Both the position numbers and the translations under genes were made by a program. Below the pieces are notes generated by a model, which saw nothing but the letters and a program-made list of their open reading frames with translations, searched no databases and had not been told where the DNA came from. From Puia dinghuensis (GTDB lineage: Bacteria > Bacteroidota > Bacteroidia > Chitinophagales > Chitinophagaceae), in assembly GCA_026225275.1 (NCBI GenBank), contig JAMFSL010000169.1, positions 26,341 to 90,340 of the forward strand: a stretch of 64,000 bases of DNA, in the 5' to 3' direction. Numbering within the stretch: position 1 is the stretch's first letter; every line of letters starts with the position of its first letter. Below are positions 1 through 64,000 of this stretch, in pieces.

Positions 1-1
1 T

Positions 2-568
2 ATGGGCACTAAACTTTCGGCGCTGAAGCTTTTATTATCATCTGTTAAGGATAAAGCCGCCAAGTCAAATAATAGTGAACTAAGATCACTGGCGCAAAAT
101 GCTGAACAATTCATAAGTGAAGTGGTTGGTGACCTGCGCCAATTACTAAGAAATCTAAGTCCATCCATTCTGGAAGAATTCGGCTACGTGGTGGCAATCG
201 AAGGACTGGCCAACAAAATAAACCTGACGGGACTGATCCATTTTAGCCTGAATATTTTTGGTTTTAAACAGCGACTTCAAAAGGATTATGAATTATCTCT
301 TTACCGGATCACACAAGAACTGATTAATAACGTTCTGAAACACGCTGAAGCAAAAAATATTTTCCTGCACGTAGGTCTCAGGGATGAAAAAATCACCATT
401 ATGATAGAAGACGACGGGAAAGGATTTGATCTGTCTGCGCATAAAGAAGGATACGGAATAAAAAACATGGAAACCAGAACCAAATTATTATCCGGCAAAA
501 TGCTCGTTGAATCTACACCCGGAAAAGGGACAAATGTGCTTATCGAAATACCTTATAATCAAAGATGA
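2..568 (+). CDS. Sensor histidine kinase, NarL/DegS type (5' truncated by window edge)
   Basis: C-terminal part of a two-component kinase that would phosphorylate the regulator encoded next to it. The first visible residues (MGTKLSALKL) look like the segment directly after the HisKA_3 phospho-acceptor histidine, so the H-box, any sensor domain and the true start lie upstream of the window. Residues ~1-60 form the rest of the dimerisation helices. Residues ~95-186 are a GHKL ATPase with an N-box (ELINNVLKHA), a G1 box (DDGKGFD) and a late G-rich segment (GKGTNVLIEIP). The stop overlaps the next start as ATGA, which indicates translational coupling. The family is clear; the signal sensed cannot be read from this fragment. 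Confidence 0.9.
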   Translation: MGTKLSALKLLLSSVKDKAAKSNNSELRSLAQNAEQFISEVVGDLRQLLRNLSPSILEEFGYVVAIEGLANKINLTGLIHFSLNIFGFKQRLQKDYELSLYRITQELINNVLKHAEAKNIFLHVGLRDEKITIMIEDDGKGFDLSAHKEGYGIKNMETRTKLLSGKMLVESTPGKGTNVLIEIPYNQR

Positions 569-1227
569 CCATGACAAATCACCTTGTTCCGATTAATTTA
601 TTGATAGCAGACGACCACCAGCTTTTTGTTGATGGTTTGCGCAGGATACTGGAGACTGAAAACCTGTTTGGAGAGATCCATGGTGCCAATAACGGCCTGC
701 AGGTGCTCGATCACGTAAAATCACATCCGGTGGATTGCATCATTATGGATATCAACATGCCATTGCTCAATGGCCTTGAAGCGACAAAGCGATTAAAAAA
801 AGAGAACCCTGAAATAAAAATTATCGTGGTGAGTATGGAGTGCGACGTGGTTATCGTCAGCAAAATGCTCAAAGCAGGCGCCGATGCATTTATTAATAAG
901 GACACCGGCAAAGAGGAGCTGATGACGGCATTTCGAAAAATTTTAGACAATGAAAAATATGTGAGTCCGGATATTGCTAAAAACCTGTTCTCTTATCTTT
1001 CGTACCGGAAAACAAATGTTACAGAAGACGAGAAACATCTGACTCCCAGGGAAATCGAAATTATCAGGCATATCGCCGATGGGGAAACGAATGTGGAAAT
1101 TGCCGCCAAGCTCTTTCTAAGCGTAGTTACCGTTGATACCCATCGCAAGAATATTTTGTCAAAACTTGAACTAAAAAACACGGCAGCACTGGTAAAATAT
1201 GCAGCTGAACACAAACTGCTATTATAG
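565..1227 (+). CDS. NarL/FixJ-family response regulator
   Basis: DNA-binding regulator, the partner of the upstream kinase. Residues ~10-125 are a receiver domain with the acidic pair in ADDHQ and the phospho-acceptor D62 in MDINMP. Residues ~155-218 are a LuxR-type helix-turn-helix (LTPREIEIIRHIADGETNVEIA). The length of 220 aa is normal. The ATG at 565 overlaps the kinase stop by 4 bp; a second ATG at 571 is also possible. A susC-like gene starts 2 nt after its stop, so the two-component system and the SusC/SusD pair appear to form one transcription unit, which suggests either control of that locus or self-regulation with it. Confidence 0.93.
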   Translation: MTMTNHLVPINLLIADDHQLFVDGLRRILETENLFGEIHGANNGLQVLDHVKSHPVDCIIMDINMPLLNGLEATKRLKKENPEIKIIVVSMECDVVIVSKMLKAGADAFINKDTGKEELMTAFRKILDNEKYVSPDIAKNLFSYLSYRKTNVTEDEKHLTPREIEIIRHIADGETNVEIAAKLFLSVVTVDTHRKNILSKLELKNTAALVKYAAEHKLLL

Positions 1228-1229
1228 CT

Positions 1230-4200
1230 ATGAGAAGAGCTTGCATTATATTGCTTCTTTCACTGGTCTTTCTTGAGGGCATGGCCCAGGTACGCACTAT
1301 CACAGGAAAGATCTCCGATGAAAAGCAAAACCCCGTTTCAGGCGCATCGATCCAGATAAAACATACTCAAACAGTGACTTTTTCCGCCGCCGATGGAAGT
1401 TTTTCAATACAAATCCCTTCTGACGCGGATACGATCGTTGTTTCTTTTGTGGGCTATTTCACCAAAGAAGTCAGGGCGGCTAACCCTCTAAATACTACTC
1501 TTCGATTAAAAGAAGGCAGTTTATCGGAAGTACAAATTATCGGCTACGGCTCCGTGTCAAAAGTAGATCTTACCGGCTCCGCAACGACAATAAAGGCTGA
1601 CTATCTGGAAGACAAACCATTCAGTTCTGTCGATAAAACATTGCAAGGCTCCGCGGCTGGCTTGTATTCAGCATCGACCTCCGGAGCACCCGGCTCCATC
1701 GCGGGCGTAATCATTCGCGGATACGGCTCTATCGGCGCAAGTGGCTTCGCCGTGTGGGTGATCGATGGAGCCATTGCCACCACCGGAAACAATTCCCAAC
1801 AGAGCACTTCGTCAAATGCCCTGAGTTCACTGAATCCGGACGACATAGAGAGTATTACAGTTTTGAAGGACGCTGCAGCTACAGCCATTTATGGTTCACG
1901 AGCAGCGAACGGCGTAATCATCATTACGACAAAAAAAGGAAAAGCCGGAAATTCCCGAATTCAATTATCAGCGGAGGCAGGAGCAAATTCCATCGCCTGG
2001 CAACCATCCAATAAACCACTGACGAGTCTTCAAAGTCAGACATTGTTCCGGGAGTCAGCCATCAATGCCGGTTACGCAGTCGACAATCCCAGCGCAGATG
2101 TTTTTATAGCAAAAGAGCTTGGCATCGACCAGGATTACACAAAGACAAATACTAATTGGCTGGATGTCGTTTCGAGAACCGGCAGCCAATCGCAATATAA
2201 TTTGAGTATTTCGGGCGGTGATCTCAAAACGAAGTTTTATGCGTCGGGGGGGATGTATAGCGAGGACGGAATAACGATTGCTACCGGTTTTAGACGCTAC
2301 AATGGAGATCTGAATATACAGCACCAGATAAACGACAAATTCAAGTTTAGTGCCGCACTGAGTGGCAGTGGGGTTAAGCAAAGCATACCCTTGAACGGCC
2401 TCAACCTCCAGAATCCAGTATATGCGCAGCATCTCTTACTCCCCTGGTACACGCCATATAACGCCGATGGATCTATACGGATGAATGATCCGCAGGGAGA
2501 ATTCCCTCTGCAAAACAGTCTTTATAATCCAGTGGCGATCGCCCAGGGGACTTATAATGACTACAAACAAAATGTCATCCGCGGGAACGTTTCTGCGGAA
2601 TATAGAATACTTGACAATCTTACGTTTACTTCGCAATACAGCCCCGAATATTTTGATCTGCTGGACGACCTGTATTTGAATCCGAACTATGGACCGGGCT
2701 ACCCGAATGGATTTGCATGGAATACATACCAGAATATTTTTGACTGGACCTGGACCAATATCGGTATTTACCACCAGAAAATAGGCGATAGTAGTTACCT
2801 GGATGCAAAACTGGGTTATGAAGCGTACGATCAGTCCATCAGTTCACTGCAGGCGCAAGGCCTTGGCTTTCCTTCTGCTACTTCTTTACAATATCCGGGC
2901 TCGGCTGCTGAGCCAGTATCTTTTAGCTCAGGCCTTAGCTCGAATAGCACGATCTCTCTATTCACTGCAGAAAATTTTAATGTTAAGGACCGCTACATCC
3001 TCAGCGGAAGTTTTCGTCGCGACGGCTCTTCCCGTTTTGGCGCCGACAACAGATGGGGAAATTTTTATTCCGTAGGCGGTGCGTGGAATGTTAGCAAAGA
3101 GGCATTTTTAAAAAACGCTTCGTTTGTCTATGCGCTAAAACTCAGGGCGTCTTACGGGCAAACGGGTAACCAGCAAATCGGGGATTTTACTTCGTTGGCG
3201 ACTTTCGGCTACGGTTTCTCCTATCGGGGCAGCCCCGGAAGCGCACTGACAAACGTTGGCAACCCAAATCTGACATGGGAAAAATGTGCCATTCTTGATC
3301 TTGGCCTTGATTTCAGTTTTTTTAAGAATCGATTGAGCGGAACGATCGATTATTATAACAAGGATAATTCAAATTTGATCGTAGCCGTACCTTTGTCATT
3401 GACAACGGGCATTTATTCGCAGGCTACGAGTGGTAATACCCAAAACCGGAATGTTGGTGCGTTATATAACAGGGGCTATGAAATCACATTGAATGGGGAA
3501 CCGGTGCACACGCCGCACTTCTCGTGGAATATAAGTTTCAACATGACTCACAATAAAAGTCGGGTTACCCGATTATATCTGGGCAATCCGATCTTCATAC
3601 CCAACACCAACCTTGAGCTCGCCGTCGGTCACATACTTGAGTATTATATGCCACTTTGGGCGGGCGTGAATCAAAAAAACGGCACGCCGATGTGGTTTAC
3701 AGACGGATCGAAAAGCCAGATAACGGGGAACTATGACAGTGCCAAACCCTCCTTTACGGGACGTACGGATATTAACCCAAAATTGCTGGGATCTTTGATA
3801 AACACATTTTCGTACAAAAAACTCTCCCTGCAGGTACAATTCTATTTTCTTTTTGGAACGTATTTGCAAGATCAGGCTGGCAATCTTTCTAACAGCGAAG
3901 GATCTCTGTTTGGGATTTATAATCAACTGAGCCAGGAATTGACGGCATGGCAAAAACCGGGCGATAAGACCAATGTCCCCCAACTACTATGGAGCACTGG
4001 TAACAATTCATCCAATGCAATATCGACGCGTTTCTTATACAGTGGAGATTATGTCCGATTAAGAAATATTACATTGGAATATGCCTTTTCAAGTTCGCTA
4101 CTCAAAGGTGCACACATCAGTAATCTATCCGTTTATGTGAGAGGCACTAACCTGCTGACTTTTGTAAAAGATAAAAATCTTCCATTTGATCCGGAAGAAG

Positions 4201-4271
4201 GCGGGTCATTTACCAATTACGATGTATATCAACCAAAGACCATTACGGGCGGAATTAAAGTTGGATTTTGA
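1230..4271 (+). CDS. SusC/RagA-family TonB-linked outer membrane protein
   Basis: TonB-dependent outer-membrane transporter that works with a SusD-type lipoprotein to import glycans or peptides. It has a Sec signal peptide (residues ~1-19), then a carboxypeptidase-regulatory-like domain (~20-95, TITGKISDEKQNPVSGASI). The plug domain carries the SusC signature region (IIGYGSVSKVDLTGS) and ends in a segment resembling IESITVLKDAAATAIYGSRAANGVI. The remainder is a ~22-strand beta-barrel ending in an aromatic residue (GGIKVGF). The length of 1013 aa is typical. It starts 2 nt after the response regulator and is followed by its SusD partner. The substrate cannot be inferred because no hydrolase lies in the same run. 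Confidence 0.93.
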   Translation: MRRACIILLLSLVFLEGMAQVRTITGKISDEKQNPVSGASIQIKHTQTVTFSAADGSFSIQIPSDADTIVVSFVGYFTKEVRAANPLNTTLRLKEGSLSEVQIIGYGSVSKVDLTGSATTIKADYLEDKPFSSVDKTLQGSAAGLYSASTSGAPGSIAGVIIRGYGSIGASGFAVWVIDGAIATTGNNSQQSTSSNALSSLNPDDIESITVLKDAAATAIYGSRAANGVIIITTKKGKAGNSRIQLSAEAGANSIAWQPSNKPLTSLQSQTLFRESAINAGYAVDNPSADVFIAKELGIDQDYTKTNTNWLDVVSRTGSQSQYNLSISGGDLKTKFYASGGMYSEDGITIATGFRRYNGDLNIQHQINDKFKFSAALSGSGVKQSIPLNGLNLQNPVYAQHLLLPWYTPYNADGSIRMNDPQGEFPLQNSLYNPVAIAQGTYNDYKQNVIRGNVSAEYRILDNLTFTSQYSPEYFDLLDDLYLNPNYGPGYPNGFAWNTYQNIFDWTWTNIGIYHQKIGDSSYLDAKLGYEAYDQSISSLQAQGLGFPSATSLQYPGSAAEPVSFSSGLSSNSTISLFTAENFNVKDRYILSGSFRRDGSSRFGADNRWGNFYSVGGAWNVSKEAFLKNASFVYALKLRASYGQTGNQQIGDFTSLATFGYGFSYRGSPGSALTNVGNPNLTWEKCAILDLGLDFSFFKNRLSGTIDYYNKDNSNLIVAVPLSLTTGIYSQATSGNTQNRNVGALYNRGYEITLNGEPVHTPHFSWNISFNMTHNKSRVTRLYLGNPIFIPNTNLELAVGHILEYYMPLWAGVNQKNGTPMWFTDGSKSQITGNYDSAKPSFTGRTDINPKLLGSLINTFSYKKLSLQVQFYFLFGTYLQDQAGNLSNSEGSLFGIYNQLSQELTAWQKPGDKTNVPQLLWSTGNNSSNAISTRFLYSGDYVRLRNITLEYAFSSSLLKGAHISNLSVYVRGTNLLTFVKDKNLPFDPEEGGSFTNYDVYQPKTITGGIKVGF

Positions 4272-4296
4272 TGAGCGTCGTCCAAAAAATAAATTA

Positions 4297-5712
4297 ATGA
4301 GAAAAAGAATATTATATTCAACGCCGGGAATTTGCATAGTCTTGTTGTTATGTTCGGGATGCTCAAAGACTTTTCTGAACAAAACACCCCCGAACGCTAT
4401 TCCGCTTGATCAGGCGCTAACGACTCCGGCTGAACTCGACCAGGCGCTAAACGGCGCATATGCGGCTTTGAGAAATATCGGTGTTTACGGGGCAGATTTT
4501 TTGATTACGGGTGACGTCCAGGCAGACAATGTCTATGTAGAGACAAACACCATGGGCGCATATGTAGCGCAATACTCCTATACTGTATTGGTGAATGACC
4601 CTGTTCCGAATGCCATGTGGACAAATGCCTATATTGGAATCTTACGGGCGAATCAGGTTATCAACGCGTCGATCGAGTCAGCTTCAATAGATACCATAAA
4701 ATCGCAGGCCTATGCGATCCGGGCACTCTTATACTTTAAATTGGTGAATATTTTCGCCACCGCATATACCACTGATCCAACGGCACTCGGGGTGCCCCTG
4801 GCGTTATCTTACAACCCGGATCTGCTGCCAAAAAGAAATACCGTTGGCGAGGTATATAGTCAAATAGTGAATGATCTTCAAACGGCGCTGAAATCTACAC
4901 CGGGCTATGTAAACTCTGTTTTATTAAGCAGATATGCGATCGAAGGACTGCTAGCTAAGGTCTATTTATATGAAGGTGATAAGACGAATGCAAAATCCAT
5001 GGCGGTTGACGTTATCAATGCCGGTGTATTTAAACTGGTATCCCCTGCCAACTATAATGCTTTTTGGAACAATTCCTCCATTCAGACAGATTCCAATGAA
5101 GTCCTGTTTGAAGTGGATGTCGATCAGGCAAACAGCAATGGCTCATTAGGTGTTGGGGGTTACTATATCAATGGATTTCAGGAGCTATATGCCTCTTCAC
5201 AACTGTACAATTTGTATAGTGCTACAGATATCCGGCGAACATTGCTGATTCCTGGCCTTACAAAAAGCGGCGATTCCGCCTATCTCGTCAATAAATTTCC
5301 CAACGCACAAAACCCTGACCCCGACAATCTGAAAGTGATCCGGCTCGCTGAGGTTTACCTCATTGCTGCAGAGTCATCTCTGCCTGCCAATGAGCCCGAC
5401 GCTTTAATGTACTTAAATGCATTAATGGCAAAGCGGAATCCGGCGGGAGCCCCCTATTCTTCATCGGGTTCAGCGCTACTCAATGATATCGTTTTGGAAA
5501 GAAGAAAGGAACTGGCCTTTGAAGGGGATCGCCTGTATGACATGAATAGACTTCAATTAGCGATAAACCGTATCGCTAATCCTGGAGCAATTCCACTTAA
5601 TTCCAGTTATCTTTCAATATCTTTTCCTGACTACCGCCGGATAGCTCCGATCCCACAGGATGAGATCAACGCAAATCCCAATATTGCGTCGCAGCAAAAC
5701 CAGGGCTATTAA
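4297..5712 (+). CDS. SusD/RagB-family nutrient-binding outer membrane lipoprotein
   Basis: Surface lipoprotein that binds the ligand and caps the SusC barrel. I place the start at the ATG at 4297 because it gives a proper lipoprotein signal peptide with a lipobox ending in Cys (LLLCSGC); the longer ORF start at 4186 lies inside susC. The protein is 471 aa. An N-terminal SusD-like TPR region has the typical TPPNAIPLDQALTTPAELDQAL opening, and the C-terminal RagB/SusD domain contains LERRKELAFEGDRLYDMNRL and ends in the usual QNQGY-like motif. It lies 25 nt after susC and is co-transcribed with it. Confidence 0.92.
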   Translation: MRKRILYSTPGICIVLLLCSGCSKTFLNKTPPNAIPLDQALTTPAELDQALNGAYAALRNIGVYGADFLITGDVQADNVYVETNTMGAYVAQYSYTVLVNDPVPNAMWTNAYIGILRANQVINASIESASIDTIKSQAYAIRALLYFKLVNIFATAYTTDPTALGVPLALSYNPDLLPKRNTVGEVYSQIVNDLQTALKSTPGYVNSVLLSRYAIEGLLAKVYLYEGDKTNAKSMAVDVINAGVFKLVSPANYNAFWNNSSIQTDSNEVLFEVDVDQANSNGSLGVGGYYINGFQELYASSQLYNLYSATDIRRTLLIPGLTKSGDSAYLVNKFPNAQNPDPDNLKVIRLAEVYLIAAESSLPANEPDALMYLNALMAKRNPAGAPYSSSGSALLNDIVLERRKELAFEGDRLYDMNRLQLAINRIANPGAIPLNSSYLSISFPDYRRIAPIPQDEINANPNIASQQNQGY

Positions 5713-5799
5713 AGGGTTAGATAAAAATCTCTAACTGGAGCCGGGTGAGGATATAATATTTATCTTTACAGGGAGAATCTTACAATAGAAAGGCAATTT

Positions 5800-6822
5800 A
5801 TGAAGAAAATAGGATTTTTATCGTTCGGACATTGGTCCAATCATCCAGCCTATAAAACCCGTACGGCGAGTGACACTTTACTTCAATCCATTGATTTAGC
5901 CATTGCTGCCGAAGAAATCGGTTTAGATGGTGCGTATTTTCGCGTCCATCATTTTGCAGCTCAGTTAGCATCTCCATTTCCTTTGCTTTCGGCTATCGGT
6001 GCCAAAACAAGCAAGATAGAAATTGGAACAGGTGTTATCGATATGCGCTATGAAAATCCCCTCTATATGGTGGAAGACGCCGGAGCCGCTGATTTAATTT
6101 CGGGTGGGCGATTACAATTGGGAATCAGTAGAGGTTCACCGGAACAAGTGATCAATGGGTGGCGTTATTTTGGGTATGAGCTGGCTGAAGGAGAAACAGA
6201 CGCAGATATGGGACGTAATAAAGCATTGCAATTTTTGGATAAACTCAAGGGTGTTGGATTTGCGCAGCCCAACCCGTCCCCCATGTTTCCTAATCCACCG
6301 GGCCTATTACGATTGGAACCCTACTCCGCAGGATTGAGAGAACGTATTTGGTGGGGAGCTGCCTCTAATGCTACAGCTATTTGGGCGGCCGAAAACGGAA
6401 TGCACCTTCAAAGTTCTACCTTGAAATTCGACGAAAGCGGCAAGCCTTTCCATGTACAACAAGCCGAACAGATCAGGTTGTACAAAGAAGCATGGAAAAA
6501 AGCAGGGCATCAGCGCGAGCCAAGGGTTTCAGTAAGCCGGTCTATATTTGCACTGATAACGGATGAAGACAGGTATTTATTCGGGCAGGACACCAGGGAC
6601 GGCGATACTGTGGGATATATTGAACAGGATAAACGCGCCATTTTCGGGAGAAGCTATGCTGGCGAGCCGGATCGGCTCATCAGGGAGTTGGCTCAGGACG
6701 AAGCCATCCAGGAAGCAGACACACTGCTTTTGACTATACCCAATACATTAGGAGTTGACTACAATGTACACGTGCTGTCTTCTATTTTGCAGCATGTTGC
6801 ACCCGGGTTAGGCTGGCGTTAA
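5800..6822 (+). CDS. LLM-class flavin-dependent oxidoreductase (luciferase-like monooxygenase)
   Basis: Predicted cytoplasmic FMN-dependent monooxygenase of the bacterial luciferase-like family, with a TIM-barrel fold over nearly the full 340 aa. The sequence shows the family opening (KKIGFLSFGHW), the GLDGAYFRVHHF segment, the KIEIGTGV strand and RLQLGISRGSPEQV, which corresponds to the flavin-binding loop region. The start ATG at 5800 has a near-consensus -7 element (TATCTTTA, 5761-5768) upstream, so it probably has its own promoter rather than being read from susD. The substrate is unknown; automated annotation often calls such proteins alkane or alkanal monooxygenases without proof. Confidence 0.88.
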   Translation: MKKIGFLSFGHWSNHPAYKTRTASDTLLQSIDLAIAAEEIGLDGAYFRVHHFAAQLASPFPLLSAIGAKTSKIEIGTGVIDMRYENPLYMVEDAGAADLISGGRLQLGISRGSPEQVINGWRYFGYELAEGETDADMGRNKALQFLDKLKGVGFAQPNPSPMFPNPPGLLRLEPYSAGLRERIWWGAASNATAIWAAENGMHLQSSTLKFDESGKPFHVQQAEQIRLYKEAWKKAGHQREPRVSVSRSIFALITDEDRYLFGQDTRDGDTVGYIEQDKRAIFGRSYAGEPDRLIRELAQDEAIQEADTLLLTIPNTLGVDYNVHVLSSILQHVAPGLGWR

Positions 6823-6901
6823 AAAACCTTTTTGATGCTATTCTGTTAATAATCAAAGGAATTCGGTTAAATATCACGAAGTAGACACCGGTAGAGTCAT
6901 T

Positions 6902-6909
6902 TATATTTG
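6902..6909 (+). promoter_or_regulatory. -7 promoter element before the GH31 gene
   Basis: Exact match to the Bacteroidota -7 consensus TAnnTTTG (TATATTTG). Only 4 nt separate it from the ATG at 6914, so the transcript would start at or next to the start codon. I see no clear -33 TTG at the usual distance. Confidence 0.45.
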
Positions 6910-6913
6910 TTTA

Positions 6914-7768
6914 ATGCTACCCAATAAATTTACCGTAACGCTGGCTGTGATCGTATTGCTAAACCTATGTGCTAAGGCCGCCTTGGCGCAGCGCCATACA
7001 GCATTATTATATAAAGACAAACCAGCCCATCTGGTTATTCAGCAAAGCGGTCCGCATAGCATACGGATAAAATTAAGCAATAAGCCAGGCGATGAAAATG
7101 ATGCTCCCGATAACCCCGCCTTCATTGCGCATGATTGGGGCAAACCTATACCGCTTCATGCCGGCCATGCCTCCGTCAGCGGGTTAAACATCCAGGTCAG
7201 CTATGATCCGCTGACCATCAGCATTACGAATAAAAGCAATACAGTATCGCAAACATTTACGGTCGATCAACAAACGGGCCAACTATCATTCGGAATTGAT
7301 GATGGCCCTGTTTTAGGTTTGGGCGAAGGGAATGAAAAATTCGATAAGCGCGACTCGCTTTACCAAATGAAAAACGGACAGGTCAACCGCGAAGATAAAA
7401 TGTGGATAGCAAGCATACCCGTCCCGTTTTTAATCGGTACCAAAGGTTGGGCCTTTTTTATCGCTACACCTACCGGGCAGGTTGATTTAACTGGCAAAGT
7501 CGGAAAATTTATCCCGAATCCCAGTGCAAGGGATTTCGTCGATGGCCCCCTGGATATGATATTCTTTGATGCCAGCCAACCACTCGAGATGATGAAAGAG
7601 GTGACGGACCTGGTTGGCAAGCCGGTACTACCGCCCAAATGGGCGATGGGTTATATGCAATCGCACCGTACGATTGAAAATACCGAACAGATGATCGGCG
7701 TGGTAGATAGCTTCCCAGCAAGAATCTTCCATTGGATGCCGTTATTTATTTGGGTACCGGCTTCGTAA
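6914..7768 (+). pseudogene. GH31 alpha-glycosidase, N-terminal fragment (frameshifted)
   Basis: N-terminal part of a secreted family-31 glycoside hydrolase (alpha-glucosidase or alpha-xylosidase type). It has a signal peptide (residues ~1-25, ending ALAQ), a beta-sandwich N-terminal domain (PVLGLGEGNEKFDKR) and the beginning of the TIM barrel (LPPKWAMGYMQSHRTIENTEQM). After VVDSF the frame is lost and the ORF ends in unrelated residues (RIFHWMPLFIWVPAS). The homologous sequence continues in the +2 frame of the next ORF (KNLPLDAVIYLGTGF). Inserting one A in the gcaag at ~7718-7722 restores one ~741-aa frame. Either a true disruptive mutation or a sequencing error in a short A run would explain this. 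Confidence 0.85.
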
Positions 7769-9138
7769 AAAGTGGCTGGAATAAAGGTCATAATATAATG
7801 GAGTTTAACCCCGGCGTATTTGATATTTCTCCCAAAGACTTTATGGATCAGATGCATGAGCGCCACGTCAGAGTGGCATTGCATATCGTCCCGCCGACTA
7901 TTGGCGGTAGGTTGCAGTTGCATGGCTCTATCCCGGCCGACACCAATGAGGTGGAAGATAGCACCAGCATATCCGCTTACTGGCGGGCACATTTGCCCGT
8001 ATTCAATACAGGGGTTGACGGATGGTGGCCCGATGAAGGAGATGCCTATTCTATAAAATCAAGATTTTTAAGGGCCGAAATGTATTACAAAGGCCCCCTT
8101 AGCGAAAGACCGGATGAGCGTCCCTGGAACCTTCAGCGCAACGGCTACCTGGGCGTTGCCCGTTATGGCGGCTGGATCTGGTCAGGCGATATCCGGTCCA
8201 AATGGGAGACATTGAATGCACAAATAGCCGTTGGGTTAAATTTTTCCCTGACGGTGTCGCCTTTTTGGGGGACGGACAATGGAGGCTTTGTTTCATCAAA
8301 GGAGTTAACCGGTGAGTTGTATACAAGATGGTTTCAGTTCTCTACGTTTTGCGCGTCGTTCCGATCGCATGGCCGTTCCTGGAACTTACGATTGCCATGG
8401 GGATGGAATACAGGCAAGTATGGGGTCAATGAAGACCAGGCGATGAATGTGCCTGACAGCAGCGAGCTGCACAACGCCAGGGTTGAGCCCATTTGCCGGA
8501 ATTTTTTAAACCTGCGTTACCAGCTCCTGCCGTACAACTACACCGCTGCCCGCGAGGCACGGGACAAAGGCCTGCCCATGATGCGCGCCTTATGGTTATA
8601 TTATCCTCATGATACGACCGCCGTTAAACAGAGCACCGAATATTTTTGGGGAAGCGAGATGCTGATAGCGCCTGTCACTGAAAAAGGAGCCGTTAAAAGA
8701 GACGTTTATTTACCTGAAGGAAGTTGGTACAACTGGTGGACAAACAAAAAAGAGACCGGCGGACAAACCATTAGCTGTGATGCCGATCTGGAGATCATGC
8801 CGATTTTTGTTAAAGCAGGCGCTATTATTCCTTTCGATCCTATCAGGCAATATATTGAGCAACCCGTTACAGCGCCGACCACCATTAAAGTATATGGAGG
8901 CGCCAATGGCAGCTATACCCTGTATGATGATGATGGCAAAACGCAAGAATATCTGAAGGGACAAGGCACCTGGACAACATTTATCTGGAACGATAAGGAT
9001 AACAAGCTAACCATTAAACCAGGTGCTGCCATGACGACTGCCTCCAGGGCAAAAATGTTCAAGATCAAACTCATGGCAACGGATAAGGAAAAAGTGGTGC
9101 AGTATACCGGCAAGGTACTGGAAGTTACACTCAATTGA
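7732..9138 (+). pseudogene. GH31 alpha-glycosidase, catalytic and C-terminal fragment (frameshifted)
   Basis: Continuation of the GH31 enzyme in another frame; the listed start is only an in-frame TTG, and homology actually reaches back to ~7717. The catalytic core is intact. The likely nucleophile Asp is in DGWWPDEGD and the likely acid/base Asp in WSGDIRSKWE, followed by the typical SPFWGTDNGGF and FSTFCASFRSHGRS segments. The C-terminal beta domains include a DUF5110-like stretch (YGGANGSYTLYDDDGK). Without the upstream fragment it lacks a signal peptide and the start of the barrel, so it is unlikely to work alone. It ends convergently with the AraC gene, overlapping by 8 bp. Confidence 0.85.
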
Positions 9139-10051
9139 ACGACTGCCTGAATTCCAACGGCGAAAGATTCGTTTTTGTCTTGAACAACTTACTGAAAGAC
9201 TGCGGATGTTCGAAACCCAACTCGTAGGCAATCTCACTGACGGACATATCTGTAGCAGATAATTTCTCTTTTGCTTTTTCCATCAGCTTTTCGTGGATAT
9301 GGTCCCTCGTACTTCGACCTGTCAGCACCTTCAGCAACTCGCTCAGATAATTAGGCGATATCGTCAGCATTTCGGCCACGTATTGCACGGTAGGCAGCCC
9401 TTTCCGGGATAGATCATCGCTGTTGAAATATTCCGTCAGAATAGCTTCCAATCGGTCGAGAATTTTATGATTGGCGATTTTTCGGGTAATGAACTGGCGC
9501 CGATAAAACCTTTCTGCATAGGTCAGTAATAGTTCCAATTGCGCAATAATAACGTTCTGGCTAAATTGGTCAATATTGGAATGATATTCCTGCTCGACAT
9601 TCCGGATGATACCCGTAATCGTTGTTTCTTCTTTCTCCGAAAGAAATAAGGCCTCATTGACCGAGTAGTCGAAATATTCGTACTGTTTGATGTTTTTAGC
9701 CAGTGAGGTATGCCATAAAAAATCGGGATGGATGAGTAACAACCATCCCGAATGTCTTAATTCTTCATTTTTCTCCACTTCAATTCCAAACACCTGGCCG
9801 GGAGATATAAAAAACATGACACCTTCGTCAAAATCGTATTCCTGCTGGCCATATTTCATCTTCGCATTAGGGCTTCTTTTAAGAGAGATGGAATAAAAAT
9901 CAAAAACCATGTTCACGGAATCCTTAACAGGTAAATTTTTGATGGAATCAAGATGCACCACGCTGATCAGGGGATGCTCCGGTGCGGGAAGTCCCATAAA
10001 CCGGTGATAGTCCTTTATCGTCTTAATCCTATGAAGCGTTATTTTTGCCAT
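9131..10051 (-). CDS. AraC-family transcriptional regulator
   Basis: One-component regulator of 306 aa. The N-terminal ~190 residues form a cupin-like sensing region (VMFFISPGQVFGIEVEKNEE). The C-terminal ~100 residues hold two helix-turn-helix motifs, the first around VAEMLTISPNYLSELLKVLTG and the second in the AraC signature (MSVSEIAYELGFEHPQSFSKLFK, then LSPLEFR). It lies 12 nt downstream of the NmrA-like gene on the same strand, so the two are probably co-transcribed and the regulator likely controls that reductase. The inducer is unknown. Confidence 0.93.
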   Translation of the reverse strand: MAKITLHRIKTIKDYHRFMGLPAPEHPLISVVHLDSIKNLPVKDSVNMVFDFYSISLKRSPNAKMKYGQQEYDFDEGVMFFISPGQVFGIEVEKNEELRHSGWLLLIHPDFLWHTSLAKNIKQYEYFDYSVNEALFLSEKEETTITGIIRNVEQEYHSNIDQFSQNVIIAQLELLLTYAERFYRRQFITRKIANHKILDRLEAILTEYFNSDDLSRKGLPTVQYVAEMLTISPNYLSELLKVLTGRSTRDHIHEKLMEKAKEKLSATDMSVSEIAYELGFEHPQSFSKLFKTKTNLSPLEFRQSFN

Positions 10052-10063
10052 ACCTCTCCCCTC

Positions 10064-10954
10064 TTATTGTTTATACAAGATAGCAAATTCCTTTGCAAAA
10101 TCGGTCAGCTTGACCTTCCCCAAGGCTGGTTGATGGCGATAATAGTCCTCCATCAGCCGACCACTGTGCTGGGCGGCAAACATTTCAACCAACCCTACCG
10201 CTATTGTCTTGTTCAGGCCTACTGCCTCCAAAAATTTTTGCCTTTCCGCGTCACTGACCATGATCCATTTTAAATCAGGCTTACCGATAGCCGCACCTAA
10301 GATACTGGCCGTCTCATGACCGGTCAGTTCATCGCTTGCCACATACCGTACTTTCCTATGGGAAGCAGGCGCTTCCAGCTCGTCGGCCACTGCGGCAGCA
10401 ATATCAATCGGTGAAACCCATACAAGGTTTTCATCCGCACCGTAGTTCGCCGAGATAACACCAGCCTGTTTGATCTGGGGTATAAAGCCGAACAAATTGT
10501 AATAAAAGCCTACTGGCCGCATGAAAGTAATGGCCACATCCGACAGCTTGCCCAGAATAAGCTCTGCCTCATGATGGGCCAGGATCAGCCCCGATCCCTT
10601 TTCCAAATGAGCACCAATGCTGCTGAGGTGAACCACACGCCTGACGCCCGACTTTTGAATAGCTTGCACGAAATTATTGGTGATCCCGGTGGTATGCGCC
10701 CTGAGGTCAAAAGCAGGGTTGAAATAATTGGCGGGCGGGATCATCGTGTACACGACATCCGCCGAGCTGAAAGCCGCTGTCAGAAAATCAACGTTTTCGA
10801 TCGCCCCGATGGCGGCGGCTGCGCCCAGTTCCACGATGTCCTTTTGTTTTTCGGGGTTGCTGCTGATCACCGTAACAGTATGCCCTTTTTCTACCAACAA
10901 TGCGGTCAATGGCTTCCCGATATGCCCTAATGAACCTGTTAATGTAATTTTCAT
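10064..10954 (-). CDS. NmrA-family NAD(P)-binding protein / atypical short-chain reductase
   Basis: Rossmann-fold protein of 296 aa resembling NmrA/SDR_a quinone reductases and redox sensors. The dinucleotide-binding glycine motif is at the N terminus (TGSLGHIGKPL). There is a VVYTMIPPANYF segment, RVVHLSSIGAH as strand 5, and an RPVGFYYN loop. No conserved YxxxK catalytic pair is obvious, in line with the atypical NmrA subgroup. It is first in a two-gene minus-strand run with an AraC regulator, an arrangement often seen for stress-inducible NAD(P)H-binding proteins. The function is inferred from the fold only. Confidence 0.88.
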   Translation of the reverse strand: MKITLTGSLGHIGKPLTALLVEKGHTVTVISSNPEKQKDIVELGAAAAIGAIENVDFLTAAFSSADVVYTMIPPANYFNPAFDLRAHTTGITNNFVQAIQKSGVRRVVHLSSIGAHLEKGSGLILAHHEAELILGKLSDVAITFMRPVGFYYNLFGFIPQIKQAGVISANYGADENLVWVSPIDIAAAVADELEAPASHRKVRYVASDELTGHETASILGAAIGKPDLKWIMVSDAERQKFLEAVGLNKTIAVGLVEMFAAQHSGRLMEDYYRHQPALGKVKLTDFAKEFAILYKQ

Positions 10955-11034
10955 TTTTTTGCTTTTTTGTTAGGTCAAAGGTCAGCCTAAACTCAGCAAA
11001 CGGTGTAGCCAAACCTACTGTTGTTGTAGTCGAA

Positions 11035-11757
11035 TCAGGGTTTGTGGTACTGCTCCCTCCTGACATTAAAAACAAAGCCGACTCCATATACATTATCGAT
11101 ACTGACCGCCTTAGAGCTGCTCAGGTGCTTGCGTAACCTGGAAATGAATACATCGAGGCTTCTTCCCAGGAAGTAGTCGTTCTCGCCCCACAACTGACAG
11201 AGGATATCTTCCCGTTTGAGGATCCTGCCCTCGTGACGGAAAAGGAAGTCCAGCAATTCTGCCTCCCGGGGGGTCAGCAGGATCTCTTTTTTGCCGCCGA
11301 TGGTCAGCTTGAAACATTCTTTTTCAAATACCACATCTTCCCGGCGGATCGTAGCGACGGGTGCAGCAGCACGAGGTGTGCCGGCATTTCGCCGGATGAT
11401 GTTACGGATGCGCAGTACAAGCTCGTCGACGTCAAAGGGTTTGCAGATGTAGTCGTCAGCTCCCAGCTTGAGACCTCGAAGCCGGTCGGACTTTTCATTG
11501 CGGGCAGTCAAAAACAGAAAAGGCAAGCGCAGCCCCAGCTGCACAATCTTATCAGCCAGTTGGAAGCCATCCATCTCGGGCATGGATACATCTATCAGTG
11601 CAATATGATAGGTCGCCTGGTCTACCAGCAGCCGGTTATAGGCCAACCGCCCATTCGTTACCCAGTCGACTTCGAAGTCGGAAATTTCCAGGTACTGGCG
11701 GACGACATTGCCCAGGTCCGTTTCATCTTCGATCAGCAGAATTTTGGTCTTGTTCAT
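11035..11757 (-). CDS. OmpR/PhoB-family response regulator
   Basis: Two-component DNA-binding regulator of 240 aa. The receiver domain (residues ~4-120) has the acidic pair in IEDE, the phospho-acceptor D56 in ALIDVSMP, the T in FLTAR and the K in CKPFD. The C-terminal winged helix (~130-235) includes ILLTPREAELLDFLF, a GRILKREDIL wing and VSIDNVYGVGFVF. It follows its kinase by 27 nt on the same strand. The target genes are not shown by the sequence. Confidence 0.94.
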   Translation of the reverse strand: MNKTKILLIEDETDLGNVVRQYLEISDFEVDWVTNGRLAYNRLLVDQATYHIALIDVSMPEMDGFQLADKIVQLGLRLPFLFLTARNEKSDRLRGLKLGADDYICKPFDVDELVLRIRNIIRRNAGTPRAAAPVATIRREDVVFEKECFKLTIGGKKEILLTPREAELLDFLFRHEGRILKREDILCQLWGENDYFLGRSLDVFISRLRKHLSSSKAVSIDNVYGVGFVFNVRREQYHKP

Positions 11758-11784
11758 AGTAGTTTATTTTCATGGTATGCACGT

Positions 11785-13242
11785 TCAAAAAGGAATGGTA
11801 ATGGTAAAGGTGCTGCCCTCACCCTGCACACTGGTGATATCGATCTCCCAATTATGTGCATTCACAGCCTGCTTCACGTAGAACAGCCCCAACCCAAGCC
11901 CCTTCACGCTGTCACTGCCCGAATGAGTGCTGCGGTAGAATTTTTCAAATACATGTTTTTTGATCTCCTCTGTCATGCCGATACCATTGTCTCTGATAAT
12001 GACGTATAAAAATTTCTTATCGTCGAAGGTGGAGACCTTGATATTTTTCCATGCATTCTGGTTGTATTTGACTGCATTATCGAGGATATTGAGGATAATA
12101 GTGGTGAACCAGAACCGGTCTGCGCGAACGATATCCTTTTCCGCATCTTTTTGCAGGTTGAGTCCCACATTGGAGCCGTTGAGCCTGAGGCGGTAATCCA
12201 GCAGGATCTCTTCCAGCTGGTTGTGAATGGCGAATTCTTCCCGTGATAAGGATATCCTGTTCATCGTCGTGATATCGAGCACCTGGCTGATCAGTATCCG
12301 GAGCCGTTCTGCCTGACGCTGGATGACTTCGGTCAGGGGCTGGACTTTCTCCCGCGCGCTGATCACCTTTTCGTTTTGCATGGTCTTATTCGCCACGATG
12401 ATCGCGGACAACGGGGTGTGGAACTCGTGGGTGATGCTGTTGATGAAATCCGATTTCATCTCGGACAGCTTTTTTTGACGCGTCCAGTTGCGGAAAGTGA
12501 TAAAGAACAACAATACAACCGACAATACAGAAAAAAGCGACAGCAGGAACGTAGGCATCATGAGCCACAGGATGGCGGCCTGCCGGTTGCGGATGTCGAC
12601 ATGGAAGCTGAATTCCACTCTTGAGGAATGACCTGCGGGACTACCGACGGCATAGAAGCTGACCATGTTCCGGCCGGCGATCTCCTGCAGGGATCCCCCG
12701 ATCCTGATGCCGTGTATTGTCTGGATGACGGGTTCGATCAGGGGATATCGGCGGCCACGGTCATAGAGATTGATGTATTTGTTCGGCTCGAAGGCAATAT
12801 CAACTCTTTCTACAAGCAGCGCGTATTCGAGGTTTTTGTTTAAATGGTTCTCGGTAATCCATTGAGCGAGGAGACTGTCCATATTATTACCCTTTCGCAG
12901 CGCGAGAAAGGCACTGTCGCAAATCTTTTGCGCAAGAACATCGAAGGCTTTGCGGTCCTGGTTCCAGGTCTGCTCCAGCAGGGCCATGTCACCGACGAGA
13001 TACCGGTCCATGATACGCTGGCCGCCGGGCATCACCTTGTCATTGGCGACCGCCTTGGTATAGGCAGTATTGAGAATGCTTTGTTCGGCTAAATAGAAGT
13101 GCTCGTTTTTGAGCTCGTAAGTATTATAAAGCAGGAAGAACTGGACCGACGAAAGGATCAAAAAGCTGAGGATCGCTATAGTCATGTGCACGGTGGTCGT
13201 ATACTTCATCATAAGCGCTTGGCGGTTAGCTGTGTTTGGCAA
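11785..13242 (-). CDS. Membrane sensor histidine kinase
   Basis: Inner-membrane sensor kinase paired with the OmpR-type regulator directly downstream. TM1 is at ~19-41 and TM2 at ~222-248, enclosing a periplasmic domain of ~180 residues with no family I recognise. HisKA follows (SDFINSITHEFHTPLSA, acceptor H272), then HATPase_c with N-box (ILNILDNAVKYN), G1 (DNGIGM) and G2 (GLGLGLFYVK). No HAMP domain is evident between TM2 and HisKA. The listed 485-aa start may be too long; MM at residues 11-12 sits immediately before the membrane segment and is equally plausible. The gap to the divergent peptidase gene is ~146 bp. Confidence 0.92.
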   Translation of the reverse strand: MPNTANRQALMMKYTTTVHMTIAILSFLILSSVQFFLLYNTYELKNEHFYLAEQSILNTAYTKAVANDKVMPGGQRIMDRYLVGDMALLEQTWNQDRKAFDVLAQKICDSAFLALRKGNNMDSLLAQWITENHLNKNLEYALLVERVDIAFEPNKYINLYDRGRRYPLIEPVIQTIHGIRIGGSLQEIAGRNMVSFYAVGSPAGHSSRVEFSFHVDIRNRQAAILWLMMPTFLLSLFSVLSVVLLFFITFRNWTRQKKLSEMKSDFINSITHEFHTPLSAIIVANKTMQNEKVISAREKVQPLTEVIQRQAERLRILISQVLDITTMNRISLSREEFAIHNQLEEILLDYRLRLNGSNVGLNLQKDAEKDIVRADRFWFTTIILNILDNAVKYNQNAWKNIKVSTFDDKKFLYVIIRDNGIGMTEEIKKHVFEKFYRSTHSGSDSVKGLGLGLFYVKQAVNAHNWEIDITSVQGEGSTFTITIPF

Positions 13243-13388
13243 CCTTAATTTAGGTCATTTAATGTTACGACGCGCATTTATGGCAGCCATTTAATATCCG
13301 TTAACAGTTTGTTTGACATCCATTGACAACATCCGGCTCGAAGTATAAATATCTTTATTTCGACCGATTACCAAAATAACTGACTGAA

Positions 13389-14081
13389 ATGAGATTGAGC
13401 CTGACTGCGCTGATGTTGCAAATTTTTTTCCTGTCCGTGCCCATGATGACCAGGGCCGCTGTAGTTCGGGATACAATCACCCACGGGGACTATACCCTGA
13501 TTGTAGTCAATAATGCCCCGGATTTCAGCCCGGAAACACGTCAAAGACTAATAGACGCTTTCTTTATCGTTTATCCTGAAGAGGCGACGCGCTTCAATAA
13601 AAATACCCTGAGACAAGTGACCTTTTTTATCGATCCGACCTATACTGGAGTCGCGGAGACGGGCAATGGCGTAAGCCGGTTCAACCCGAAATGGCTGAAG
13701 GATCACCCGGAAGATATTGACGTCGTGACGCATGAGGTCATGCATATCGTGCAGGATTACCGGCATGACGGGCCGGGATGGCTCACCGAAGGAATCGCGG
13801 ATTATGTCCGGTATGTCTATGGCGTCAATAATCTAAAGAGCAACTGGAAGCTACCCCCCTACCGTCCCAACCAGAGTTACACGAATGCCTACCGGGTAAC
13901 AGCGAGGTTCCTTTTATGGATCGAAAAGAATAAAGATCAGCATATCGTCGACCAGATGGATGCGGCGATGCGGGACGGGACCTATACCGACAGTCTGTGG
14001 ACGAAGCTGGCGGGCAGTACGGTGGATGGATTGTGGCAGCAATATGCAAATTCTCCGGCCTTAGAGCTATCCTATAAGTAA
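13389..14081 (+). CDS. Secreted basic-secretory-protein (BSP) family metallopeptidase
   Basis: Predicted secreted zinc peptidase of 230 aa related to plant basic secretory proteins. A signal peptide (residues ~1-23, ending TRAA) precedes a single domain. The gluzincin-like motif is HEVMH at residues 115-119, followed by the family's QDY...GPGWLTEGIADYVRY stretch. It lies 50 nt upstream of a susC gene on the same strand and is probably transcribed with it, so it may act first on a glycoprotein or peptidoglycan substrate of this utilisation locus. A near-consensus -7 element (TATCTTTA, ~13350) precedes it. Family assignment is firm; proteolytic activity is inferred. Confidence 0.87.
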   Translation: MRLSLTALMLQIFFLSVPMMTRAAVVRDTITHGDYTLIVVNNAPDFSPETRQRLIDAFFIVYPEEATRFNKNTLRQVTFFIDPTYTGVAETGNGVSRFNPKWLKDHPEDIDVVTHEVMHIVQDYRHDGPGWLTEGIADYVRYVYGVNNLKSNWKLPPYRPNQSYTNAYRVTARFLLWIEKNKDQHIVDQMDAAMRDGTYTDSLWTKLAGSTVDGLWQQYANSPALELSYK

Positions 14082-14131
14082 ATCCGCCCCCTGTGAAAAG
14101 CCAAAGGATTTAACCAAAACAAACTTAATTT

Positions 14132-17100
14132 ATGAGGAAACCAAAGAAGTGTGCCACTCCCGTGGCCTTCCAAAGGCTTTTTGCCTGGCTGCTGGTCTTT
14201 TGTCTCTACGGAGCAACTGCATCGGCGCAGGGACCGCAGGGACCCGTCACCATCACGGGTCTTGTAAAAGACAAACTGAATAAACCGCTGGAAGCGGTAA
14301 GCATTCAGGTCTTAGGGACGCAAAGGGGTACGTCTACCGACTCCCTCGGAAAATTCACGATCAAACTGGACAATCCCAAACAGCAGCTACACTTCTCACG
14401 CGTGGGCTATGTGGCGCAGACGATCGGCTCGACGAACAGCTTTTACATCGAGATCACGATGGATGCCGTGGAAGGCAGTGCGGATGAAGTCGTGGTCGTA
14501 GGTTATGGCCAGCAGAAAAAGATCAGCCTGGTAGGCGCCCAATCGACGGTCAACGTAGACGACCTCAAAGAACCTGTTGCCAATCTCAGCGCTTCGCTGG
14601 CCGGCAGGCTGGCAGGCCTGGTGGGCGTACAGCGGACGGGCCTTCCCGGCACGAATGGCGCAGACCTCTATATCCGCGGCATCTCGACGTTCGTCGGCAA
14701 CGGGAATGATGCCGGTCCGCTCGTCATTGTCGACGGCGTGCAGGGGCGAAACATAGATGCATTCGACCCGGAAGACATCGCGTCCTTTACTATCCTGAAG
14801 GACGCCTCTGCAACAGCCATCTATGGCGTCGCGGGTGCCAACGGCGTTATCCTGATCCAAACGAAGAAAGGAAAGATCGGCAAGCCGGTACTGATGTTCA
14901 ATTATAATGAAGGAGTCAATTCCTTTACCAAGACCCCTTCCCTCACCAACGGCCAGCAATATATGACCCTGCGCGATGAGGCAGAAGTCGCTTCGGGCTT
15001 CCAGCCGGATTATTCCCAGGCCTATATCGACAGCACGGTAGCGGGCCATCAGCCCTACCTCTACCCGAACGTCAACTGGATGAAGGCCTTGTTTAACAAC
15101 CTGGCCGATAGCCGGCGGGCGAATTTCAGCGCCCGCGGCGGCACGGAAAATACGACGTATTATGTATCAATGGCTTATTACGATGAGACGAGCCTGATGA
15201 AGACCAATGGATTGGACCAGTATAATGCGAATACGCGTTACCGCCGGTATAATTTCACGTCGAATATCGATATGAACTGGACGAAGACCACGAAGTTCGA
15301 GCTGGGTATCCAGGGGTATATTTCGAATACTAATTATCCCGGCGTGCCATCGGCAAGCAATAACATCGGATCCGTCTCATCTACGTCCAATGCGCCGCAG
15401 CAGATATTCGGGGATGTGATGCAGACGAATCCTGTCCTGTACCCCATCATGTACCCGGGCAATATCGTGCCGGGCGTCAGCTCCGCCGGAGCGCAGCCTA
15501 ATCCCTATTCGGAACTGACACAGACGGGGTATCAGACCGTGTTCAGCAGCCAGGTATATACCAATGCGCGGATCACTCAGGATCTGAGTCCGCTGGTCAA
15601 GGGGTTGTCGGCCTATGCGATGTACGCTTTCGATGTGCTGGACAGCCAGACGGTCGCCAATACGCGGCAACGCAGCAGCTATCTGATCGACAAGACGACT
15701 CCCTATAACCCCGACGGGAGTCCCAACCTGGATCTCATCTCGGAAGGGTCGGACAACCTGAGTTTCGCTGACGGCAATGGCGGCAACAGGCAGAATTACC
15801 TGGAAGCGGCGGTCAATTATGATAAGAATTTCAACACGAAGAATCATATCACGGGCCTGATCCTGTACAATCAGCGGTCGTATACGCAGGCTTTCCCGAC
15901 GAGCCTGACGGCTGCCTTGCCGTATAGAAGCGAAGGCCTGGCAGGTCGTGTCACCTACGGTTGGAGTGACAAGTATTTCGGCGAGTTCAATTTCGGTTAT
16001 AATGGCAGCGAAAATTTTGCGCCGCAAAAGCAGTTCGGCTTTTTCCCGTCGTTTGGGGCGGGTTGGGTCATCTCGAAGGAAAAGTTCTTTGAACCGGTCA
16101 AGGATGTATTGCAATTCCTGAAGATCCGGTATTCGAATGGCTGGGTCGGCAGCGGCGGCATCTCGCAAAATAATAATGTCCGCCGCTTCGGTTTCCTGAC
16201 GCTGGTGTCCAACCAGGCCACGGGCTATACTTTCGGCAATGGAGTGAACAACACGAGCTATAACGGCATCGCGATCACGGATTACGGCACGGACGTCACG
16301 TGGGCCCGTTCGCACAAGCAGGATGTCGGGATCGAGTTGAAGACGCTGAATAATAAGGTATCGCTGACAGTTGATTATTTCAATGAGCTTCGGACGGGGG
16401 TCTTCCTGCAACGGGCCAGTCTCGCTTCCTATGCAGGCTTCATTAATGACCCATGGTCCAATCTGGGGGTGATCAGTAATAAAGGCTTCGACGGTACGAT
16501 GGATGTGACGCCGATCGCGATCGGACCAACGATCTGGACAGCACATGCCACGTTTTCCTGGAACAGGGATAAGGTGATCCAGAATGACGATCCCGTCCAA
16601 CCCTTTCCCTATATGGAACACAGGGGCGTGAATTACAAATCGGATTTCGGTTACGTGGCCGAGGGTTTGTTCACCAGCCAGCAGGAGATCGACAATGCAC
16701 CGAGCCAGGCGCCACTGGGCAATGTCCGCGTCGGTGATATCCGGTATAAGGACCTGAATGGCGACGGCAAGATAGATGCCAATGACGTCAGGCGGATCGG
16801 TAATGGAAATGTCCCCAACCTGGTGTATGGCATCGGGTTCAATGTACAATGGAAGCAATGGAATTTTGGTGTTTTCTTCCAGGGTATCAAGGGTGCGCAA
16901 CAGCAGCTCAGTGGCGACGGCATCTTCCCGTTCAACAACAGTACCGGCGCGGAACGCAGCAACCTGTATACGGCAGCCGAAAGCCGCTGGTCGCCTGAAA
17001 CCCCCAACCCTCACGCCTTTTATCCCCGGCTGGCGTATGGAAATTCGGAGAACAGCAATAACGACGTCGCCAGCAGCTGGTGGGAGAAGAGCATTGATTT

Positions 17101-17311
17101 CCTGCGGCTGAAGACGATGGATTTTGGCTATACGCTGCCAAAGGGTACGCTGAAAAGCATTGGGTTGAAGAATGCAAGGATCTACGTGCAGGGAGTCAAT
17201 CTTTTGTACTGGAGTTCCTTTAAACTATGGGACCCTGAGCTGGAGACGTCGAATGGCGCCTTGTATCCTAACTCCCGGAACATAACAACCGGCATCCAGG
17301 TCAATTTCTAA
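14132..17311 (+). CDS. SusC/RagA-family TonB-linked outer membrane protein
   Basis: Second SusC-type transporter, 1059 aa. It has an N-terminal signal peptide (residues ~1-33, ending ASAQ), a carboxypeptidase-regulatory domain (TITGLVKDKLNKPLEAVSIQV), a plug with the SusC signature (VVVVGYGQQKKISLVGA, then DIASFTILKDASATAIYGVAGANGVI) and a long beta-barrel ending TTGIQVNF. A calcium-binding-like loop (DLNGDGKIDANDVRRIG) is typical of SusC barrels. The stop overlaps the susD ATG by one base. Neighbours (BSP peptidase, SusD, DUF1735 lipoprotein, convergent GH20) suggest import of oligosaccharide from amino-sugar-containing glycans or glycoproteins. Confidence 0.94.
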   Translation: MRKPKKCATPVAFQRLFAWLLVFCLYGATASAQGPQGPVTITGLVKDKLNKPLEAVSIQVLGTQRGTSTDSLGKFTIKLDNPKQQLHFSRVGYVAQTIGSTNSFYIEITMDAVEGSADEVVVVGYGQQKKISLVGAQSTVNVDDLKEPVANLSASLAGRLAGLVGVQRTGLPGTNGADLYIRGISTFVGNGNDAGPLVIVDGVQGRNIDAFDPEDIASFTILKDASATAIYGVAGANGVILIQTKKGKIGKPVLMFNYNEGVNSFTKTPSLTNGQQYMTLRDEAEVASGFQPDYSQAYIDSTVAGHQPYLYPNVNWMKALFNNLADSRRANFSARGGTENTTYYVSMAYYDETSLMKTNGLDQYNANTRYRRYNFTSNIDMNWTKTTKFELGIQGYISNTNYPGVPSASNNIGSVSSTSNAPQQIFGDVMQTNPVLYPIMYPGNIVPGVSSAGAQPNPYSELTQTGYQTVFSSQVYTNARITQDLSPLVKGLSAYAMYAFDVLDSQTVANTRQRSSYLIDKTTPYNPDGSPNLDLISEGSDNLSFADGNGGNRQNYLEAAVNYDKNFNTKNHITGLILYNQRSYTQAFPTSLTAALPYRSEGLAGRVTYGWSDKYFGEFNFGYNGSENFAPQKQFGFFPSFGAGWVISKEKFFEPVKDVLQFLKIRYSNGWVGSGGISQNNNVRRFGFLTLVSNQATGYTFGNGVNNTSYNGIAITDYGTDVTWARSHKQDVGIELKTLNNKVSLTVDYFNELRTGVFLQRASLASYAGFINDPWSNLGVISNKGFDGTMDVTPIAIGPTIWTAHATFSWNRDKVIQNDDPVQPFPYMEHRGVNYKSDFGYVAEGLFTSQQEIDNAPSQAPLGNVRVGDIRYKDLNGDGKIDANDVRRIGNGNVPNLVYGIGFNVQWKQWNFGVFFQGIKGAQQQLSGDGIFPFNNSTGAERSNLYTAAESRWSPETPNPHAFYPRLAYGNSENSNNDVASSWWEKSIDFLRLKTMDFGYTLPKGTLKSIGLKNARIYVQGVNLLYWSSFKLWDPELETSNGALYPNSRNITTGIQVNF

Positions 17312-19161
17312 TGAATCATAAACTGATTATCATGAAAAGAGCAATATATTTTTTCCTGGCCGGCGCTTTCCCGCTGCTGCTGGGTTCCTGTAAGAAGTAT
17401 CTGCAAACCGTCCCCAACGATGTACTGACGATCGACAGTATCTTCAATTCGAAGGCCAATGTGGACGAATACCTGGCCAATATCTATTCTTCACTGCCCG
17501 ATGAGATGGAACAGAGATTTCAAGGCACCTCGAATTCCGGAGTATGGGAAGGAGCCTCTGACGAAGCGAAGTACAACTGGGATTTCGTCTATACGAACGA
17601 GATGAATCTGAGTGTGTGGAGCAACACAGATGGTACGGTGTCCACCTACTGGACCAGTTATTACCAGGCCATCCGCAATGCAACGGATTTTATGAACCGG
17701 ATAGGCAGCGCCAATCCGAATGAACTGCCAGACTCGCTGAAGGCGGAATATAAGGCGGAGGCCAGAGGGTTGCGGGCGATCTTTTATTTCAATTTACTAC
17801 GGACGTATGGACCGGTAGTGCTGTTGGGTGACAACCTGATCTCCGCGGATGCATCTACGACATCGGTACGCCTCCCGCGGGCGTCGTTCGATTCGTGTAT
17901 CAATTTTGTCGTTACCCAGCTGGATTCGGCCTATATCAACCTGCCATATACACCCACCGGTCAGCAGTTTGGCCGGATCGTGAGGGGGGTGGTGAAGGCT
18001 TACAAGGAGCAAGCGCTGATGCTGGATGCAAGTCCGCTGTATAACGGCAACGCTGATTATGCAGGCCTGGGATCGCTGGTCAACCAGACCTATGATGCCG
18101 GTAAATGGGCCACTGCGGCAACCGCCGCCAAGGCATTTATCACGGAATTCGTGCCCGGTTATTATTCCCTGTTTGTCGAAGCTAATGCCGATCCCGCGAT
18201 GCAGGCCTATCTGTCCTGTAAAGATGTGATGCTGACCGACTGGAACCAGGAGTGGATCTTTGCCGCGTCGAACCAGGGTAGTTATATGCGGTATGACCGG
18301 ACACCCAAACATGTCGGGGGTCCTTCAGACCAACAGGGCGGCGGTGCCTTCGGCGCAACGCAAACGATGGTTGACGCTTATTTTATGGCTAATGGCCGAC
18401 CCATCACGGATCCGGCATCGGGCTATGTGTCCAGCGGGTTCTCCCAATATCTGTCCGTCGGCGACGAATACCTGAATAATCAATATGGTCTCGGACTGAC
18501 CGGGCATAATACCTATAACCAGTGGGTAGGCCGGGAACCACGGTTCTATGTAGGGGTCACTTATGACAGCAGTTATTGGCTGTACCAGGACAATGGTTAT
18601 GCCCCGATCGTAACTTCCTTCGAATATTCAGGAAATTCGGGTCGGTCACAAAGTACATCGGATGTTTCGCCAACCGGGTATTGCGCCCGGAAGAACGTCG
18701 CTGCCAATGATGACAGCAGGGGCGCGCTGCTGCTGCGGCTGGCCAATATTTACCTGGACTATGCCGAAGCATTGAATGAGTCTGATCCGGGTAATCCTGA
18801 TATCCTGACCTATCTGAATGCGATCCGCCAGCGGGCCGACGTCCCGATATATGGTTCGGGTACGAATACATTGCCGGTACCCTCCTCACAGGACTCTATG
18901 CGCATCGCAATCCGGAATGAGCGGCGGGTGGAGCTGGCTTTCGAGAACGTGCGGTATTTTGATACCAGGCGGTGGAAGATCGCTCCACAGACGGACGCGG
19001 GGGCTTTTTATGGGATGAATATGTATGCCGACGGATCGGCCTTTTACCAGAAGACACAGACGGAGACAAGGGTGTTCTATACTCCAAGGGATTATTTCTT
19101 CCCCATTCCGGAGAGCGAAGTGCTCATCGACAATTTATTGGTTCAAAACACTGGCTGGTAA
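17311..19161 (+). CDS. SusD/RagB-family lipoprotein
   Basis: Ligand-binding partner of the preceding SusC, 616 aa from the ATG overlapping the susC stop. The in-frame ATG at 17332 gives a cleaner lipoprotein signal (MKRAIYFFLAG... to a lipobox ending GSC) and may be the true start. It has an N-terminal SusD-like segment (YLQTVPNDVLTIDSIF) and a C-terminal RagB/SusD domain with AIRNERRVELAFENVRYFDTRRW. The terminal residues (LVQNTGW) resemble the usual SusD ending. It is larger than SusD proteins of the starch system, as is common for members binding bigger ligands. Confidence 0.93.
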   Translation: MNHKLIIMKRAIYFFLAGAFPLLLGSCKKYLQTVPNDVLTIDSIFNSKANVDEYLANIYSSLPDEMEQRFQGTSNSGVWEGASDEAKYNWDFVYTNEMNLSVWSNTDGTVSTYWTSYYQAIRNATDFMNRIGSANPNELPDSLKAEYKAEARGLRAIFYFNLLRTYGPVVLLGDNLISADASTTSVRLPRASFDSCINFVVTQLDSAYINLPYTPTGQQFGRIVRGVVKAYKEQALMLDASPLYNGNADYAGLGSLVNQTYDAGKWATAATAAKAFITEFVPGYYSLFVEANADPAMQAYLSCKDVMLTDWNQEWIFAASNQGSYMRYDRTPKHVGGPSDQQGGGAFGATQTMVDAYFMANGRPITDPASGYVSSGFSQYLSVGDEYLNNQYGLGLTGHNTYNQWVGREPRFYVGVTYDSSYWLYQDNGYAPIVTSFEYSGNSGRSQSTSDVSPTGYCARKNVAANDDSRGALLLRLANIYLDYAEALNESDPGNPDILTYLNAIRQRADVPIYGSGTNTLPVPSSQDSMRIAIRNERRVELAFENVRYFDTRRWKIAPQTDAGAFYGMNMYADGSAFYQKTQTETRVFYTPRDYFFPIPESEVLIDNLLVQNTGW

Positions 19162-19176
19162 CTTCAAAATCTTTTT

Positions 19177-20046
19177 ATGCTCAACAATATTAAATCTCTG
19201 TTTCTCCTGGGCTGCCTTGGCCTATTGGCCGGTGCCTGCAACAAACCTGCCCCTATCCACCTGGCACAGGAGGGAACGATCTATATGCCCCAGGCTTACA
19301 GCATCAATGGCAGCCTGACGTTACTGCTCAGCGATTCTGCGCAGGGCGTGACTTTCGGCGCAGCCTATGGCGGCCTGGAATATGCACCAAAAAATATCGA
19401 CGTCAGCTTTATCGTCGATACGGCGGATATTGCCGCCTATAATGCCGCAAACGGCACCTCCTATCTGCCGCTGCCATCGTCGGCCTATACGGTGTCTTCG
19501 CTGCTGGACACGATTAAGCAAGGACAGACAAGCTCCGATCCGCTGAGCCTATCGATCACGACGGCATCGCTGGATTTCACGGCGCAGTATATCCTTCCGA
19601 TCAAGCTGGTCAGCGCCTCTTCGGGAACCATCAACAGCAGTCTGCAGACGACTTATTTTACGATCAACCAGCTCGTCAATGTGTATGCCGGGTCGTATAC
19701 TACGAACGGAACGCGGTATAATTATAACGCCGATGGCTCTTCTGCCGGCACCGACACAATCACCGACACGCGGGTGTTGACGACGATGGCCTTCGACTCT
19801 TGCAGCATCAATACGATCGCCAATTTGGGGGTATATGCCGGAACTGTCTTTTATGTTCAGGTCAATTCGGACAATACGCTTGAGTTCAGCGGTTATCTGT
19901 CGGGGGTGATAGGGTCGCCGATAGCCAATCAACCGGGGAAGACAAGCACCTACGATCCGGCGACGAAGATCTGGAATGTGCACTACATGTATACGAATAC
20001 CACTGGTACCTATCGCTATATGGATGAGGTCTGGACACCACAGTAG
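19177..20046 (+). CDS. DUF1735-type (BT_3987-like) surface lipoprotein
   Basis: Cell-surface glycan-binding type lipoprotein of 289 aa, encoded 15 nt after susD in the same operon. The signal peptide ends in a lipobox (LLAGAC). An N-terminal DUF1735/BT_3987-like beta domain contains the recognisable YNAANGTSYLPLPSSAYTV segment, followed by a DUF4361-like C-terminal half (YAGSYTTNGTRYNYN ... VHYMYTNTTGTYRYMDEVWTPQ). In Bacteroidota, such proteins commonly stand next to SusC/SusD and GH18 or GH20 enzymes acting on N-glycans or chitin-like glycans. The role as an auxiliary surface glycan-binding protein is inferred from this context. Confidence 0.85.
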   Translation: MLNNIKSLFLLGCLGLLAGACNKPAPIHLAQEGTIYMPQAYSINGSLTLLLSDSAQGVTFGAAYGGLEYAPKNIDVSFIVDTADIAAYNAANGTSYLPLPSSAYTVSSLLDTIKQGQTSSDPLSLSITTASLDFTAQYILPIKLVSASSGTINSSLQTTYFTINQLVNVYAGSYTTNGTRYNYNADGSSAGTDTITDTRVLTTMAFDSCSINTIANLGVYAGTVFYVQVNSDNTLEFSGYLSGVIGSPIANQPGKTSTYDPATKIWNVHYMYTNTTGTYRYMDEVWTPQ

Positions 20047-20087
20047 TGATCAACGACGAAAGCCCGGGTCGCCCGGCGGCGGCGTCT

Positions 20088-23000
20088 TCAATTCTTAAAC
20101 CAGCCGGAAGGGATGTCCACGGGTTCCGATCCGTTGACGCTATATTTTAATTTCAGCGTATAGCCGCCGCCGCCTTCAATAAAATCAAGGTTGAAAGGCT
20201 GTAGTCCCTTCCTCAGCGCGATCTGGCCATTCTTTTCAATGGCCGAATGCAGGCCATCATTATCCACGACCACGCGGTCGGCTATTTTCAGGACTCCGCC
20301 ATCGTCGCAGGTCAGGAAAAAGCTGTAGATGCCGTCGGCAGGAATATCGATATATCCTTTATAGTTGATGGCGAAGGATGGGGCGGTCACCGTTGAAGGC
20401 ACGGTGATCGTGTTCGAAAGAAAGGTGCTGTCACTTTTGGCCCCGCCGATCAGGCTCGTTTGCTTGAAAAAGGCCTTATAATATTGACAGACTAATCCCG
20501 GATGAGTGTCACCACCGTCCGTCCTGATCGCCTCCGCATAATCCTGCTGCTTAAAATGCAGCGTATAAATATCACCGCGTAAGCCATTCGGTGTAAATGC
20601 AGCCAGCTTGATCGTCATTGACTGCTTAATGATCAACGGCGCCTTTAATTCGGCCGCCGACATCCCGGGCAGGCTCCCATCGGTGGTATACAGGATCCGC
20701 ATATCAGCCAGGGGCTTTTTAACGGTCATCGTATCCGCATCGACGAAAACATTTTCCGTAATAATGCCCGGCAGATCCGGCAGCCGGTAATGCACCTGTA
20801 ATTCATCCAGGCGCCTATATTGCCGCTGCAACCTGTCGAGGTAAGAAGGATACGCCTGACTTTGATTGGTCCATAACAACTCAGCCAGCGCCGTCATCCT
20901 GGGCATGAACATATAATCAGCCCGGCGTTCGGAGGGAATATTCTCTGACCAGAGTTCAGCCTGCGCTCCGATGATGGCCTTTCTCTCCTCTCCTACCAGC
21001 CTGGCGGGAATGGGATTGAAATGATATACCCTCGACAATGAATTTTGGTCGGGCGGATTATCGAAATACAACGGATCACCCGGGGCCATAATGACCGAAT
21101 TACCGTTCCTGGCGGCTTTCACCGGCGCATCGGGCACCCAACTCCGCCAGTACATGACTAAGGCTGTCGGATTAATACCTCCTTCAATCACTTCGTCCCA
21201 GCCGATCAGCCGCCTGCCTTTGGAACGAAAAAATTTCTCCATCCGGTTGATAAAATAGCTCTGTAAAGCCGGCAGATCCGCAATACCTTCCCGCTGCATT
21301 AAAGCCTTGCAGGCCGCTGATTTTGCCCAATCAGAACGATCCACCTCATCGCCGCCGATATGGATATATGGAGAAGGGAAAATATCCATTATTTCGGTGA
21401 ATACATTTTCGGCGAACTCAAAAGTCGTCTCATTACAGGGGCAGATGGGTTTGGAGAAAAGCTCACCGAACGTATTCTGACCATTGCAGCTCAAATACGG
21501 ATAGGCAGTAATGGCCGCCATCATGTGGCCGGGCATATCGATCTCGGGAATGATATCAATGTGTCTGGCGGCCGCATAAGCTACGAGGCCTTTCAGCTGC
21601 TCCTGGGTGTAAAATCCGCCGTACAATGTTTTGCCATCCTTATGGCGGATATGTTGCGGATCGATCGCGAAATCAGGATTATCATGAGATTTCCTCATAC
21701 AGGCCGAATCGTTCTTATCGAAAGTGCGCCATGCTCCCTGTTCGGTCAGCAGGGGATACTTTTTTATTTCGACACGCCAGCCCTGGTCATCCGTCAAATG
21801 CAGATGTAGCTTGTTCATCTTGTAGAGGGCCATCACGTCGATGAACTTTTTCAGATAGCCGATAGAAAAGAAATGACGCGAAACATCCAGGTGCATCCCA
21901 CGCCATGACCAGGCAGGCGCATCCTCGATATCGACGGCGGGCAATACGATTTTTGGTAAATGATCATGACCGGCCCGCTCTGCCCGGGCGGGTAATAATT
22001 GCCTGATCGTTTGCACGGCCATGAACATCCCTGCCGCCGTTCGGGCGGCAAGGGTCATCCCCATAGGCGTGATGACCAAATGATATCCTTCCTCCGCTGC
22101 AATGCTGCTGTCATAGACGAACCGGATGGCATTTTTACCGGCTGTCGTGCCCTTGGCCAACGGTTGACCAAAGCTATTCGCCAGCAGTACGTTGAAGGCA
22201 TCCGCTTCATTCCTGAATAATGGGCCGCCCGGGAGTACGATAGTCGTAGCGGGCGTAATGATGAAATGGCCGGGCGCAGGCGTCAATTGAGTTGGATAGG
22301 GAATGATCGGATATCGTGTATCGGCCTCCTGTGCCGTAGACTGCAAAGCAAAAAATAATAATAAAAATAGCGCCAACCCGCCCTTAACGAATGCTTCTAT
22401 CAACCGCAGAACCCCCGCGCCTTCCTGGCCGCTGCTGGGATTCGGGCCTTTGTCAAGGAAGTACCTGACAGTAGCGTCAATCATAGGCTGCTGCACGTGC
22501 TGCAACGGATCGAAGGAAAGGATAGCCGTTCCATCCTCCGTCATGACAGTAATAATGTCGGTGCTGAAAACAGAAAAGCTAATGGTACCCTTTGTGCCGA
22601 TGATTTCACAATGGTCACGTGTGGCAGACGGTGCGGCGTTGAAGCACCAGGTTCCGCTGAACGCAACGCCGTTCTCATACAGAATATTTCCAGTCACCAG
22701 ATCGTCCGCATCGTATTGATCGCCCTGGTTGGTGGCAATGCCTGTCACTTTTCGGGCGGCCCCGAAGAAATAGGACATCAGGTCAAGCTGATGCGTACCA
22801 AGGTCGTGAAACAGACCGCCGCCTGCAATAGCAGGTATGACCCGCCAACCGATTCCCGGATCCGCCATTTCGGCTGCCGTCATCCGAGGTTTGGTCAATT
22901 CAAGCCGGACCAGCAGGACTTCCCCGATGGCCTTTTCGTCGATTAACTGTTTGACTTTCTTAAATCGTGGTTGTTCACGACGATAATGCGCGACAACTAG

Positions 23001-23357
23001 TTTGATCCCTTTGGCCGCTGCGATATCGTTCATCCGGCAAGCGGCAGCATAATCATTCGCCATCGGCTTTTCGACATAGACCGGTTTGCCGGCCTGAAGG
23101 GCGGCAATAGCGTATTCTTCATGCGAAGAAGGTGGCGTCGCGACATAAATAGCATTAACCTCCGGATCGTGGATGAGTTTTTCTGCATCGTCGTACCAGC
23201 GCGGGACATGATGGCGGAGGGCATAATCCTGTGCCTTGGCAGCATCCCGACGCATGACGGCCACCAATCTGGAATGTTCAACCTTGTTAAAGGCGGGGCC
23301 GCTTTTGCGTTCCGTGACATCCCCGCAACCGATAATTCCCCAATGAAGTGTTTGCAT
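20088..23357 (-). CDS. Gfo/Idh/MocA dehydrogenase fused in frame to GH20 beta-N-acetylhexosaminidase with PA14 domain
   Basis: One uninterrupted 1089-aa frame containing two normally separate proteins. Residues 1-~325 are a Gfo/Idh/MocA oxidoreductase: Rossmann motif GIIGCGDV, EKP at 96-98, GGGLFHDLGTHQLDL near 179-193. Residues ~328-343 (LALFLLLFFALQSTAQ) form a signal-peptide-like hydrophobic stretch. Residues ~345-480 are a GH20 N-terminal domain and ~480-830 the GH20 barrel with catalytic D670-E671 in HIGGDEVDRSDW. A chitobiase-C-like stretch (RILYTTDGSLP) and a PA14-like domain (~940-1085) follow. GH20 enzymes release terminal beta-linked GlcNAc or GalNAc. An in-frame TTG at 22376 could start a separate GH20. 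It converges on the SusC/SusD operon. Both halves look intact. Confidence 0.88.
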   Translation of the reverse strand: MQTLHWGIIGCGDVTERKSGPAFNKVEHSRLVAVMRRDAAKAQDYALRHHVPRWYDDAEKLIHDPEVNAIYVATPPSSHEEYAIAALQAGKPVYVEKPMANDYAAACRMNDIAAAKGIKLVVAHYRREQPRFKKVKQLIDEKAIGEVLLVRLELTKPRMTAAEMADPGIGWRVIPAIAGGGLFHDLGTHQLDLMSYFFGAARKVTGIATNQGDQYDADDLVTGNILYENGVAFSGTWCFNAAPSATRDHCEIIGTKGTISFSVFSTDIITVMTEDGTAILSFDPLQHVQQPMIDATVRYFLDKGPNPSSGQEGAGVLRLIEAFVKGGLALFLLLFFALQSTAQEADTRYPIIPYPTQLTPAPGHFIITPATTIVLPGGPLFRNEADAFNVLLANSFGQPLAKGTTAGKNAIRFVYDSSIAAEEGYHLVITPMGMTLAARTAAGMFMAVQTIRQLLPARAERAGHDHLPKIVLPAVDIEDAPAWSWRGMHLDVSRHFFSIGYLKKFIDVMALYKMNKLHLHLTDDQGWRVEIKKYPLLTEQGAWRTFDKNDSACMRKSHDNPDFAIDPQHIRHKDGKTLYGGFYTQEQLKGLVAYAAARHIDIIPEIDMPGHMMAAITAYPYLSCNGQNTFGELFSKPICPCNETTFEFAENVFTEIMDIFPSPYIHIGGDEVDRSDWAKSAACKALMQREGIADLPALQSYFINRMEKFFRSKGRRLIGWDEVIEGGINPTALVMYWRSWVPDAPVKAARNGNSVIMAPGDPLYFDNPPDQNSLSRVYHFNPIPARLVGEERKAIIGAQAELWSENIPSERRADYMFMPRMTALAELLWTNQSQAYPSYLDRLQRQYRRLDELQVHYRLPDLPGIITENVFVDADTMTVKKPLADMRILYTTDGSLPGMSAAELKAPLIIKQSMTIKLAAFTPNGLRGDIYTLHFKQQDYAEAIRTDGGDTHPGLVCQYYKAFFKQTSLIGGAKSDSTFLSNTITVPSTVTAPSFAINYKGYIDIPADGIYSFFLTCDDGGVLKIADRVVVDNDGLHSAIEKNGQIALRKGLQPFNLDFIEGGGGYTLKLKYSVNGSEPVDIPSGWFKN

Positions 23358-23380
23358 ATGTAGTATTCAAAACTACATAT
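23356..23380. promoter_or_regulatory. Inverted repeat overlapping the promoter of the MocA-GH20 gene (operator candidate)
   Basis: A perfect 9-bp inverted repeat, ATATGTAGT-7 nt-ACTACATAT, overlaps the start codon (23355-23357). It also contains an exact minus-strand -7 element TAGTTTTG (23368-23375). A regulator bound here would block both RNA polymerase and translation initiation. Confidence 0.5.
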
Positions 23381-23444
23381 TCCCCGCAGAATTTAGACAT
23401 CCAATAAATATTACATACATTAGTCAGCGAAACCTATCTCGGCT

Positions 23445-25679
23445 ATGCAAAAACGGCTACGAAGTCTTGCTCTGATGATGCTGTCCCTGATTGGGCTGAC
23501 GGCCGGCGCACAAATGAATAAAGTGGATTCATTGGCTCAGTTGATCGACCACCGGGCTGCCAACGACAGTGTCAAGGCCGACCTGATGGTCCAATTAGCA
23601 AAGATGCTGGCTTATTCCGACCCTGGCCGGGCCATGAAGATAGCTGACGCCGAATTGCCCATGGCCCAACAATTACATTACAAAACTGGTATCCTTGGCG
23701 GATACAATGTCAAGACCAGCCTGCTGTTCATCACCGGCAACCTGCAGCAGGGACTGATGGTTGGCGAAGAATTTCTACGGGCAGCCAACCAGTTCCACAG
23801 CCAGGCCGGTTCCATTACCGCCAACAGCCTGATGGGCATCATGTATTCCCAGGGCGGCAATTATGCCAAAGCGTTGGAATACATGCTCGCTTCATTGAAG
23901 ATAGCCGAACAAACCCACGATCAATCCAGGATTTCGGCATTGGACCAGAATATCGGTAATGTGTATAATGACATGGAAGATTATGACAAAGCCATCGGGT
24001 ATTATAAAAACGCCATCACCATCACGGAGACCCTCGTCCCCCCTACCCCCGTCCCTCCTTCTTTGTATAATAATATCGGCTCGGTCCTGATCCGTCAGCA
24101 AAAATATGCTGCCGCCATCGATTACCTGGAGAAGGGTAAGGAGATTAGCCAGCAAACGAACAACAAACGTTCGCTCGCCGGAGCGCTGACGAACCTGTCA
24201 GATGCCTGGCATAACCTGGGCGACGACGAAAAATCATACGAATATGGCCGGCAGGCACTGGCGATCAGCCGGGCCCTGGGCGACAAAAGGTCGATGGCCA
24301 ACGCCATGATCAACGTCGGCACAGCCATCAATGATGTATCCGACAAAACATTGACCGACCAGCACATCGACCCGAAGGATCGTTCCACCCTGGCCATATC
24401 GACACTGGACAGCGCTATTCAAATGGCTTCAACCATCGGGGATCCGGCAACAAAAGAAGAAGCCTACAAAGAGTTAAGCGATATCTCGGAAAAGCAAAAA
24501 AACTTTCCACTGGCCATTTCTTCCCTCAGGATGTACAACCACCTGCACGATACGATCGTCAATAACGACAACGAGAAAAGTATCATGCGGAAGTTTATCC
24601 AATACGATTTTGATAAGAAGGCGGCGGAGATCCAATTACAGCAGCAAATCACCGAGGCCAGGCTAAAGGAACAGCAGCTGCTGTCCCATGAAGCATCCCA
24701 GCAGCTGAAGATCAATCAAAACGAACTATCGCTGAGCAATAAGGACAGGGATCTGCAAAAACTGGCCGCGCAGAAAGAACAGGTAGAACTGATGAAAGAA
24801 GAACAGAAAAAGCGGGATATCCAGACCCTTGCCAATCAAAAAGACAAGATCCAGGCCCTGGAGATCGCCGGCCAGAGAAGGCTTAAATATGGGCTGATCG
24901 CCGGGCTGCTGCTGATCGGGGCCATCGGGATCCTGATCTATCGCCAAAGCGCCTCACGCAAGGTGGCTAATCAAAGGCTCACGCTGATCAATGGACAGCT
25001 GGACGAAGCCAATAGGGTAAAAGCAAGGTTCCTGGGTATTATCAGCCACGATCTCCGCAGTCCCGTGGCCAATCTGATTAGCCTGATCAATCTCCGGAAA
25101 GAGGCCCCGGACCTGCTGAACGAAGAAGGAATGGCTTACGGTCAGCAAAAGATCACCGACACGGCAGAGAACTTATTATATGTCATGGAAGATATCCTGC
25201 TATGGAGCAAAGGGCAAATGGTCGCGTTCAAACCGCATATAAAAGCTTTGTCAATCCACAGTGTGTTTACGGAAATGCAGCTGCTCTATGCCGGCAACGG
25301 TCACGTCCGCATCCTGTTCAGCAATCCGCAGAACCTGCAGATCAATACCGATGAAGATTACCTGAAGACCATCCTGCGAAATCTGACCTCCAATGCCATC
25401 AAGGCCGTCGATGGCCGACCTGATGCGCTCATCGAATGGAAGGCCTGGCGTGAAAATCAACAACTAGCCTGCCTCTCCATCACCGACAACGGTCCGGGTA
25501 TCTCGACTACACAACGGGCCGCACTTTTCAACAATGAGGCCGATATAGGGATCAAACACGGACTAGGGCTTCCCCTGGTCAGAGATTTTGCCGAGGCCGT
25601 CAACTGTACCATCGAGGTGAGCGCCGCCGCCGGAGGCGGTACCACCTTCCTTCTGCTGTTCAGGGAATATAATAACTAG
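23445..25679 (+). CDS. TPR-containing membrane sensor histidine kinase
   Basis: Sensor kinase of 744 aa of a type common in Bacteroidota. Signal peptide 1-22; periplasmic tetratricopeptide repeats over ~40-380 (for example GNVYNDMEDYDKAIGYYKNAI); a coiled coil ~385-475 rich in Q, E and K; one TM at 481-500; HisKA with FLGIISHDLRSPVA (acceptor H535); a HATPase_c domain with N-box LTSNAIKAV, DNGPGI and GLGLPLVRDFAEA. There is no receiver domain and no adjacent response regulator on this strand. It ends convergently with the hybrid kinase, sharing a CTAG that serves as both stop codons. Confidence 0.92.
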   Translation: MQKRLRSLALMMLSLIGLTAGAQMNKVDSLAQLIDHRAANDSVKADLMVQLAKMLAYSDPGRAMKIADAELPMAQQLHYKTGILGGYNVKTSLLFITGNLQQGLMVGEEFLRAANQFHSQAGSITANSLMGIMYSQGGNYAKALEYMLASLKIAEQTHDQSRISALDQNIGNVYNDMEDYDKAIGYYKNAITITETLVPPTPVPPSLYNNIGSVLIRQQKYAAAIDYLEKGKEISQQTNNKRSLAGALTNLSDAWHNLGDDEKSYEYGRQALAISRALGDKRSMANAMINVGTAINDVSDKTLTDQHIDPKDRSTLAISTLDSAIQMASTIGDPATKEEAYKELSDISEKQKNFPLAISSLRMYNHLHDTIVNNDNEKSIMRKFIQYDFDKKAAEIQLQQQITEARLKEQQLLSHEASQQLKINQNELSLSNKDRDLQKLAAQKEQVELMKEEQKKRDIQTLANQKDKIQALEIAGQRRLKYGLIAGLLLIGAIGILIYRQSASRKVANQRLTLINGQLDEANRVKARFLGIISHDLRSPVANLISLINLRKEAPDLLNEEGMAYGQQKITDTAENLLYVMEDILLWSKGQMVAFKPHIKALSIHSVFTEMQLLYAGNGHVRILFSNPQNLQINTDEDYLKTILRNLTSNAIKAVDGRPDALIEWKAWRENQQLACLSITDNGPGISTTQRAALFNNEADIGIKHGLGLPLVRDFAEAVNCTIEVSAAAGGGTTFLLLFREYNN

Positions 25680-27415
25680 GATACCGCCGTTAACACGCGG
25701 GGCGATAGCGCAAGGATCCGCCTATATAAATCGGAAAACTCGAAAGGTTTTGTCATGTAATCATTCATCCCGACTTCGAAGCAGCGAACCCGTTCGCCGA
25801 TCAGCGCCGTGGCTGTCATAGCGATAATCGGGATTTGCGATCCAAGCTCGCCACGAATACGCCGGGTCGCCGCATAGCCATCCATGACAGGCATTTGCAG
25901 GTCCATGATGATGAGGTCATAATTTTCATCCTGTTCTAAATGCCGGACGGCCTCCTCACCATTACCGGCCAGCTGTACGACGCCTCCGCCCCGTCTCAAT
26001 ACATGCTCGACCAATTGCCGATTGATTTCGTTGTCTTCGGCCACGAGAAAACGCTTGCCTGCGAGGCATTGGCTATAGTCAGCCAGCGTTGCAGCCACAG
26101 CTGCCGGAGAAACGGCGGCCTCTGTTGAAGTATAACCATACGTCAACTGAAAACTGAAGACCGACCCTCGCCCTTCGATACTTTCCGCCACGATGCTGCC
26201 CCCTTGTAACTGCACCAGCCGATGGCTGATCGCCAGGCCCAAACCGGTGCCTCCGTATCTTCGGGAAATATCTACCCCGCCCTGTGAAAAATGGTCGAAG
26301 ATATAGGGAAGACTGGCCTCCGGGATACCGATGCCGGTATCGGCCACGGAAAAGAGCAGGGTGATCGCGGTGGCCGTACGATCCTGCAGTCCGACATGCA
26401 GCTTTACCGATCCCTTATCTGTAAATTTGACAGCGTTGCCGATCAGGTTGATCAATACCTGGTTGAGCCGGTAAGGATCTCCCCGCAGAGAATCCGGTAT
26501 GGCCGGATCGATCGTCGCCTGTAACGTAATATCTTTTTTCTTCACGCGGTGGTCGAAGATGCCTTTTACATTATCCAGCACGTCTTTCGGCCTGAAATCA
26601 ATCTTTTCAATGGCCAGCTTACCTGCCTTTATCTTGGAGAAATCAAGAATGTCATTGATAATAACCAGCAGATTACCCGCCGAACGTTTGATGATCCTGG
26701 CAAATTCCTTCTGCTGGTCCGTGAGCATTGTATCCAGCAGCAGGTCGGTCATCCCCTGGATGCCATTCATGGGCGTACGGATCTCGTGGCTCATATTGGC
26801 AAGGAACAGTTCCTGCATCTCTTTGGCCTTGTGCGCATCCCGGGTAGCAGCGATCAGCTGTTGCTGATATTGCACCCTTTCCGTGATATCCGTGGCGATG
26901 CCACCAATACCGATGGGGCTGCCATTATTGTCCAGTAAGGGGAATTTGATCGACAACAGGTGTACGTCCTTTCCTTGCGACTCGACCACCGTTTCGATCT
27001 CCAGTGATTTTCCTGACCGGATGACTTCATCATCCAGCAGTTTATAATGATCCGCTGCGGCTTCTTCGCTAAAATCGCGATCCGTACGGCCTATCACCTG
27101 ACTGTCCTGTACCTGTAACACTTCTCTGAATCGCCGGTTGACCATGACATAGCGCTGTTCCTGGTCTTTGATGTAGATCAGCGAAGTGCTGTTGTCCAGG
27201 ATGGATTGCAACCATGCCTGGTTTTCCTTTAATCGGCCTTCAGCCTGTTTACGCAGCTCGATATCCTGGTTGAGCCTGACTAATATAATGAAGATAAAGG
27301 CAAAGATCAGTGCATTGCCCCCGATCAGGGTGAAAGCAATCCGCTTGTCCGCCATATTGAAATAAATCAGCCATCCACAAAAACAGAGGGAAAAAAAGAG
27401 AAGAATAGAAGCCAT
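25676..27415 (-). CDS. Hybrid sensor histidine kinase / response regulator with PAS domain
   Basis: Membrane-anchored hybrid kinase of 579 aa. Two N-terminal TM helices (~1-19 and ~28-47), a PAS domain (~65-180, SILDNSTSLIYIKDQEQRY ... GGIATDITERV), HisKA (LFLANMSHEIRTPMNGI, acceptor H210), HATPase_c (LINLIGNAVKFT, DTGIGI, GGTGLGLAI) and a C-terminal receiver (~445-570) with the acceptor Asp in LIIMDLQMPVMDGY. The short N-terminal hairpin leaves almost no periplasmic sensor, so the PAS domain is the probable input. No HPt or output protein is nearby. Confidence 0.93.
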   Translation of the reverse strand: MASILLFFSLCFCGWLIYFNMADKRIAFTLIGGNALIFAFIFIILVRLNQDIELRKQAEGRLKENQAWLQSILDNSTSLIYIKDQEQRYVMVNRRFREVLQVQDSQVIGRTDRDFSEEAAADHYKLLDDEVIRSGKSLEIETVVESQGKDVHLLSIKFPLLDNNGSPIGIGGIATDITERVQYQQQLIAATRDAHKAKEMQELFLANMSHEIRTPMNGIQGMTDLLLDTMLTDQQKEFARIIKRSAGNLLVIINDILDFSKIKAGKLAIEKIDFRPKDVLDNVKGIFDHRVKKKDITLQATIDPAIPDSLRGDPYRLNQVLINLIGNAVKFTDKGSVKLHVGLQDRTATAITLLFSVADTGIGIPEASLPYIFDHFSQGGVDISRRYGGTGLGLAISHRLVQLQGGSIVAESIEGRGSVFSFQLTYGYTSTEAAVSPAAVAATLADYSQCLAGKRFLVAEDNEINRQLVEHVLRRGGGVVQLAGNGEEAVRHLEQDENYDLIIMDLQMPVMDGYAATRRIRGELGSQIPIIAMTATALIGERVRCFEVGMNDYMTKPFEFSDLYRRILALSPRVLTAVS

Positions 27416-27566
27416 GCTATCTTGCGCTGCAAGGCAATTTTTGCATTCAAAACGATTCTCATACAGGTTACGGTTCTAAGGGTCTAGGGTTATAGCCACT
27501 TAGTAACGTGCAAAACCACGTAAGATTTTCCGGCAGTGGATTTAGCGTCTTTTTTTTGCCTTACTA

Positions 27567-27585
27567 TAAGTGTATACACCTAAAA
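27567..27585. repeat. Copy 1 of a short dispersed repeat flanking the 27580-29055 gene
   Basis: TAAGTGTATACACCTAAAA, centred on the palindrome GTGTATACAC and overlapping the stop codon of the minus-strand gene. A near-identical copy, one base shorter, lies at 29166-29183 in the same orientation on the other side of that gene. Confidence 0.55.
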
Positions 27586-29055
27586 ACGGAACCGCAATCC
27601 CAGCGTTACCGGCAACGCCACGAGGTGATAGGTCATCGCCGACCCTTTATTATCGAAATACTGGCCCGCAGCCGACAGGCTGATCCCGAACCGGCAACTG
27701 AAGAAATAGGCAATGCCCATCCCGAGGCCCGCGGTCGGCCCTCCTTTCAGCGAAGGTTTCGTGGACAACGTATTGCCGCTGTTGACGATCTTGCCGTCAC
27801 CTACCGGGATCGCATAGCCGGCGGATAGAGACACATTGGCCTGCCAGCCAAGGGGACCGCCGATGGTTGCTTTGCCAAAGAGCTGGACGGGGATGATCGG
27901 TTTGGCGGGGTAGACGGTATTATAGGTATTGGCAGCAGCACCGGGATAGGGCAGATCGTCCTGGTAAGAAAGGGTGATATAGGAGGCGGAGAGACCTGCC
28001 TGGAACCAGTGACTGAAGATGCGCGAAATAGCCAGTTCGCCAGCCAGTTGTGCGCCATTGGTCCGGGTATGTTCAGTGGTATTGTGGTATCGGGGTATGG
28101 AATTAAAAGAAGCCCCACCATCTGCCGCTATTTCCCATTTCTTGTGACAGTCGTCATTGCTCTTCCTGTATTCCCGGATATAGGAAGTATCGGCCAAAAG
28201 ATAATAGAGGCTGTCGGGGCCTGTCGTAGAATCCGCTGTCAGCGGGATCCGTAATGATAACAGGGTATCACGGCATAACAACACCTGGCTGAACCATTCC
28301 TTGCCATATACTTTCGCCGGCAGGGAACCGCTGTCTTTTATAATAGTGACAGTATCGATACTGCGGACCAGGCGAACGAACGTGTCCAGTGTATTGCGCT
28401 TCTTCCCGGCAACGATCATCGCCTGGTAAAACCGGATGCTGATATGAAAAGGCCGGTCATGTGCGGGATGGCCTGCCAACAAAGTATCGGTCTGTGCTTT
28501 GATAGTGATATCCCGGCAACAGCCGGCGCCGCCGCCTGCGGCGGGGTCATTCGCAAAAAACGCATTTCCGCAAGTATGCAGCACGTAAAAATAACAGCCT
28601 GCAGGACCTGTTATCCGCCAGGCGGCAATGCCATCATCCCCTTCCCCTTCGGGGTTGAGCTTGACATAGATATAATTATTCTCCTTATTGAAGAATCCAA
28701 GATTGCCGATCGTACCGGGATTGATAAAGAGGTTTTCGATATTCGATATTTTCAGGTCTTTATACCCATTGGCGAATCCGATCTCGTGCAACAGGTCATT
28801 GAAAGCTGCGAATTCTTTTTTAAAAAGCCGGCGACTGGCCGGATCCTTTGCCCCTTTAAGAAATAAGGCTCGCGTGACAATACCACTGTCATATTGCAGG
28901 AAGGGAAACTGCGGATGATTGCCCAACTTCTCGGTGAACGTCCGGGGTCTCATCTGGGGGTCAAATTTGAATAAAACGGACTTCTGTGAGCATACCGACT
29001 GCGACCAAGCCTGTAGTGAAAGGATGACCAGGATTAAGGACAGAAAGCGGCGCAT
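27580..29055 (-). CDS. Secreted protein with C-terminal outer-membrane beta-barrel, function unknown
   Basis: I do not recognise a named family for this 491-aa protein. It has a signal peptide (residues ~1-19, ending AWSQ). The N-terminal ~300 residues are mostly alpha/beta and include a Cys-containing stretch (CYFYVLHTCGNAFFA ... GAGCC). The last ~170 residues alternate hydrophobic and polar residues as in a small OMP barrel, with repeated GLSAS, ANVSLSAGYAIP and ISLSAAGQYFD strands and a final aromatic-rich LRFRF. That ending fits Bam-dependent insertion. It stands alone between a hybrid kinase and a divergent lipoprotein gene and is flanked by two copies of a short repeat. Confidence 0.7.
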   Translation of the reverse strand: MRRFLSLILVILSLQAWSQSVCSQKSVLFKFDPQMRPRTFTEKLGNHPQFPFLQYDSGIVTRALFLKGAKDPASRRLFKKEFAAFNDLLHEIGFANGYKDLKISNIENLFINPGTIGNLGFFNKENNYIYVKLNPEGEGDDGIAAWRITGPAGCYFYVLHTCGNAFFANDPAAGGGAGCCRDITIKAQTDTLLAGHPAHDRPFHISIRFYQAMIVAGKKRNTLDTFVRLVRSIDTVTIIKDSGSLPAKVYGKEWFSQVLLCRDTLLSLRIPLTADSTTGPDSLYYLLADTSYIREYRKSNDDCHKKWEIAADGGASFNSIPRYHNTTEHTRTNGAQLAGELAISRIFSHWFQAGLSASYITLSYQDDLPYPGAAANTYNTVYPAKPIIPVQLFGKATIGGPLGWQANVSLSAGYAIPVGDGKIVNSGNTLSTKPSLKGGPTAGLGMGIAYFFSCRFGISLSAAGQYFDNKGSAMTYHLVALPVTLGLRFRF

Positions 29056-29165
29056 TAGTTTGAGTGTTTAGGACTGGTTTTTAGGGCCTGATTTTGTTAA
29101 TAACGTGTAATCAATCTTTTTCTTTTACATGGTAGAAAAATAATATATCGATCCACCCGTTAAAC

Positions 29166-29183
29166 TAAGTGTATCACCTAAAA
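29166..29183. repeat. Copy 2 of the short repeat flanking the 27580-29055 gene
   Basis: TAAGTGTATCACCTAAAA, identical to 27567-27585 except for one missing A in the middle. It ends 8 nt before the ATG of the lipoprotein gene at 29192, so it lies in that gene's 5' leader or promoter. Confidence 0.55.
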
Positions 29184-29191
29184 TCAACCAC

Positions 29192-30193
29192 ATGAAGACC
29201 GCAACTATTTCTAAATTATTTATCATCACCGCCTTCACGGGCATTTTATTTTCCTGTAAGAAAAGCTCCGTTAGCTCGTCATCTACCGAAACCTCCACGC
29301 AGGTAGCGACATCTTCGGATGATGTTAGCCGCGCCTCAACGGAATCGGATGCATCTTTCGATGATGTCAATACTGCCATGATGACCGAGACCAACGTCAC
29401 CGGCGCTGCTTTGGCACCAGCTCTTCGCAACGGCATTCAAACGCTGGGTGGCCCTGGCAATAATGATACCATCAGTACGACCATTTGCGATGCTGTCGTG
29501 ACGGTCGATACGGTAGACAATCCCCGCACTATCACGATTACCTATAATGGCAATAACTGTTCGATGGATCGCACCCGCACCGGTTCCGTCGTCATCTCCA
29601 TCGCAAAGGGTGTAATATGGCGTAACGCCGGCTCTGTCGTGACCGTGACCTTTAATAACCTCGCCATCACCCGGCTCATCGATAACAAGACGATTACGCT
29701 CAACGGTACTCATACCTATACCAACGTCAGCGGCGGCAGTCTTATCAGCCTGCAGAATGATCCCGGTGAAAGCATTATCCACACGGTTACCAGCAGTGAT
29801 ATGGGAGTCACTTTCGACGATGGCAGCAAGGCTACGTGGAGCGTCGCCCGCCAACGTACCTTTACTTATAACGATGGTTATGTGATCACCCAGACCGGCA
29901 CCCATACGATCGACTCCCTGACAAACGTTTCCATGTGGGGAACAGATCGCTACGGCAATGCTTTCACCGTAGATATCCTTCAGCCTTATGTCGTTACATT
30001 AAGCTGCAGCTGGCTGCTGACAAGCGGCGAGGTACAGCTCTCTCTGCCTAATGTTACCGCGACGGTCAACTATGGCTTAAATTCTGGCGGTGTGGCTACC
30101 GGCTGCCCGGTATCCGGCGCTTACTATTATTTCGATCTGTCTGCGACTTTCACCGCTTCGGGCAAAACTTATTCTGTCATTTTGCCTTACTAA
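29192..30193 (+). CDS. Hypothetical lipoprotein
   Basis: Secreted lipoprotein of 333 aa with no family I can name. The signal peptide (ITAFTGILFSC) ends in a lipobox Cys, followed by KK and a Ser/Thr-rich linker (~25-70). The rest is predicted beta-rich, with repeated short strands such as TITYNGNNC, SVVTVTFNNLAI and KTITLNGTHTYTNVSGG. Codon use resembles the neighbours. It is followed by an intrinsic terminator, so it is probably monocistronic. Function unknown. Confidence 0.75.
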   Translation: MKTATISKLFIITAFTGILFSCKKSSVSSSSTETSTQVATSSDDVSRASTESDASFDDVNTAMMTETNVTGAALAPALRNGIQTLGGPGNNDTISTTICDAVVTVDTVDNPRTITITYNGNNCSMDRTRTGSVVISIAKGVIWRNAGSVVTVTFNNLAITRLIDNKTITLNGTHTYTNVSGGSLISLQNDPGESIIHTVTSSDMGVTFDDGSKATWSVARQRTFTYNDGYVITQTGTHTIDSLTNVSMWGTDRYGNAFTVDILQPYVVTLSCSWLLTSGEVQLSLPNVTATVNYGLNSGGVATGCPVSGAYYYFDLSATFTASGKTYSVILPY

Positions 30194-30225
30194 CCGGTAT
30201 ACGATATATCACATAAAAACGAAAA

Positions 30226-30257
30226 GAGGCCGGCTCAGCAGAGTCGGTCCCTTTTTT
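30226..30257 (+). terminator. Intrinsic terminator after the lipoprotein gene
   Basis: An 11-bp stem with G-U wobbles and one mismatch (GAGGCCGGCTC / GAGTCGGTCCC) around a 4-nt loop, followed by six Ts. It separates the lipoprotein from the kinase gene at 30303. Confidence 0.75.
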
Positions 30258-30302
30258 GTGTGGCCGTCATGCCAGTTCGCCGAAAAATCCTACATTGCTG
30301 GT

Positions 30303-31706
30303 ATGCAAACCGTTACTGCCGAATGGCTTTCTTCGATCGAAGTGATGGAAGGAGTACCGCTGGATCAACTGCAATGGTTTATCGACAATTGCGAACACTA
30401 CGCCCTCCAGGAAGGCGACTATTTCTTCCGGACCGGAGAACCCGTGAGGGGCACCTATATCGTCATCTCCGGAAAGATCCGGCTTTTCATGCTTCAACAA
30501 AAAGAGATGCGCGAGGTCAGTGTGCTGGAGTCGGGCGAGGTCAGCGGTTTGCTGCCTTTTTCCCGCGGGATAAAAGCTACCGTGAGCGCAAAGGTCATTG
30601 AAAGTGGAACCGTCATTCTGCTACCCACGGAGAAATTCCGGGAGATGATCAGCCGGTTTTACGAACTGACGGGGGCCCTGGTGCATGTGATGACGAACAG
30701 GGTGCGAAATTTCACTTCCTTGCAGCAGCAAAACGAGAAGATGATGGCGCTTGGAAAACTTTCGGCCGGTTTGGCTCACGAGCTCAACAACCCGGCAGCG
30801 GCCATTGTCCGGGGTTCGGAGTCGCTTGTCAAGCACCTGCAGATGGAGCCGGAGCTATTTAAAGAAGTCATCAATGTGCGGATGGAGGCTAAAGACGTCG
30901 ATCTCATCAATAGCAAGCTGTTCGAGATCCTGGGCCGAAAAGATAAGCCCAAGCTCACGCTGGTGCAAAAAACGGAGTTGGAGGATGAACTGCATGACTG
31001 GCTGGACGACAAAAAAATAGATAATAGCGGTGAGATCGCCGAGAACTTTCTGGAGTATGGGTTCTCTTGTGACGATATGGAACATTTTCATGAGCATGTT
31101 CCCGATCAATACCTTTCCCCTATCCTTAACTGGATCAATACCAATTTGGTTACCGAACGGATGGTGGAAGACATCCAGGAAGCTTCCCAGCGGATATTCA
31201 GGCTCATACAGTCGGTCAAGAATTTTACGCATATGGATCAGGGAAAGGGCAAGGAGCTCATCGATATCCATACGGGTATCGCCAATACCCTGACGATGAT
31301 GCAATACAAGCTGAAAAAAGGCAATATCGAGATCGTCGAAGAATTCGATGCTGCGCTGCCCAAGGTCATGGCGCTGGTGGGTGAGCTCAACCAGGTTTGG
31401 ACGAACCTCATCGATAATGCGGTGGATGCGATGGAGGAGAATGGCAAGGGGCAACTGATCATCAAGACGGAGCGCGATCACCAATATGCCAGGATCTCGA
31501 TCACCGACAATGGGCCGGGTATTCCCGAGAACATCCTTTCGAGTATTTTCGATCCTTTCTTTACTACGAAGGGCATAGGAAAAGGGACTGGTCTTGGACT
31601 GGACGTCGTGATGCGCATCATCCAGGGACAGCATCATGGCACGGTGAGAGTCAATTCTGTTCCCGGACGCACGGAATTCATCGTTTGCCTGCCGATCGCA
31701 GGTTAA
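30303..31706 (+). CDS. Cyclic-nucleotide-binding-domain histidine kinase
   Basis: Soluble kinase of 467 aa with no TM segment. Residues ~10-125 are a cNMP-binding-like beta-roll (YFFRTGEPVRGTYIVISGKIRLF). A linker leads to HisKA with MALGKLSAGLAHELNNPAAAI (H159), then ~135 helical residues of unknown role, and HATPase_c with LIDNAVDAME, DNGPGI and GKGTGLGLDVV. I chose ATG 30303 because the longer ORF begins inside the upstream gene and reads through its terminator. The receiver-thioredoxin-reductase gene starts 52 nt downstream, and the pair is most simply read as a two-component system with an enzymatic output. Whether it binds cAMP, c-di-GMP or another ligand cannot be told. Confidence 0.9.
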   Translation: MQTVTAEWLSSIEVMEGVPLDQLQWFIDNCEHYALQEGDYFFRTGEPVRGTYIVISGKIRLFMLQQKEMREVSVLESGEVSGLLPFSRGIKATVSAKVIESGTVILLPTEKFREMISRFYELTGALVHVMTNRVRNFTSLQQQNEKMMALGKLSAGLAHELNNPAAAIVRGSESLVKHLQMEPELFKEVINVRMEAKDVDLINSKLFEILGRKDKPKLTLVQKTELEDELHDWLDDKKIDNSGEIAENFLEYGFSCDDMEHFHEHVPDQYLSPILNWINTNLVTERMVEDIQEASQRIFRLIQSVKNFTHMDQGKGKELIDIHTGIANTLTMMQYKLKKGNIEIVEEFDAALPKVMALVGELNQVWTNLIDNAVDAMEENGKGQLIIKTERDHQYARISITDNGPGIPENILSSIFDPFFTTKGIGKGTGLGLDVVMRIIQGQHHGTVRVNSVPGRTEFIVCLPIAG

Positions 31707-31758
31707 GGTCCCACCCGCAGATACCATTCAAAAAACGTAAATTGCAGCACGACCTGAT

Positions 31759-33444
31759 ATGACACTACCTATCATTTTCACCATAGACGACGATCCCCAG
31801 GTATTGAGGGCCATTGCCCGGGACCTGCGATCGCATTTTCGTCAATCCTATCGCATCCTGAGCACCACCTCCGTGAAAGAAGCGCTGGAAAGTCTTCTCG
31901 ACCTCAAGAACAAAGGAGAGTCTGTAGCCTTGTTTATTTCTGACCAGCGTATGCCGGAGATGGAGGGCGTGGACTTTTTGCAAAAGGCCAGGGAATTCTT
32001 CCCCGATGCACGGCGGGTGTTGCTGACCGCCTATTCTGATACCGACGCAGCGATCAAGGCGATCAACAGCGTACAGCTGGATTATTATCTCATGAAACCA
32101 TGGGACCCGCCCGAGGAAAAATTGTATCCTGTCATCAGCGAACTGCTGGATGACTGGCAGGACAGTTACCGACCTGCTTTCAAGGGTATCAAAATCATCG
32201 GTTACCAGTTCTCGCCCCAATCACATGAGATCAAGGAATTCCTCGCCGGCAACCTTGTACCCTACCAATGGCAGGACATCGAGATCAGCCAGGAGGCAGG
32301 GGAATTACTCAAACTCAACAATATACCCCTCAAAGATCTGCCGGTACTCTTCCTGGAAGATGGCAGTTTTCTTTCCGCGCCGACGATACCGGCTATTGCG
32401 GCCATGATCGGGCTGAATCCGGAAGCGAAAAATACCATTTATGACGTCGTGATCATCGGAGCGGGTCCGGCAGGGCTGGCGGCCTCCGTCTATGGCGCTT
32501 CGGAAGGACTGAAGACTTTGCTGATCGAACGCCGGTCTCCGGGCGGTCAGGCCGGTACCAGTTCGAGGATCGAAAATTACCTGGGTTTCCCCAATGGTCT
32601 CAGCGGTACCGAACTGACCCGACGGGCCGTTACCCAGGCAACACGGCTGGGCGCTGAGGTACTCGTGCCCCGAACGGTAAAAGACATCTGCCAGAAAGAT
32701 GGCTATAAGAAGATAACGCTGGACAATGATGAAGAGATCAATACCCATGCAGTGGTCATTACTACCGGGGTGGATTACCGCAAGCTCGAGACAAAGGGCA
32801 TACCCGATTATACCGGCGCCGGGATCTACTACGGGGCAGCCATGACGGAGGCCAGCGCCTTCCGGGACTGTGAAGTCTTCGTGGTAGGCGGCGGTAATTC
32901 CGCGGGACAGGCTGCCATGCACCTGTCCAAATTTGCCCGCAACGTTCATATCGTGATCCGGAAGGAAGACCTGACCAGTACTATGTCGGCTTACCTGATC
33001 GACCAGATCGCGACCCGCCAGAATATTCATCTGCTCGGCCGGAGCGAGATCGTAGAAGCGCTCGGCGGTCCTGGCGAGGACACCGGCGGATCGGGCCGGC
33101 TGGAATGCCTGCAGATCCAGAACCTGGACACGATGGAGATCGTCAAAAATCAAGCTAACGCCCTCTTCATTTTCATCGGCGCCCGCCCCTTTACCGACTG
33201 GATTGGCCTGGACATCATCAAAGATGATAAAGGATTTCTGGAAACGGGACGCGACCTGACCTTCCATGCCGACTTCAAAAAGATCTGGAAGCAGGATCGG
33301 GACCCCTATCTGCTGGAGACCAGCTGCCCGGGCATATTCGCAGCGGGTGATGTGCGTGCAGGCGCCATGAATCGTGTCGCCTCGGCCGTAGGCGAAGGCT
33401 CGATGTCGATCAGCTTTGTCCACAAATACCTGGCAGAAGTCTGA
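31759..33444 (+). CDS. Response regulator fused to thioredoxin-reductase-like FAD oxidoreductase
   Basis: 561-aa fusion. The receiver domain (~1-125) has IDDDP, phospho-acceptor D62 in ISDQRMP and K in LMKPWD. The middle domain (~145-215) resembles a glutaredoxin/thioredoxin fold but has SPQS where a CxxC would be. The C-terminal ~335 residues are TrxR-like: FAD motif GAGPAGLAA, GGQAGTSSRIENYLGFP, NADPH motif VVGGGNSAGQAA and the FAD-closing AAGDVRAGAMNR. The redox CxxC of classical thioredoxin reductase is absent; the segment reads YYGAAMTEA. It therefore probably does not reduce thioredoxin by the usual disulfide relay. Co-transcribed with the cNMP kinase, which likely phosphorylates it. 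Confidence 0.9.
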   Translation: MTLPIIFTIDDDPQVLRAIARDLRSHFRQSYRILSTTSVKEALESLLDLKNKGESVALFISDQRMPEMEGVDFLQKAREFFPDARRVLLTAYSDTDAAIKAINSVQLDYYLMKPWDPPEEKLYPVISELLDDWQDSYRPAFKGIKIIGYQFSPQSHEIKEFLAGNLVPYQWQDIEISQEAGELLKLNNIPLKDLPVLFLEDGSFLSAPTIPAIAAMIGLNPEAKNTIYDVVIIGAGPAGLAASVYGASEGLKTLLIERRSPGGQAGTSSRIENYLGFPNGLSGTELTRRAVTQATRLGAEVLVPRTVKDICQKDGYKKITLDNDEEINTHAVVITTGVDYRKLETKGIPDYTGAGIYYGAAMTEASAFRDCEVFVVGGGNSAGQAAMHLSKFARNVHIVIRKEDLTSTMSAYLIDQIATRQNIHLLGRSEIVEALGGPGEDTGGSGRLECLQIQNLDTMEIVKNQANALFIFIGARPFTDWIGLDIIKDDKGFLETGRDLTFHADFKKIWKQDRDPYLLETSCPGIFAAGDVRAGAMNRVASAVGEGSMSISFVHKYLAEV

Positions 33445-33484
33445 GAGGGGCCAAATTGTTTTCCAGATTTTCACGAACATGCGC

Positions 33485-33492
33485 TATTTTTG
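33485..33492 (+). promoter_or_regulatory. -7 promoter element before the PyrC-like operon
   Basis: Exact TAnnTTTG match (TATTTTTG), 15 nt upstream of ATG 33508. It supports that ATG over the TTG at 33490, which would lie inside this element. Confidence 0.5.
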
Positions 33493-33507
33493 CGCAATTA
33501 TTTGGTA

Positions 33508-34770
33508 ATGAAGATCCTCATTCAACAGGCTTGTATTATTGACCGCTCTTCTCCCCACAACGGAACCATCAGGGATATTTTAGTTGAAAATGGCCGGATA
33601 ACGGCTATCGGAACAGAGCTCCCTGTCACGGCAGACAAAGTCGTACGGCATCCTGGTTTGCATGTCAGCCCGGGATGGGTAGATATATTCTCGCATTTCT
33701 GCGATCCTGGTTACGAACACAAGGAGACCTTGGAGACGGGGGCGGCAGCAGCCGCGGCCGGCGGTTTCACCGACGTCTTCGTGATCCCCAACACCCGGCC
33801 GGTCGTGGACAGCAAGTCACAGGTGGAATATATCCGCGGGGTAGCCGCCGCGTTGCCGGTCAACATCCACCCGATAGGCGCCATCACCCGCGGACTCGAA
33901 GGGAAAGACCTCGCAGAGATGTACGATATGCGACATAGCGGGGCCGTAGCCTTCAGCGACGGGATCCAGCCCGTGCAGTCCGCCGGATTGCTGCTCAAGG
34001 GACTTCAATATGTCAAGGCTTTCGACGGCATCATCATCCAGATTCCTGACGATAAAACGGTCGGTTCAGGCGGGTTGATGAACGAAGGAATCGTCAGTAC
34101 CCGGCTGGGCCTCCCCGGCAAGCCCATGATGGCAGAAGAGCTGATGGTCGCCCGCGATATCAAACTGGCGCGCTATACGGAGTCAAAGATCCATTTCACC
34201 GGCGTCAGCTCGCCCCGGTCACTGGAATACGTCCGCCGCGCGAAAGAATCAGGACTGGCCGTGAGCTGTTCAGTGACACCCCACCACCTTTTCTTTACCG
34301 ATGCCGACCTCGTCGATTACGATACCAACCTTAAAGTATACCCACCACTACGGGATGAATCATCCGTCCGAACCTTGCGTGAAGCGGTGCTGGAAGGCCC
34401 GGTCGACTGTATAGCCTCGCACCACCTGCCACACGAGTTCGACAGTAAAGTCGTGGAATTCGAATATGCCCGGCCAGGAATGAGCAGCCTGGAAACAACC
34501 TATGCCGTCCTGCGGACCCAACTGCCGCAACTGACGGCGGAAAGGACCGTTGAGCTGCTGAGCTACCGACCCCGGGAGCTGTTCGGGCTGCCTCAGCCTT
34601 CTATTACCGAAGGTCAGATAGCCACCCTCAGCCTCTTCGATCCTGCCGGCGAGACCAAACCGGAGCTCAGCAAGACAAAATCCAAGTCCCGGAACAGTCC
34701 TTTCTTCGGAATGACTTTACAGGGACGGGTGCTGGGTATCCTCAACGGAGACAAATTAATTGTAAATTAA
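33508..34770 (+). CDS. Dihydroorotase-family protein (PyrC-like), metal ligands mostly lost
   Basis: Amidohydrolase-fold protein of 420 aa aligning end to end with class I dihydroorotases (GAAAAAAGGFTDVFVIPNTRPVVD, KSRNSPFFGMTLQGRV). Nearly all catalytic metal ligands are changed. The DxHxH motif reads D59-I-F-S-H63, the AFTDDG bridging Asp region reads AFSDGI, the MDHCED His is in IIIQIPDD, the IQHVS His is in FTGVSS, and ATDHAPH reads ASHHLPH. It is therefore probably not an active zinc dihydroorotase. Family knowledge: Bacteroidota carry such divergent PyrC-like proteins, and pseudomonads have an inactive PyrC' that supports aspartate transcarbamoylase. First gene of an operon with DUF4199 and glycosyltransferases. 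Often annotated pyrC. Confidence 0.88.
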   Translation: MKILIQQACIIDRSSPHNGTIRDILVENGRITAIGTELPVTADKVVRHPGLHVSPGWVDIFSHFCDPGYEHKETLETGAAAAAAGGFTDVFVIPNTRPVVDSKSQVEYIRGVAAALPVNIHPIGAITRGLEGKDLAEMYDMRHSGAVAFSDGIQPVQSAGLLLKGLQYVKAFDGIIIQIPDDKTVGSGGLMNEGIVSTRLGLPGKPMMAEELMVARDIKLARYTESKIHFTGVSSPRSLEYVRRAKESGLAVSCSVTPHHLFFTDADLVDYDTNLKVYPPLRDESSVRTLREAVLEGPVDCIASHHLPHEFDSKVVEFEYARPGMSSLETTYAVLRTQLPQLTAERTVELLSYRPRELFGLPQPSITEGQIATLSLFDPAGETKPELSKTKSKSRNSPFFGMTLQGRVLGILNGDKLIVN

Positions 34771-34786
34771 CGGAAGAGATCAACCG

Positions 34787-35332
34787 ATGATGGGAGCGCC
34801 TAAAAAAATCACTATTACACTGCTGTTTGGCCTGATTGCTGCTGGGTGTATGATCCTGTTCACCCTGGGCATGTATTGGGCCGGGCCGCATGTCTTTCTG
34901 GGGCAGACGGCCTATCTGTTCCACATCGTGCTGATTTTACTGGCGGCGGTGGCGGCCGTGCTGGAAAAAAGGGCTCATGGCGGTGTCCTTGATTTCAGAC
35001 CGGCACTCAAGGCCTGTTTTGCGGTCATGGTCCTGGGGCTTGCCGTTCAATACCTTTTCACGTGGCTTTTGCTGAATGTATTCGATCCGGCCTTCAGAAA
35101 AGCGCTGCTGCCTGTCGTACAGGACAACATGGTGAAAGCTTACCATCGCTTCGGGGCGAGCGAGAACGACATTCAGCAGGCCATAGACGCGGAGAAAGGG
35201 CAGGACCCCTTCACGTTCGGCCGGATGTTCACGGGGTTGGGATTTAATATAATTATTTACTTTCTTATCGCGCTGTTGATTGCAGCAACGGTGAGGACGA
35301 AAAGGGTGCCGTTGCCAAAGTCCGACAGGTAA
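34787..35332 (+). CDS. DUF4199-family membrane protein
   Basis: Small inner-membrane protein of 181 aa with four predicted TM helices (~8-30, ~36-60, ~68-92, ~150-173) and a soluble stretch between TM3 and TM4 (VVQDNMVKAYHRFGASENDIQQAI). The architecture and the GLGFNIIIYFLIALLIA final helix match DUF4199. It lies 16 nt after the PyrC-like gene and 9 nt before a GT2 glycosyltransferase. A position between these genes is one I associate with Bacteroidota genomes, but the function is unknown. Confidence 0.8.
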   Translation: MMGAPKKITITLLFGLIAAGCMILFTLGMYWAGPHVFLGQTAYLFHIVLILLAAVAAVLEKRAHGGVLDFRPALKACFAVMVLGLAVQYLFTWLLLNVFDPAFRKALLPVVQDNMVKAYHRFGASENDIQQAIDAEKGQDPFTFGRMFTGLGFNIIIYFLIALLIAATVRTKRVPLPKSDR

Positions 35333-35341
35333 ATCTAACAA

Positions 35342-36295
35342 ATGGATATTTCAATCGTCATACCGGTCTATAATGAGGATGAGTCCTTACCCGAGCTGTG
35401 CAGTTGGATAGGGAAAGTCATGCATGAGAACGGGTTTTCCTATGAAGTCATCCTGGTCGACGACGGCAGCACGGATCAATCATGGGAGGTCATCGCCGAT
35501 CTGCGCAAGGCCAACCACAGCATCAAAGGCATCAGGTTTCAGCGCAACTACGGCAAATCGGCCGCACTGAATGAAGGTTTCAAAGTGGCGAAGGGAGATG
35601 TGGTGATCACGATGGATGCCGACATGCAGGATAGCCCTGACGAGATCCCCGCCTTACGAAAGATGATCCTCGAAGATCGTTACGATATGGTCAGTGGCTG
35701 GAAAAAAGTCCGGCACGACCCGATCTCCAAGACCCTGCCGTCGAAATTCTTCAACTGGACCACCGCCAGGGTCAGCAAGATCCCTTTGCATGATTTCAAC
35801 TGCGGGCTGAAGGCCTATCGGAATAAAGTCATTAAAAGCATTGAAGTGTATGGCGAAATGCACCGGTATATTCCTGTGATCGCCAAATGGTCGGGATTTA
35901 GAAAGATCGGCGAAAAGGTGGTCGAACATCGCGCCCGTAAATACGGCTATACCAAATTCGGCGGCCTGGGCCGTGGGCTGAAAGGCCTGCTGGATCTGGC
36001 CTCGATCACCTTTGTCGGCAAATATGGTAAACGCCCCATGCATTTCTTCGGACCGCTGGGCCTTATCTTCTTTCTCATTGGCTTTGGCGAGACCATCTCC
36101 TTTATCATCCAGAAGTTCAACAACATGTCGTCTTTTAGCTTGACGAACAAACCATCCTTTTATATCGCGCTGACCTGCATGGTGCTGGGCAGCCAACTCT
36201 TTCTGACAGGTTTTGTGGCTGAGCTTATTTCGCGCAATTCTCCCGGCCGCAATTTTTACCTGATCGAACAAAAACTCGGGCTGGACAATCCATGA
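35342..36295 (+). CDS. Glycosyltransferase family 2, polyprenyl-phosphate sugar transferase type
   Basis: 317-aa membrane-bound GT2 of the DPM1/GtrB type, expected to transfer a sugar from a nucleotide donor to undecaprenyl phosphate at the cytoplasmic face. The GT-A domain spans ~1-230 with VIPVYNEDESLPEL, LVDDGSTDQSW and the DxD motif in TMDADMQD. Two C-terminal TM helices (~236-262 and ~275-298) are typical of this subgroup. The stop overlaps the next start (ATGA). The sugar cannot be inferred. Confidence 0.92.
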   Translation: MDISIVIPVYNEDESLPELCSWIGKVMHENGFSYEVILVDDGSTDQSWEVIADLRKANHSIKGIRFQRNYGKSAALNEGFKVAKGDVVITMDADMQDSPDEIPALRKMILEDRYDMVSGWKKVRHDPISKTLPSKFFNWTTARVSKIPLHDFNCGLKAYRNKVIKSIEVYGEMHRYIPVIAKWSGFRKIGEKVVEHRARKYGYTKFGGLGRGLKGLLDLASITFVGKYGKRPMHFFGPLGLIFFLIGFGETISFIIQKFNNMSSFSLTNKPSFYIALTCMVLGSQLFLTGFVAELISRNSPGRNFYLIEQKLGLDNP

Positions 36296-37503
36296 GCCGC
36301 CCCGAACCAACAGCGCATCCATTCTCCGGCCCCTCCGAGGCGGACCCCTCCCGCAAAGGATCAGTCGTCATCATCGGACCGGCACACCCGCTACGCGGCG
36401 GTCTGGCTACCTTCGACCAACGGCTTGCGAGAGAATTCATCGCTGAGGGCTATGATTGCCGGATCTACTCCTTCTCCCTGCAATACCCTTCTTTTCTGTT
36501 TCCCGGTACGACCCAATACTCTACCGAGCCGCCGCCGGAAGGGCTGACGATTCTCTCCCGCATCAATTCCATCAACCCCTTCAACTGGTGGAGCGTCGGC
36601 GAAGAGCTGCGAAAAGCCAGGCCCGACCTTATCGTCGTTCGTTACTGGCTGCCCTTTATGGGGCCCGCGCTGGGTACTATCCTGAGACGGGTGCGGAAGA
36701 ACCGGCATACCCGCATCGTAGCTATTACAGACAATGTCATCCCCCACGAAAAGAGACCAGGCGACAAACCTTTCACCCGTTATTTCCTGGCAGCCTGCGA
36801 TGCCTTTATTACGATGAGCGGGAAAGTGATGCAGGATCTCCGCCAGTTTCAGCCGGATAAACCAGCTACGCAGGTGGCGCATCCCCTGTACGACAATTTT
36901 GGCCAGCCGATACCCCGGGACACAGCCCGTGCCCTGCTGCGACAAAAAGGAGTGGATATCGGGGACAAAGACAAAGTGCTGCTGTTCTTCGGCTTTATCC
37001 GTAAATACAAAGGCCTCGATATTGCTCTGGAAGCCATGGCAGACCAACGGGTCCGCGACCTCGGTATCAAATTGCTGGTAGCCGGCGAGTTCTACGAAGA
37101 TGCGGCGCCGTACCGCGACCTGATCCACTCGCTGGGGATCGAAAAGTCTTTGCTGCTGCGAACGGACTTTATCCCTGACGGAGAAGTCCGTGACTATCTT
37201 TGCGCAGCCGATGCCGTCATCCAACCTTACCGGAATGCTACTCAGAGTGGGGTAACGCCCCTCGCCTATCATTTTGAGAAGCCGATGATCGTGTCCAATG
37301 TCGGCGGCTTGGCTGCCCTCGTGCCGCACGAACTGGTAGGGTTGGTCGCGGAACCACGTCCCGGTCCGATGGCCGATGCCATCCTCCGGTATTTTATACT
37401 GGGCGAATCCTTTTTCATCTCCAACCTCCGCCGGGAAAAAGAAAAATATTCCTGGAGCCGGTTGGTGGCCAACATTATAGCCTTATGCACCCCTTCGATC
37501 TGA
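36292..37503 (+). CDS. Glycosyltransferase family 4 (GT-B)
   Basis: Cytoplasmic 403-aa GT-B glycosyltransferase. The N-terminal acceptor domain begins after a Pro/Ser-rich leader (VVIIGPAHPLRGGLATF). The C-terminal donor-binding domain has LLFFGFIRKYKGLDIALEAM, a conserved E-rich region replaced here by VIQPYRNATQSGVTPLAYHFEKPMIVSNVGG, and EPRPGPMADAI. It is translationally coupled to the preceding GT2 and overlaps the following HAD gene by 19 bp. The cluster suggests stepwise assembly of an envelope glycan. Confidence 0.9.
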   Translation: MSRPEPTAHPFSGPSEADPSRKGSVVIIGPAHPLRGGLATFDQRLAREFIAEGYDCRIYSFSLQYPSFLFPGTTQYSTEPPPEGLTILSRINSINPFNWWSVGEELRKARPDLIVVRYWLPFMGPALGTILRRVRKNRHTRIVAITDNVIPHEKRPGDKPFTRYFLAACDAFITMSGKVMQDLRQFQPDKPATQVAHPLYDNFGQPIPRDTARALLRQKGVDIGDKDKVLLFFGFIRKYKGLDIALEAMADQRVRDLGIKLLVAGEFYEDAAPYRDLIHSLGIEKSLLLRTDFIPDGEVRDYLCAADAVIQPYRNATQSGVTPLAYHFEKPMIVSNVGGLAALVPHELVGLVAEPRPGPMADAILRYFILGESFFISNLRREKEKYSWSRLVANIIALCTPSI

Positions 37504-38048
37504 AAGAAATAGACACCCGCTGGACCCTCTTCCTCGACAGGGACGGAGTCCTCAACCACGAAAAGGAGGGCAGCTATGTCCTGCATTATGACGAATTCGT
37601 TTTCTACGACAATGTGAAGGAAGCCCTTCGAATTTGCGCATCGGCATTCGGCAGGATTGTGATCGTGACGAACCAGCGTGGCATCGGCAAAGGAATGATG
37701 ACCGCCGGCGACTTGCAGGTCATTCATGAAAAAATGATCGCTGAAATCGTGTTGGCAGGCGGCCGGATCGACCGGATCTATCATGCAGATTCCCTGCTGG
37801 ATGAGCACCCGCTTCGCAAGCCCCACCCCGGAATGGCATTGGCCGCACAGGCCGACTTTCCCACTATCGACTTCAGCCGATCGCTAATGGTAGGCAATAA
37901 TATCAGCGATATGGAATTCGGCAGGAATGCCGGCATGCATACCGTCTTTTTGACCACCACCCGGCCGGACCAACCCCTTCCGCACCCAGTTATTGACCTG
38001 GCTTTCAGCTCGCTGTACGATTTTGCGAAACATTTGCATTTGGGATGA
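37485..38048 (+). CDS. HAD-IIIA family phosphatase (GmhB/histidinol-phosphatase-like)
   Basis: 187-aa phosphatase of the GmhB/HisB-N type. Motif I is FLDRDGVLNHE, motif II VTNQRGIGKG, the lysine motif RKPHPGM and motif III MVGNNISDMEFG. The zinc-binding Cys cluster found in classical D,D-heptose-1,7-bisphosphate phosphatases is absent (the region reads HADSLLDEHPLRKPHPGM). The exact substrate is therefore open, but a sugar phosphate feeding the adjacent glycosyltransferases is likely. It overlaps the GT4 gene by 19 bp. Confidence 0.87.
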   Translation: MHPFDLKEIDTRWTLFLDRDGVLNHEKEGSYVLHYDEFVFYDNVKEALRICASAFGRIVIVTNQRGIGKGMMTAGDLQVIHEKMIAEIVLAGGRIDRIYHADSLLDEHPLRKPHPGMALAAQADFPTIDFSRSLMVGNNISDMEFGRNAGMHTVFLTTTRPDQPLPHPVIDLAFSSLYDFAKHLHLG

Positions 38049-38114
38049 AATTTTTCGGCCGTCTTTAACGTTTGCCGTTCCCCGGCCCGTCTTTGTAATA
38101 TGTAACTTTACACT

Positions 38115-39122
38115 ATGCGATTCACCAAGTATAAGCCGACCTTTTTGCTGATCGCCTGCCTGGTGGCGGCCGCCCTTCGATCGACTGCACAGTCCGGCGA
38201 TCAGGCCATTTTCAGACAGCGGGAGGATTCCATGAAGAAATTCGCTTTTGGGATCGTCAATGCCGAACGCCCGGAAGAAAGGTTTCGGGCGGACAGTCAG
38301 TTCATCAGGTCACTGGTAAGAACGCTGAAGGTCCCTCATTCTTTTTATTATCCTTTCGATTCACTGGAGACTATCTCCAGGTTATACGCACCGGACAGCA
38401 GCTTTCGCATCTTTACCTGGCAGTTCAAAAAAGATGATAAGATGTATCTGCAGGAAGGCGCCATTCAGATGAACGAACCGGACGGCTCGCTGAAGTTATT
38501 TCCCCTGTTCGACGCATCGATGTTCACTGCCAAACCGCTGGATTCGATCCGGACACGTCGCAATTGGATCGGAGCCATTTATTACCGGATCATCCTGAAA
38601 ACTTACGAAGGCAAAAAATATTATACGCTGCTGGGCTTCGATGACTTCAGCGAGACCAGCAATAAGAAATGGATGGAAGTGCTGACCTTCAGCCCCGAAG
38701 GCGAACCGCTTTTCGGCGGTCCTTATTTTTCCTTCATGGAAGATTCCGCGCGTAAACCGACACAGTACCGTTTCAATATCGAGTATAAGAAAGAAGCCGG
38801 AACACGGTTCAACTATGACCCCCAGATGGATATGGTCGTCTATGATGAGCTGATACCGGAAAACAATGAACCCCAGAAGAAAGACACCTACGTCCCGGAC
38901 GGTGATTTCGAAGCTTTTCAATGGAAAAACGGTAAATGGGTGCACGTGCAAGGGGACATTCTGACGACGGTCAAATTGAAGGATGGACAGTTTCCGCAGG
39001 ATGCGAAACTGCTGGACGACCAGGGAAACATCAACGAACAACAATTGCAAACGCAATCTGATAAAAACATCAAAAAAGGCGCGCCGCCTGTGGTGCCACC
39101 GAAGCCCAACAACAACCCCTAA
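38115..39122 (+). CDS. Secreted protein of unknown function
   Basis: 335-aa protein with a signal peptide (residues ~1-26, ending LRSTAQ) and no family I recognise. The middle is predicted alpha/beta (RIFTWQFKKDDKMYLQEGAIQM, YTLLGFDDFSETSNKKWMEVL). The C terminus is charged and low-complexity, ending in a Pro/Asn-rich tail (APPVVPPKPNNNP). It is 66 nt after the HAD gene and is preceded by a near-consensus -7 element (TAACTTTA, 38103-38110), so it may be transcribed separately from the glycan operon. Confidence 0.78.
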   Translation: MRFTKYKPTFLLIACLVAAALRSTAQSGDQAIFRQREDSMKKFAFGIVNAERPEERFRADSQFIRSLVRTLKVPHSFYYPFDSLETISRLYAPDSSFRIFTWQFKKDDKMYLQEGAIQMNEPDGSLKLFPLFDASMFTAKPLDSIRTRRNWIGAIYYRIILKTYEGKKYYTLLGFDDFSETSNKKWMEVLTFSPEGEPLFGGPYFSFMEDSARKPTQYRFNIEYKKEAGTRFNYDPQMDMVVYDELIPENNEPQKKDTYVPDGDFEAFQWKNGKWVHVQGDILTTVKLKDGQFPQDAKLLDDQGNINEQQLQTQSDKNIKKGAPPVVPPKPNNNP

Positions 39123-39181
39123 GGACATCAGCCCCGGCCAACCGCCCTTAGAAGTTTTCTAATGCGCCCCCGGGAATCCTT

Positions 39182-39850
39182 CTAATGATTCAGCAGCCGG
39201 GCCTTGGCTCGATTATATTCTTCTTCGGAAAGCGCACCCTTCATTTTCAGCTCGAATAATTTTTCCAGTTCTGCGGCCACCCCGGGAGCTGCTGCTGCAT
39301 CCGCCGTACGGGCATAGCCCGAGCCGCCTGACGCATCAGAGCCAGAGCGCATGTTGATGGCAGCAGCCATCTGAGCGGCCTGGTAACCGTACTGCCAGTT
39401 TTTATATTCCGCCTGCGCGGCCGTAATGGTATCTTTTAGCCGCCTGGGGTGATTGACATTATAGTAATCGGTAGCACCCGCCTCAGCAGCGGTCTGGATC
39501 TCTACATGGCCGAAATTGAAGAGCCGCCCGGCCAGGGTCTGATCATAAGATACATTGTTGATCTTATCGAGAGGGCTTTCCTTGGCATAATGATTCAGGA
39601 AACCCGACTCGTCGATGACCCGGAAATTGGTCACCACCCAGATATCGACACGCCAGGTATAATACCGGAGTAGCCAGTAAGCAATACCCAGCAGAGAAAC
39701 CAGCCAGCCCCATACCCATAGGAAATGATAGACAAGGAGGAGTCCTGCAACGACGATCAACAGCGCGAAAAAGGCCGGAATGATCAGCGATGTCCAGCTG
39801 CTATGCGTCAGCAACAGTATCTTTTCTCCTTTTTGAAGTGGGGTCCGCAT
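39182..39850 (-). CDS. Membrane protein with bacterial PH domain and SHOCT tail
   Basis: 222-aa protein with two adjacent TM helices (~18-42 and ~44-64), a bPH2-like domain (~65-140, WVVTNFRVIDESGFLNHYAKESPLD) and a C-terminal SHOCT motif (ELEKLFELKMKGALSEEEYNRAKARLL). A low-complexity Gly/Ala linker separates the two. SHOCT segments usually mark oligomerisation or tail modules. It is 14 nt downstream of lepA on the same strand and is probably co-transcribed with it. Function unknown. Confidence 0.83.
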   Translation of the reverse strand: MRTPLQKGEKILLLTHSSWTSLIIPAFFALLIVVAGLLLVYHFLWVWGWLVSLLGIAYWLLRYYTWRVDIWVVTNFRVIDESGFLNHYAKESPLDKINNVSYDQTLAGRLFNFGHVEIQTAAEAGATDYYNVNHPRRLKDTITAAQAEYKNWQYGYQAAQMAAAINMRSGSDASGGSGYARTADAAAAPGVAAELEKLFELKMKGALSEEEYNRAKARLLNH

Positions 39851-39864
39851 GATAACGATAAAGT

Positions 39865-41655
39865 TTATTCGTCGAGTTTAAGCACGGCCAGGAAGGCTTC
39901 CTGCGGTACTTCCACGTTGCCGATCTGCCGCATCCGTTTCTTGCCTTCCTTCTGCTTTTCCAGCAGCTTACGCTTACGGCTAATGTCACCACCGTAGCAT
40001 TTGGCGGTCACATCCTTGCGCAGCGCGCTGATCGTCTCACGGGCGATCACTTTAGCCCCGATGGCCGCCTGGATGGCGATCTGGAATTGCTGACGCGGCA
40101 GCAGCTCTTTCAGTTTCTCGCACAGCTTGCGGCCGAATTCCGCGCCCTTGCTGCGGTGGATGAGGGCGCTGAGGGCATCGACTTTATCTCCATTGAGGAG
40201 GATATCCATTTTGGCGATATCGCTGTCCCGCCGGTCGATAGGGGAATAATCGAAAGAAGCATACCCGCGGGTCTGGCTTTTCAATTTATCGTAGAAGTCG
40301 AATACGATCTCGGTCAATGGCATCTCGAAGATCAACTCTACCCGGGTAGTAGTGAGATAGCTCTGGTTAAGCAGGTTACCCCGCTTGCCCAGGCAAAGGG
40401 TCATGATATTACCGATATAGTCCGGCTTGGTAATGATCTGGGCCCGGATATAGGGCTCTTCGATGCGCTCGATACGCGTAGGCTCGGGCATTTCCGAGGG
40501 GTTGTTCACGATGATCACTTCCCCGTTGCTGGTATGAGCGACAAAGCTCACGTTAGGCACCGTGGTGATGACGGTCTGGTTAAACTCCCGTTCCAGCCTC
40601 TCCTGGATGATCTCCATGTGCAGCATACCCAGAAATCCACAGCGGAAGCCGAAGCCGAGCGCCTGTGACGTCTCTAATTCATACGTCAGGGAAGCGTCAT
40701 TGAGCTGCAGCTTGTCCATGCAATCCCGGAGCTCTTCGAAATCATCGGTTTCCACGGGAAAAATGCCCGCAAAAACCATGGGTTTGACCTCCTGGAAGCC
40801 CTTGATCATTTCCTGTGTCGGATTGGCGGCGAGTGTGATGGTATCCCCCACCCTGACCTCCTTGGCATTCTTGATCCCGGTGATGATATAACCTACATCA
40901 CCTGCCCGCACTTCGTTTTTAGGAGTCAACGTCAATTTCAGTACCCCCACTTCATCCGCTTCGTAAACCAAGTCGGTAGAAACGAATTTTACTTTATCGC
41001 CTTTCTTCAGCGTTCCGTTCAGGATCCGGTAATAGACGATGATCCCCCGGAAGGAATTGAACACGCTGTCAAAAATGAGCGCCTGCAGCGGCTCATCCGG
41101 GTTGCCTTTGGGGGCGGGTATCCTTGCAACGATGGCATCCAGGATCTCCTGAACACCCAGGCCGGTCTTGGCGCTGGCCAGGAGAATATCTTCGGGCTTA
41201 CAACCGATCAGCTCGATGATCTGGTCCTTTACTTCTTCCACCATGGCCCCGTCCATATCGATCTTATTGATCACCGGAATGATCTCCAGGTCGTTTTCGA
41301 TCGCCAGGTAAAGATTGGAGATCGTTTGTGCCTGGATGCCCTGCGTGGCATCCACCAGCAGCAGAGCGCCTTCACAGGCGGCCAGGGCCCGGCTGACCTC
41401 ATAGCTGAAGTCGACGTGTCCCGGCGTATCGATCAGATTCAGTATATACTTTTCGCCTTTAAATGGATAATCAATCTGGATGGCGTGGCTTTTGATCGTG
41501 ATCCCTTTTTCCCGTTCCAGATCCATGTCATCCAGCACCTGTGCTTGCATATCCCGTGCAGAGATGGTGTTCGTCATCTCCAGCAACCGATCCGCAAGGG
41601 TACTTTTTCCGTGGTCAATATGCGCAATAATGCAAAAATTCCTAATATTTTTCAT
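39865..41655 (-). CDS. lepA: Elongation factor 4 (LepA), ribosomal back-translocase GTPase
   Basis: 596 aa, the normal length. The translation-factor GTPase domain shows G1 [10 protein letters not shown]3 DTPGHVD, G4 NKID and G5 SAKTG. It is followed by domain II, EF-G-like domains III and V, and the LepA-specific C-terminal domain with [31 protein letters not shown]. LepA acts on ribosomes during initiation and elongation. An exact -7 element lies 7 nt upstream of its ATG. A bPH2/SHOCT gene follows. Confidence 0.98.
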
Positions 41656-41662
41656 TTCGCTG

Positions 41663-41670
41663 CAAATCTA
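41663..41670 (-). promoter_or_regulatory. -7 promoter element of lepA
   Basis: Exact TAnnTTTG match on the minus strand (TAGATTTG), ending 7 nt before the lepA ATG. This predicts an almost leaderless lepA mRNA. Confidence 0.5.
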
Positions 41671-41742
41671 CGCAAAACGACCGGTAGCTTAGTGTAAAAT
41701 TGTGTATTTTCATATTACCGCTCTCGTAACTGCAATCAGCTG

Positions 41743-42282
41743 ATGATGAGGAAACTATATCTGGTACGCTGCTTTTTTGAAAATAAGATCTTCTTTGCGC
41801 TTTTGGTCCTTTTTATCGCAGCCGTATACTACGGCCATAAGACCAACCTGCCCATTACACCGGCCTTTATTACCAACATGTTCATCCTGAAAGGCGATAC
41901 GAAAAAAGACAGTTACCTGACCATCACCGTCAACGGACAAACCCTGCTGAATCTTACCCATACTTTCGATGAGCCCAGGAGAATGATGATCTACTCCACC
42001 CTGGACGCTTATCATCAGGGCATGCTGAACGGAGAAAAAGACCCGATGCTGGCGTCTATCGACCAGACAGTCAGCAAACACCCTTTCCTCCGCGGCCTAA
42101 GGTCAGCGATTGGCTGTCGAAAAACAGACTATGACCAGTATCTGCCCTGGCTTTTAAAGTATATACAGACGTCGGTCAGTGATTCGATCAAAAGGCTGGA
42201 TATCGGTATGGCCTATATTCATTACGATGACCGGAACTTGCCCGTTGCTGACTCCACAAAACCACTTTACCATATTGAATAA
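41743..42282 (+). CDS. Hypothetical single-pass membrane protein
   Basis: 179-aa protein with one N-terminal TM helix (~12-30) and a soluble remainder probably outside the membrane (DSYLTITVNGQTLLNLTHTFDEPRRMMIYSTL). I do not recognise a family. Its stop overlaps a possible TTG start of the next gene (TTGAATAA), so the two are probably coupled and may act as one unit with the multipass protein encoded downstream. It is divergent from lepA. Confidence 0.72.
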   Translation: MMRKLYLVRCFFENKIFFALLVLFIAAVYYGHKTNLPITPAFITNMFILKGDTKKDSYLTITVNGQTLLNLTHTFDEPRRMMIYSTLDAYHQGMLNGEKDPMLASIDQTVSKHPFLRGLRSAIGCRKTDYDQYLPWLLKYIQTSVSDSIKRLDIGMAYIHYDDRNLPVADSTKPLYHIE

Positions 42283-43147
42283 ACTGCTACCACTGGACAG
42301 GGAAAAGGCCGCCAGGCTCACTTTTGGTTTCGCTCTTCTCATCCTGGCGGACCGCTATAGCACCCATACGCTGGTCCACCAGCTTGAACATCCGGTCCTT
42401 TTCATAACCGAATTCGATTATACCTTCTGGATCTATCATTTCATCCGGTTCCCGGAGATTTTTGTCCAAAACCGATATGGATCGTATTTTTTCGACACTA
42501 TCCTGGTGGTCTCCACGATCTGGAACCTTCTCACCGCGGCTAAAAACAGGATCGTCGTGTTGATTGGCGCCCTTGCCTGGACATTGTATGGCATTACCTA
42601 CAACAGCTATGTCTGCCATTTCATGCATAATATCAGCGGCATCATGTTATTGCCTTATGTATTCCTGGCCAAAAAAGAGAAGGATTTCAGCCTGGTCTGG
42701 GATGGCGCGCGGTATTTCTGCTTGTTCATCTATGCAGATGCCTTTCTTTACAAGGCTATTATCGGCAGGAACCTTTACTATTTTCCCATGGGCGTCGAAA
42801 TCATCAAAACGAACCAGGCGCAATTCATGCTGCAAAATCCCACCAGCACCCTGACGCGTATTTATTCCTTCTTTATCACCCGTCCGGGATTGTCCTATGC
42901 CGGTTTCGTCGGAATGGTGCTATTGCAGGGAAGCATGATCATCGGTTTCTTTACAAGGAAATGGGACAGGTTTCTGTTTTTCATACCCATCCTTTTCCAT
43001 CTCATCAATTATTTCTTCGTCGATGTTTCCTTTTGGGAATTACTGGTGCTGAATCTCACCTTACTGCCCTTCTTATCCCCTCCTGATAGTAGCATAAAGC
43101 GACACCCCATCCTGCAAATGCCCCGACCGGATCGTGCAGCCCTGTAA
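42275..43147 (+). CDS. Multipass membrane protein, HTTM-like architecture
   Basis: Predicted polytopic membrane protein with about six to seven TM helices (for example FDTILVVSTIWNLLTA, IVVLIGALAWTLYGITY, YAGFVGMVLLQGSMIIGFF). The arrangement resembles HTTM or vitamin-K-carboxylase-like proteins, but I cannot confirm membership. I place the start at TTG 42275, which overlaps the previous stop. The ATGs at 42227 and 42179 are alternatives, although both lie inside the upstream gene and add residues without a membrane segment. The 3' end overlaps the convergent methyltransferase gene by 75 bp. Confidence 0.65.
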   Translation: MNKLLPLDREKAARLTFGFALLILADRYSTHTLVHQLEHPVLFITEFDYTFWIYHFIRFPEIFVQNRYGSYFFDTILVVSTIWNLLTAAKNRIVVLIGALAWTLYGITYNSYVCHFMHNISGIMLLPYVFLAKKEKDFSLVWDGARYFCLFIYADAFLYKAIIGRNLYYFPMGVEIIKTNQAQFMLQNPTSTLTRIYSFFITRPGLSYAGFVGMVLLQGSMIIGFFTRKWDRFLFFIPILFHLINYFFVDVSFWELLVLNLTLLPFLSPPDSSIKRHPILQMPRPDRAAL

Positions 43148-43762
43148 TTCCTTTTGCAGGAACAGCGGAAGGCTGTCACTGCCCCAGAAATGGATATGTC
43201 CTGCAAAATCGTCCAATCGTCCATCCGGAACGGTGATCAATATCAATCCCTGCGGGCGCAGCATACCCATCAGATTGCGGAGAGCGTCTTCGGGTCTTTC
43301 GAGATGTTCCAGCACCTGTTGGCAGAGAATAAGGTCGAAATCCTGCGCTAACCTACCATACATATCCACCTGGTGCAGTCGCGCCTGGGGACAGGTTTTG
43401 GCGGTGATGGCCAACGCGCTGGCCGAAAAATCGGTGCCTGTCAATTGGCGGATACCATATTCCTGCCACAGCATATGGAGGCAGTCGCCGGTACCGCAAC
43501 CGGCATCGAGAATGGCCATATCATTGCTCAGGCTAATCTTTTCTTCTGCCAATACCGTTCGCAGATTCTGCAGGTGCTGCGGCACATTTTCTCTTTTGTA
43601 TATCTCCACCAGCGCGCTGTCGGAATAGAAACGATCCGCATATTCCGCCGTATTGTATATCACCGCATTCGCAGCGCGTAGCCTATTGAGATTACGGATT
43701 TCGTAACCCATCTTTTCCAGGCTTTTTTTAAAGCCCTTTTTCAAGGATGTGAGTAATGCCAT
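43073..43762 (-). CDS. Class I SAM-dependent methyltransferase
   Basis: 229-aa methyltransferase with a short N-terminal helical extension. Motif I is ILDAGCGTGDCLHML, motif II/post-I includes LTGTDFSASAL, motif IV region DLILCQQVLEHLERPEDAL and motif VI GLILITVPDG. It is last in a minus-strand run after the radical SAM and flippase genes (24-nt gap). That suggests modification of a cell-surface glycan or lipid-linked intermediate; the substrate is not evident. Confidence 0.9.
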   Translation of the reverse strand: MALLTSLKKGFKKSLEKMGYEIRNLNRLRAANAVIYNTAEYADRFYSDSALVEIYKRENVPQHLQNLRTVLAEEKISLSNDMAILDAGCGTGDCLHMLWQEYGIRQLTGTDFSASALAITAKTCPQARLHQVDMYGRLAQDFDLILCQQVLEHLERPEDALRNLMGMLRPQGLILITVPDGRLDDFAGHIHFWGSDSLPLFLQKELQGCTIRSGHLQDGVSLYATIRRG

Positions 43763-43786
43763 ACTGTAAATCTACACAAATGCGGA

Positions 43787-45115
43787 TTATTTTGCAGGCT
43801 GCCGGCGCCATTGCCGAAAAAAGTCCAGTACCAGCCGCCCATCTGCTCCGTTGACCAGTAGCAGGTCCCGTACCCGGTAGAGTGTCACTTTCCGGAAAAC
43901 AATACAATCATACGCCATGGAGGCGATGCTGCCCAAACTGAAGGCAATGGCTGCGCCCCGTACTCCTCCCAGGGAGGTACATACAAAGAAGAGGATGAAG
44001 ATCGTCGTCAACTGAATGCACCCGCTGATAAAATTGTATTTCAACTGGCCGGCGCCGTAATAATAAGCCGTAAAAAAAGTGGACGAGCAAACCGGGAAAA
44101 GGCCGGGAATGAAACAAATAAAAATTCCATACATCCGATCGAACGAGTGTCCGTAAACGAAAGGCAACAGCGTCTTACCTGCGACGAGCATAAAAAGAGA
44201 GAACACAAGCACGGCGGTATGGGAAAGGCGTACCAGGAATAACAACAGCCGGTCTTTTGTCTTTCCTTCCGTCTGGCCGGCCACTAAGGCTATGAAAGGA
44301 TAATACAAAAAAGAGGCTATAAGGCCCATATATTCCACCAGTTTATACGCCTGAATATAATTACCCTGATCGGCAGCATCGACCCGGTAAGGCAGGAGGT
44401 AGATACACAGCCTGCCCCCGACGAAGAAGATAAAATTGGTGATGAATGCCATAAAAGAATAGCGCAGGATGTCGCGGATACCGACCGTTTGACCAGTTCT
44501 CATCGCGTCGACTCCTGTCCTACCCCAATATCGTACCGCTGCCACTACATATAAAATAACCCCCTGCAGCAAAGAGAAAGAAAAATAGAGAAAGAAAAGT
44601 TTCTCCACGACCAACGACCCATGGTAGAAGATGGGCACGGTAAAGACCAGTACTGCAAGCGCCAGGTTGATTCCAAATGAGTATTGGGAAGGGCGGTAAT
44701 TCCGGCCATACGCCGTGAAGAGTGTACCGGACAGGCTTGTCAGCAGCACGCCTGCAATCTGACAACCGGAAAAAAACAGCCATTGACTGCGGGAAAGATC
44801 GGGATATCGAACGGGCCTATACAGTATGGTCAGCAAAGGAAGGCTAATCAGCAAGGCCAGCATGGTGACGGCTGCGATGATCTGGCAGGCCGCCCGGGCG
44901 CTTATTTGCAGCCGGGAAAGATAATAATTCAGGCCGATGTCGAGGCCTAAGGTAAAGAAGCTGGCGAATAGCGAAAGCAGATAGACAAAGGAATAAAATT
45001 CGGCAGAGATCGACGATTGAAAGTGGCGGGTCAGGAACAGATTAATGAAAAAGGAAAGGCCTAGCTGAAGGACTTTCCAATACATGCTTTTATATAAGAT
45101 CTGTCCTGTAGCCAT
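43787..45115 (-). CDS. Wzx-like polysaccharide flippase (MOP superfamily)
   Basis: 442-aa membrane protein with about twelve to fourteen predicted TM helices. It has an N-terminal SMYWKVLQLGLSFFINLFLTRHF segment typical of the O-antigen/polysaccharide translocase group and no signal peptide. It is expected to flip undecaprenyl-linked oligosaccharide across the inner membrane. It begins 4 nt after the radical SAM gene and is followed by a methyltransferase, so the three form one operon. Confidence 0.87.
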   Translation of the reverse strand: MATGQILYKSMYWKVLQLGLSFFINLFLTRHFQSSISAEFYSFVYLLSLFASFFTLGLDIGLNYYLSRLQISARAACQIIAAVTMLALLISLPLLTILYRPVRYPDLSRSQWLFFSGCQIAGVLLTSLSGTLFTAYGRNYRPSQYSFGINLALAVLVFTVPIFYHGSLVVEKLFFLYFSFSLLQGVILYVVAAVRYWGRTGVDAMRTGQTVGIRDILRYSFMAFITNFIFFVGGRLCIYLLPYRVDAADQGNYIQAYKLVEYMGLIASFLYYPFIALVAGQTEGKTKDRLLLFLVRLSHTAVLVFSLFMLVAGKTLLPFVYGHSFDRMYGIFICFIPGLFPVCSSTFFTAYYYGAGQLKYNFISGCIQLTTIFILFFVCTSLGGVRGAAIAFSLGSIASMAYDCIVFRKVTLYRVRDLLLVNGADGRLVLDFFRQWRRQPAK

Positions 45116-45119
45116 TCCA

Positions 45120-46217
45120 TCAGGCTGTGTGATGGATACGATTGCTGCACATCAGCCCATATGCATCGATGCAGTTAACACATTGAGTGGGCAAGTCCCG
45201 CCCGACACGGTGCGACTGTCTGAATTGGCGGGCTTCCGGACTGCGATAGATTTCCAGCGGGTCCGTTTTAAAAATATTGCCGAAGATCACCGGCGGGCTA
45301 CTGGTCGTTTTTCCCCACAGCGTAAAAGGAGTGGTAACACCCAAAAAATCGCAGGGCGCCACATTGCCTTTCACATCCACATAGAAGGCCTCGACGGTCT
45401 GACACCCCATCTGTTTAGGCTTCATCCGCGGCACGCTGATGGCTATCTTATGTTTGCGTGCCCTTTTGACGGCCTCATCGATCAGTGCCTGGACTTCTAC
45501 ATTACCATCGGGCGTGTAGAGTGCCAGCGGCTCGAGGGCCTTGGTAAAAGTGAGGACATTATTCACATAGATACGTCTGACCCCCAACTGATGAACGAAG
45601 TCGATATAATCGGGTAGTTCATGCGCATTATTCCGGTGTAAAACGAATGTAACGGCCACTTTGTCTTTCAGGGAAGAAGCCTTTAACATCTTTATCGTTT
45701 CGATGATCTTTTCAAATACTACTTCCGTCTTGAAATCCTCAACGGTCTTCTTGGTATAGCCGTCCAATGACATATTGATTTCATAGATAGGATATTTTTC
45801 CAGCTGCCGGACTTTGTCTTCACTCAACTCCATCGTATTGGACAGGAAAGGAAACTGGATGTCGGGGTTGATCTGGAGCAGCAGATCCATCATTTGGAAA
45901 AGGTTCTTATTGAGAATCGCTTCGAAAGTGGAAAAGTTAAAGAAAGCGGCATGTTTGATCATCGGAGTGAGCCTTTCTGCAAAGGCCCTGAATTCTTCCA
46001 TCTTCATGATCTTGATCAAACCATCATGGATGTCGGTATGGTAATCATTGATAAAACAATGCTTGCATTTCAGGTTACAGGCGCTGACCGTTTGAACGGT
46101 TATATAATAAGGGTAATCCGTCATGTATTTCCTTACCCCCAATTTCACCCGCTTAAGAAATTTTATCCTGGGAAGGCGCCCCAGTTTTTTCATAGCGATA
46201 GTCAGATTCTTCACCAT
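45120..46217 (-). CDS. Radical SAM protein with SPASM-like C-terminal domain
   Basis: 365-aa radical SAM enzyme. The [4Fe-4S] motif CNLKCKHC is at C47, C51 and C54. The C-terminal part has further cysteines (MGCQT, VAPCDF, TQCVNCIDAYGLMC) in a SPASM-like arrangement for auxiliary clusters. SPASM enzymes modify peptides or carry out other radical reactions. No small precursor-peptide ORF stands out beside it, and the next genes encode a flippase and a methyltransferase, so a role in glycan or lipid-linked precursor modification is possible. A -7 element lies 4 nt before the ATG. Confidence 0.87.
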   Translation of the reverse strand: MVKNLTIAMKKLGRLPRIKFLKRVKLGVRKYMTDYPYYITVQTVSACNLKCKHCFINDYHTDIHDGLIKIMKMEEFRAFAERLTPMIKHAAFFNFSTFEAILNKNLFQMMDLLLQINPDIQFPFLSNTMELSEDKVRQLEKYPIYEINMSLDGYTKKTVEDFKTEVVFEKIIETIKMLKASSLKDKVAVTFVLHRNNAHELPDYIDFVHQLGVRRIYVNNVLTFTKALEPLALYTPDGNVEVQALIDEAVKRARKHKIAISVPRMKPKQMGCQTVEAFYVDVKGNVAPCDFLGVTTPFTLWGKTTSSPPVIFGNIFKTDPLEIYRSPEARQFRQSHRVGRDLPTQCVNCIDAYGLMCSNRIHHTA

Positions 46218-46221
46218 ATTA

Positions 46222-46229
46222 CAAAAATA
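46222..46229 (-). promoter_or_regulatory. -7 promoter element of the radical SAM operon
   Basis: Exact TAnnTTTG on the minus strand (TATTTTTG), only 4 nt from the start codon. Transcription would begin at about the ATG. Confidence 0.45.
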
Positions 46230-46240
46230 TACAAAATAAT

Positions 46241-47002
46241 CTATTTGAGGGCACGGATAATCTGCGCAAAATCCGCTGCCACCAGCGAGGCGCCCCCTAC
46301 CAGACCGCCGTCCACATCCGGCAAAGCGAAGAGTTCGGCCGCATTTCCGGCCTTTACGCTGCCGCCATATAAAATGGGGATGTGGTTTGCCGTGGCGGGA
46401 CTATATTTAGCTGCCAGCGTGGCCCGGATATGTGCATGCATCTCCTGCGCCTGCTGGGCGCTGGCCGTTTTACCAGTGCCGATCGCCCAGATGGGTTCAT
46501 AGGCGATGACGATCTTCCGGATCTCCTCCTCAGAAAATTGAAACAAGGATTCCTTCAACTGGGTTTCTACAAACCCCAGTTGTATACCCGCTTCACGGAT
46601 GCCCAGCGGCTCGCCGCAACAAAAAATGGGAGTGATATCGTTCGCGAGGCATATGGCCGTCTTATGCGCCAGCGTATCATTTTGCTCGGAAAAGTATTCC
46701 CTTCTTTCACTATGGCCGATTACGCAATACCGGATATGGATGGATTTCAGCATCTCCGCTGATACTTCGCCGGTATACGCTCCGGATTTTTTATCCGAAC
46801 AATTCTGGGCCGCGGCGGCATAGTGTTTCTTTCCGGCCAGCCGGTGCTGCGCCATGGCCAGGTAAGGAAAGGGGACGGCAAAGACTGCCCGCTGATGATC
46901 TGTCAATGTGATGTTTTCCGCAAGGATGGCATCCAGCAATTCTTCTCCCTGTTGAAAAGTAAGATTCATCTTCCAGTTGGCGGCAGCGATTTGTTGTCTC
47001 AT
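46241..47002 (-). CDS. tpiA: Triosephosphate isomerase
   Basis: 253-aa glycolytic enzyme interconverting dihydroxyacetone phosphate and glyceraldehyde 3-phosphate. It shows the N-terminal NWKMN (Asn and Lys active-site residues), the electrophilic His in VIGHSERR, the catalytic Glu in AYEPIWAIGTGKTAS and the phosphate-binding YGGSVKAGNA. The ATG overlaps the stop of the GlmU-like gene (ATGA), so they are translationally coupled. Confidence 0.98.
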   Translation of the reverse strand: MRQQIAAANWKMNLTFQQGEELLDAILAENITLTDHQRAVFAVPFPYLAMAQHRLAGKKHYAAAAQNCSDKKSGAYTGEVSAEMLKSIHIRYCVIGHSERREYFSEQNDTLAHKTAICLANDITPIFCCGEPLGIREAGIQLGFVETQLKESLFQFSEEEIRKIVIAYEPIWAIGTGKTASAQQAQEMHAHIRATLAAKYSPATANHIPILYGGSVKAGNAAELFALPDVDGGLVGGASLVAADFAQIIRALK

Positions 47003-47955
47003 GAATGAAATGGTTTGTTGTATGATTGGTCAAAAATATGTTTTAAAGTCAGGATTTCCTCCTCGGTCAGCACGTGGTTTTTTAGTTTCTTCCAATTGCC
47101 GATATCGCGCACGGCCTTGTCCCATTCGTAGCGGGTGAGTCCGTCCTGTCCCCAACTGAAATCAGGGATGTATTTGGGTGTCAGACCTTCCCCAAAAACG
47201 TTACAGCCTATACCGACCACCGTGCCCGTATCGAAAGAAGTGTTGATCGCCGCCCGGGAATAATCGCCCATCAGCAACCCGCATTTCATGCCTGCGTTGA
47301 GATAGCCTATCGATGCAGGGTGATACACTTTCACCTCACCGGCGTTGTTCTTCAGATTGGACGCGGAACAGCCCGCTCCCAGATTACACCACTCTCCTAT
47401 CACGGCATCGCCGAGATAGCCGTCATGCCCCTTATTCGAATACCCCAGGAAGACAGTATTCTTGATCTCGCCGCCGGCCACGGTATAAGGCCCCAGTGTG
47501 GTGGCGCCAAAGATCTTCGCTCCCATCTTAACGGTAGAGCCTTCACAGGCAGCAAAGGGCCCGCGGATCATCGCCCCCTCCATGATCTCGGCATGACGCC
47601 CGATATAGATCGGCCCGGTCGAGGCGTTGAGCAGGCAATGCTGCAGCCTGGCTCCTTCTTCGATAAAGATATTTTCAGGGGAGCTCGTCCGGACGGAAGG
47701 CGGGATCGGCCATGAGATCCGGCCAGCAGTGAGCAGAGCAAAATCTTCGATTAGCGCTTCGGCGTTATATTGGAAGATATGCCAGGGATAGCGGATGAGG
47801 CGGGCATGGGCGAGAATGCGTTCCGCGGCCGGGGTATATGCCCATTTTTCCCGGAAGGTCAGAATGCCCATGCGGATATCCAGTGCCGAACGTATTGCGG
47901 TAAAGGGCAATAAGTCATCTGAGAAAAAAGCCTTTTCCAGTTGGAGAATGTCCAT
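46999..47955 (-). CDS. GlmU-family protein (left-handed beta-helix, putative sugar nucleotidyltransferase)
   Basis: 318-aa protein of the Bacteroidota GlmU-like family. The N-terminal region (LLPFTAIRSALDIRMGILTFREKW) resembles the truncated nucleotidyltransferase part of this family. The C-terminal ~200 residues form a hexapeptide-repeat left-handed beta-helix (IYIGRHAEIMEGAMIRGPFA, YLGDAVIGEWCNLGAG). It lacks a complete GlmU pyrophosphorylase domain, so automated calls such as UDP-GlcNAc pyrophosphorylase are unproven. It lies upstream of tpiA and overlaps it by 4 bp. Confidence 0.82.
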   Translation of the reverse strand: MDILQLEKAFFSDDLLPFTAIRSALDIRMGILTFREKWAYTPAAERILAHARLIRYPWHIFQYNAEALIEDFALLTAGRISWPIPPSVRTSSPENIFIEEGARLQHCLLNASTGPIYIGRHAEIMEGAMIRGPFAACEGSTVKMGAKIFGATTLGPYTVAGGEIKNTVFLGYSNKGHDGYLGDAVIGEWCNLGAGCSASNLKNNAGEVKVYHPASIGYLNAGMKCGLLMGDYSRAAINTSFDTGTVVGIGCNVFGEGLTPKYIPDFSWGQDGLTRYEWDKAVRDIGNWKKLKNHVLTEEEILTLKHIFDQSYNKPFHS

Positions 47956-47982
47956 GCGATAAAGCTACAGGTAACGCCAAAG

Positions 47983-48014
47983 AAAAAAAAATCCCTTCCG
48001 GTTGATGGGAAGGG
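47983..48014 (-). terminator. Intrinsic terminator of rpmE2
   Basis: Read on the minus strand, a stem CCCTTCC(C)/GGAAGGG with a short loop is followed by nine Ts. It lies ~44 nt after the rpmE2 stop and before the GlmU-like gene. Confidence 0.8.
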
Positions 48015-48057
48015 AAATAGTATTGTTCGAAAAAGGCCTGGATGGTCTTCGGAGATC

Positions 48058-48348
48058 TTAGGCGACGGCGTCCTTATCGGAGGCGATGGCATCCTTATCG
48101 GCCTTCTTCGCGTAACGTTTCTTGAATTTGTCGATCCTTCCCGCCGTATCGACCAGCATGTTCTTACCGGTGAAGAAGGGATGGGAGGTATTGGAAATTT
48201 CCAATTTGATCAGGGGATATTCGTTGCCGTCTTCGAACTTGGTAGTTTCTCTGGATTGAGCAGATGATTTGCTCAGCCAGGTAGTGCCATTGCTCATGTC
48301 TTTGAAAACGACGAACCGGTAGTTAGCCGGGTGGAGACCTTTTTTCAT
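48058..48348 (-). CDS. rpmE2: 50S ribosomal protein L31 type B
   Basis: 96-aa large-subunit protein. The N terminus MKKGLHPANYRFVVFKDMSN and the core TSHPFFTGKNMLVDTAGRIDKFKKRY are typical of type-B L31. The zinc-ribbon cysteines of type A are absent. An Asp/Ala/Lys-rich tail (ADKDAIASDKDAVA) extends past the usual end. Upstream lie an exact -7 element, a leader hairpin and an 8-bp inverted repeat, which suggests regulation. It is followed by a strong terminator. Confidence 0.96.
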   Translation of the reverse strand: MKKGLHPANYRFVVFKDMSNGTTWLSKSSAQSRETTKFEDGNEYPLIKLEISNTSHPFFTGKNMLVDTAGRIDKFKKRYAKKADKDAIASDKDAVA

Positions 48349-48369
48349 AATTTGTTCTGTTTGAAGGTT

Positions 48370-48387
48370 GTACGGATTTGGCCGTAC
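48370..48387 (-). promoter_or_regulatory. Leader hairpin of rpmE2
   Basis: Perfect 6-bp inverted repeat GTACGG-6 nt-CCGTAC in the ~60-nt leader between the -7 element (48411-48418) and the rpmE2 ATG. It could be an autoregulatory protein-binding hairpin; it has no following T run, so it is not a terminator. Confidence 0.4.
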
Positions 48388-48410
48388 CTAAAAAAAAATC
48401 GTTGCGGCTG

Positions 48411-48418
48411 CAAAACTA
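48411..48418 (-). promoter_or_regulatory. -7 promoter element of rpmE2
   Basis: Exact TAnnTTTG on the minus strand (TAGTTTTG), 62 nt from the rpmE2 start. A perfect 8-bp inverted repeat, ATTTGGTC-5 nt-GACCAAAT (48423-48443), sits just upstream in the promoter spacer and is an operator candidate. Confidence 0.5.
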
Positions 48419-48477
48419 AGGAATTTGGTCGTCCGGACCAAATAAAATCGCCTGAATTATCCAGAGCTTCGCCCGAA

Positions 48478-48509
48478 CTTCGTTCCTCGCTCGTACCCTT
48501 CGTTCCTCG
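48478..48509. repeat. Short direct repeat between yajQ and rpmE2
   Basis: CTTCGTTCCTCG occurs twice, at 48478-48489 and 48498-48509, directly after the yajQ stop codon. No function is apparent. Confidence 0.6.
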
Positions 48510-48515
48510 GGTATC

Positions 48516-49007
48516 CTAGTCGCGCATGTTGATATACTGGAGTGCCATCCCCAGATTGGCCCCACCGCAGAGCTTGATGACGGCCTGGAGGTCGTCGATC
48601 TTTTTGGCCGTTACTCTGACGAGATCGTCCATGATCTGGGTCTGAACCTTCAGGCCTGATTCTTTGATCAGCTTGGTGACCTTTTTGGCGTCTTCCTGTT
48701 TCAGTCCATTGCGGACAGGTACTTCCTGGCGAACCACTTTCCCGCTCTGGTGAGGTTCCTTCGTCAGGTCGAAGGCCAGCGGGTCCAGGCCCTGCTTAAT
48801 CGAGCGGCTGATCAGAACATCGACGATCTGTTTGATCTTCATATCGCTTTCCGCCTCCAGATCGATCTTCATGTCCTTCTTGTTCAGGTCGATCTTAACG
48901 GGAGAATCTTTGAAATCAAACCGGTTGGTGATCTCTTTTTTGGTGACGTTGAGAGCGTTGTCCAGGACTTGCTGGTCTACCTTGCTTACGATATCAAAGG
49001 ATGGCAT
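48516..49007 (-). CDS. yajQ: YajQ-family cyclic-di-GMP/nucleotide-binding protein
   Basis: 163 aa, matching the UPF0234 family end to end, with the conserved opening PSFDIVSKVDQQVLDNALN, the KEITNRFDFKDSP strand and the C-terminal CGGANLGMALQYINMRD. YajQ proteins have two tandem ferredoxin-like domains. In some proteobacteria they bind c-di-GMP and act with transcription factors; this role is not shown here. An exact -7 element (TAGATTTG, 49027-49034) lies 19 nt upstream. Confidence 0.95.
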   Translation of the reverse strand: MPSFDIVSKVDQQVLDNALNVTKKEITNRFDFKDSPVKIDLNKKDMKIDLEAESDMKIKQIVDVLISRSIKQGLDPLAFDLTKEPHQSGKVVRQEVPVRNGLKQEDAKKVTKLIKESGLKVQTQIMDDLVRVTAKKIDDLQAVIKLCGGANLGMALQYINMRD

Positions 49008-49026
49008 ATTCGTTGGAGTTGTCCGG

Positions 49027-49034
49027 CAAATCTA
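49027..49034 (-). promoter_or_regulatory. -7 promoter element of yajQ
   Basis: Exact TAnnTTTG on the minus strand (TAGATTTG), 19 nt before the yajQ ATG. Confidence 0.5.
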
Positions 49035-49049
49035 CAGCAAAAAAGCAGA

Positions 49050-51557
49050 CTAATTCGCATTTCCCCCGGCCTTCACCCTGCTCTCCTCTTCGCCTGCTCC
49101 GCTATTCCGCTTGGTATTGCCGGAAACACCCTTCAGAGGTTTACCGAAATTCCAGCTGAAGGTCATGGCAACCTGGCGGCTGTCACGGCGGTTGCTGAAT
49201 GTCGCGTCGGTCTCCTGGAAATCGATGTAGCCGTGTGGTTTGTTGGTGTACAGGAAATCCCGCACAGCCAGCTTAAGGCTGGCCTTATCCTTCATGATCT
49301 TTTTCGAGATGGCGGCAGTCCCCTGCCCCAGCGGGTAGACGACCACCTGTCCTTCGACCCCTTTGGTGCGATAAAAGCCGGACAGCTCACCTGCCCACCC
49401 ATGCCCAAGGGTGAACTGGTTATTGACATTTAGCAGCAGCGTGGTAGCCTGCACATCGAGGTTCTGGCCATACAGCACCCCGGTGAATTTGGTGTAGTTG
49501 ACATTGCTGTACAGGACAGCCGTCCACCATTTGGCCACGGGCAGCATGTAGCTCACCGAAACACCTGCATTCTGGCGGGCGCCGATATTGCCATTGCGGA
49601 CGATAGTGGCCTGACCCGACTGTTCAAAGGTCTGGGTAAAGAAATTCTTAGTATAGCTATAGTTAAGGGTCGTCGTCAGGCTGCGGTTGTAGGTGTGTGA
49701 CAGCTCTACGTTCTGCGTATATTGAGGCTGCAGATAAGGATTACCGGCCTGGTACGTGTACTCGTCCAGGAAGAACAGGAAGGGGTTCAGGTCCGCGTAA
49801 GCCGGGCGGTCGATACGCCGGCCATAGTTGAGGGTCAACTGATTCTTTTCATTCACCTGGTAGGTCAGGTACAGGGTCGGGAAAAGATTGGTATAGCTCC
49901 GGGAAAAGGAAGAGTCATTATTGATCACCGTCAGCGGGTTACCCAGCTGATGACCATAATAGTTGGTGTTCTCCAGGCGTAACCCGGCCTGAACGGTCCA
50001 TTTCCCGTATTGTTTGGTCATATTCACATACGCGGCGTTGATGTTCTCGCGGTAGATGAAGGCGTTGGTCTTGGTCGTATCCACATATGCTTTGCCTCCC
50101 TCCATGTCGTAGTAATCAGCCGTATTGTTGGTATTAACATAGCTCAGCTTGATACCCGTCTCCAGTTTGTACCCTTTGGCCAGCGGCCTGGTGTAATCTG
50201 TTTTCAAGGTGTAAATATTGATCGTGCTGGGCAGGTTGCCGGTGAGGATAGACTGGTCCAGCAGTATGTTGTCGGGTGAATAGGTCAGGTTGTTGAAATA
50301 CTGATCGCTGACCGAGGAATAGCGAACGTAGTCCAGATCAACAGACAGCTCCCGGCCGGCGGAATCATATTCGTGACGGAAATTCAGGTTGGCCGAGCCA
50401 TTCTTCCAGGTCGTGTTATTGGTATTGGGCGAATAGACCAGGGAATCGACCACATAATTGGGATTCATCAGCTGGATATTGCTGCCTGAACGGTCCTGTT
50501 CCTTGTTACGGAAGCCGCTGACAACGAAGCCAAGGGTGGTCTTCTGGTTCAGAAAGTAGTCCATCCCGAATTTCACGTTGGCTTCGGGGTTGACAAAATG
50601 CATGACCGTTGTCTGCCGGAAGATCGAGTTGATCGTCTGTGCAGCGTCATCGTCGAGGTATTTGCGGGTGATCTGCAGCACCTGGAAACCTTCCCAGTGG
50701 GAATAGCCTGCATTCAGGAAGAAATTGAACTGACCGGTACGGTAATTCAGGTTGAGACTGCCACTGGGTTTGGGATAGACGCCCTGGGTATGCGTCAGGT
50801 TAACGTTGCCGTTAAAGCCTTTCAGCTTGTTCTTTTTAGTCTTTATATTAATGATGCCCGAGTTGCCGGCAGCATCGTATTTGGCGGAGGGGTTGGTCAT
50901 CAGTTCGATCTGATCGATAGCGGAAGCCGGCAGGCTGCGCAGGTAATCGGCCAGCTGGGCCGCCGACAAATAGGTGGGTTTGCCATCGATCATGACCGAC
51001 ACGCCCTGTTTGCCCTTGAGACTGATATTGTCATCTTTATCCAGCGTGACGCCGGGGGCCTTTTCAAGTACATCCATGGCGGTAGAGCCTGTATTTGAGA
51101 GTGAAGCATCGACGTTGATGATCGTCCGGTCCGGCTTTTGCTCAATGGGCGGGCGCTTGCCGACTACCGCGACTTCGTGAAGACTGGTGGTCGCCCCGGT
51201 CATGACCAGCGGCGGTAAGGTGGAGGCCGGCCTGCCTGTCACGAGTTGCAATGGCTGTGAATAAACGAGACTATACCCTACTGAAGACGCGGAAACCAGG
51301 TATTTCCCGACCGGGACGTTCTCGAAAGTAAAGTGACCCGTTTTACTGGTCATCGTCTCTTTCAACCGACTGGAGTCTTTGGCCTGAAGCAGGGTGACCG
51401 TCACAGCTTCTATAGGTTGTCCTTTTTCATCTTTTATGTTACCGTCTACTTTTATGTTACCGTCTAATTTATTACTGCCGGCAGTAGTTTGTGCCGTAGA
51501 TGACAGCCCGGTTAAGATCAGCAGGAAAGCAGTAAGGGTGGCAAAAATACGTTTCAT
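49050..51557 (-). CDS. TonB-dependent outer membrane receptor (OMP_b-brl family)
   Basis: 835-aa outer-membrane receptor without a SusD partner. Signal peptide 1-23, carboxypeptidase-regulatory-like domain (GNIKDEKGQPIEAVTVTLLQAKD), plug (EVAVVGKRPPIEQKPDRTIINVD ... LKGKQGVSVMIDGKPTYLSAAQLADYL) and a long beta-barrel. A Gly/Lys-rich tail follows the barrel (NTKRNSGAGEEESRVKAGGNAN). A duplicated VDGNI (KLDGNIKVDGNIKDEKG) sits just after the signal peptide. The substrate is unknown; receptors of this family take up siderophores or peptides or act as structural OMPs. Confidence 0.9.
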   Translation of the reverse strand: MKRIFATLTAFLLILTGLSSTAQTTAGSNKLDGNIKVDGNIKDEKGQPIEAVTVTLLQAKDSSRLKETMTSKTGHFTFENVPVGKYLVSASSVGYSLVYSQPLQLVTGRPASTLPPLVMTGATTSLHEVAVVGKRPPIEQKPDRTIINVDASLSNTGSTAMDVLEKAPGVTLDKDDNISLKGKQGVSVMIDGKPTYLSAAQLADYLRSLPASAIDQIELMTNPSAKYDAAGNSGIINIKTKKNKLKGFNGNVNLTHTQGVYPKPSGSLNLNYRTGQFNFFLNAGYSHWEGFQVLQITRKYLDDDAAQTINSIFRQTTVMHFVNPEANVKFGMDYFLNQKTTLGFVVSGFRNKEQDRSGSNIQLMNPNYVVDSLVYSPNTNNTTWKNGSANLNFRHEYDSAGRELSVDLDYVRYSSVSDQYFNNLTYSPDNILLDQSILTGNLPSTINIYTLKTDYTRPLAKGYKLETGIKLSYVNTNNTADYYDMEGGKAYVDTTKTNAFIYRENINAAYVNMTKQYGKWTVQAGLRLENTNYYGHQLGNPLTVINNDSSFSRSYTNLFPTLYLTYQVNEKNQLTLNYGRRIDRPAYADLNPFLFFLDEYTYQAGNPYLQPQYTQNVELSHTYNRSLTTTLNYSYTKNFFTQTFEQSGQATIVRNGNIGARQNAGVSVSYMLPVAKWWTAVLYSNVNYTKFTGVLYGQNLDVQATTLLLNVNNQFTLGHGWAGELSGFYRTKGVEGQVVVYPLGQGTAAISKKIMKDKASLKLAVRDFLYTNKPHGYIDFQETDATFSNRRDSRQVAMTFSWNFGKPLKGVSGNTKRNSGAGEEESRVKAGGNAN

Positions 51558-51910
51558 ATAAGTTGGTTGTAAAGTACTATTTTAAATCAATTACAGTACA
51601 AAGATTGGTACTTTGTTTTACATAGAACCTGTCTTTGTGTCCAAAGGCCGATTTTATTGATGATTGGCGATAGCTGATGTAGCGATGACAAAATTATCGG
51701 GTGATGATGGCGCCGGGAAGTTTACTTGACAGGTGTACGGATTTTGGTGATGACAAGCCGGAAAATGCCGGCTCCCATGCGTTTGGACGCTCCCATGCGT
51801 TTGGACGCAAAAAGGCGTATGGCTGTTACAGCCTTATCGGGGCAAATGATGAAAGGAAGGTTAGGCGGAGGAATGGCGAAAACTCACGAAAATCGGGACT
51901 GGGGCCGGTA
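51558..51910. other. Intergenic region between the TonB receptor and lgt
   Basis: About 350 bp with no gene I can support. The right part downstream of lgt contains a tandem 18-bp duplication (51771-51806). Near the receptor start there is a short inverted repeat ACAAAG/CTTTGT (51598-51603 and 51611-51616) that could belong to its promoter. Small plus-strand ORFs here run into lgt antisense sequence and look spurious. Confidence 0.6.
51771..51806. repeat. Tandem 18-bp duplication
   Basis: GCTCCCATGCGTTTGGAC occurs twice head to tail (51771-51788 and 51789-51806), followed by a further GC. It probably arose by slippage. Confidence 0.8.
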
Positions 51911-53275
51911 TTATCCGGTCCTAAGGGGAGATCCCGGACCCGGATCGGGCCCTGCGCCGGAAGTTGCGGCCTCATCCGGTCCCGGCCCGAAGGGCGGGGC
52001 GGCGGATTTCTTTTTGTCGAGGACCAGGAGAAGCGTTACTCCTGCGATAACAAGGGCCGCAGAAATCAGCTCAGCCTGGGTGGGATGAAATCCAAAGATG
52101 TTATATTGGCTGTTCACCCGGATATGTTCGATCAGGAAACGTTCCACTCCATTGAGTATTAAATAAATAGCAAAAAGCTTCCCTGGCGTTTTCAGCTTTT
52201 TACGGATCGACCAGAGGATGAAGAAGAGCACCAGGCAGGTCAGGGTCTCATAAAAAGGCGTTGGGAAGACAGGAATGGGCAGCTGGTTACAATATTGGTT
52301 GCCATCACATCCGGGAATACGGGCTCCTTCCATGATGACGTTATGGGGATAGGAATAGGCGAAAAGCCAGTCCGGAAGGAAAGAAGGTGCTTTTACTGAC
52401 AGATGCGGGATTTTATCCAGCCCGCCGAACTGAGGCAGGTAATTCTCCTGGTATTGATGAATAACACGATCATAGTCACCAGGTTGCGCCAGAGCTGCCT
52501 TACCACCGGGAGTGGTGATATAGGCGCTGTTGAGGATGCCCCAGTCACCATCGCCGGATACCTGGCATCCGATCCGGCCGACGGCATAGGCCAGCATCAG
52601 ACCGGGAGCGGTAGCGTCGTTCAATTGCCAGAAGCCGATGCCGTTTTTCCGGGCATAATACCAGATAGCCAGGGCGGCGCAGATCAGCCCGCCATAAAAG
52701 GTCAGCCCGCTGAAAGAGAAGAGCGAGCCCATCGGGTCTCTGACGAAATCACTCCACGTTTCGAAACTATTGAAGATCTTGGCGCCAAGGAACCCAAAGA
52801 CAAAAGCGTATATCGTCAAATCCCCTACCCTGTCATGAGGCCAGATCCTGATCTTCTTCTCCTGGGGCTGGGGCAGTTTTTGCTTGTTCTTTTCATACCA
52901 TTTCAGTCCTGCAAATAAAAATCCTACTATTAAGCCGGCCGGAAGGCTGCCTTCCCCGGAGAGGATAAAATCCTGTACGTTGGCCGTCATTGCACTGGAG
53001 GAAATAAACAACCCGATCAGTTTAAAGCCCAGAACAAAGCCCAGAACGAAATTCAGGAGCAGTTCGGTAGGACTGGCCGGTTTGCCGATCCACACCATTT
53101 CTTCCCGATAGTGCAAAACTCCTTCCCTCTCCTTGCGCAGCAATTCCCAGGTCAGCGTAACGGCTGCTCCGATAAAGGATAGGGCTACGAAAAAGCCAAA
53201 CGAATTGACAAAGCGCAGGTACGGCAGAGATACTCCGAACAGATCTTTAAAGGCGTAATAAAGATTGGGATACAT
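51911..53275 (-). CDS. lgt: Prolipoprotein diacylglyceryl transferase
   Basis: 454-aa inner-membrane enzyme that transfers diacylglycerol to the lipobox cysteine of prolipoproteins, needed for the many lipoproteins in this window. Several TM helices are visible (FGFFVALSFIGAAVTLTW, ELLLNFVLGFVLGFKLIGLF). The FSGLTFYGGLICAALAIWYYARK segment and GRIGCQVSGDGDWGI correspond to the Lgt signature region. The length exceeds the usual ~300 aa because of an expanded periplasmic loop and a Gly/Pro-rich C-terminal tail (PPFGPGPDEAATSGAGPDPG). I use ATG 53275 because the longer ORF start (53296) would lie inside an exact -7 element. Confidence 0.93.
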   Translation of the reverse strand: MYPNLYYAFKDLFGVSLPYLRFVNSFGFFVALSFIGAAVTLTWELLRKEREGVLHYREEMVWIGKPASPTELLLNFVLGFVLGFKLIGLFISSSAMTANVQDFILSGEGSLPAGLIVGFLFAGLKWYEKNKQKLPQPQEKKIRIWPHDRVGDLTIYAFVFGFLGAKIFNSFETWSDFVRDPMGSLFSFSGLTFYGGLICAALAIWYYARKNGIGFWQLNDATAPGLMLAYAVGRIGCQVSGDGDWGILNSAYITTPGGKAALAQPGDYDRVIHQYQENYLPQFGGLDKIPHLSVKAPSFLPDWLFAYSYPHNVIMEGARIPGCDGNQYCNQLPIPVFPTPFYETLTCLVLFFILWSIRKKLKTPGKLFAIYLILNGVERFLIEHIRVNSQYNIFGFHPTQAELISAALVIAGVTLLLVLDKKKSAAPPFGPGPDEAATSGAGPDPGPGSPLRTG

Positions 53276-53293
53276 AGGCTGATGATGCTGCCG

Positions 53294-53301
53294 CAAACGT
53301 A
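53294..53301 (-). promoter_or_regulatory. -7 promoter element of lgt
   Basis: Exact TAnnTTTG on the minus strand (TACGTTTG), 18 nt before ATG 53275. It decides the lgt start. Confidence 0.55.
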
Positions 53302-53556
53302 CATCAAAATCCCGAACAAAACACTATCGGCCGGTTTGCCCCCCGCGTCTCACTCTGGGCCCACTTCTCCAACTCTCCGCCAAAATTAATTTTCCACATC
53401 ACACTAAATATTGGGCATTCTCGTTCCACAAAAGTGTTCCACGGGGAACATTTTTCCGCTCAAATATTGGTTATTCCTACGTTTCATCGATTATCCCCAA
53501 ATGTGAATATTGTAAAACCGGGCTGAATAATACCCACACAGACATTCGCGTAGCTT
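53302..53556. other. AT-rich intergenic region with parS-like and DnaA-box-like sequences
   Basis: No gene. Beyond the lgt promoter the region holds three one-mismatch DnaA-box-like 9-mers: TTTTCCACA at 53390-53398, TTATCCCCA at 53491-53499, and ATATTCACA on the minus strand at 53502-53510. Two direct repeats of AAATATTGGnnATTC (53406-53420 and 53462-53476) flank a parS-like palindrome at 53435-53450. This looks like a chromosome maintenance site rather than an ordinary spacer, but flanking gene orientation does not support a simple bidirectional origin here. Confidence 0.45.
53435..53450. promoter_or_regulatory. parS-like 16-bp palindrome
   Basis: TGTTCCACGGGGAACA differs at one position from TGTTCCACGTGGAACA, a ParB-site (parS) variant. 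A further half-site GTTCCAC lies at 53423-53429. Candidate ParB loading site. Confidence 0.45.
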
Positions 53557-53594
53557 AAAAAAAAGAGGTCGTCTGCTATGCAAACGACCTCTTT
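53557..53594 (-). terminator. Intrinsic terminator of the bacilliredoxin gene
   Basis: Perfect 11-bp stem AAAGAGGTCGT/ACGACCTCTTT with an 11-nt loop; on the minus strand it is followed by a run of eight Ts. It lies ~22 nt after the brx stop. Confidence 0.88.
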
Positions 53595-53616
53595 GAATAA
53601 TACAATGTGTTTGAAC

Positions 53617-54030
53617 TCAACAATATTCCTCGAACGCAGCGATCAAATTATGAGCGATCAGCTGGGCAGGACGACCTTCGATCTGGTGGCGCTCGATCAT
53701 ATGGACCAATTTACCATCTTTAAACAGCGCAATGGCCGGAGAAGACGGCGGATAAGGCAACAGATGCTCGCGGATCTTCCCTATGGCTTCCAGATCAAAA
53801 CCGGCAAAGCTCGTCGCCAGGTAATCCGGCTTTTTGGCGCCATTGGCCACAGCCATCAAAACACCCGGCCGGGCAGAACCAGCACTACAACCGCAGACGG
53901 AATTTACCATCACCAGGGTTGTCCCGGATTTCTGCAATTGGTCATCTACTTCTTGAGACGTCAGCAGCTCGTTGAAACCGTTGTCGGTCAACTGCTCCTT
54001 CATCGGAATTACTATTTCCTGTGGATACAT
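53617..54030 (-). CDS. BrxA/BrxB-family bacilliredoxin
   Basis: 137-aa thioredoxin-fold protein. The redox motif CGC is at residues 46-48 (MVNSVCGCSAGSARPG), as in bacilliredoxins that remove bacillithiol from S-bacillithiolated proteins after oxidative or hypochlorite stress. The rest of the domain matches the family (HMIERHQIEGRPAQLIAHNLI). Monocistronic, with an exact -7 element (54056-54063) upstream and a strong terminator downstream. It is evidence that this organism may use bacillithiol. Confidence 0.93.
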   Translation of the reverse strand: MYPQEIVIPMKEQLTDNGFNELLTSQEVDDQLQKSGTTLVMVNSVCGCSAGSARPGVLMAVANGAKKPDYLATSFAGFDLEAIGKIREHLLPYPPSSPAIALFKDGKLVHMIERHQIEGRPAQLIAHNLIAAFEEYC

Positions 54031-54055
54031 TTTTTTAGATTTTAGATAAGAAACA

Positions 54056-54063
54056 CAAAAGTA
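54056..54063 (-). promoter_or_regulatory. -7 promoter element of the bacilliredoxin gene
   Basis: Exact TAnnTTTG on the minus strand (TACTTTTG), 25 nt before the ATG. Confidence 0.5.
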
Positions 54064-54273
54064 GACAAAAAGTTCTCTCTACGATAATACGACCGCGACT
54101 TACATTCCAAAATGCTATTCTGTCACTAAAATCACTGCCGATATGCTAATGTGTCACTATTCTATCGCCTATTCCGCCAAAATAACGGGTAAAAAGGCTT
54201 TCCAGCCGGATGGTATGCCGTTTGTTCCTCCTTCTGCGTCAAACAAAATTATCGAACTTAAATAAGAAACACT

Positions 54274-54708
54274 ATGACACTCGTAAAAGTCAATAACAAC
54301 GGACACAGGAGTCTTACCAATTTTGTAGATGAATTCTTTCAGGGTCTTCCTGCCGGCCTGGGAAGGGAAGAAAGTTTCGGCTTTTTTCCTCCGGTCAATA
54401 TCCATGAAACTGCTGACGCCTATCACCTGGAACTCAGCGCCCCCGGCCGCAGCAAAGAAGATTTTAAGATCGCTCTGGATAATGGCCAGTTGACGGTCAG
54501 CTTTGAGAAGAAAGAAGAAACTAAGACGGAAGACTACAAGACCGTTCGCAAGGAATTTTCCTTCAAAAGCTTCAAACGCAGCTTTAACCTGGATGACCAG
54601 ATCGAAAGCAATGGCATTCAGGCTAAGTATGAAAACGGTGTGCTGAAACTCCTCCTGCCTAAGAAAGAACAGGTAAAGGACGCCGCCAAACAGATTTCGA
54701 TCCAGTAA
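54274..54708 (+). CDS. Hsp20/alpha-crystallin family small heat-shock protein
   Basis: 144-aa holdase chaperone. The alpha-crystallin domain spans ~40-140 with FFPPVNIHETADAYHLELSAPGRSKEDFKIALDNGQLTV and the GVLKLLLPKKE terminal motif. A C-terminal IxI-like extension (ISIQ) follows. Length and domain layout are standard. Followed by a strong terminator, so it is monocistronic. A minus-strand ORF covering the gene is a shadow. Confidence 0.96.
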   Translation: MTLVKVNNNGHRSLTNFVDEFFQGLPAGLGREESFGFFPPVNIHETADAYHLELSAPGRSKEDFKIALDNGQLTVSFEKKEETKTEDYKTVRKEFSFKSFKRSFNLDDQIESNGIQAKYENGVLKLLLPKKEQVKDAAKQISIQ

Positions 54709-54781
54709 TGAAGTAATTGTCGGCTTCATTCCGATAAAGACAGTTGGTTTTGGTAGTGGGTTGGTTTTGGTTGAATAACAG

Positions 54782-54816
54782 AGGCCGGTCTCATCGTTTC
54801 GATGAGCCGGCCTTTT
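54782..54816 (+). terminator. Intrinsic terminator after hsp20
   Basis: Long stem AGGCCGG(T)CTCATCG / CGATGAGCCGGCCT with a 3-nt loop and one bulged base, followed by Ts. It lies between hsp20 and the next plus-strand gene. Confidence 0.85.
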
Positions 54817-54929
54817 GCTTTGACGCCCTTTCCGCCCGTCATAAAGGCTTAAATTTAATTTTGTTATATATTTTTAGGGCTGATTGTTTTAATTTCGGGC
54901 TTCAATTAACGTATCTTTTATCCAAGAAT

Positions 54930-56201
54930 ATGATTAAACCTTCGGTCGTAATAAGGCTTTGGCTTTTCGTATGGGCAGGAATTATCATCTCGAACAAGGG
55001 ATTCTCTCAAGCTCCGACATTTCGCGTGCCCATGCCGCTGGCGGATACGGCTGGCAAGGGCGAAGATTCCCTGAGGATACGTAACCTCAACCCTTATTTT
55101 ACCTTACATGTGGATTCGACGCTGACCTACCAGCTGGAAATCAACCGGGACATCAGCAAATACTTCTTCTACATGCGCAATGCACCGGTAGGGATGAAGA
55201 TCAAGGAGAACGGGCTGATCACCTTCCGGGCCGACAAGTCCTTCTTTCTTTCCGGCAGGCTGAAATACGACTTTCCATACAAGGTCACTATCGGGGTGCA
55301 AAATCTGAATAACCCCAATGACAAACTGGACACCGCCTTTACGATTGAATTTTTCACCACCGAAATCATCCCTTCCCACCTCAAACCCACCGTCAGTAAT
55401 GTCTTGTATGTAGAAGAAGGAGATACGATCAGTTTCCGCGTGCAGTGTGAAACCGGAACGTATCCCATAGAAAATATCAACTTTTACTCCAGCATCCCCG
55501 TCAAGACCAAATCTGACGTCAAAGCCTGTGATGACGACTTTACCTGGTCGCCGCCCTACGATTTCGTCAAGGAAACGGATTCTGCCAAAATGCGCCTGTT
55601 GCTCCTGTATTTTGTGGGTACCACTAAAGTATTCACCCATGATACAGCTACGATCCGCATCTATGTCAAGGATGCCCTCAACTTTACCTATGAAATGATC
55701 GATTACAACCTGACGCTGAAGAACTACCGGACGTATATCCTTCGGCTGAAATACGCTTTTTATCAGCTGGACAGAAAGGTGAAGAAGACCATGCACACCC
55801 GGACCGGTTTCGATATGAGTATGGCCAGCGCAGGTCTGGGCGGTACCATCGCGACCAGCACTAACTCTACGACCACCGGGGCTATCCTCCCCAGCGTAGG
55901 GGTCGCCATGGAACCGGTCAAGGAGACGACAGCGCCCGCACCCACTGCCGATCAGAACCAGGCCACCCTGGTGCGCTCTTCGATCAAACGCCTGGACTAT
56001 ACCATGCATGACAATGCTATCCTGGGAGAAAGAGATCCCGACATTGTCAAAAAGGTCGCCGCCCTCAAAACCGAGTTGAAGCAGACACAGGTCCAGCTCA
56101 TCGACGTTCCGCTGGACGAGACGGTCGGCATGACCGAAGAACAGCTGAACGCTTATTTCGACAATCCCAAGGTGAATAAAAAATACCGGATGAAGCATTA
56201 A
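54930..56201 (+). CDS. Secreted protein of unknown function with Ig-like beta domains
   Basis: 423-aa protein. I chose ATG 54930 because it gives a signal peptide (residues ~1-25, ending GFSQ); the longer ORF begins within the upstream hsp20 terminator. The middle (~30-270) looks like tandem Ig/cadherin-like beta-sandwiches (NPYFTLHVDSTLTYQLEIN, PTVSNVLYVEEGDTISFRV). A Ser/Thr-rich linker (~300-345, ATSTNSTTTGAILPS) leads to a charged helical C terminus. No catalytic motif is visible and I cannot name the family. Its 3' end contains the terminator of the convergent decarboxylase gene. Confidence 0.75.
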   Translation: MIKPSVVIRLWLFVWAGIIISNKGFSQAPTFRVPMPLADTAGKGEDSLRIRNLNPYFTLHVDSTLTYQLEINRDISKYFFYMRNAPVGMKIKENGLITFRADKSFFLSGRLKYDFPYKVTIGVQNLNNPNDKLDTAFTIEFFTTEIIPSHLKPTVSNVLYVEEGDTISFRVQCETGTYPIENINFYSSIPVKTKSDVKACDDDFTWSPPYDFVKETDSAKMRLLLLYFVGTTKVFTHDTATIRIYVKDALNFTYEMIDYNLTLKNYRTYILRLKYAFYQLDRKVKKTMHTRTGFDMSMASAGLGGTIATSTNSTTTGAILPSVGVAMEPVKETTAPAPTADQNQATLVRSSIKRLDYTMHDNAILGERDPDIVKKVAALKTELKQTQVQLIDVPLDETVGMTEEQLNAYFDNPKVNKKYRMKH

Positions 56202-56216
56202 GGCGCATCCGGTATT
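56177..56216 (-). terminator. Terminator of the decarboxylase gene, inside the convergent CDS
   Basis: Perfect 11-bp stem AATACCGGATG (56182-56192) / CATCCGGTATT (56206-56216) with a 13-nt loop. On the minus strand it is followed by a T run. The left arm codes for the last residues of the 54930 gene and the loop holds its stop codon. Confidence 0.8.
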
Positions 56217-56230
56217 CTCGCAAGGCAGGT

Positions 56231-56256
56231 TTCAAATCTACAGTTCAAATCTACAG
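56231..56256. repeat. Tandem 13-bp duplication at the decarboxylase stop
   Basis: TTCAAATCTACAG twice head to tail; the second copy covers the stop codon. Each copy contains, on the minus strand, an exact TAnnTTTG (TAGATTTG), but the only minus-strand sequence downstream is the terminator 15 nt away. Confidence 0.7.
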
Positions 56257-57669
56257 ATAGCCCAGTATCTTCAGCATGCTTTGTGCAGTCTGTTCCTTGG
56301 CATGCACCCAGTCGGTCAGCTTGCCGTTCTTATCATATCCCACGATCACATGCTTGGGCGAAGGGATCAGACAGTGCTTGATGCCCCCATACCCACTGAT
56401 CTGGTCCTGGTAGGCGCCGGTATGAAAAAAGCCTACATACAGAGGCTCCCCATTCACGACCTTCGGCAGGAACACTTCATTGATATGCTCTTCCGAGTCG
56501 TAATAGTCATGGCTGTCGCAGGTGATACCGCCCAGCACTACCCGTTGATATTCCACATCCCATTTGTTGATGGGCAACATCAGGAAGCGCTCGCCGATCC
56601 CCCAGGTGTCGGGCAGTGTAGTAATGAAGGAAGAATCGATCATATACCAGATCTCGCGGTCATTCTGCATCTTCTGGCCGATCACGCTGTAAATATGCGC
56701 CATGCTCTCCCCTACCGTATAACTGCCGAATTCGGTGAAGATATGGGGCATGGGAACGTTATTCCGCTTGCAGGCCTTTTTGATATTTCCGACGATCTCA
56801 TTGATCATGAACTGATAATCGTATTCGAATCCCAGCGAATGTTTGATGGGGAATCCGCCGCCGATATTGATGGAATCCAGCTCAGGACAGATCTTCTTCA
56901 GCTGGCAGTACAGGTTGATCACCTTATTCAGTTCACTCCAGTAATAGATATCGTCCTTGATCCCCTTGTTGAGGAAGATATGGAGCATTTTCAGCTGGAA
57001 GCGGTCTTCATTACCCTCGATCTTATCGACATAGAATTCCAGTACCTCCCTGGCCCTGAAGCCAAGGCGGGAAGTATAAAAAGGAAAGGTAGGCTCTTCT
57101 TCCGCCGCCACCCGGATACCGAGTTTGAAGGGCACCTTTACCGACCGTTTATATTGCTGCAGCTCATCCTTGTTGTCGAGGATGGGGATGACATTTTTGA
57201 AGCCGCTGTTGAGCAGGGAGGCGATGCGGCTGGTATAGCTTTTCTGCTTGAAACCATTGCAGATGATGAAGGTATCCTTGGTGATCTTCTTTCGCTGGTA
57301 GAGCCTTTTAATGATCTCGATGTCATAGGCAAAAGACGTCTCCAGGTGGATCTCGTTCTTCAGCGCCTCTTCAACTATGAAGGAAAAATGGGAGCTCTTC
57401 GTGCAATAGCAGTAGAAATATTTGCCTTCATACTTATGTTTCTTGATCGCTGCGGCGAACATCTTCTTGGCCTTGTTGATCTGGTTGCCGATCTTAGGCA
57501 GATACGTCAGCTTCATGGGCGTGCCGTACTTATCGATGAGGGCTTTTAAGTCGACGCCATTGAATTGAAGATAGTTGTCTTTGACTTCGAAACCTTCCTG
57601 CGGGAAGTTAAAGGTTTGCGTCACCAGGTCGGTGTATGTGTTATTCTGAGACTGATCCAGGTTTATCAA
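56251..57669 (-). CDS. speA: Arginine decarboxylase-type PLP-dependent decarboxylase (alanine-racemase fold)
   Basis: 472-aa PLP enzyme of the group IV decarboxylase fold, close in layout to Bacteroidota SpeA proteins that make agmatine for polyamine synthesis. The PLP lysine is likely in YFYCYCTKSSHFSF. INIGGGFPIK and the FTEFGSYTVGESMAHIYSV segment are the phosphate-loop and C-terminal core; GGITCDSHDYY matches the substrate Cys/Asp region. Diaminopimelate or another amino acid cannot be excluded as substrate. The reading frame begins at a TTG (57669); no in-frame ATG occurs before residue 52, so TTG is the probable start. Confidence 0.85.
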   Translation of the reverse strand: MINLDQSQNNTYTDLVTQTFNFPQEGFEVKDNYLQFNGVDLKALIDKYGTPMKLTYLPKIGNQINKAKKMFAAAIKKHKYEGKYFYCYCTKSSHFSFIVEEALKNEIHLETSFAYDIEIIKRLYQRKKITKDTFIICNGFKQKSYTSRIASLLNSGFKNVIPILDNKDELQQYKRSVKVPFKLGIRVAAEEEPTFPFYTSRLGFRAREVLEFYVDKIEGNEDRFQLKMLHIFLNKGIKDDIYYWSELNKVINLYCQLKKICPELDSINIGGGFPIKHSLGFEYDYQFMINEIVGNIKKACKRNNVPMPHIFTEFGSYTVGESMAHIYSVIGQKMQNDREIWYMIDSSFITTLPDTWGIGERFLMLPINKWDVEYQRVVLGGITCDSHDYYDSEEHINEVFLPKVVNGEPLYVGFFHTGAYQDQISGYGGIKHCLIPSPKHVIVGYDKNGKLTDWVHAKEQTAQSMLKILGYL

Positions 57670-57731
57670 TATTAATAGTTAGTAAGTTATTAATTATGCA
57701 AAAGTGTAGTTTTTTACACAATTGATAAAAT

Positions 57732-57766
57732 AAAAAAGAGGGTGCCTCCTTTTGAGAGACACCCTC
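57732..57766 (-). terminator. Terminator of the thrS-infC-rpmI-rplT block
   Basis: On the minus strand, a stem GAGGGTG(T)CTC/GAGGCACCCTC with a small loop is followed by six Ts. It lies ~28 nt after the rplT stop. Confidence 0.85.
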
Positions 57767-57793
57767 GGTATGGTAAGCGTTAATTATTTATAA

Positions 57794-58138
57794 TTATTTA
57801 ACGGAGGCGACCAGTAGTTTGAACGTTTCCGGCTCATTCATAGCCAGGTCAGCAAGGATCTTACGGTCAAGGCCAATCCCTTTCTGGCTCAGCAGGTGGA
57901 TGAAGGCAGAGTAGGTCAACCCTTCTGCGCGGACAGCGGCATTGATACGGGCGATCCACAGCGTGCGGTACTCTCTCTTCTTCAACTTGCGGCCGACATA
58001 ACGGTACTGAAGACCTTTCTCCAGGACGTTCTTGGCGACGGTATATACATTTTTACGTTTGCCATAGAACCCTTTGGCCTGTTTGAGGATACGTTTCCTG
58101 CGTGCCCGGGATGCGACGGCGTTTACTGAACGTGGCAT
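57794..58138 (-). CDS. rplT: 50S ribosomal protein L20
   Basis: 114-aa large-subunit assembly protein. It opens with [25 protein letters not shown] and contains the basic helix [30 protein letters not shown]-like region and the C-terminal globular domain ([20 protein letters not shown]). Last of the conserved thrS-infC-rpmI-rplT order. In other bacteria L20 represses this operon through a leader structure; I could not identify such a structure here. Confidence 0.98.
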
Positions 58139-58195
58139 ATCTTAACTAGTTTGAATATTAATAATGTGCTAATGTCTGTCCTATCGGTGGACCGC

Positions 58196-58393
58196 TTATT
58201 TAAGCCGCAATAAACGTTTTACAAAGTCCAGATTGGCCTGGCTGACTTCGCCTTTTTTGGCCATGAGACGCTTGCGCTTCTTTGATTTTTTAGTAAGAAT
58301 GTGACGTTTGAAAGCTTTTTGGAAGGTGATCTTCCCGGTGCCGGTCACTTTAAACCTCTTTTTGGCACTTGAGTTCGTTCTAACCTTAGGCAT
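58196..58393 (-). CDS. rpmI: 50S ribosomal protein L35
   Basis: 65-aa ribosomal protein. I start it at ATG 58393 ([20 protein letters not shown]), the family's normal N terminus; the longer ORF in the track adds 57 residues upstream that include the terminator-like region. It has the conserved [18 protein letters not shown] segment. It lies between infC and rplT. Confidence 0.97.
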
Positions 58394-58494
58394 TTTTGAA
58401 TGCTTTTGTATGAAACCCTGATGGCGGATCCGCACAGGCGGAGCACTTATGGAGCCGGTTGGGCTATTTGGAGCGCAAAGGTAGGTAAAATAAT

Positions 58495-58524
58495 CAAAAA
58501 AGCCGCCCTTCAGGCGGCTTTTTT
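58495..58524. terminator. Bidirectional terminator-like hairpin between infC and rpmI
   Basis: 7-bp GC-rich stem AGCCGCC/GGCGGCT with a 5-nt loop, flanked by six As and six Ts, so it reads as a terminator in both directions. On the minus strand it lies between infC and rpmI and could reduce or attenuate expression of rpmI-rplT. Confidence 0.7.
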
Positions 58525-58544
58525 CTAGGGCGACCGGGACGGTC

Positions 58545-58603
58545 GCCGGCCGAAGGCCAATCATTTCAAAGCGACCCGGAGGGGTGCCGGCCGAAGGCCA
58601 ATC
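58545..58603. repeat. 18-bp direct repeat downstream of infC
   Basis: GCCGGCCGAAGGCCAATC occurs at 58545-58562 and 58586-58603, each preceded by a similar GCGACC-rich stretch, so the ~41-bp unit is imperfectly duplicated. It lies between the infC stop and the bidirectional hairpin. Confidence 0.75.
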
Positions 58604-58606
58604 GTT

Positions 58607-59206
58607 CTATGACGGGGCTCCTTTCTCTTTTTCCTTCTTTTTCTGCGATTTGGGGGCCCAGATGGCCAACATCCGCTTGCCTTCCATTTTCGGCATCCCT
58701 TCCAGAACGCCAGAATCGCCCAGCCGTTCGGCAAATTTCAATAGCAGGAGTTCGCCTCTTTCCTTGAATTGGATCGCCCTACCCTTGAACTGGACGTATG
58801 CCTTTACCTTATTTCCTTCTTTCAGGAATTTTTCGGCATGCTTGGCCTTGAAATCGAAATCATGGTCATCCGTATTCGGGGTGAACCGGATCTCCTTTAC
58901 TTCCGAAGCCTTGCTCTTGGCCTTCATCTCCTTTTCCTTCTTCTTCTTCTCGTAAAGGAATTTATTATAGTCGATGATCTTACAAACGGGGGGATCCGCA
59001 TTGGGAGAGATTTCGACAAGGTCGAGCTGCTGTTCCTGGGCCATCTTCAGGGCCTCCTGGATCGGATACACGCCTACCTCGATATTGTCACCTACCAATC
59101 GCACCTGCGGAACCCTGATCATATGGTTGGTGCGATGTTCTTGTTGTTGTTCTTTTCTGAATCGTGGATTAAAATTCCCTCTTGGGGGTCTCGGTGGAAA
59201 TGCCAT
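58607..59206 (-). CDS. infC: Translation initiation factor IF-3
   Basis: 199-aa initiation factor that keeps the 30S subunit free and checks start-codon selection. The N-terminal domain has [28 protein letters not shown]; the linker is Lys-rich; the C-terminal domain contains [41 protein letters not shown] basic Pro/Arg/Gln-rich extension ([22 protein letters not shown]) precedes the family core. It starts with ATG, not the ATT typical of enterobacterial infC. Encoded 74 nt after thrS. Confidence 0.97.
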
Positions 59207-59280
59207 TTACTGTTTTTAAGTCCAGCTTCCCTCCCTGCCGGAAACTGCTGATTTTTTTACCTCTTTAAAATTCACACCTC

Positions 59281-61221
59281 TCAGGGATTGGAGGTGCGTT
59301 CGATAATCTCTTTCTTTATCTCCGCAATGAACTCTTCGATACCTTTCACGCCCAGATCTCCTTTGCCTTGTCTCCGTACCGCCACTTTATTATCGGCCAT
59401 TTCTTTTTCTCCGATGACCAGCATATAAGGCACTTTAGCGAGTTCGGTATCTCGGATCTTCTTTCCGATCTTTTCACTGCGATCGTCTACTTCTACACGA
59501 ATATCCGCATTTTTCAGGGAAACCAAAAGACTTTGTGCATATTCCAAAGACTTATCGGTGATCGGCAGGATCTTTACCTGCAGTGGCGCCAGCCATACCG
59601 GAAACTTGCCCGCATAATGCTCCAAAAGGAAGCCAATGAAGCGTTCATGCGTTCCCAGTGGCGCCCGGTGGATGATCAGGGGCGTTTCGGCATGGTTATC
59701 CTTATTGGTGAATTCCAGCTTAAAACGCTTGCCCTGGGCAAAGTCCACCTGGTTGGTCGCCAGGGTAAATTCCCTGCCTATCGTGCTCCAGATCTGGACG
59801 TCGATCTTGGGTCCATAAAAGGCGGCTTCGTCCGGCACCTCGATATAAGGCGTATTGGTCCTTATGAGGACATCCCGCACCAGGTCTTCGGTTTCCTTCC
59901 AAAGCTCCGGTTCGTCAATGTATTTTATGCCCAGCTTGGAAGGCGCGTGGACGCTGAAGCGCATCACATACTTGTCGATCCCGAATATTTTAAAGTATTT
60001 CAGGTACATCTCGTTGACGGCCCTGAACTCGTCGTAGAACTGCGCCTTGGTACAATAAATATGAGCATCATTCATATGCAAACACCGTACCCGCATTAGC
60101 CCGAAGAGCTCTCCGCTCTGCTCATAGCGGTAGCAGGTCCCATATTCCGCCAGCCGGTACGGCAGATCTTTATAGGATTTGGGCTCAGCCGCGAAGATCT
60201 TGTGGTGATGCGGACAGTTCATGGACTTCAGGTAATATTTCTCCCCTTCCAGCTCCATCGGCGGAAACATGCTGTCCTGGTAATAAGGCAGATGGCCGCT
60301 GGTGATATAGAGGCTTTCCTTGGCGATATTCGGGGTAACGACCCTTTTGTAGCCTGCCTGCTCTTCGGTCTTTTTGGCCAAGCGCTCCAGCTCTTCGATG
60401 ATCACGGTGCCGTTGGGCATCCACAGCGGCAGTCCGGGGCCCACCTGCTCGTCAAAGGTAAAAATCCCCAGTTCCTTGCCCAATTTCCGGTGGTCCCGCT
60501 TTTTCGCCTCTTCGAGCATCAACAGGTATTCGTCCAGTTCCTTCTGGGCAGGAAAAGTCACCCCGTAGACCCTGGTCAGCATTTTGTTCCGTTCGTCTCC
60601 CTTCCAGTACGCTCCGGCTATATTGGTCAGCCGCATCGCTTTGATCAGCCCGGTATTCGGGATATGAGGCCCGCGGCAGAGATCGGTAAAATTCCCCTGG
60701 GTATAAAAAGTGATCTGCCCATCCTCCAGCTTTTCCAGCAGATCGAGCTTGTATTCGTCGCCCTTTTCGGCAAAATAACTTATCGCTTCCGCCTTGGAAA
60801 TCTCTTTCCGTTGGTAGACCGCATTTTTTTTGGCCAGTTCGGCCATCTTGGCTTCCAACTGGCGAAGGTCGTCTTCGGTAATTTGCCTGCCCCCCAGATC
60901 CATATCGTAATAGAAACCACCGGTGTCGATGGCCGGTCCTACCCAGAATTTAGCGCCAGGGAAAATGACTTCTACCGCCTCAGCCATGAGGTGGGCAGAA
61001 GAATGCCAGAAAGTGGATTTGCCATCCTTATCCGTCCAGGTCAGCAAGGTGAGTGTCGCATCTGTCGTGATCGGGCGCGTGGCATCCCATACCTGCCCAT
61101 TTACATTCGCAGCCAATACTTTTCTCGCCAATCCTTCACTGATGGACCGGGCGATATCTAATGCAGTGACGCCGCTGTTATATTCTCTGACGGCGCCGTC
61201 CGGAAAAGTGATTTTGATCAT
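59281..61221 (-). CDS. thrS: Threonyl-tRNA synthetase
   Basis: 646-aa class II aminoacyl-tRNA synthetase. N-terminal TGS domain (~1-62), second additional domain with the HxxxH/editing region (TFWHSSAHLMAEAVEVIFP), catalytic core with the zinc-binding Cys in LKSMNCPHHHKIF, motif 2 (RYEQSGELFGLMRVRCLHMNDAH) and motif 3 (PLGTHERFIGFLLEHY), and a C-terminal anticodon-binding domain. First gene of the translation block. An exact -7 element lies 7 nt before its ATG, so the mRNA leader is very short, unlike the long autoregulatory leader in E. coli. Confidence 0.99.
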   Translation of the reverse strand: MIKITFPDGAVREYNSGVTALDIARSISEGLARKVLAANVNGQVWDATRPITTDATLTLLTWTDKDGKSTFWHSSAHLMAEAVEVIFPGAKFWVGPAIDTGGFYYDMDLGGRQITEDDLRQLEAKMAELAKKNAVYQRKEISKAEAISYFAEKGDEYKLDLLEKLEDGQITFYTQGNFTDLCRGPHIPNTGLIKAMRLTNIAGAYWKGDERNKMLTRVYGVTFPAQKELDEYLLMLEEAKKRDHRKLGKELGIFTFDEQVGPGLPLWMPNGTVIIEELERLAKKTEEQAGYKRVVTPNIAKESLYITSGHLPYYQDSMFPPMELEGEKYYLKSMNCPHHHKIFAAEPKSYKDLPYRLAEYGTCYRYEQSGELFGLMRVRCLHMNDAHIYCTKAQFYDEFRAVNEMYLKYFKIFGIDKYVMRFSVHAPSKLGIKYIDEPELWKETEDLVRDVLIRTNTPYIEVPDEAAFYGPKIDVQIWSTIGREFTLATNQVDFAQGKRFKLEFTNKDNHAETPLIIHRAPLGTHERFIGFLLEHYAGKFPVWLAPLQVKILPITDKSLEYAQSLLVSLKNADIRVEVDDRSEKIGKKIRDTELAKVPYMLVIGEKEMADNKVAVRRQGKGDLGVKGIEEFIAEIKKEIIERTSNP

Positions 61222-61228
61222 AAGGGTG

Positions 61229-61236
61229 CAAATTTA
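61229..61236 (-). promoter_or_regulatory. -7 promoter element of thrS
   Basis: Exact TAnnTTTG on the minus strand (TAAATTTG), 7 nt before the thrS start. Confidence 0.5.
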
Positions 61237-61322
61237 ACAAACTTGCGCCAAATTGGATTTTACAAATGGTAAAGGGTACAAACAATTATTTACCTAATTT
61301 GCTATGGTGAAAATGACAGAAT

Positions 61323-62459
61323 ATGAAGAGACTCTTACTACTTCTTGTATTTGTTACACCCTTTTTGCTGCACGCCCAGGAACTGACAGGCATCTGGCAA
61401 GGGCACTTCGTTTCCGACGATGAAGGCAGACAGTCTTCCAGCGCCGATGACCGCTATAGATTCGAAGTGCAGATCGCTCAGCGCGGCAAAACCCTCGAGG
61501 CCGTGACCTATTCTTATTTGTCTACCATCTTTTACGGCAAGGCTGCCGCAACCGGTTCTATCAATGTCCATACCGGTAAGGTTTTGATTCAGGAAGGCAA
61601 ATTGCTGGAGCTGCGCAATAGTTTCGGCGGCGTCTGCATGATGACCTGCTTCCTCCAATATTTCAAATATGGAGGAGAAGAATTCCTCGAAGGCAAATTC
61701 GTCAGTATGACGCTGAAGGATTCTACTAATTGCGGCCGGGGCAAGGTATTGTTGCGTAGAAAGGCATTCTCCGATTTCCCCGAAGAACCCTTCCTCGTCG
61801 AGCGGGAAAAAGAACTGAAGGCGGCCCCTCTGTCTAAACCACTCCCCACCCATCGGCCCGACAGCATTCACAACACCGCCAAAATCCCATCGCATGTGCC
61901 CCACCGTCCCGATAGCACCCGGCTCACCGCCAGGACGTCGCCGCCTGTCGTTCACCACCACCCCACCCCGCCGCCCCCCACGACGCCTCCGCCACCTCCG
62001 CCTCCCGTGGCCAGGATCTCCGTTCCAAAGGGCACTGTGCAGTCCACGTCCAACGACAGCATGGTCAGCATGAACCGGCATTTTCCCACGGTCGTCCCCA
62101 GGGTGCTGATCGATCGGTCCACCGTACTGGTCCGGTCATTGACAGTACATACCAAGGAAGTGGTGTTAAATATTTATGACGACGGCGCCATTGATAATGA
62201 TACGATATCCGTCTATCTGGATAACCGGCGGGTGCTCGATCACGCTATGCTGACCGACCGCCCCCTTGTTGTAACCCTCCACCTCGATGATACCAACGAT
62301 TTTCACGAATTAGTGCTGGTGGCTGACAATGAAGGGGAAATCCCACCCAATACCTCCCTGATGATCGTCAAGGCGGGCGACAAGGAATACAAAGTGAATA
62401 TCACTTCCAGCCTGCAAAAAAATGCCTCGATCACTTTCAAATATGTAAAACCCGATTGA
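61323..62459 (+). CDS. Secreted protein with Pro-rich linker (paralogue A)
   Basis: 378-aa secreted protein (signal peptide ~1-18, ending LLHAQ). The N-terminal domain (~20-160) begins ELTGIWQGHFVS and contains several Cys. A ~70-residue linker is rich in Pro, His and Thr. The C-terminal ~115-residue domain (VVLNIYDDGAIDNDTISVYLDNRRVL ... EIPPNTSLMIVKAG) is clearly shared with the next gene and is probably a beta-sandwich. The next gene starts 3 nt later. I recognise no named family and no catalytic motif. Confidence 0.78.
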   Translation: MKRLLLLLVFVTPFLLHAQELTGIWQGHFVSDDEGRQSSSADDRYRFEVQIAQRGKTLEAVTYSYLSTIFYGKAAATGSINVHTGKVLIQEGKLLELRNSFGGVCMMTCFLQYFKYGGEEFLEGKFVSMTLKDSTNCGRGKVLLRRKAFSDFPEEPFLVEREKELKAAPLSKPLPTHRPDSIHNTAKIPSHVPHRPDSTRLTARTSPPVVHHHPTPPPPTTPPPPPPPVARISVPKGTVQSTSNDSMVSMNRHFPTVVPRVLIDRSTVLVRSLTVHTKEVVLNIYDDGAIDNDTISVYLDNRRVLDHAMLTDRPLVVTLHLDDTNDFHELVLVADNEGEIPPNTSLMIVKAGDKEYKVNITSSLQKNASITFKYVKPD

Positions 62460-62462
62460 CCC

Positions 62463-63305
62463 ATGCGTGGCCTGTACCTGGCAATCCTGTCCGCCCTTAC
62501 TTTCTGCTGCCAGGCCGAAGATCTGAATGGTATCTGGAAAGGAGTCCTGACCCAGGGGCCTGGCGGATGTTACCCGCAGTATTTTCTGGAACTGCAGATC
62601 AATGCCACCAATGACCGGATTTCAGGTCGGGCTTATGATTATTATGACAAGAGCCATTTTGTCAAGATGAGCTTTACGGGACGCTATAATCCCCAAACGC
62701 ACCGGCTCGTACTGATAGAAAACAGGATATTGGAGGCCAATATACCATCAGACTGCCTGCCCTGTGTCAAGACCTATGATCTCAACTATTCGAAGACAGG
62801 CGACCAGGAAGAATTGAAGGGAGATTGGAAGGGAACGTATTCCGAAAAACAGCTGATCTGCCCTCCCGGCAGAATCCAGCTGAAGAAAGCCACGACATCA
62901 GACTTTCCCGTCGATATTGACCAGAATGATACTTTGGCCAAACTACAGGAGTCCCTGCACCTGCTGCCCAGGGAAAAGATACAGGTCAAAACAGTGACCC
63001 TCAAAAGTCCGGATGTGACCATCCAGCTGTATGACGATGGGGTTATCGATGGTGATACCGTGACCGTGCTTATCAATAACAAGTTGCTGCTTTATCGCCG
63101 GATGCTGACCGACAGGCCTCTCACCCTGCATGTCAATGCCTTTCCGGGTACGGAATACGAACTGGTGATGTATGCGGATAACCTGGGGACGATCCCGCCG
63201 AATACAGCATTGATGATGGTAACGGCCGGATCGGAAAAAATAGAGGTTTACCTGTCTTCCAGTGAACAAAACAGTGCCGCCGTTCGTTTTGTCTATAAGC
63301 CGTGA
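62463..63305 (+). CDS. Secreted protein (paralogue B of the preceding gene)
   Basis: 280-aa secreted protein (signal peptide ~1-19). It has the same two-domain plan as the preceding gene but lacks the Pro-rich linker: an N-terminal domain starting DLNGIWKGVLTQ with Cys residues in CYPQYF, SDCLPC and ICPPG, and the shared C-terminal domain (VTIQLYDDGVIDGDTVTVLINNKLLL ... TIPPNTALMMVTAG). The 3-nt gap implies co-transcription and coupled translation. The pair arose by tandem duplication followed by strong divergence of the N-terminal part. Confidence 0.78.
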   Translation: MRGLYLAILSALTFCCQAEDLNGIWKGVLTQGPGGCYPQYFLELQINATNDRISGRAYDYYDKSHFVKMSFTGRYNPQTHRLVLIENRILEANIPSDCLPCVKTYDLNYSKTGDQEELKGDWKGTYSEKQLICPPGRIQLKKATTSDFPVDIDQNDTLAKLQESLHLLPREKIQVKTVTLKSPDVTIQLYDDGVIDGDTVTVLINNKLLLYRRMLTDRPLTLHVNAFPGTEYELVMYADNLGTIPPNTALMMVTAGSEKIEVYLSSSEQNSAAVRFVYKP

Positions 63306-63325
63306 CGGACTTTTGCGGCCCCGCC

Positions 63326-63940
63326 TTACTTCTTTACGAAATCGAGCGAATCGACAATCTCCCCACAGCCGACCATCTTATTTTTATACTTAGGATTTTT
63401 ATTGCCCAGATAGGGATTGCTGATGGCTGACGTATTGCTGAGCCAGAAGGCCTCTTCAGAATCATTGAAAGCCATGGGACACTTCACGTGATAGATCGTC
63501 TCTCCGTCATAGCGAACGGTACGGATGAGATTGTATAATTCATCCGTCAGCATATTGAAGGACCGCCGCCGGGCTTCGATGCCCGTCTCGCCGGAAAAGC
63601 CTTTGGCCTCGCCGCTGATGCTGACGGCCAGACTTTCAGCGGTCAGGATAATCGAGGTATCTGCCTTCAGCTGTTTCATCGGCAGGCTATCCGCATCTGT
63701 CATCACCGCATAGGCTGCCTGATCGGCCGCCGTCGTATCCCAGTTCACGAGGGCGTCCTTCATATCAAAGTATTTACTCATCAATCCTGAAAAAGCTGTA
63801 TTGAATACACCGGTATTTTTGCCGATCCGAAGAGCCTGATCCTTGGGCTGTTGCGGCTGAGGGTTCTTATCCGATAAGAGCTTGTAGACCAGGAGGCCGG
63901 CGACGAGTAAAATAATGATCAACAAGACGAATTTCTTCAT
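63326..63940 (-). CDS. DUF3347 domain-containing membrane-anchored protein
   Basis: 204 aa from ATG 63940, which begins with an N-terminal TM or uncleaved signal segment (KKFVLLIIILLVAGLLVYKLL); the longer track ORF adds 19 residues without such a segment. The DUF3347 domain (~45-195) shows FNTAFSGLMSKYFDMKDALVNWD and the diagnostic C-terminal VKCPMAFNDSEEAFWLSN ... VGCGEIVDSLDF. DUF3347 modules also occur in heavy-metal efflux adaptor proteins. The Cys/Met/His pattern suggests metal or haem binding, but this is unproven. Convergent with the paralogue pair. Confidence 0.88.
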   Translation of the reverse strand: MKKFVLLIIILLVAGLLVYKLLSDKNPQPQQPKDQALRIGKNTGVFNTAFSGLMSKYFDMKDALVNWDTTAADQAAYAVMTDADSLPMKQLKADTSIILTAESLAVSISGEAKGFSGETGIEARRRSFNMLTDELYNLIRTVRYDGETIYHVKCPMAFNDSEEAFWLSNTSAISNPYLGNKNPKYKNKMVGCGEIVDSLDFVKK

Positions 63941-64000
63941 GAAAGAAAATTTTATCGAAGGTAAGACATAAATTTTTAGTCTAAATTTGCCTACCAATTT

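Follow-up and report, generated by a model that had tools for sequence, protein, structure and literature searches.

Organisation of the locus

The window, by which we mean the whole 64,000-nucleotide stretch of Puia dinghuensis DNA that was analysed, comes from a 6.6-Mb draft genome of a soil-type bacterium (G000:C275:26341-90340; 365 contigs, 99.9% complete). On its minus strand lies a single open reading frame that begins with ATG and runs for 1089 codons, uninterrupted by any stop, next to genes of a polysaccharide utilisation locus (Table 1). A gene for a basic secretory protease (BSP) family protein (13389-14081, plus strand) adjoins the SusC/SusD genes, and a two-component system lies just upstream of it on the opposite strand. 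Elsewhere in the window, a response-regulator receiver domain is fused to a pyridine nucleotide-disulphide oxidoreductase (31759-33444, plus strand).

The octamer upstream of the fused frame belongs to a type that occurs 39 times in the window, which is about the number expected by chance and makes the element weak when taken alone. On the minus strand within the dehydrogenase, no match was found to TTTG-N17-23-TANNTTTG or to TANNTTTG; an internal promoter for GH20 was rejected because neither pattern matches there, although this is a weak ground since the pattern is common by chance.

Table 1 Positions of the fused gene, its parts and neighbours in the window, and of related fusions in the genus
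Feature	Position	Strand	Basis or remark
Fused frame: dehydrogenase, internal signal, GH20-PA14	20088..23357	-	1089 aa; Pfam and translation
Gfo/Idh/MocA dehydrogenase domain, residues 1-325	22383..23357	-	Pfam, PDB, motifs; stand-alone relatives ending at about 325
Codons 1-4 (MQTL), ATGCAAACACTT	23346..23357	-	Identical in G008 GH20 start (L067 3163-3174)
Codons 326-329, GGC GGG TTG GCG (GGLA), assignable to neither partner	22371..22382	-	Alignment with relatives
Signal-peptide hydrophobic core LALFLLLFFAL, residues 328-338	22344..22376	-	Hydrophobicity; homologous to G008 signal peptide
Signal peptidase I type site S-T-A↓Q, residues 340-342, predicted cut after A342	22332..22340	-	-3,-1 rule
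Mature GH20-PA14 hexosaminidase (predicted), residues 343-1089	20088..22331	-	Pfam; D670-E671 pair
TTG codon 319, possible internal start (MIEAFVKGGLALF...)	22401..22403	-	Sequence inspection
TTG codon 328, possible internal start, without positive n-region	22374..22376	-	Sequence inspection
TAGTTTTG, Bacteroidota -7-like element upstream of the fused frame	23368..23375	-	Conserved in G008
Divergent TPR/histidine kinase gene	23445..25679	+	Syntenic in G008, 87%
Convergent BT_3987-like SusE/F-type protein	19177..20046	+	Syntenic in G008
SusD (polysaccharide utilisation locus, with the BT_3987-like gene)	17311-19161		Syntenic in G008
SusC-type (same locus)	14132-17311		Syntenic in G008
GH35-GH20, G020	L072 7706-11794	-	One N-terminal signal, none at junction
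GH78-GH20, G017	L202 3372-7988	-	One N-terminal signal, none at junction
GH78-GH20, G003	L201 3553-9888	+	One N-terminal signal, none at junction
MFS sugar-type transporter-GH20, G016:C79	L203 2229-5783	-	Complete internal signal peptide

Two complete proteins and an internal signal peptide in one frame

All Pfam domains of the fused frame exceed their curated gathering cut-offs. GFO_IDH_MocA (residues 5-124) and GFO_IDH_MocA_C3 (132-259) are followed by GH20b (349-480), the GH20 catalytic domain (PF00728, 483-831, E 2.3e-111), CHB_HEX_C/Fn3_assoc (about 873-933) and PA14 (953-1070), with overall Pfam spans of 5-276 for the dehydrogenase part and 349-1070 for the GH20-PA14 part. Matches to PF01408, PF22725 and PF02894 above cut-off indicate that both the N-terminal Rossmann domain and the C-terminal alpha/beta domain of a Gfo/Idh/MocA oxidoreductase are present. 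The dehydrogenase domain is judged complete because its PDB alignment to glucose-fructose oxidoreductase covers residues 6-325, and residues 341-925 align with beta-hexosaminidase 6q63. The dehydrogenase motifs are intact (GxGxxx as GCGDVT; EKP at 96-98 with K97; D-x-x-x-H as DLGTH, D185/H189), and the GH20 catalytic pair D670-E671 is invariant in 27 sequences. None of the NCBIfam equivalogs names a substrate for the dehydrogenase, all scoring far below cut-off (best 113 of 355 bits).

The last dehydrogenase residue is K325, and GH20 homology picks up again at about L330. Between the two proteins the frame carries a signal-peptide core, LALFLLLFFALQSTA↓Q, and residues 328-338 within it reach a Kyte-Doolittle value of 3.16, the highest for any 11-mer of the protein (2.04 for the runner-up elsewhere). 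Directly after this region comes S340-T341-A342↓Q343 (STA↓QE), at the site where the nearest relative has AAA↓Q. The N-terminus, MQTLHWGIIGCG, begins the Rossmann fold directly, and no export signal or twin arginine was found there, such that the only signal is internal. An AlphaFold model predicts a helix spanning residues 313-344 with moderate to low confidence (pLDDT ~50-78); the dehydrogenase half was poorly modelled because the alignment held no relatives of the dehydrogenase. The initial annotation had read residues 1-325 as a complete Gfo/Idh/MocA enzyme, the frame as continuing without a stop into a complete GH20-PA14 protein, and the junction as what would be the signal peptide of a stand-alone GH20, and the domain scans, the PDB alignment and the homology of the core to the signal peptide of the G008 GH20 bear out each of these readings.

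Relatives keep the two genes apart

Comparison with relatives, which had been proposed as a check on the junction, reveals separate genes. In all 31 dehydrogenase relatives sampled, the protein ends at -1 to +5 relative to residue 325, in several with EAFVK or similar exactly there, and the GH20 start is ATG in nearly all relatives. By these alignments, the junction falls precisely at the end point of stand-alone dehydrogenases and at the place of GH20 signal peptides, which is more than chance would give. The dehydrogenase-GH20 fusion was found in one genome only, with no other case in the 33 genus, 399 family and 395 class genomes sampled or in 80 genome_contigs loci. Outside the genus, none of approximately 104 GH20 relatives checked is fused (29 family and 78 genome_contigs loci, overlaps removed), nor is any of nine further genes in class genomes. 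A separate overlap was observed in G030, where the dehydrogenase orthologue meets another frame tail to tail (L069 ~10000-10600; L018 48-1511, plus strand); by eye, that frame combines a polysaccharide deacetylase-like part with one resembling a sugar isomerase.

The nearest relative found, Chitinophagaceae bacterium palsa_949 (G008), is collinear with the window on both sides of the fused gene, with the order TPR/histidine kinase (87%), GH20 (88%), and the BT_3987-like, SusD and SusC-type genes (85-90%). Its GH20 is a stand-alone gene that begins MQTLIHPKATFSLLFLMSLFALKAAAQ.... Relative to G008, the window holds an additional 948 nt (316 codons), in frame, after codons 1-4, and homology returns within the hydrophobic core. 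The two genomes have the same DNA upstream of the gene, at the TAGTTTTG element and over the first four codons.

A fundamental question is how did such a gene arise? The dehydrogenase stop and the GH20 start with its n-region are all missing from the window, which indicates that a segment was lost or replaced. A recent stop loss, one of the alternatives offered by the initial annotation, is therefore right in spirit and wrong as a point event, and its other suggestion, a missed base hiding a stop, is insufficient: none of the reading frames offers an ATG from codon 325 up to the hydrophobic core, and restoring a single base would thus still not produce two normal genes. For this reason, both a single missed base and a point loss of the stop were rejected. 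A transposon-type insertion was likewise rejected, since no repeats flanking the dehydrogenase were found, and a contig chimera is unlikely in view of the synteny with G008 on both flanks.

The alignments favour an ancestor in which dehydrogenase and GH20 stood in tandem, from which G008 would have lost the body of the dehydrogenase, leaving MQTL on its GH20, while the lineage of the window joined the two genes. The rationale for this statement is that MQTLHWG has the length and pattern of a dehydrogenase N-terminus (compare MQTVQWG in L177), and that the n-region IHPKAT of the G008 GH20 resembles MKIHFKAT in L097. The alternative order of events is that the dehydrogenase was inserted into the GH20 start in the lineage of the window. 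In every other locus examined, a dehydrogenase orthologue adjoining GH20 is absent.

Integrity of both halves and constraint on GH20

Across the 3.3 kb of the fused gene there is no stop, frameshift or active-site loss. The GH20 part evolves under constraint (dN 0.056, dS 0.597, dN/dS 0.094 against G008), as does a neighbouring gene at a similar ratio (0.10), and by Tajima relative-rate tests, run with four outgroups, GH20 has no rate excess in the lineage of the window. This constraint may predate the fusion. For the dehydrogenase, no acceleration is seen relative to G030; against G016, private changes are in excess in the dehydrogenase of the window, at 38:20 and 38:18 with two of three outgroups and less markedly, at 31:24, with the third, in a comparison whose synonymous sites are saturated.

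The signal region departs from that of G008 at 8 of 16 residues and has become more hydrophobic (3.16 versus 2.43). When neutral change was simulated from the G008 sequence, 1.1% of runs attained the hydrophobicity of the window, and 9.8% held at least the G008 value together with an acceptable -3/-1 site. These values lend modest support to retention of the segment as a signal, over a time of which part may predate the fusion.

Other GH20 fusions in the genus

Within the genus, this GH20 subfamily has 12 full-length members whose 5' context is readable, and five of these are joined in frame to an upstream gene, a count that was made after the fact and includes cases that are not all independent. 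They comprise the window, a fusion to GH35 (G020), two fusions to GH78 (G003 and G017, perhaps one event) and a fusion to an MFS transporter (G016:C79). The GH35 and GH78 partners bring an N-terminal signal of their own, and at their junctions with GH20 no hydrophobic segment is left (best 11-mers 1.08, 1.45 and 1.36). The G016 junction carries a full signal peptide in frame, KGQRKLLTAVFSVLILSLPVTRLCA↓Q (2.84), and in L093, L139, L144 and L152-L155 the same locus holds this transporter upstream of GH20 as an independent gene that ends in a stop. As read from these junctions, an internal signal is retained twice, each time behind a non-exported partner (the dehydrogenase and the MFS transporter).

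Joined genes also occur with other GH20 subfamilies, as GH78-GH20-esterase (G017:C12, L214 1298-6850, plus strand) and GH89(NAGLU)-GH20 (G007:C216, L212 1412-5530, minus strand). A further frame (G031:C211, L213 4348-8802, minus strand) resembles the latter by sequence. Joined glycosidase genes seem to abound in the genus.

Discussion

How would a cytosolic enzyme and an exported one be produced from the same gene? We hypothesize, at a probability of roughly 0.55, that neighbouring genes for a cytosolic sugar dehydrogenase and an exported GH20 became one in-frame gene whose single precursor is exported in its GH20 part by the internal signal, with a probable cut by signal peptidase I. One promoter would most likely give one precursor, of which the dehydrogenase would fold in the cytosol, while the old GH20 signal core would serve as an internal start-transfer segment (N-in/C-out) behind which the GH20-PA14 part would cross the inner membrane. 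Signal peptidase I probably cleaves after A342, which would free the hexosaminidase in the periplasm and leave the dehydrogenase held at the membrane through a short helix; both halves would presumably be active. An RseP-type intramembrane protease might then release the tethered dehydrogenase, such proteases being described as clearing signal peptides from the membrane (PMC8144685). Export behind a folded 325-residue domain may be inefficient, because the hydrophobic stretch is short (11-15 residues) and few positive charges precede it (R318, K325).

An alternative hypothesis is that the precursor stays uncut as a bifunctional membrane protein, in which the internal signal would be a permanent anchor of ToxR-like topology tying the hexosaminidase to the dehydrogenase across the membrane. 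The long cytosolic domain ahead of the segment, a predicted helix continuous with the last dehydrogenase helix and a core stronger than that of G008 all fit such an anchor. However, S-T-A↓Q suits signal peptidase I and lies at the usual distance, and a core of 11-15 residues is below the usual length of an anchor, which makes this arrangement unlikely.

It is somewhat less likely again that one message yields two proteins, a read-through product of the dehydrogenase and a GH20 started in frame at TTG 22403, TTG 22376 or ATG 22484. With a start at TTG 22403, the GH20 would begin with MIEAFVKGGLALFLLLFFALQSTAQ, which could pass as a signal peptide. The start of a second gene at TTG 22376, as earlier proposed, does correspond to codon 328, but would leave the signal peptide without a positive n-region. 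Moreover, the dehydrogenase has no stop, so every ribosome initiating upstream would make the fusion; both TTGs lie in a G-rich stretch, the dehydrogenase contains no promoter-like element, and the preference of GH20 relatives for ATG speaks against such a start.

Could the fusion instead be a recent and mildly harmful accident, in which one half does not work (GH20 not exported, or the dehydrogenase unfolded) and decay is not yet visible? Its confinement to a single genome and the several same-subfamily fusions, which suggest frequent gene joining in the genus, would agree with this, but the open and undamaged 3.3 kb, the unaccelerated GH20 and the retained signal core render it improbable. 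An assembly or sequencing error, conceivable for a single draft genome in so many contigs, is very improbable given that G008 is an independent assembly syntenic on both flanks, that the first four codons of the dehydrogenase and the DNA before them are those of the G008 GH20 start, that the dehydrogenase lacks flanking repeats, and that adding back one base would not produce two normal genes.

If translation follows the frame as read, the product would be a natural bifunctional chain between cytosol and periplasm, with a soluble NAD(P) enzyme in one part and a soluble exported hydrolase in the other, and would indicate that a signal peptide can survive burial behind a folded 325-residue domain. 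The paired cases of the genus, with signals lost behind exported partners and kept behind non-exported ones, amount to a small natural experiment on fusion and export signals. A more speculative proposal, possible but doubtful, is that GH20 in this genus repeatedly captures its upstream neighbour and keeps the internal signal if that neighbour is non-exported, giving working polyproteins with a fixed 1:1 ratio of a cytosolic enzyme or an inner-membrane sugar transporter to an exported hexosaminidase at the same membrane site. For annotation there is a warning, in that signal-peptide predictors confined to the N-terminus would label this hexosaminidase cytosolic. A literature search, which was not exhaustive, found no earlier description of a soluble enzyme of the cytosol being linked in this manner to a soluble exported one.

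Comparison with known systems

Each half has well-defined counterparts. The GH20 half shares its domains, the D-E pair, a C-terminal PA14 and an A-x-A type site with Bacteroidota beta-N-acetylhexosaminidases (6q63 the nearest solved; stand-alone in Mucilaginibacter, Chitinophaga and G008), but it sits behind a 325-residue cytosolic enzyme and has lost its own start and n-region. The dehydrogenase shares the Rossmann and C-terminal domains, EKP, DxxxH and length with Gfo/Idh/MocA dehydrogenases of the glucose-fructose oxidoreductase and 1,5-anhydrofructose reductase type, but lacks a stop, and its C-terminal helix continues into the signal core.

Multicatalytic CAZymes are known from polysaccharide loci of Bacteroidota, such as CE15-GH8 (PMC8417218) and fused acetyl-feruloyl esterases (PMC7110780). 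The window resembles them in having two catalytic domains on one chain near a polysaccharide utilisation locus, and the GH35-GH20, GH78-GH20 and GH89-GH20 proteins of the genus are related to them. Whereas these enzymes are exported whole behind one N-terminal signal, the fused frame has no such single signal with all catalytic domains exported, and one half of its chain is predicted to be cytosolic.

The FbcH cytochrome b/c1 precursor of Bradyrhizobium contains an internal signal peptide that is cut by signal peptidase to give two proteins. As in polyproteins split in this way, one frame in the window holds an internal signal core and an A-x-A type site between two complete proteins, and the precursor would be single, with cleavage predicted. 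The products of FbcH share one membrane complex, whereas those of the window would be two soluble enzymes, one cytosolic and one exported. A close parallel is the MFS-GH20 of G016, which belongs to the same genus and GH20 subfamily and has likewise kept an internal signal behind a non-exported partner; there the partner is no dehydrogenase but a multi-span transporter whose C-terminus presumably lies in the cytosol. As far as its sequence can tell, the gene described here is a real in-frame fusion in one genome that has retained an internal export signal and has an informative parallel within its own genus.
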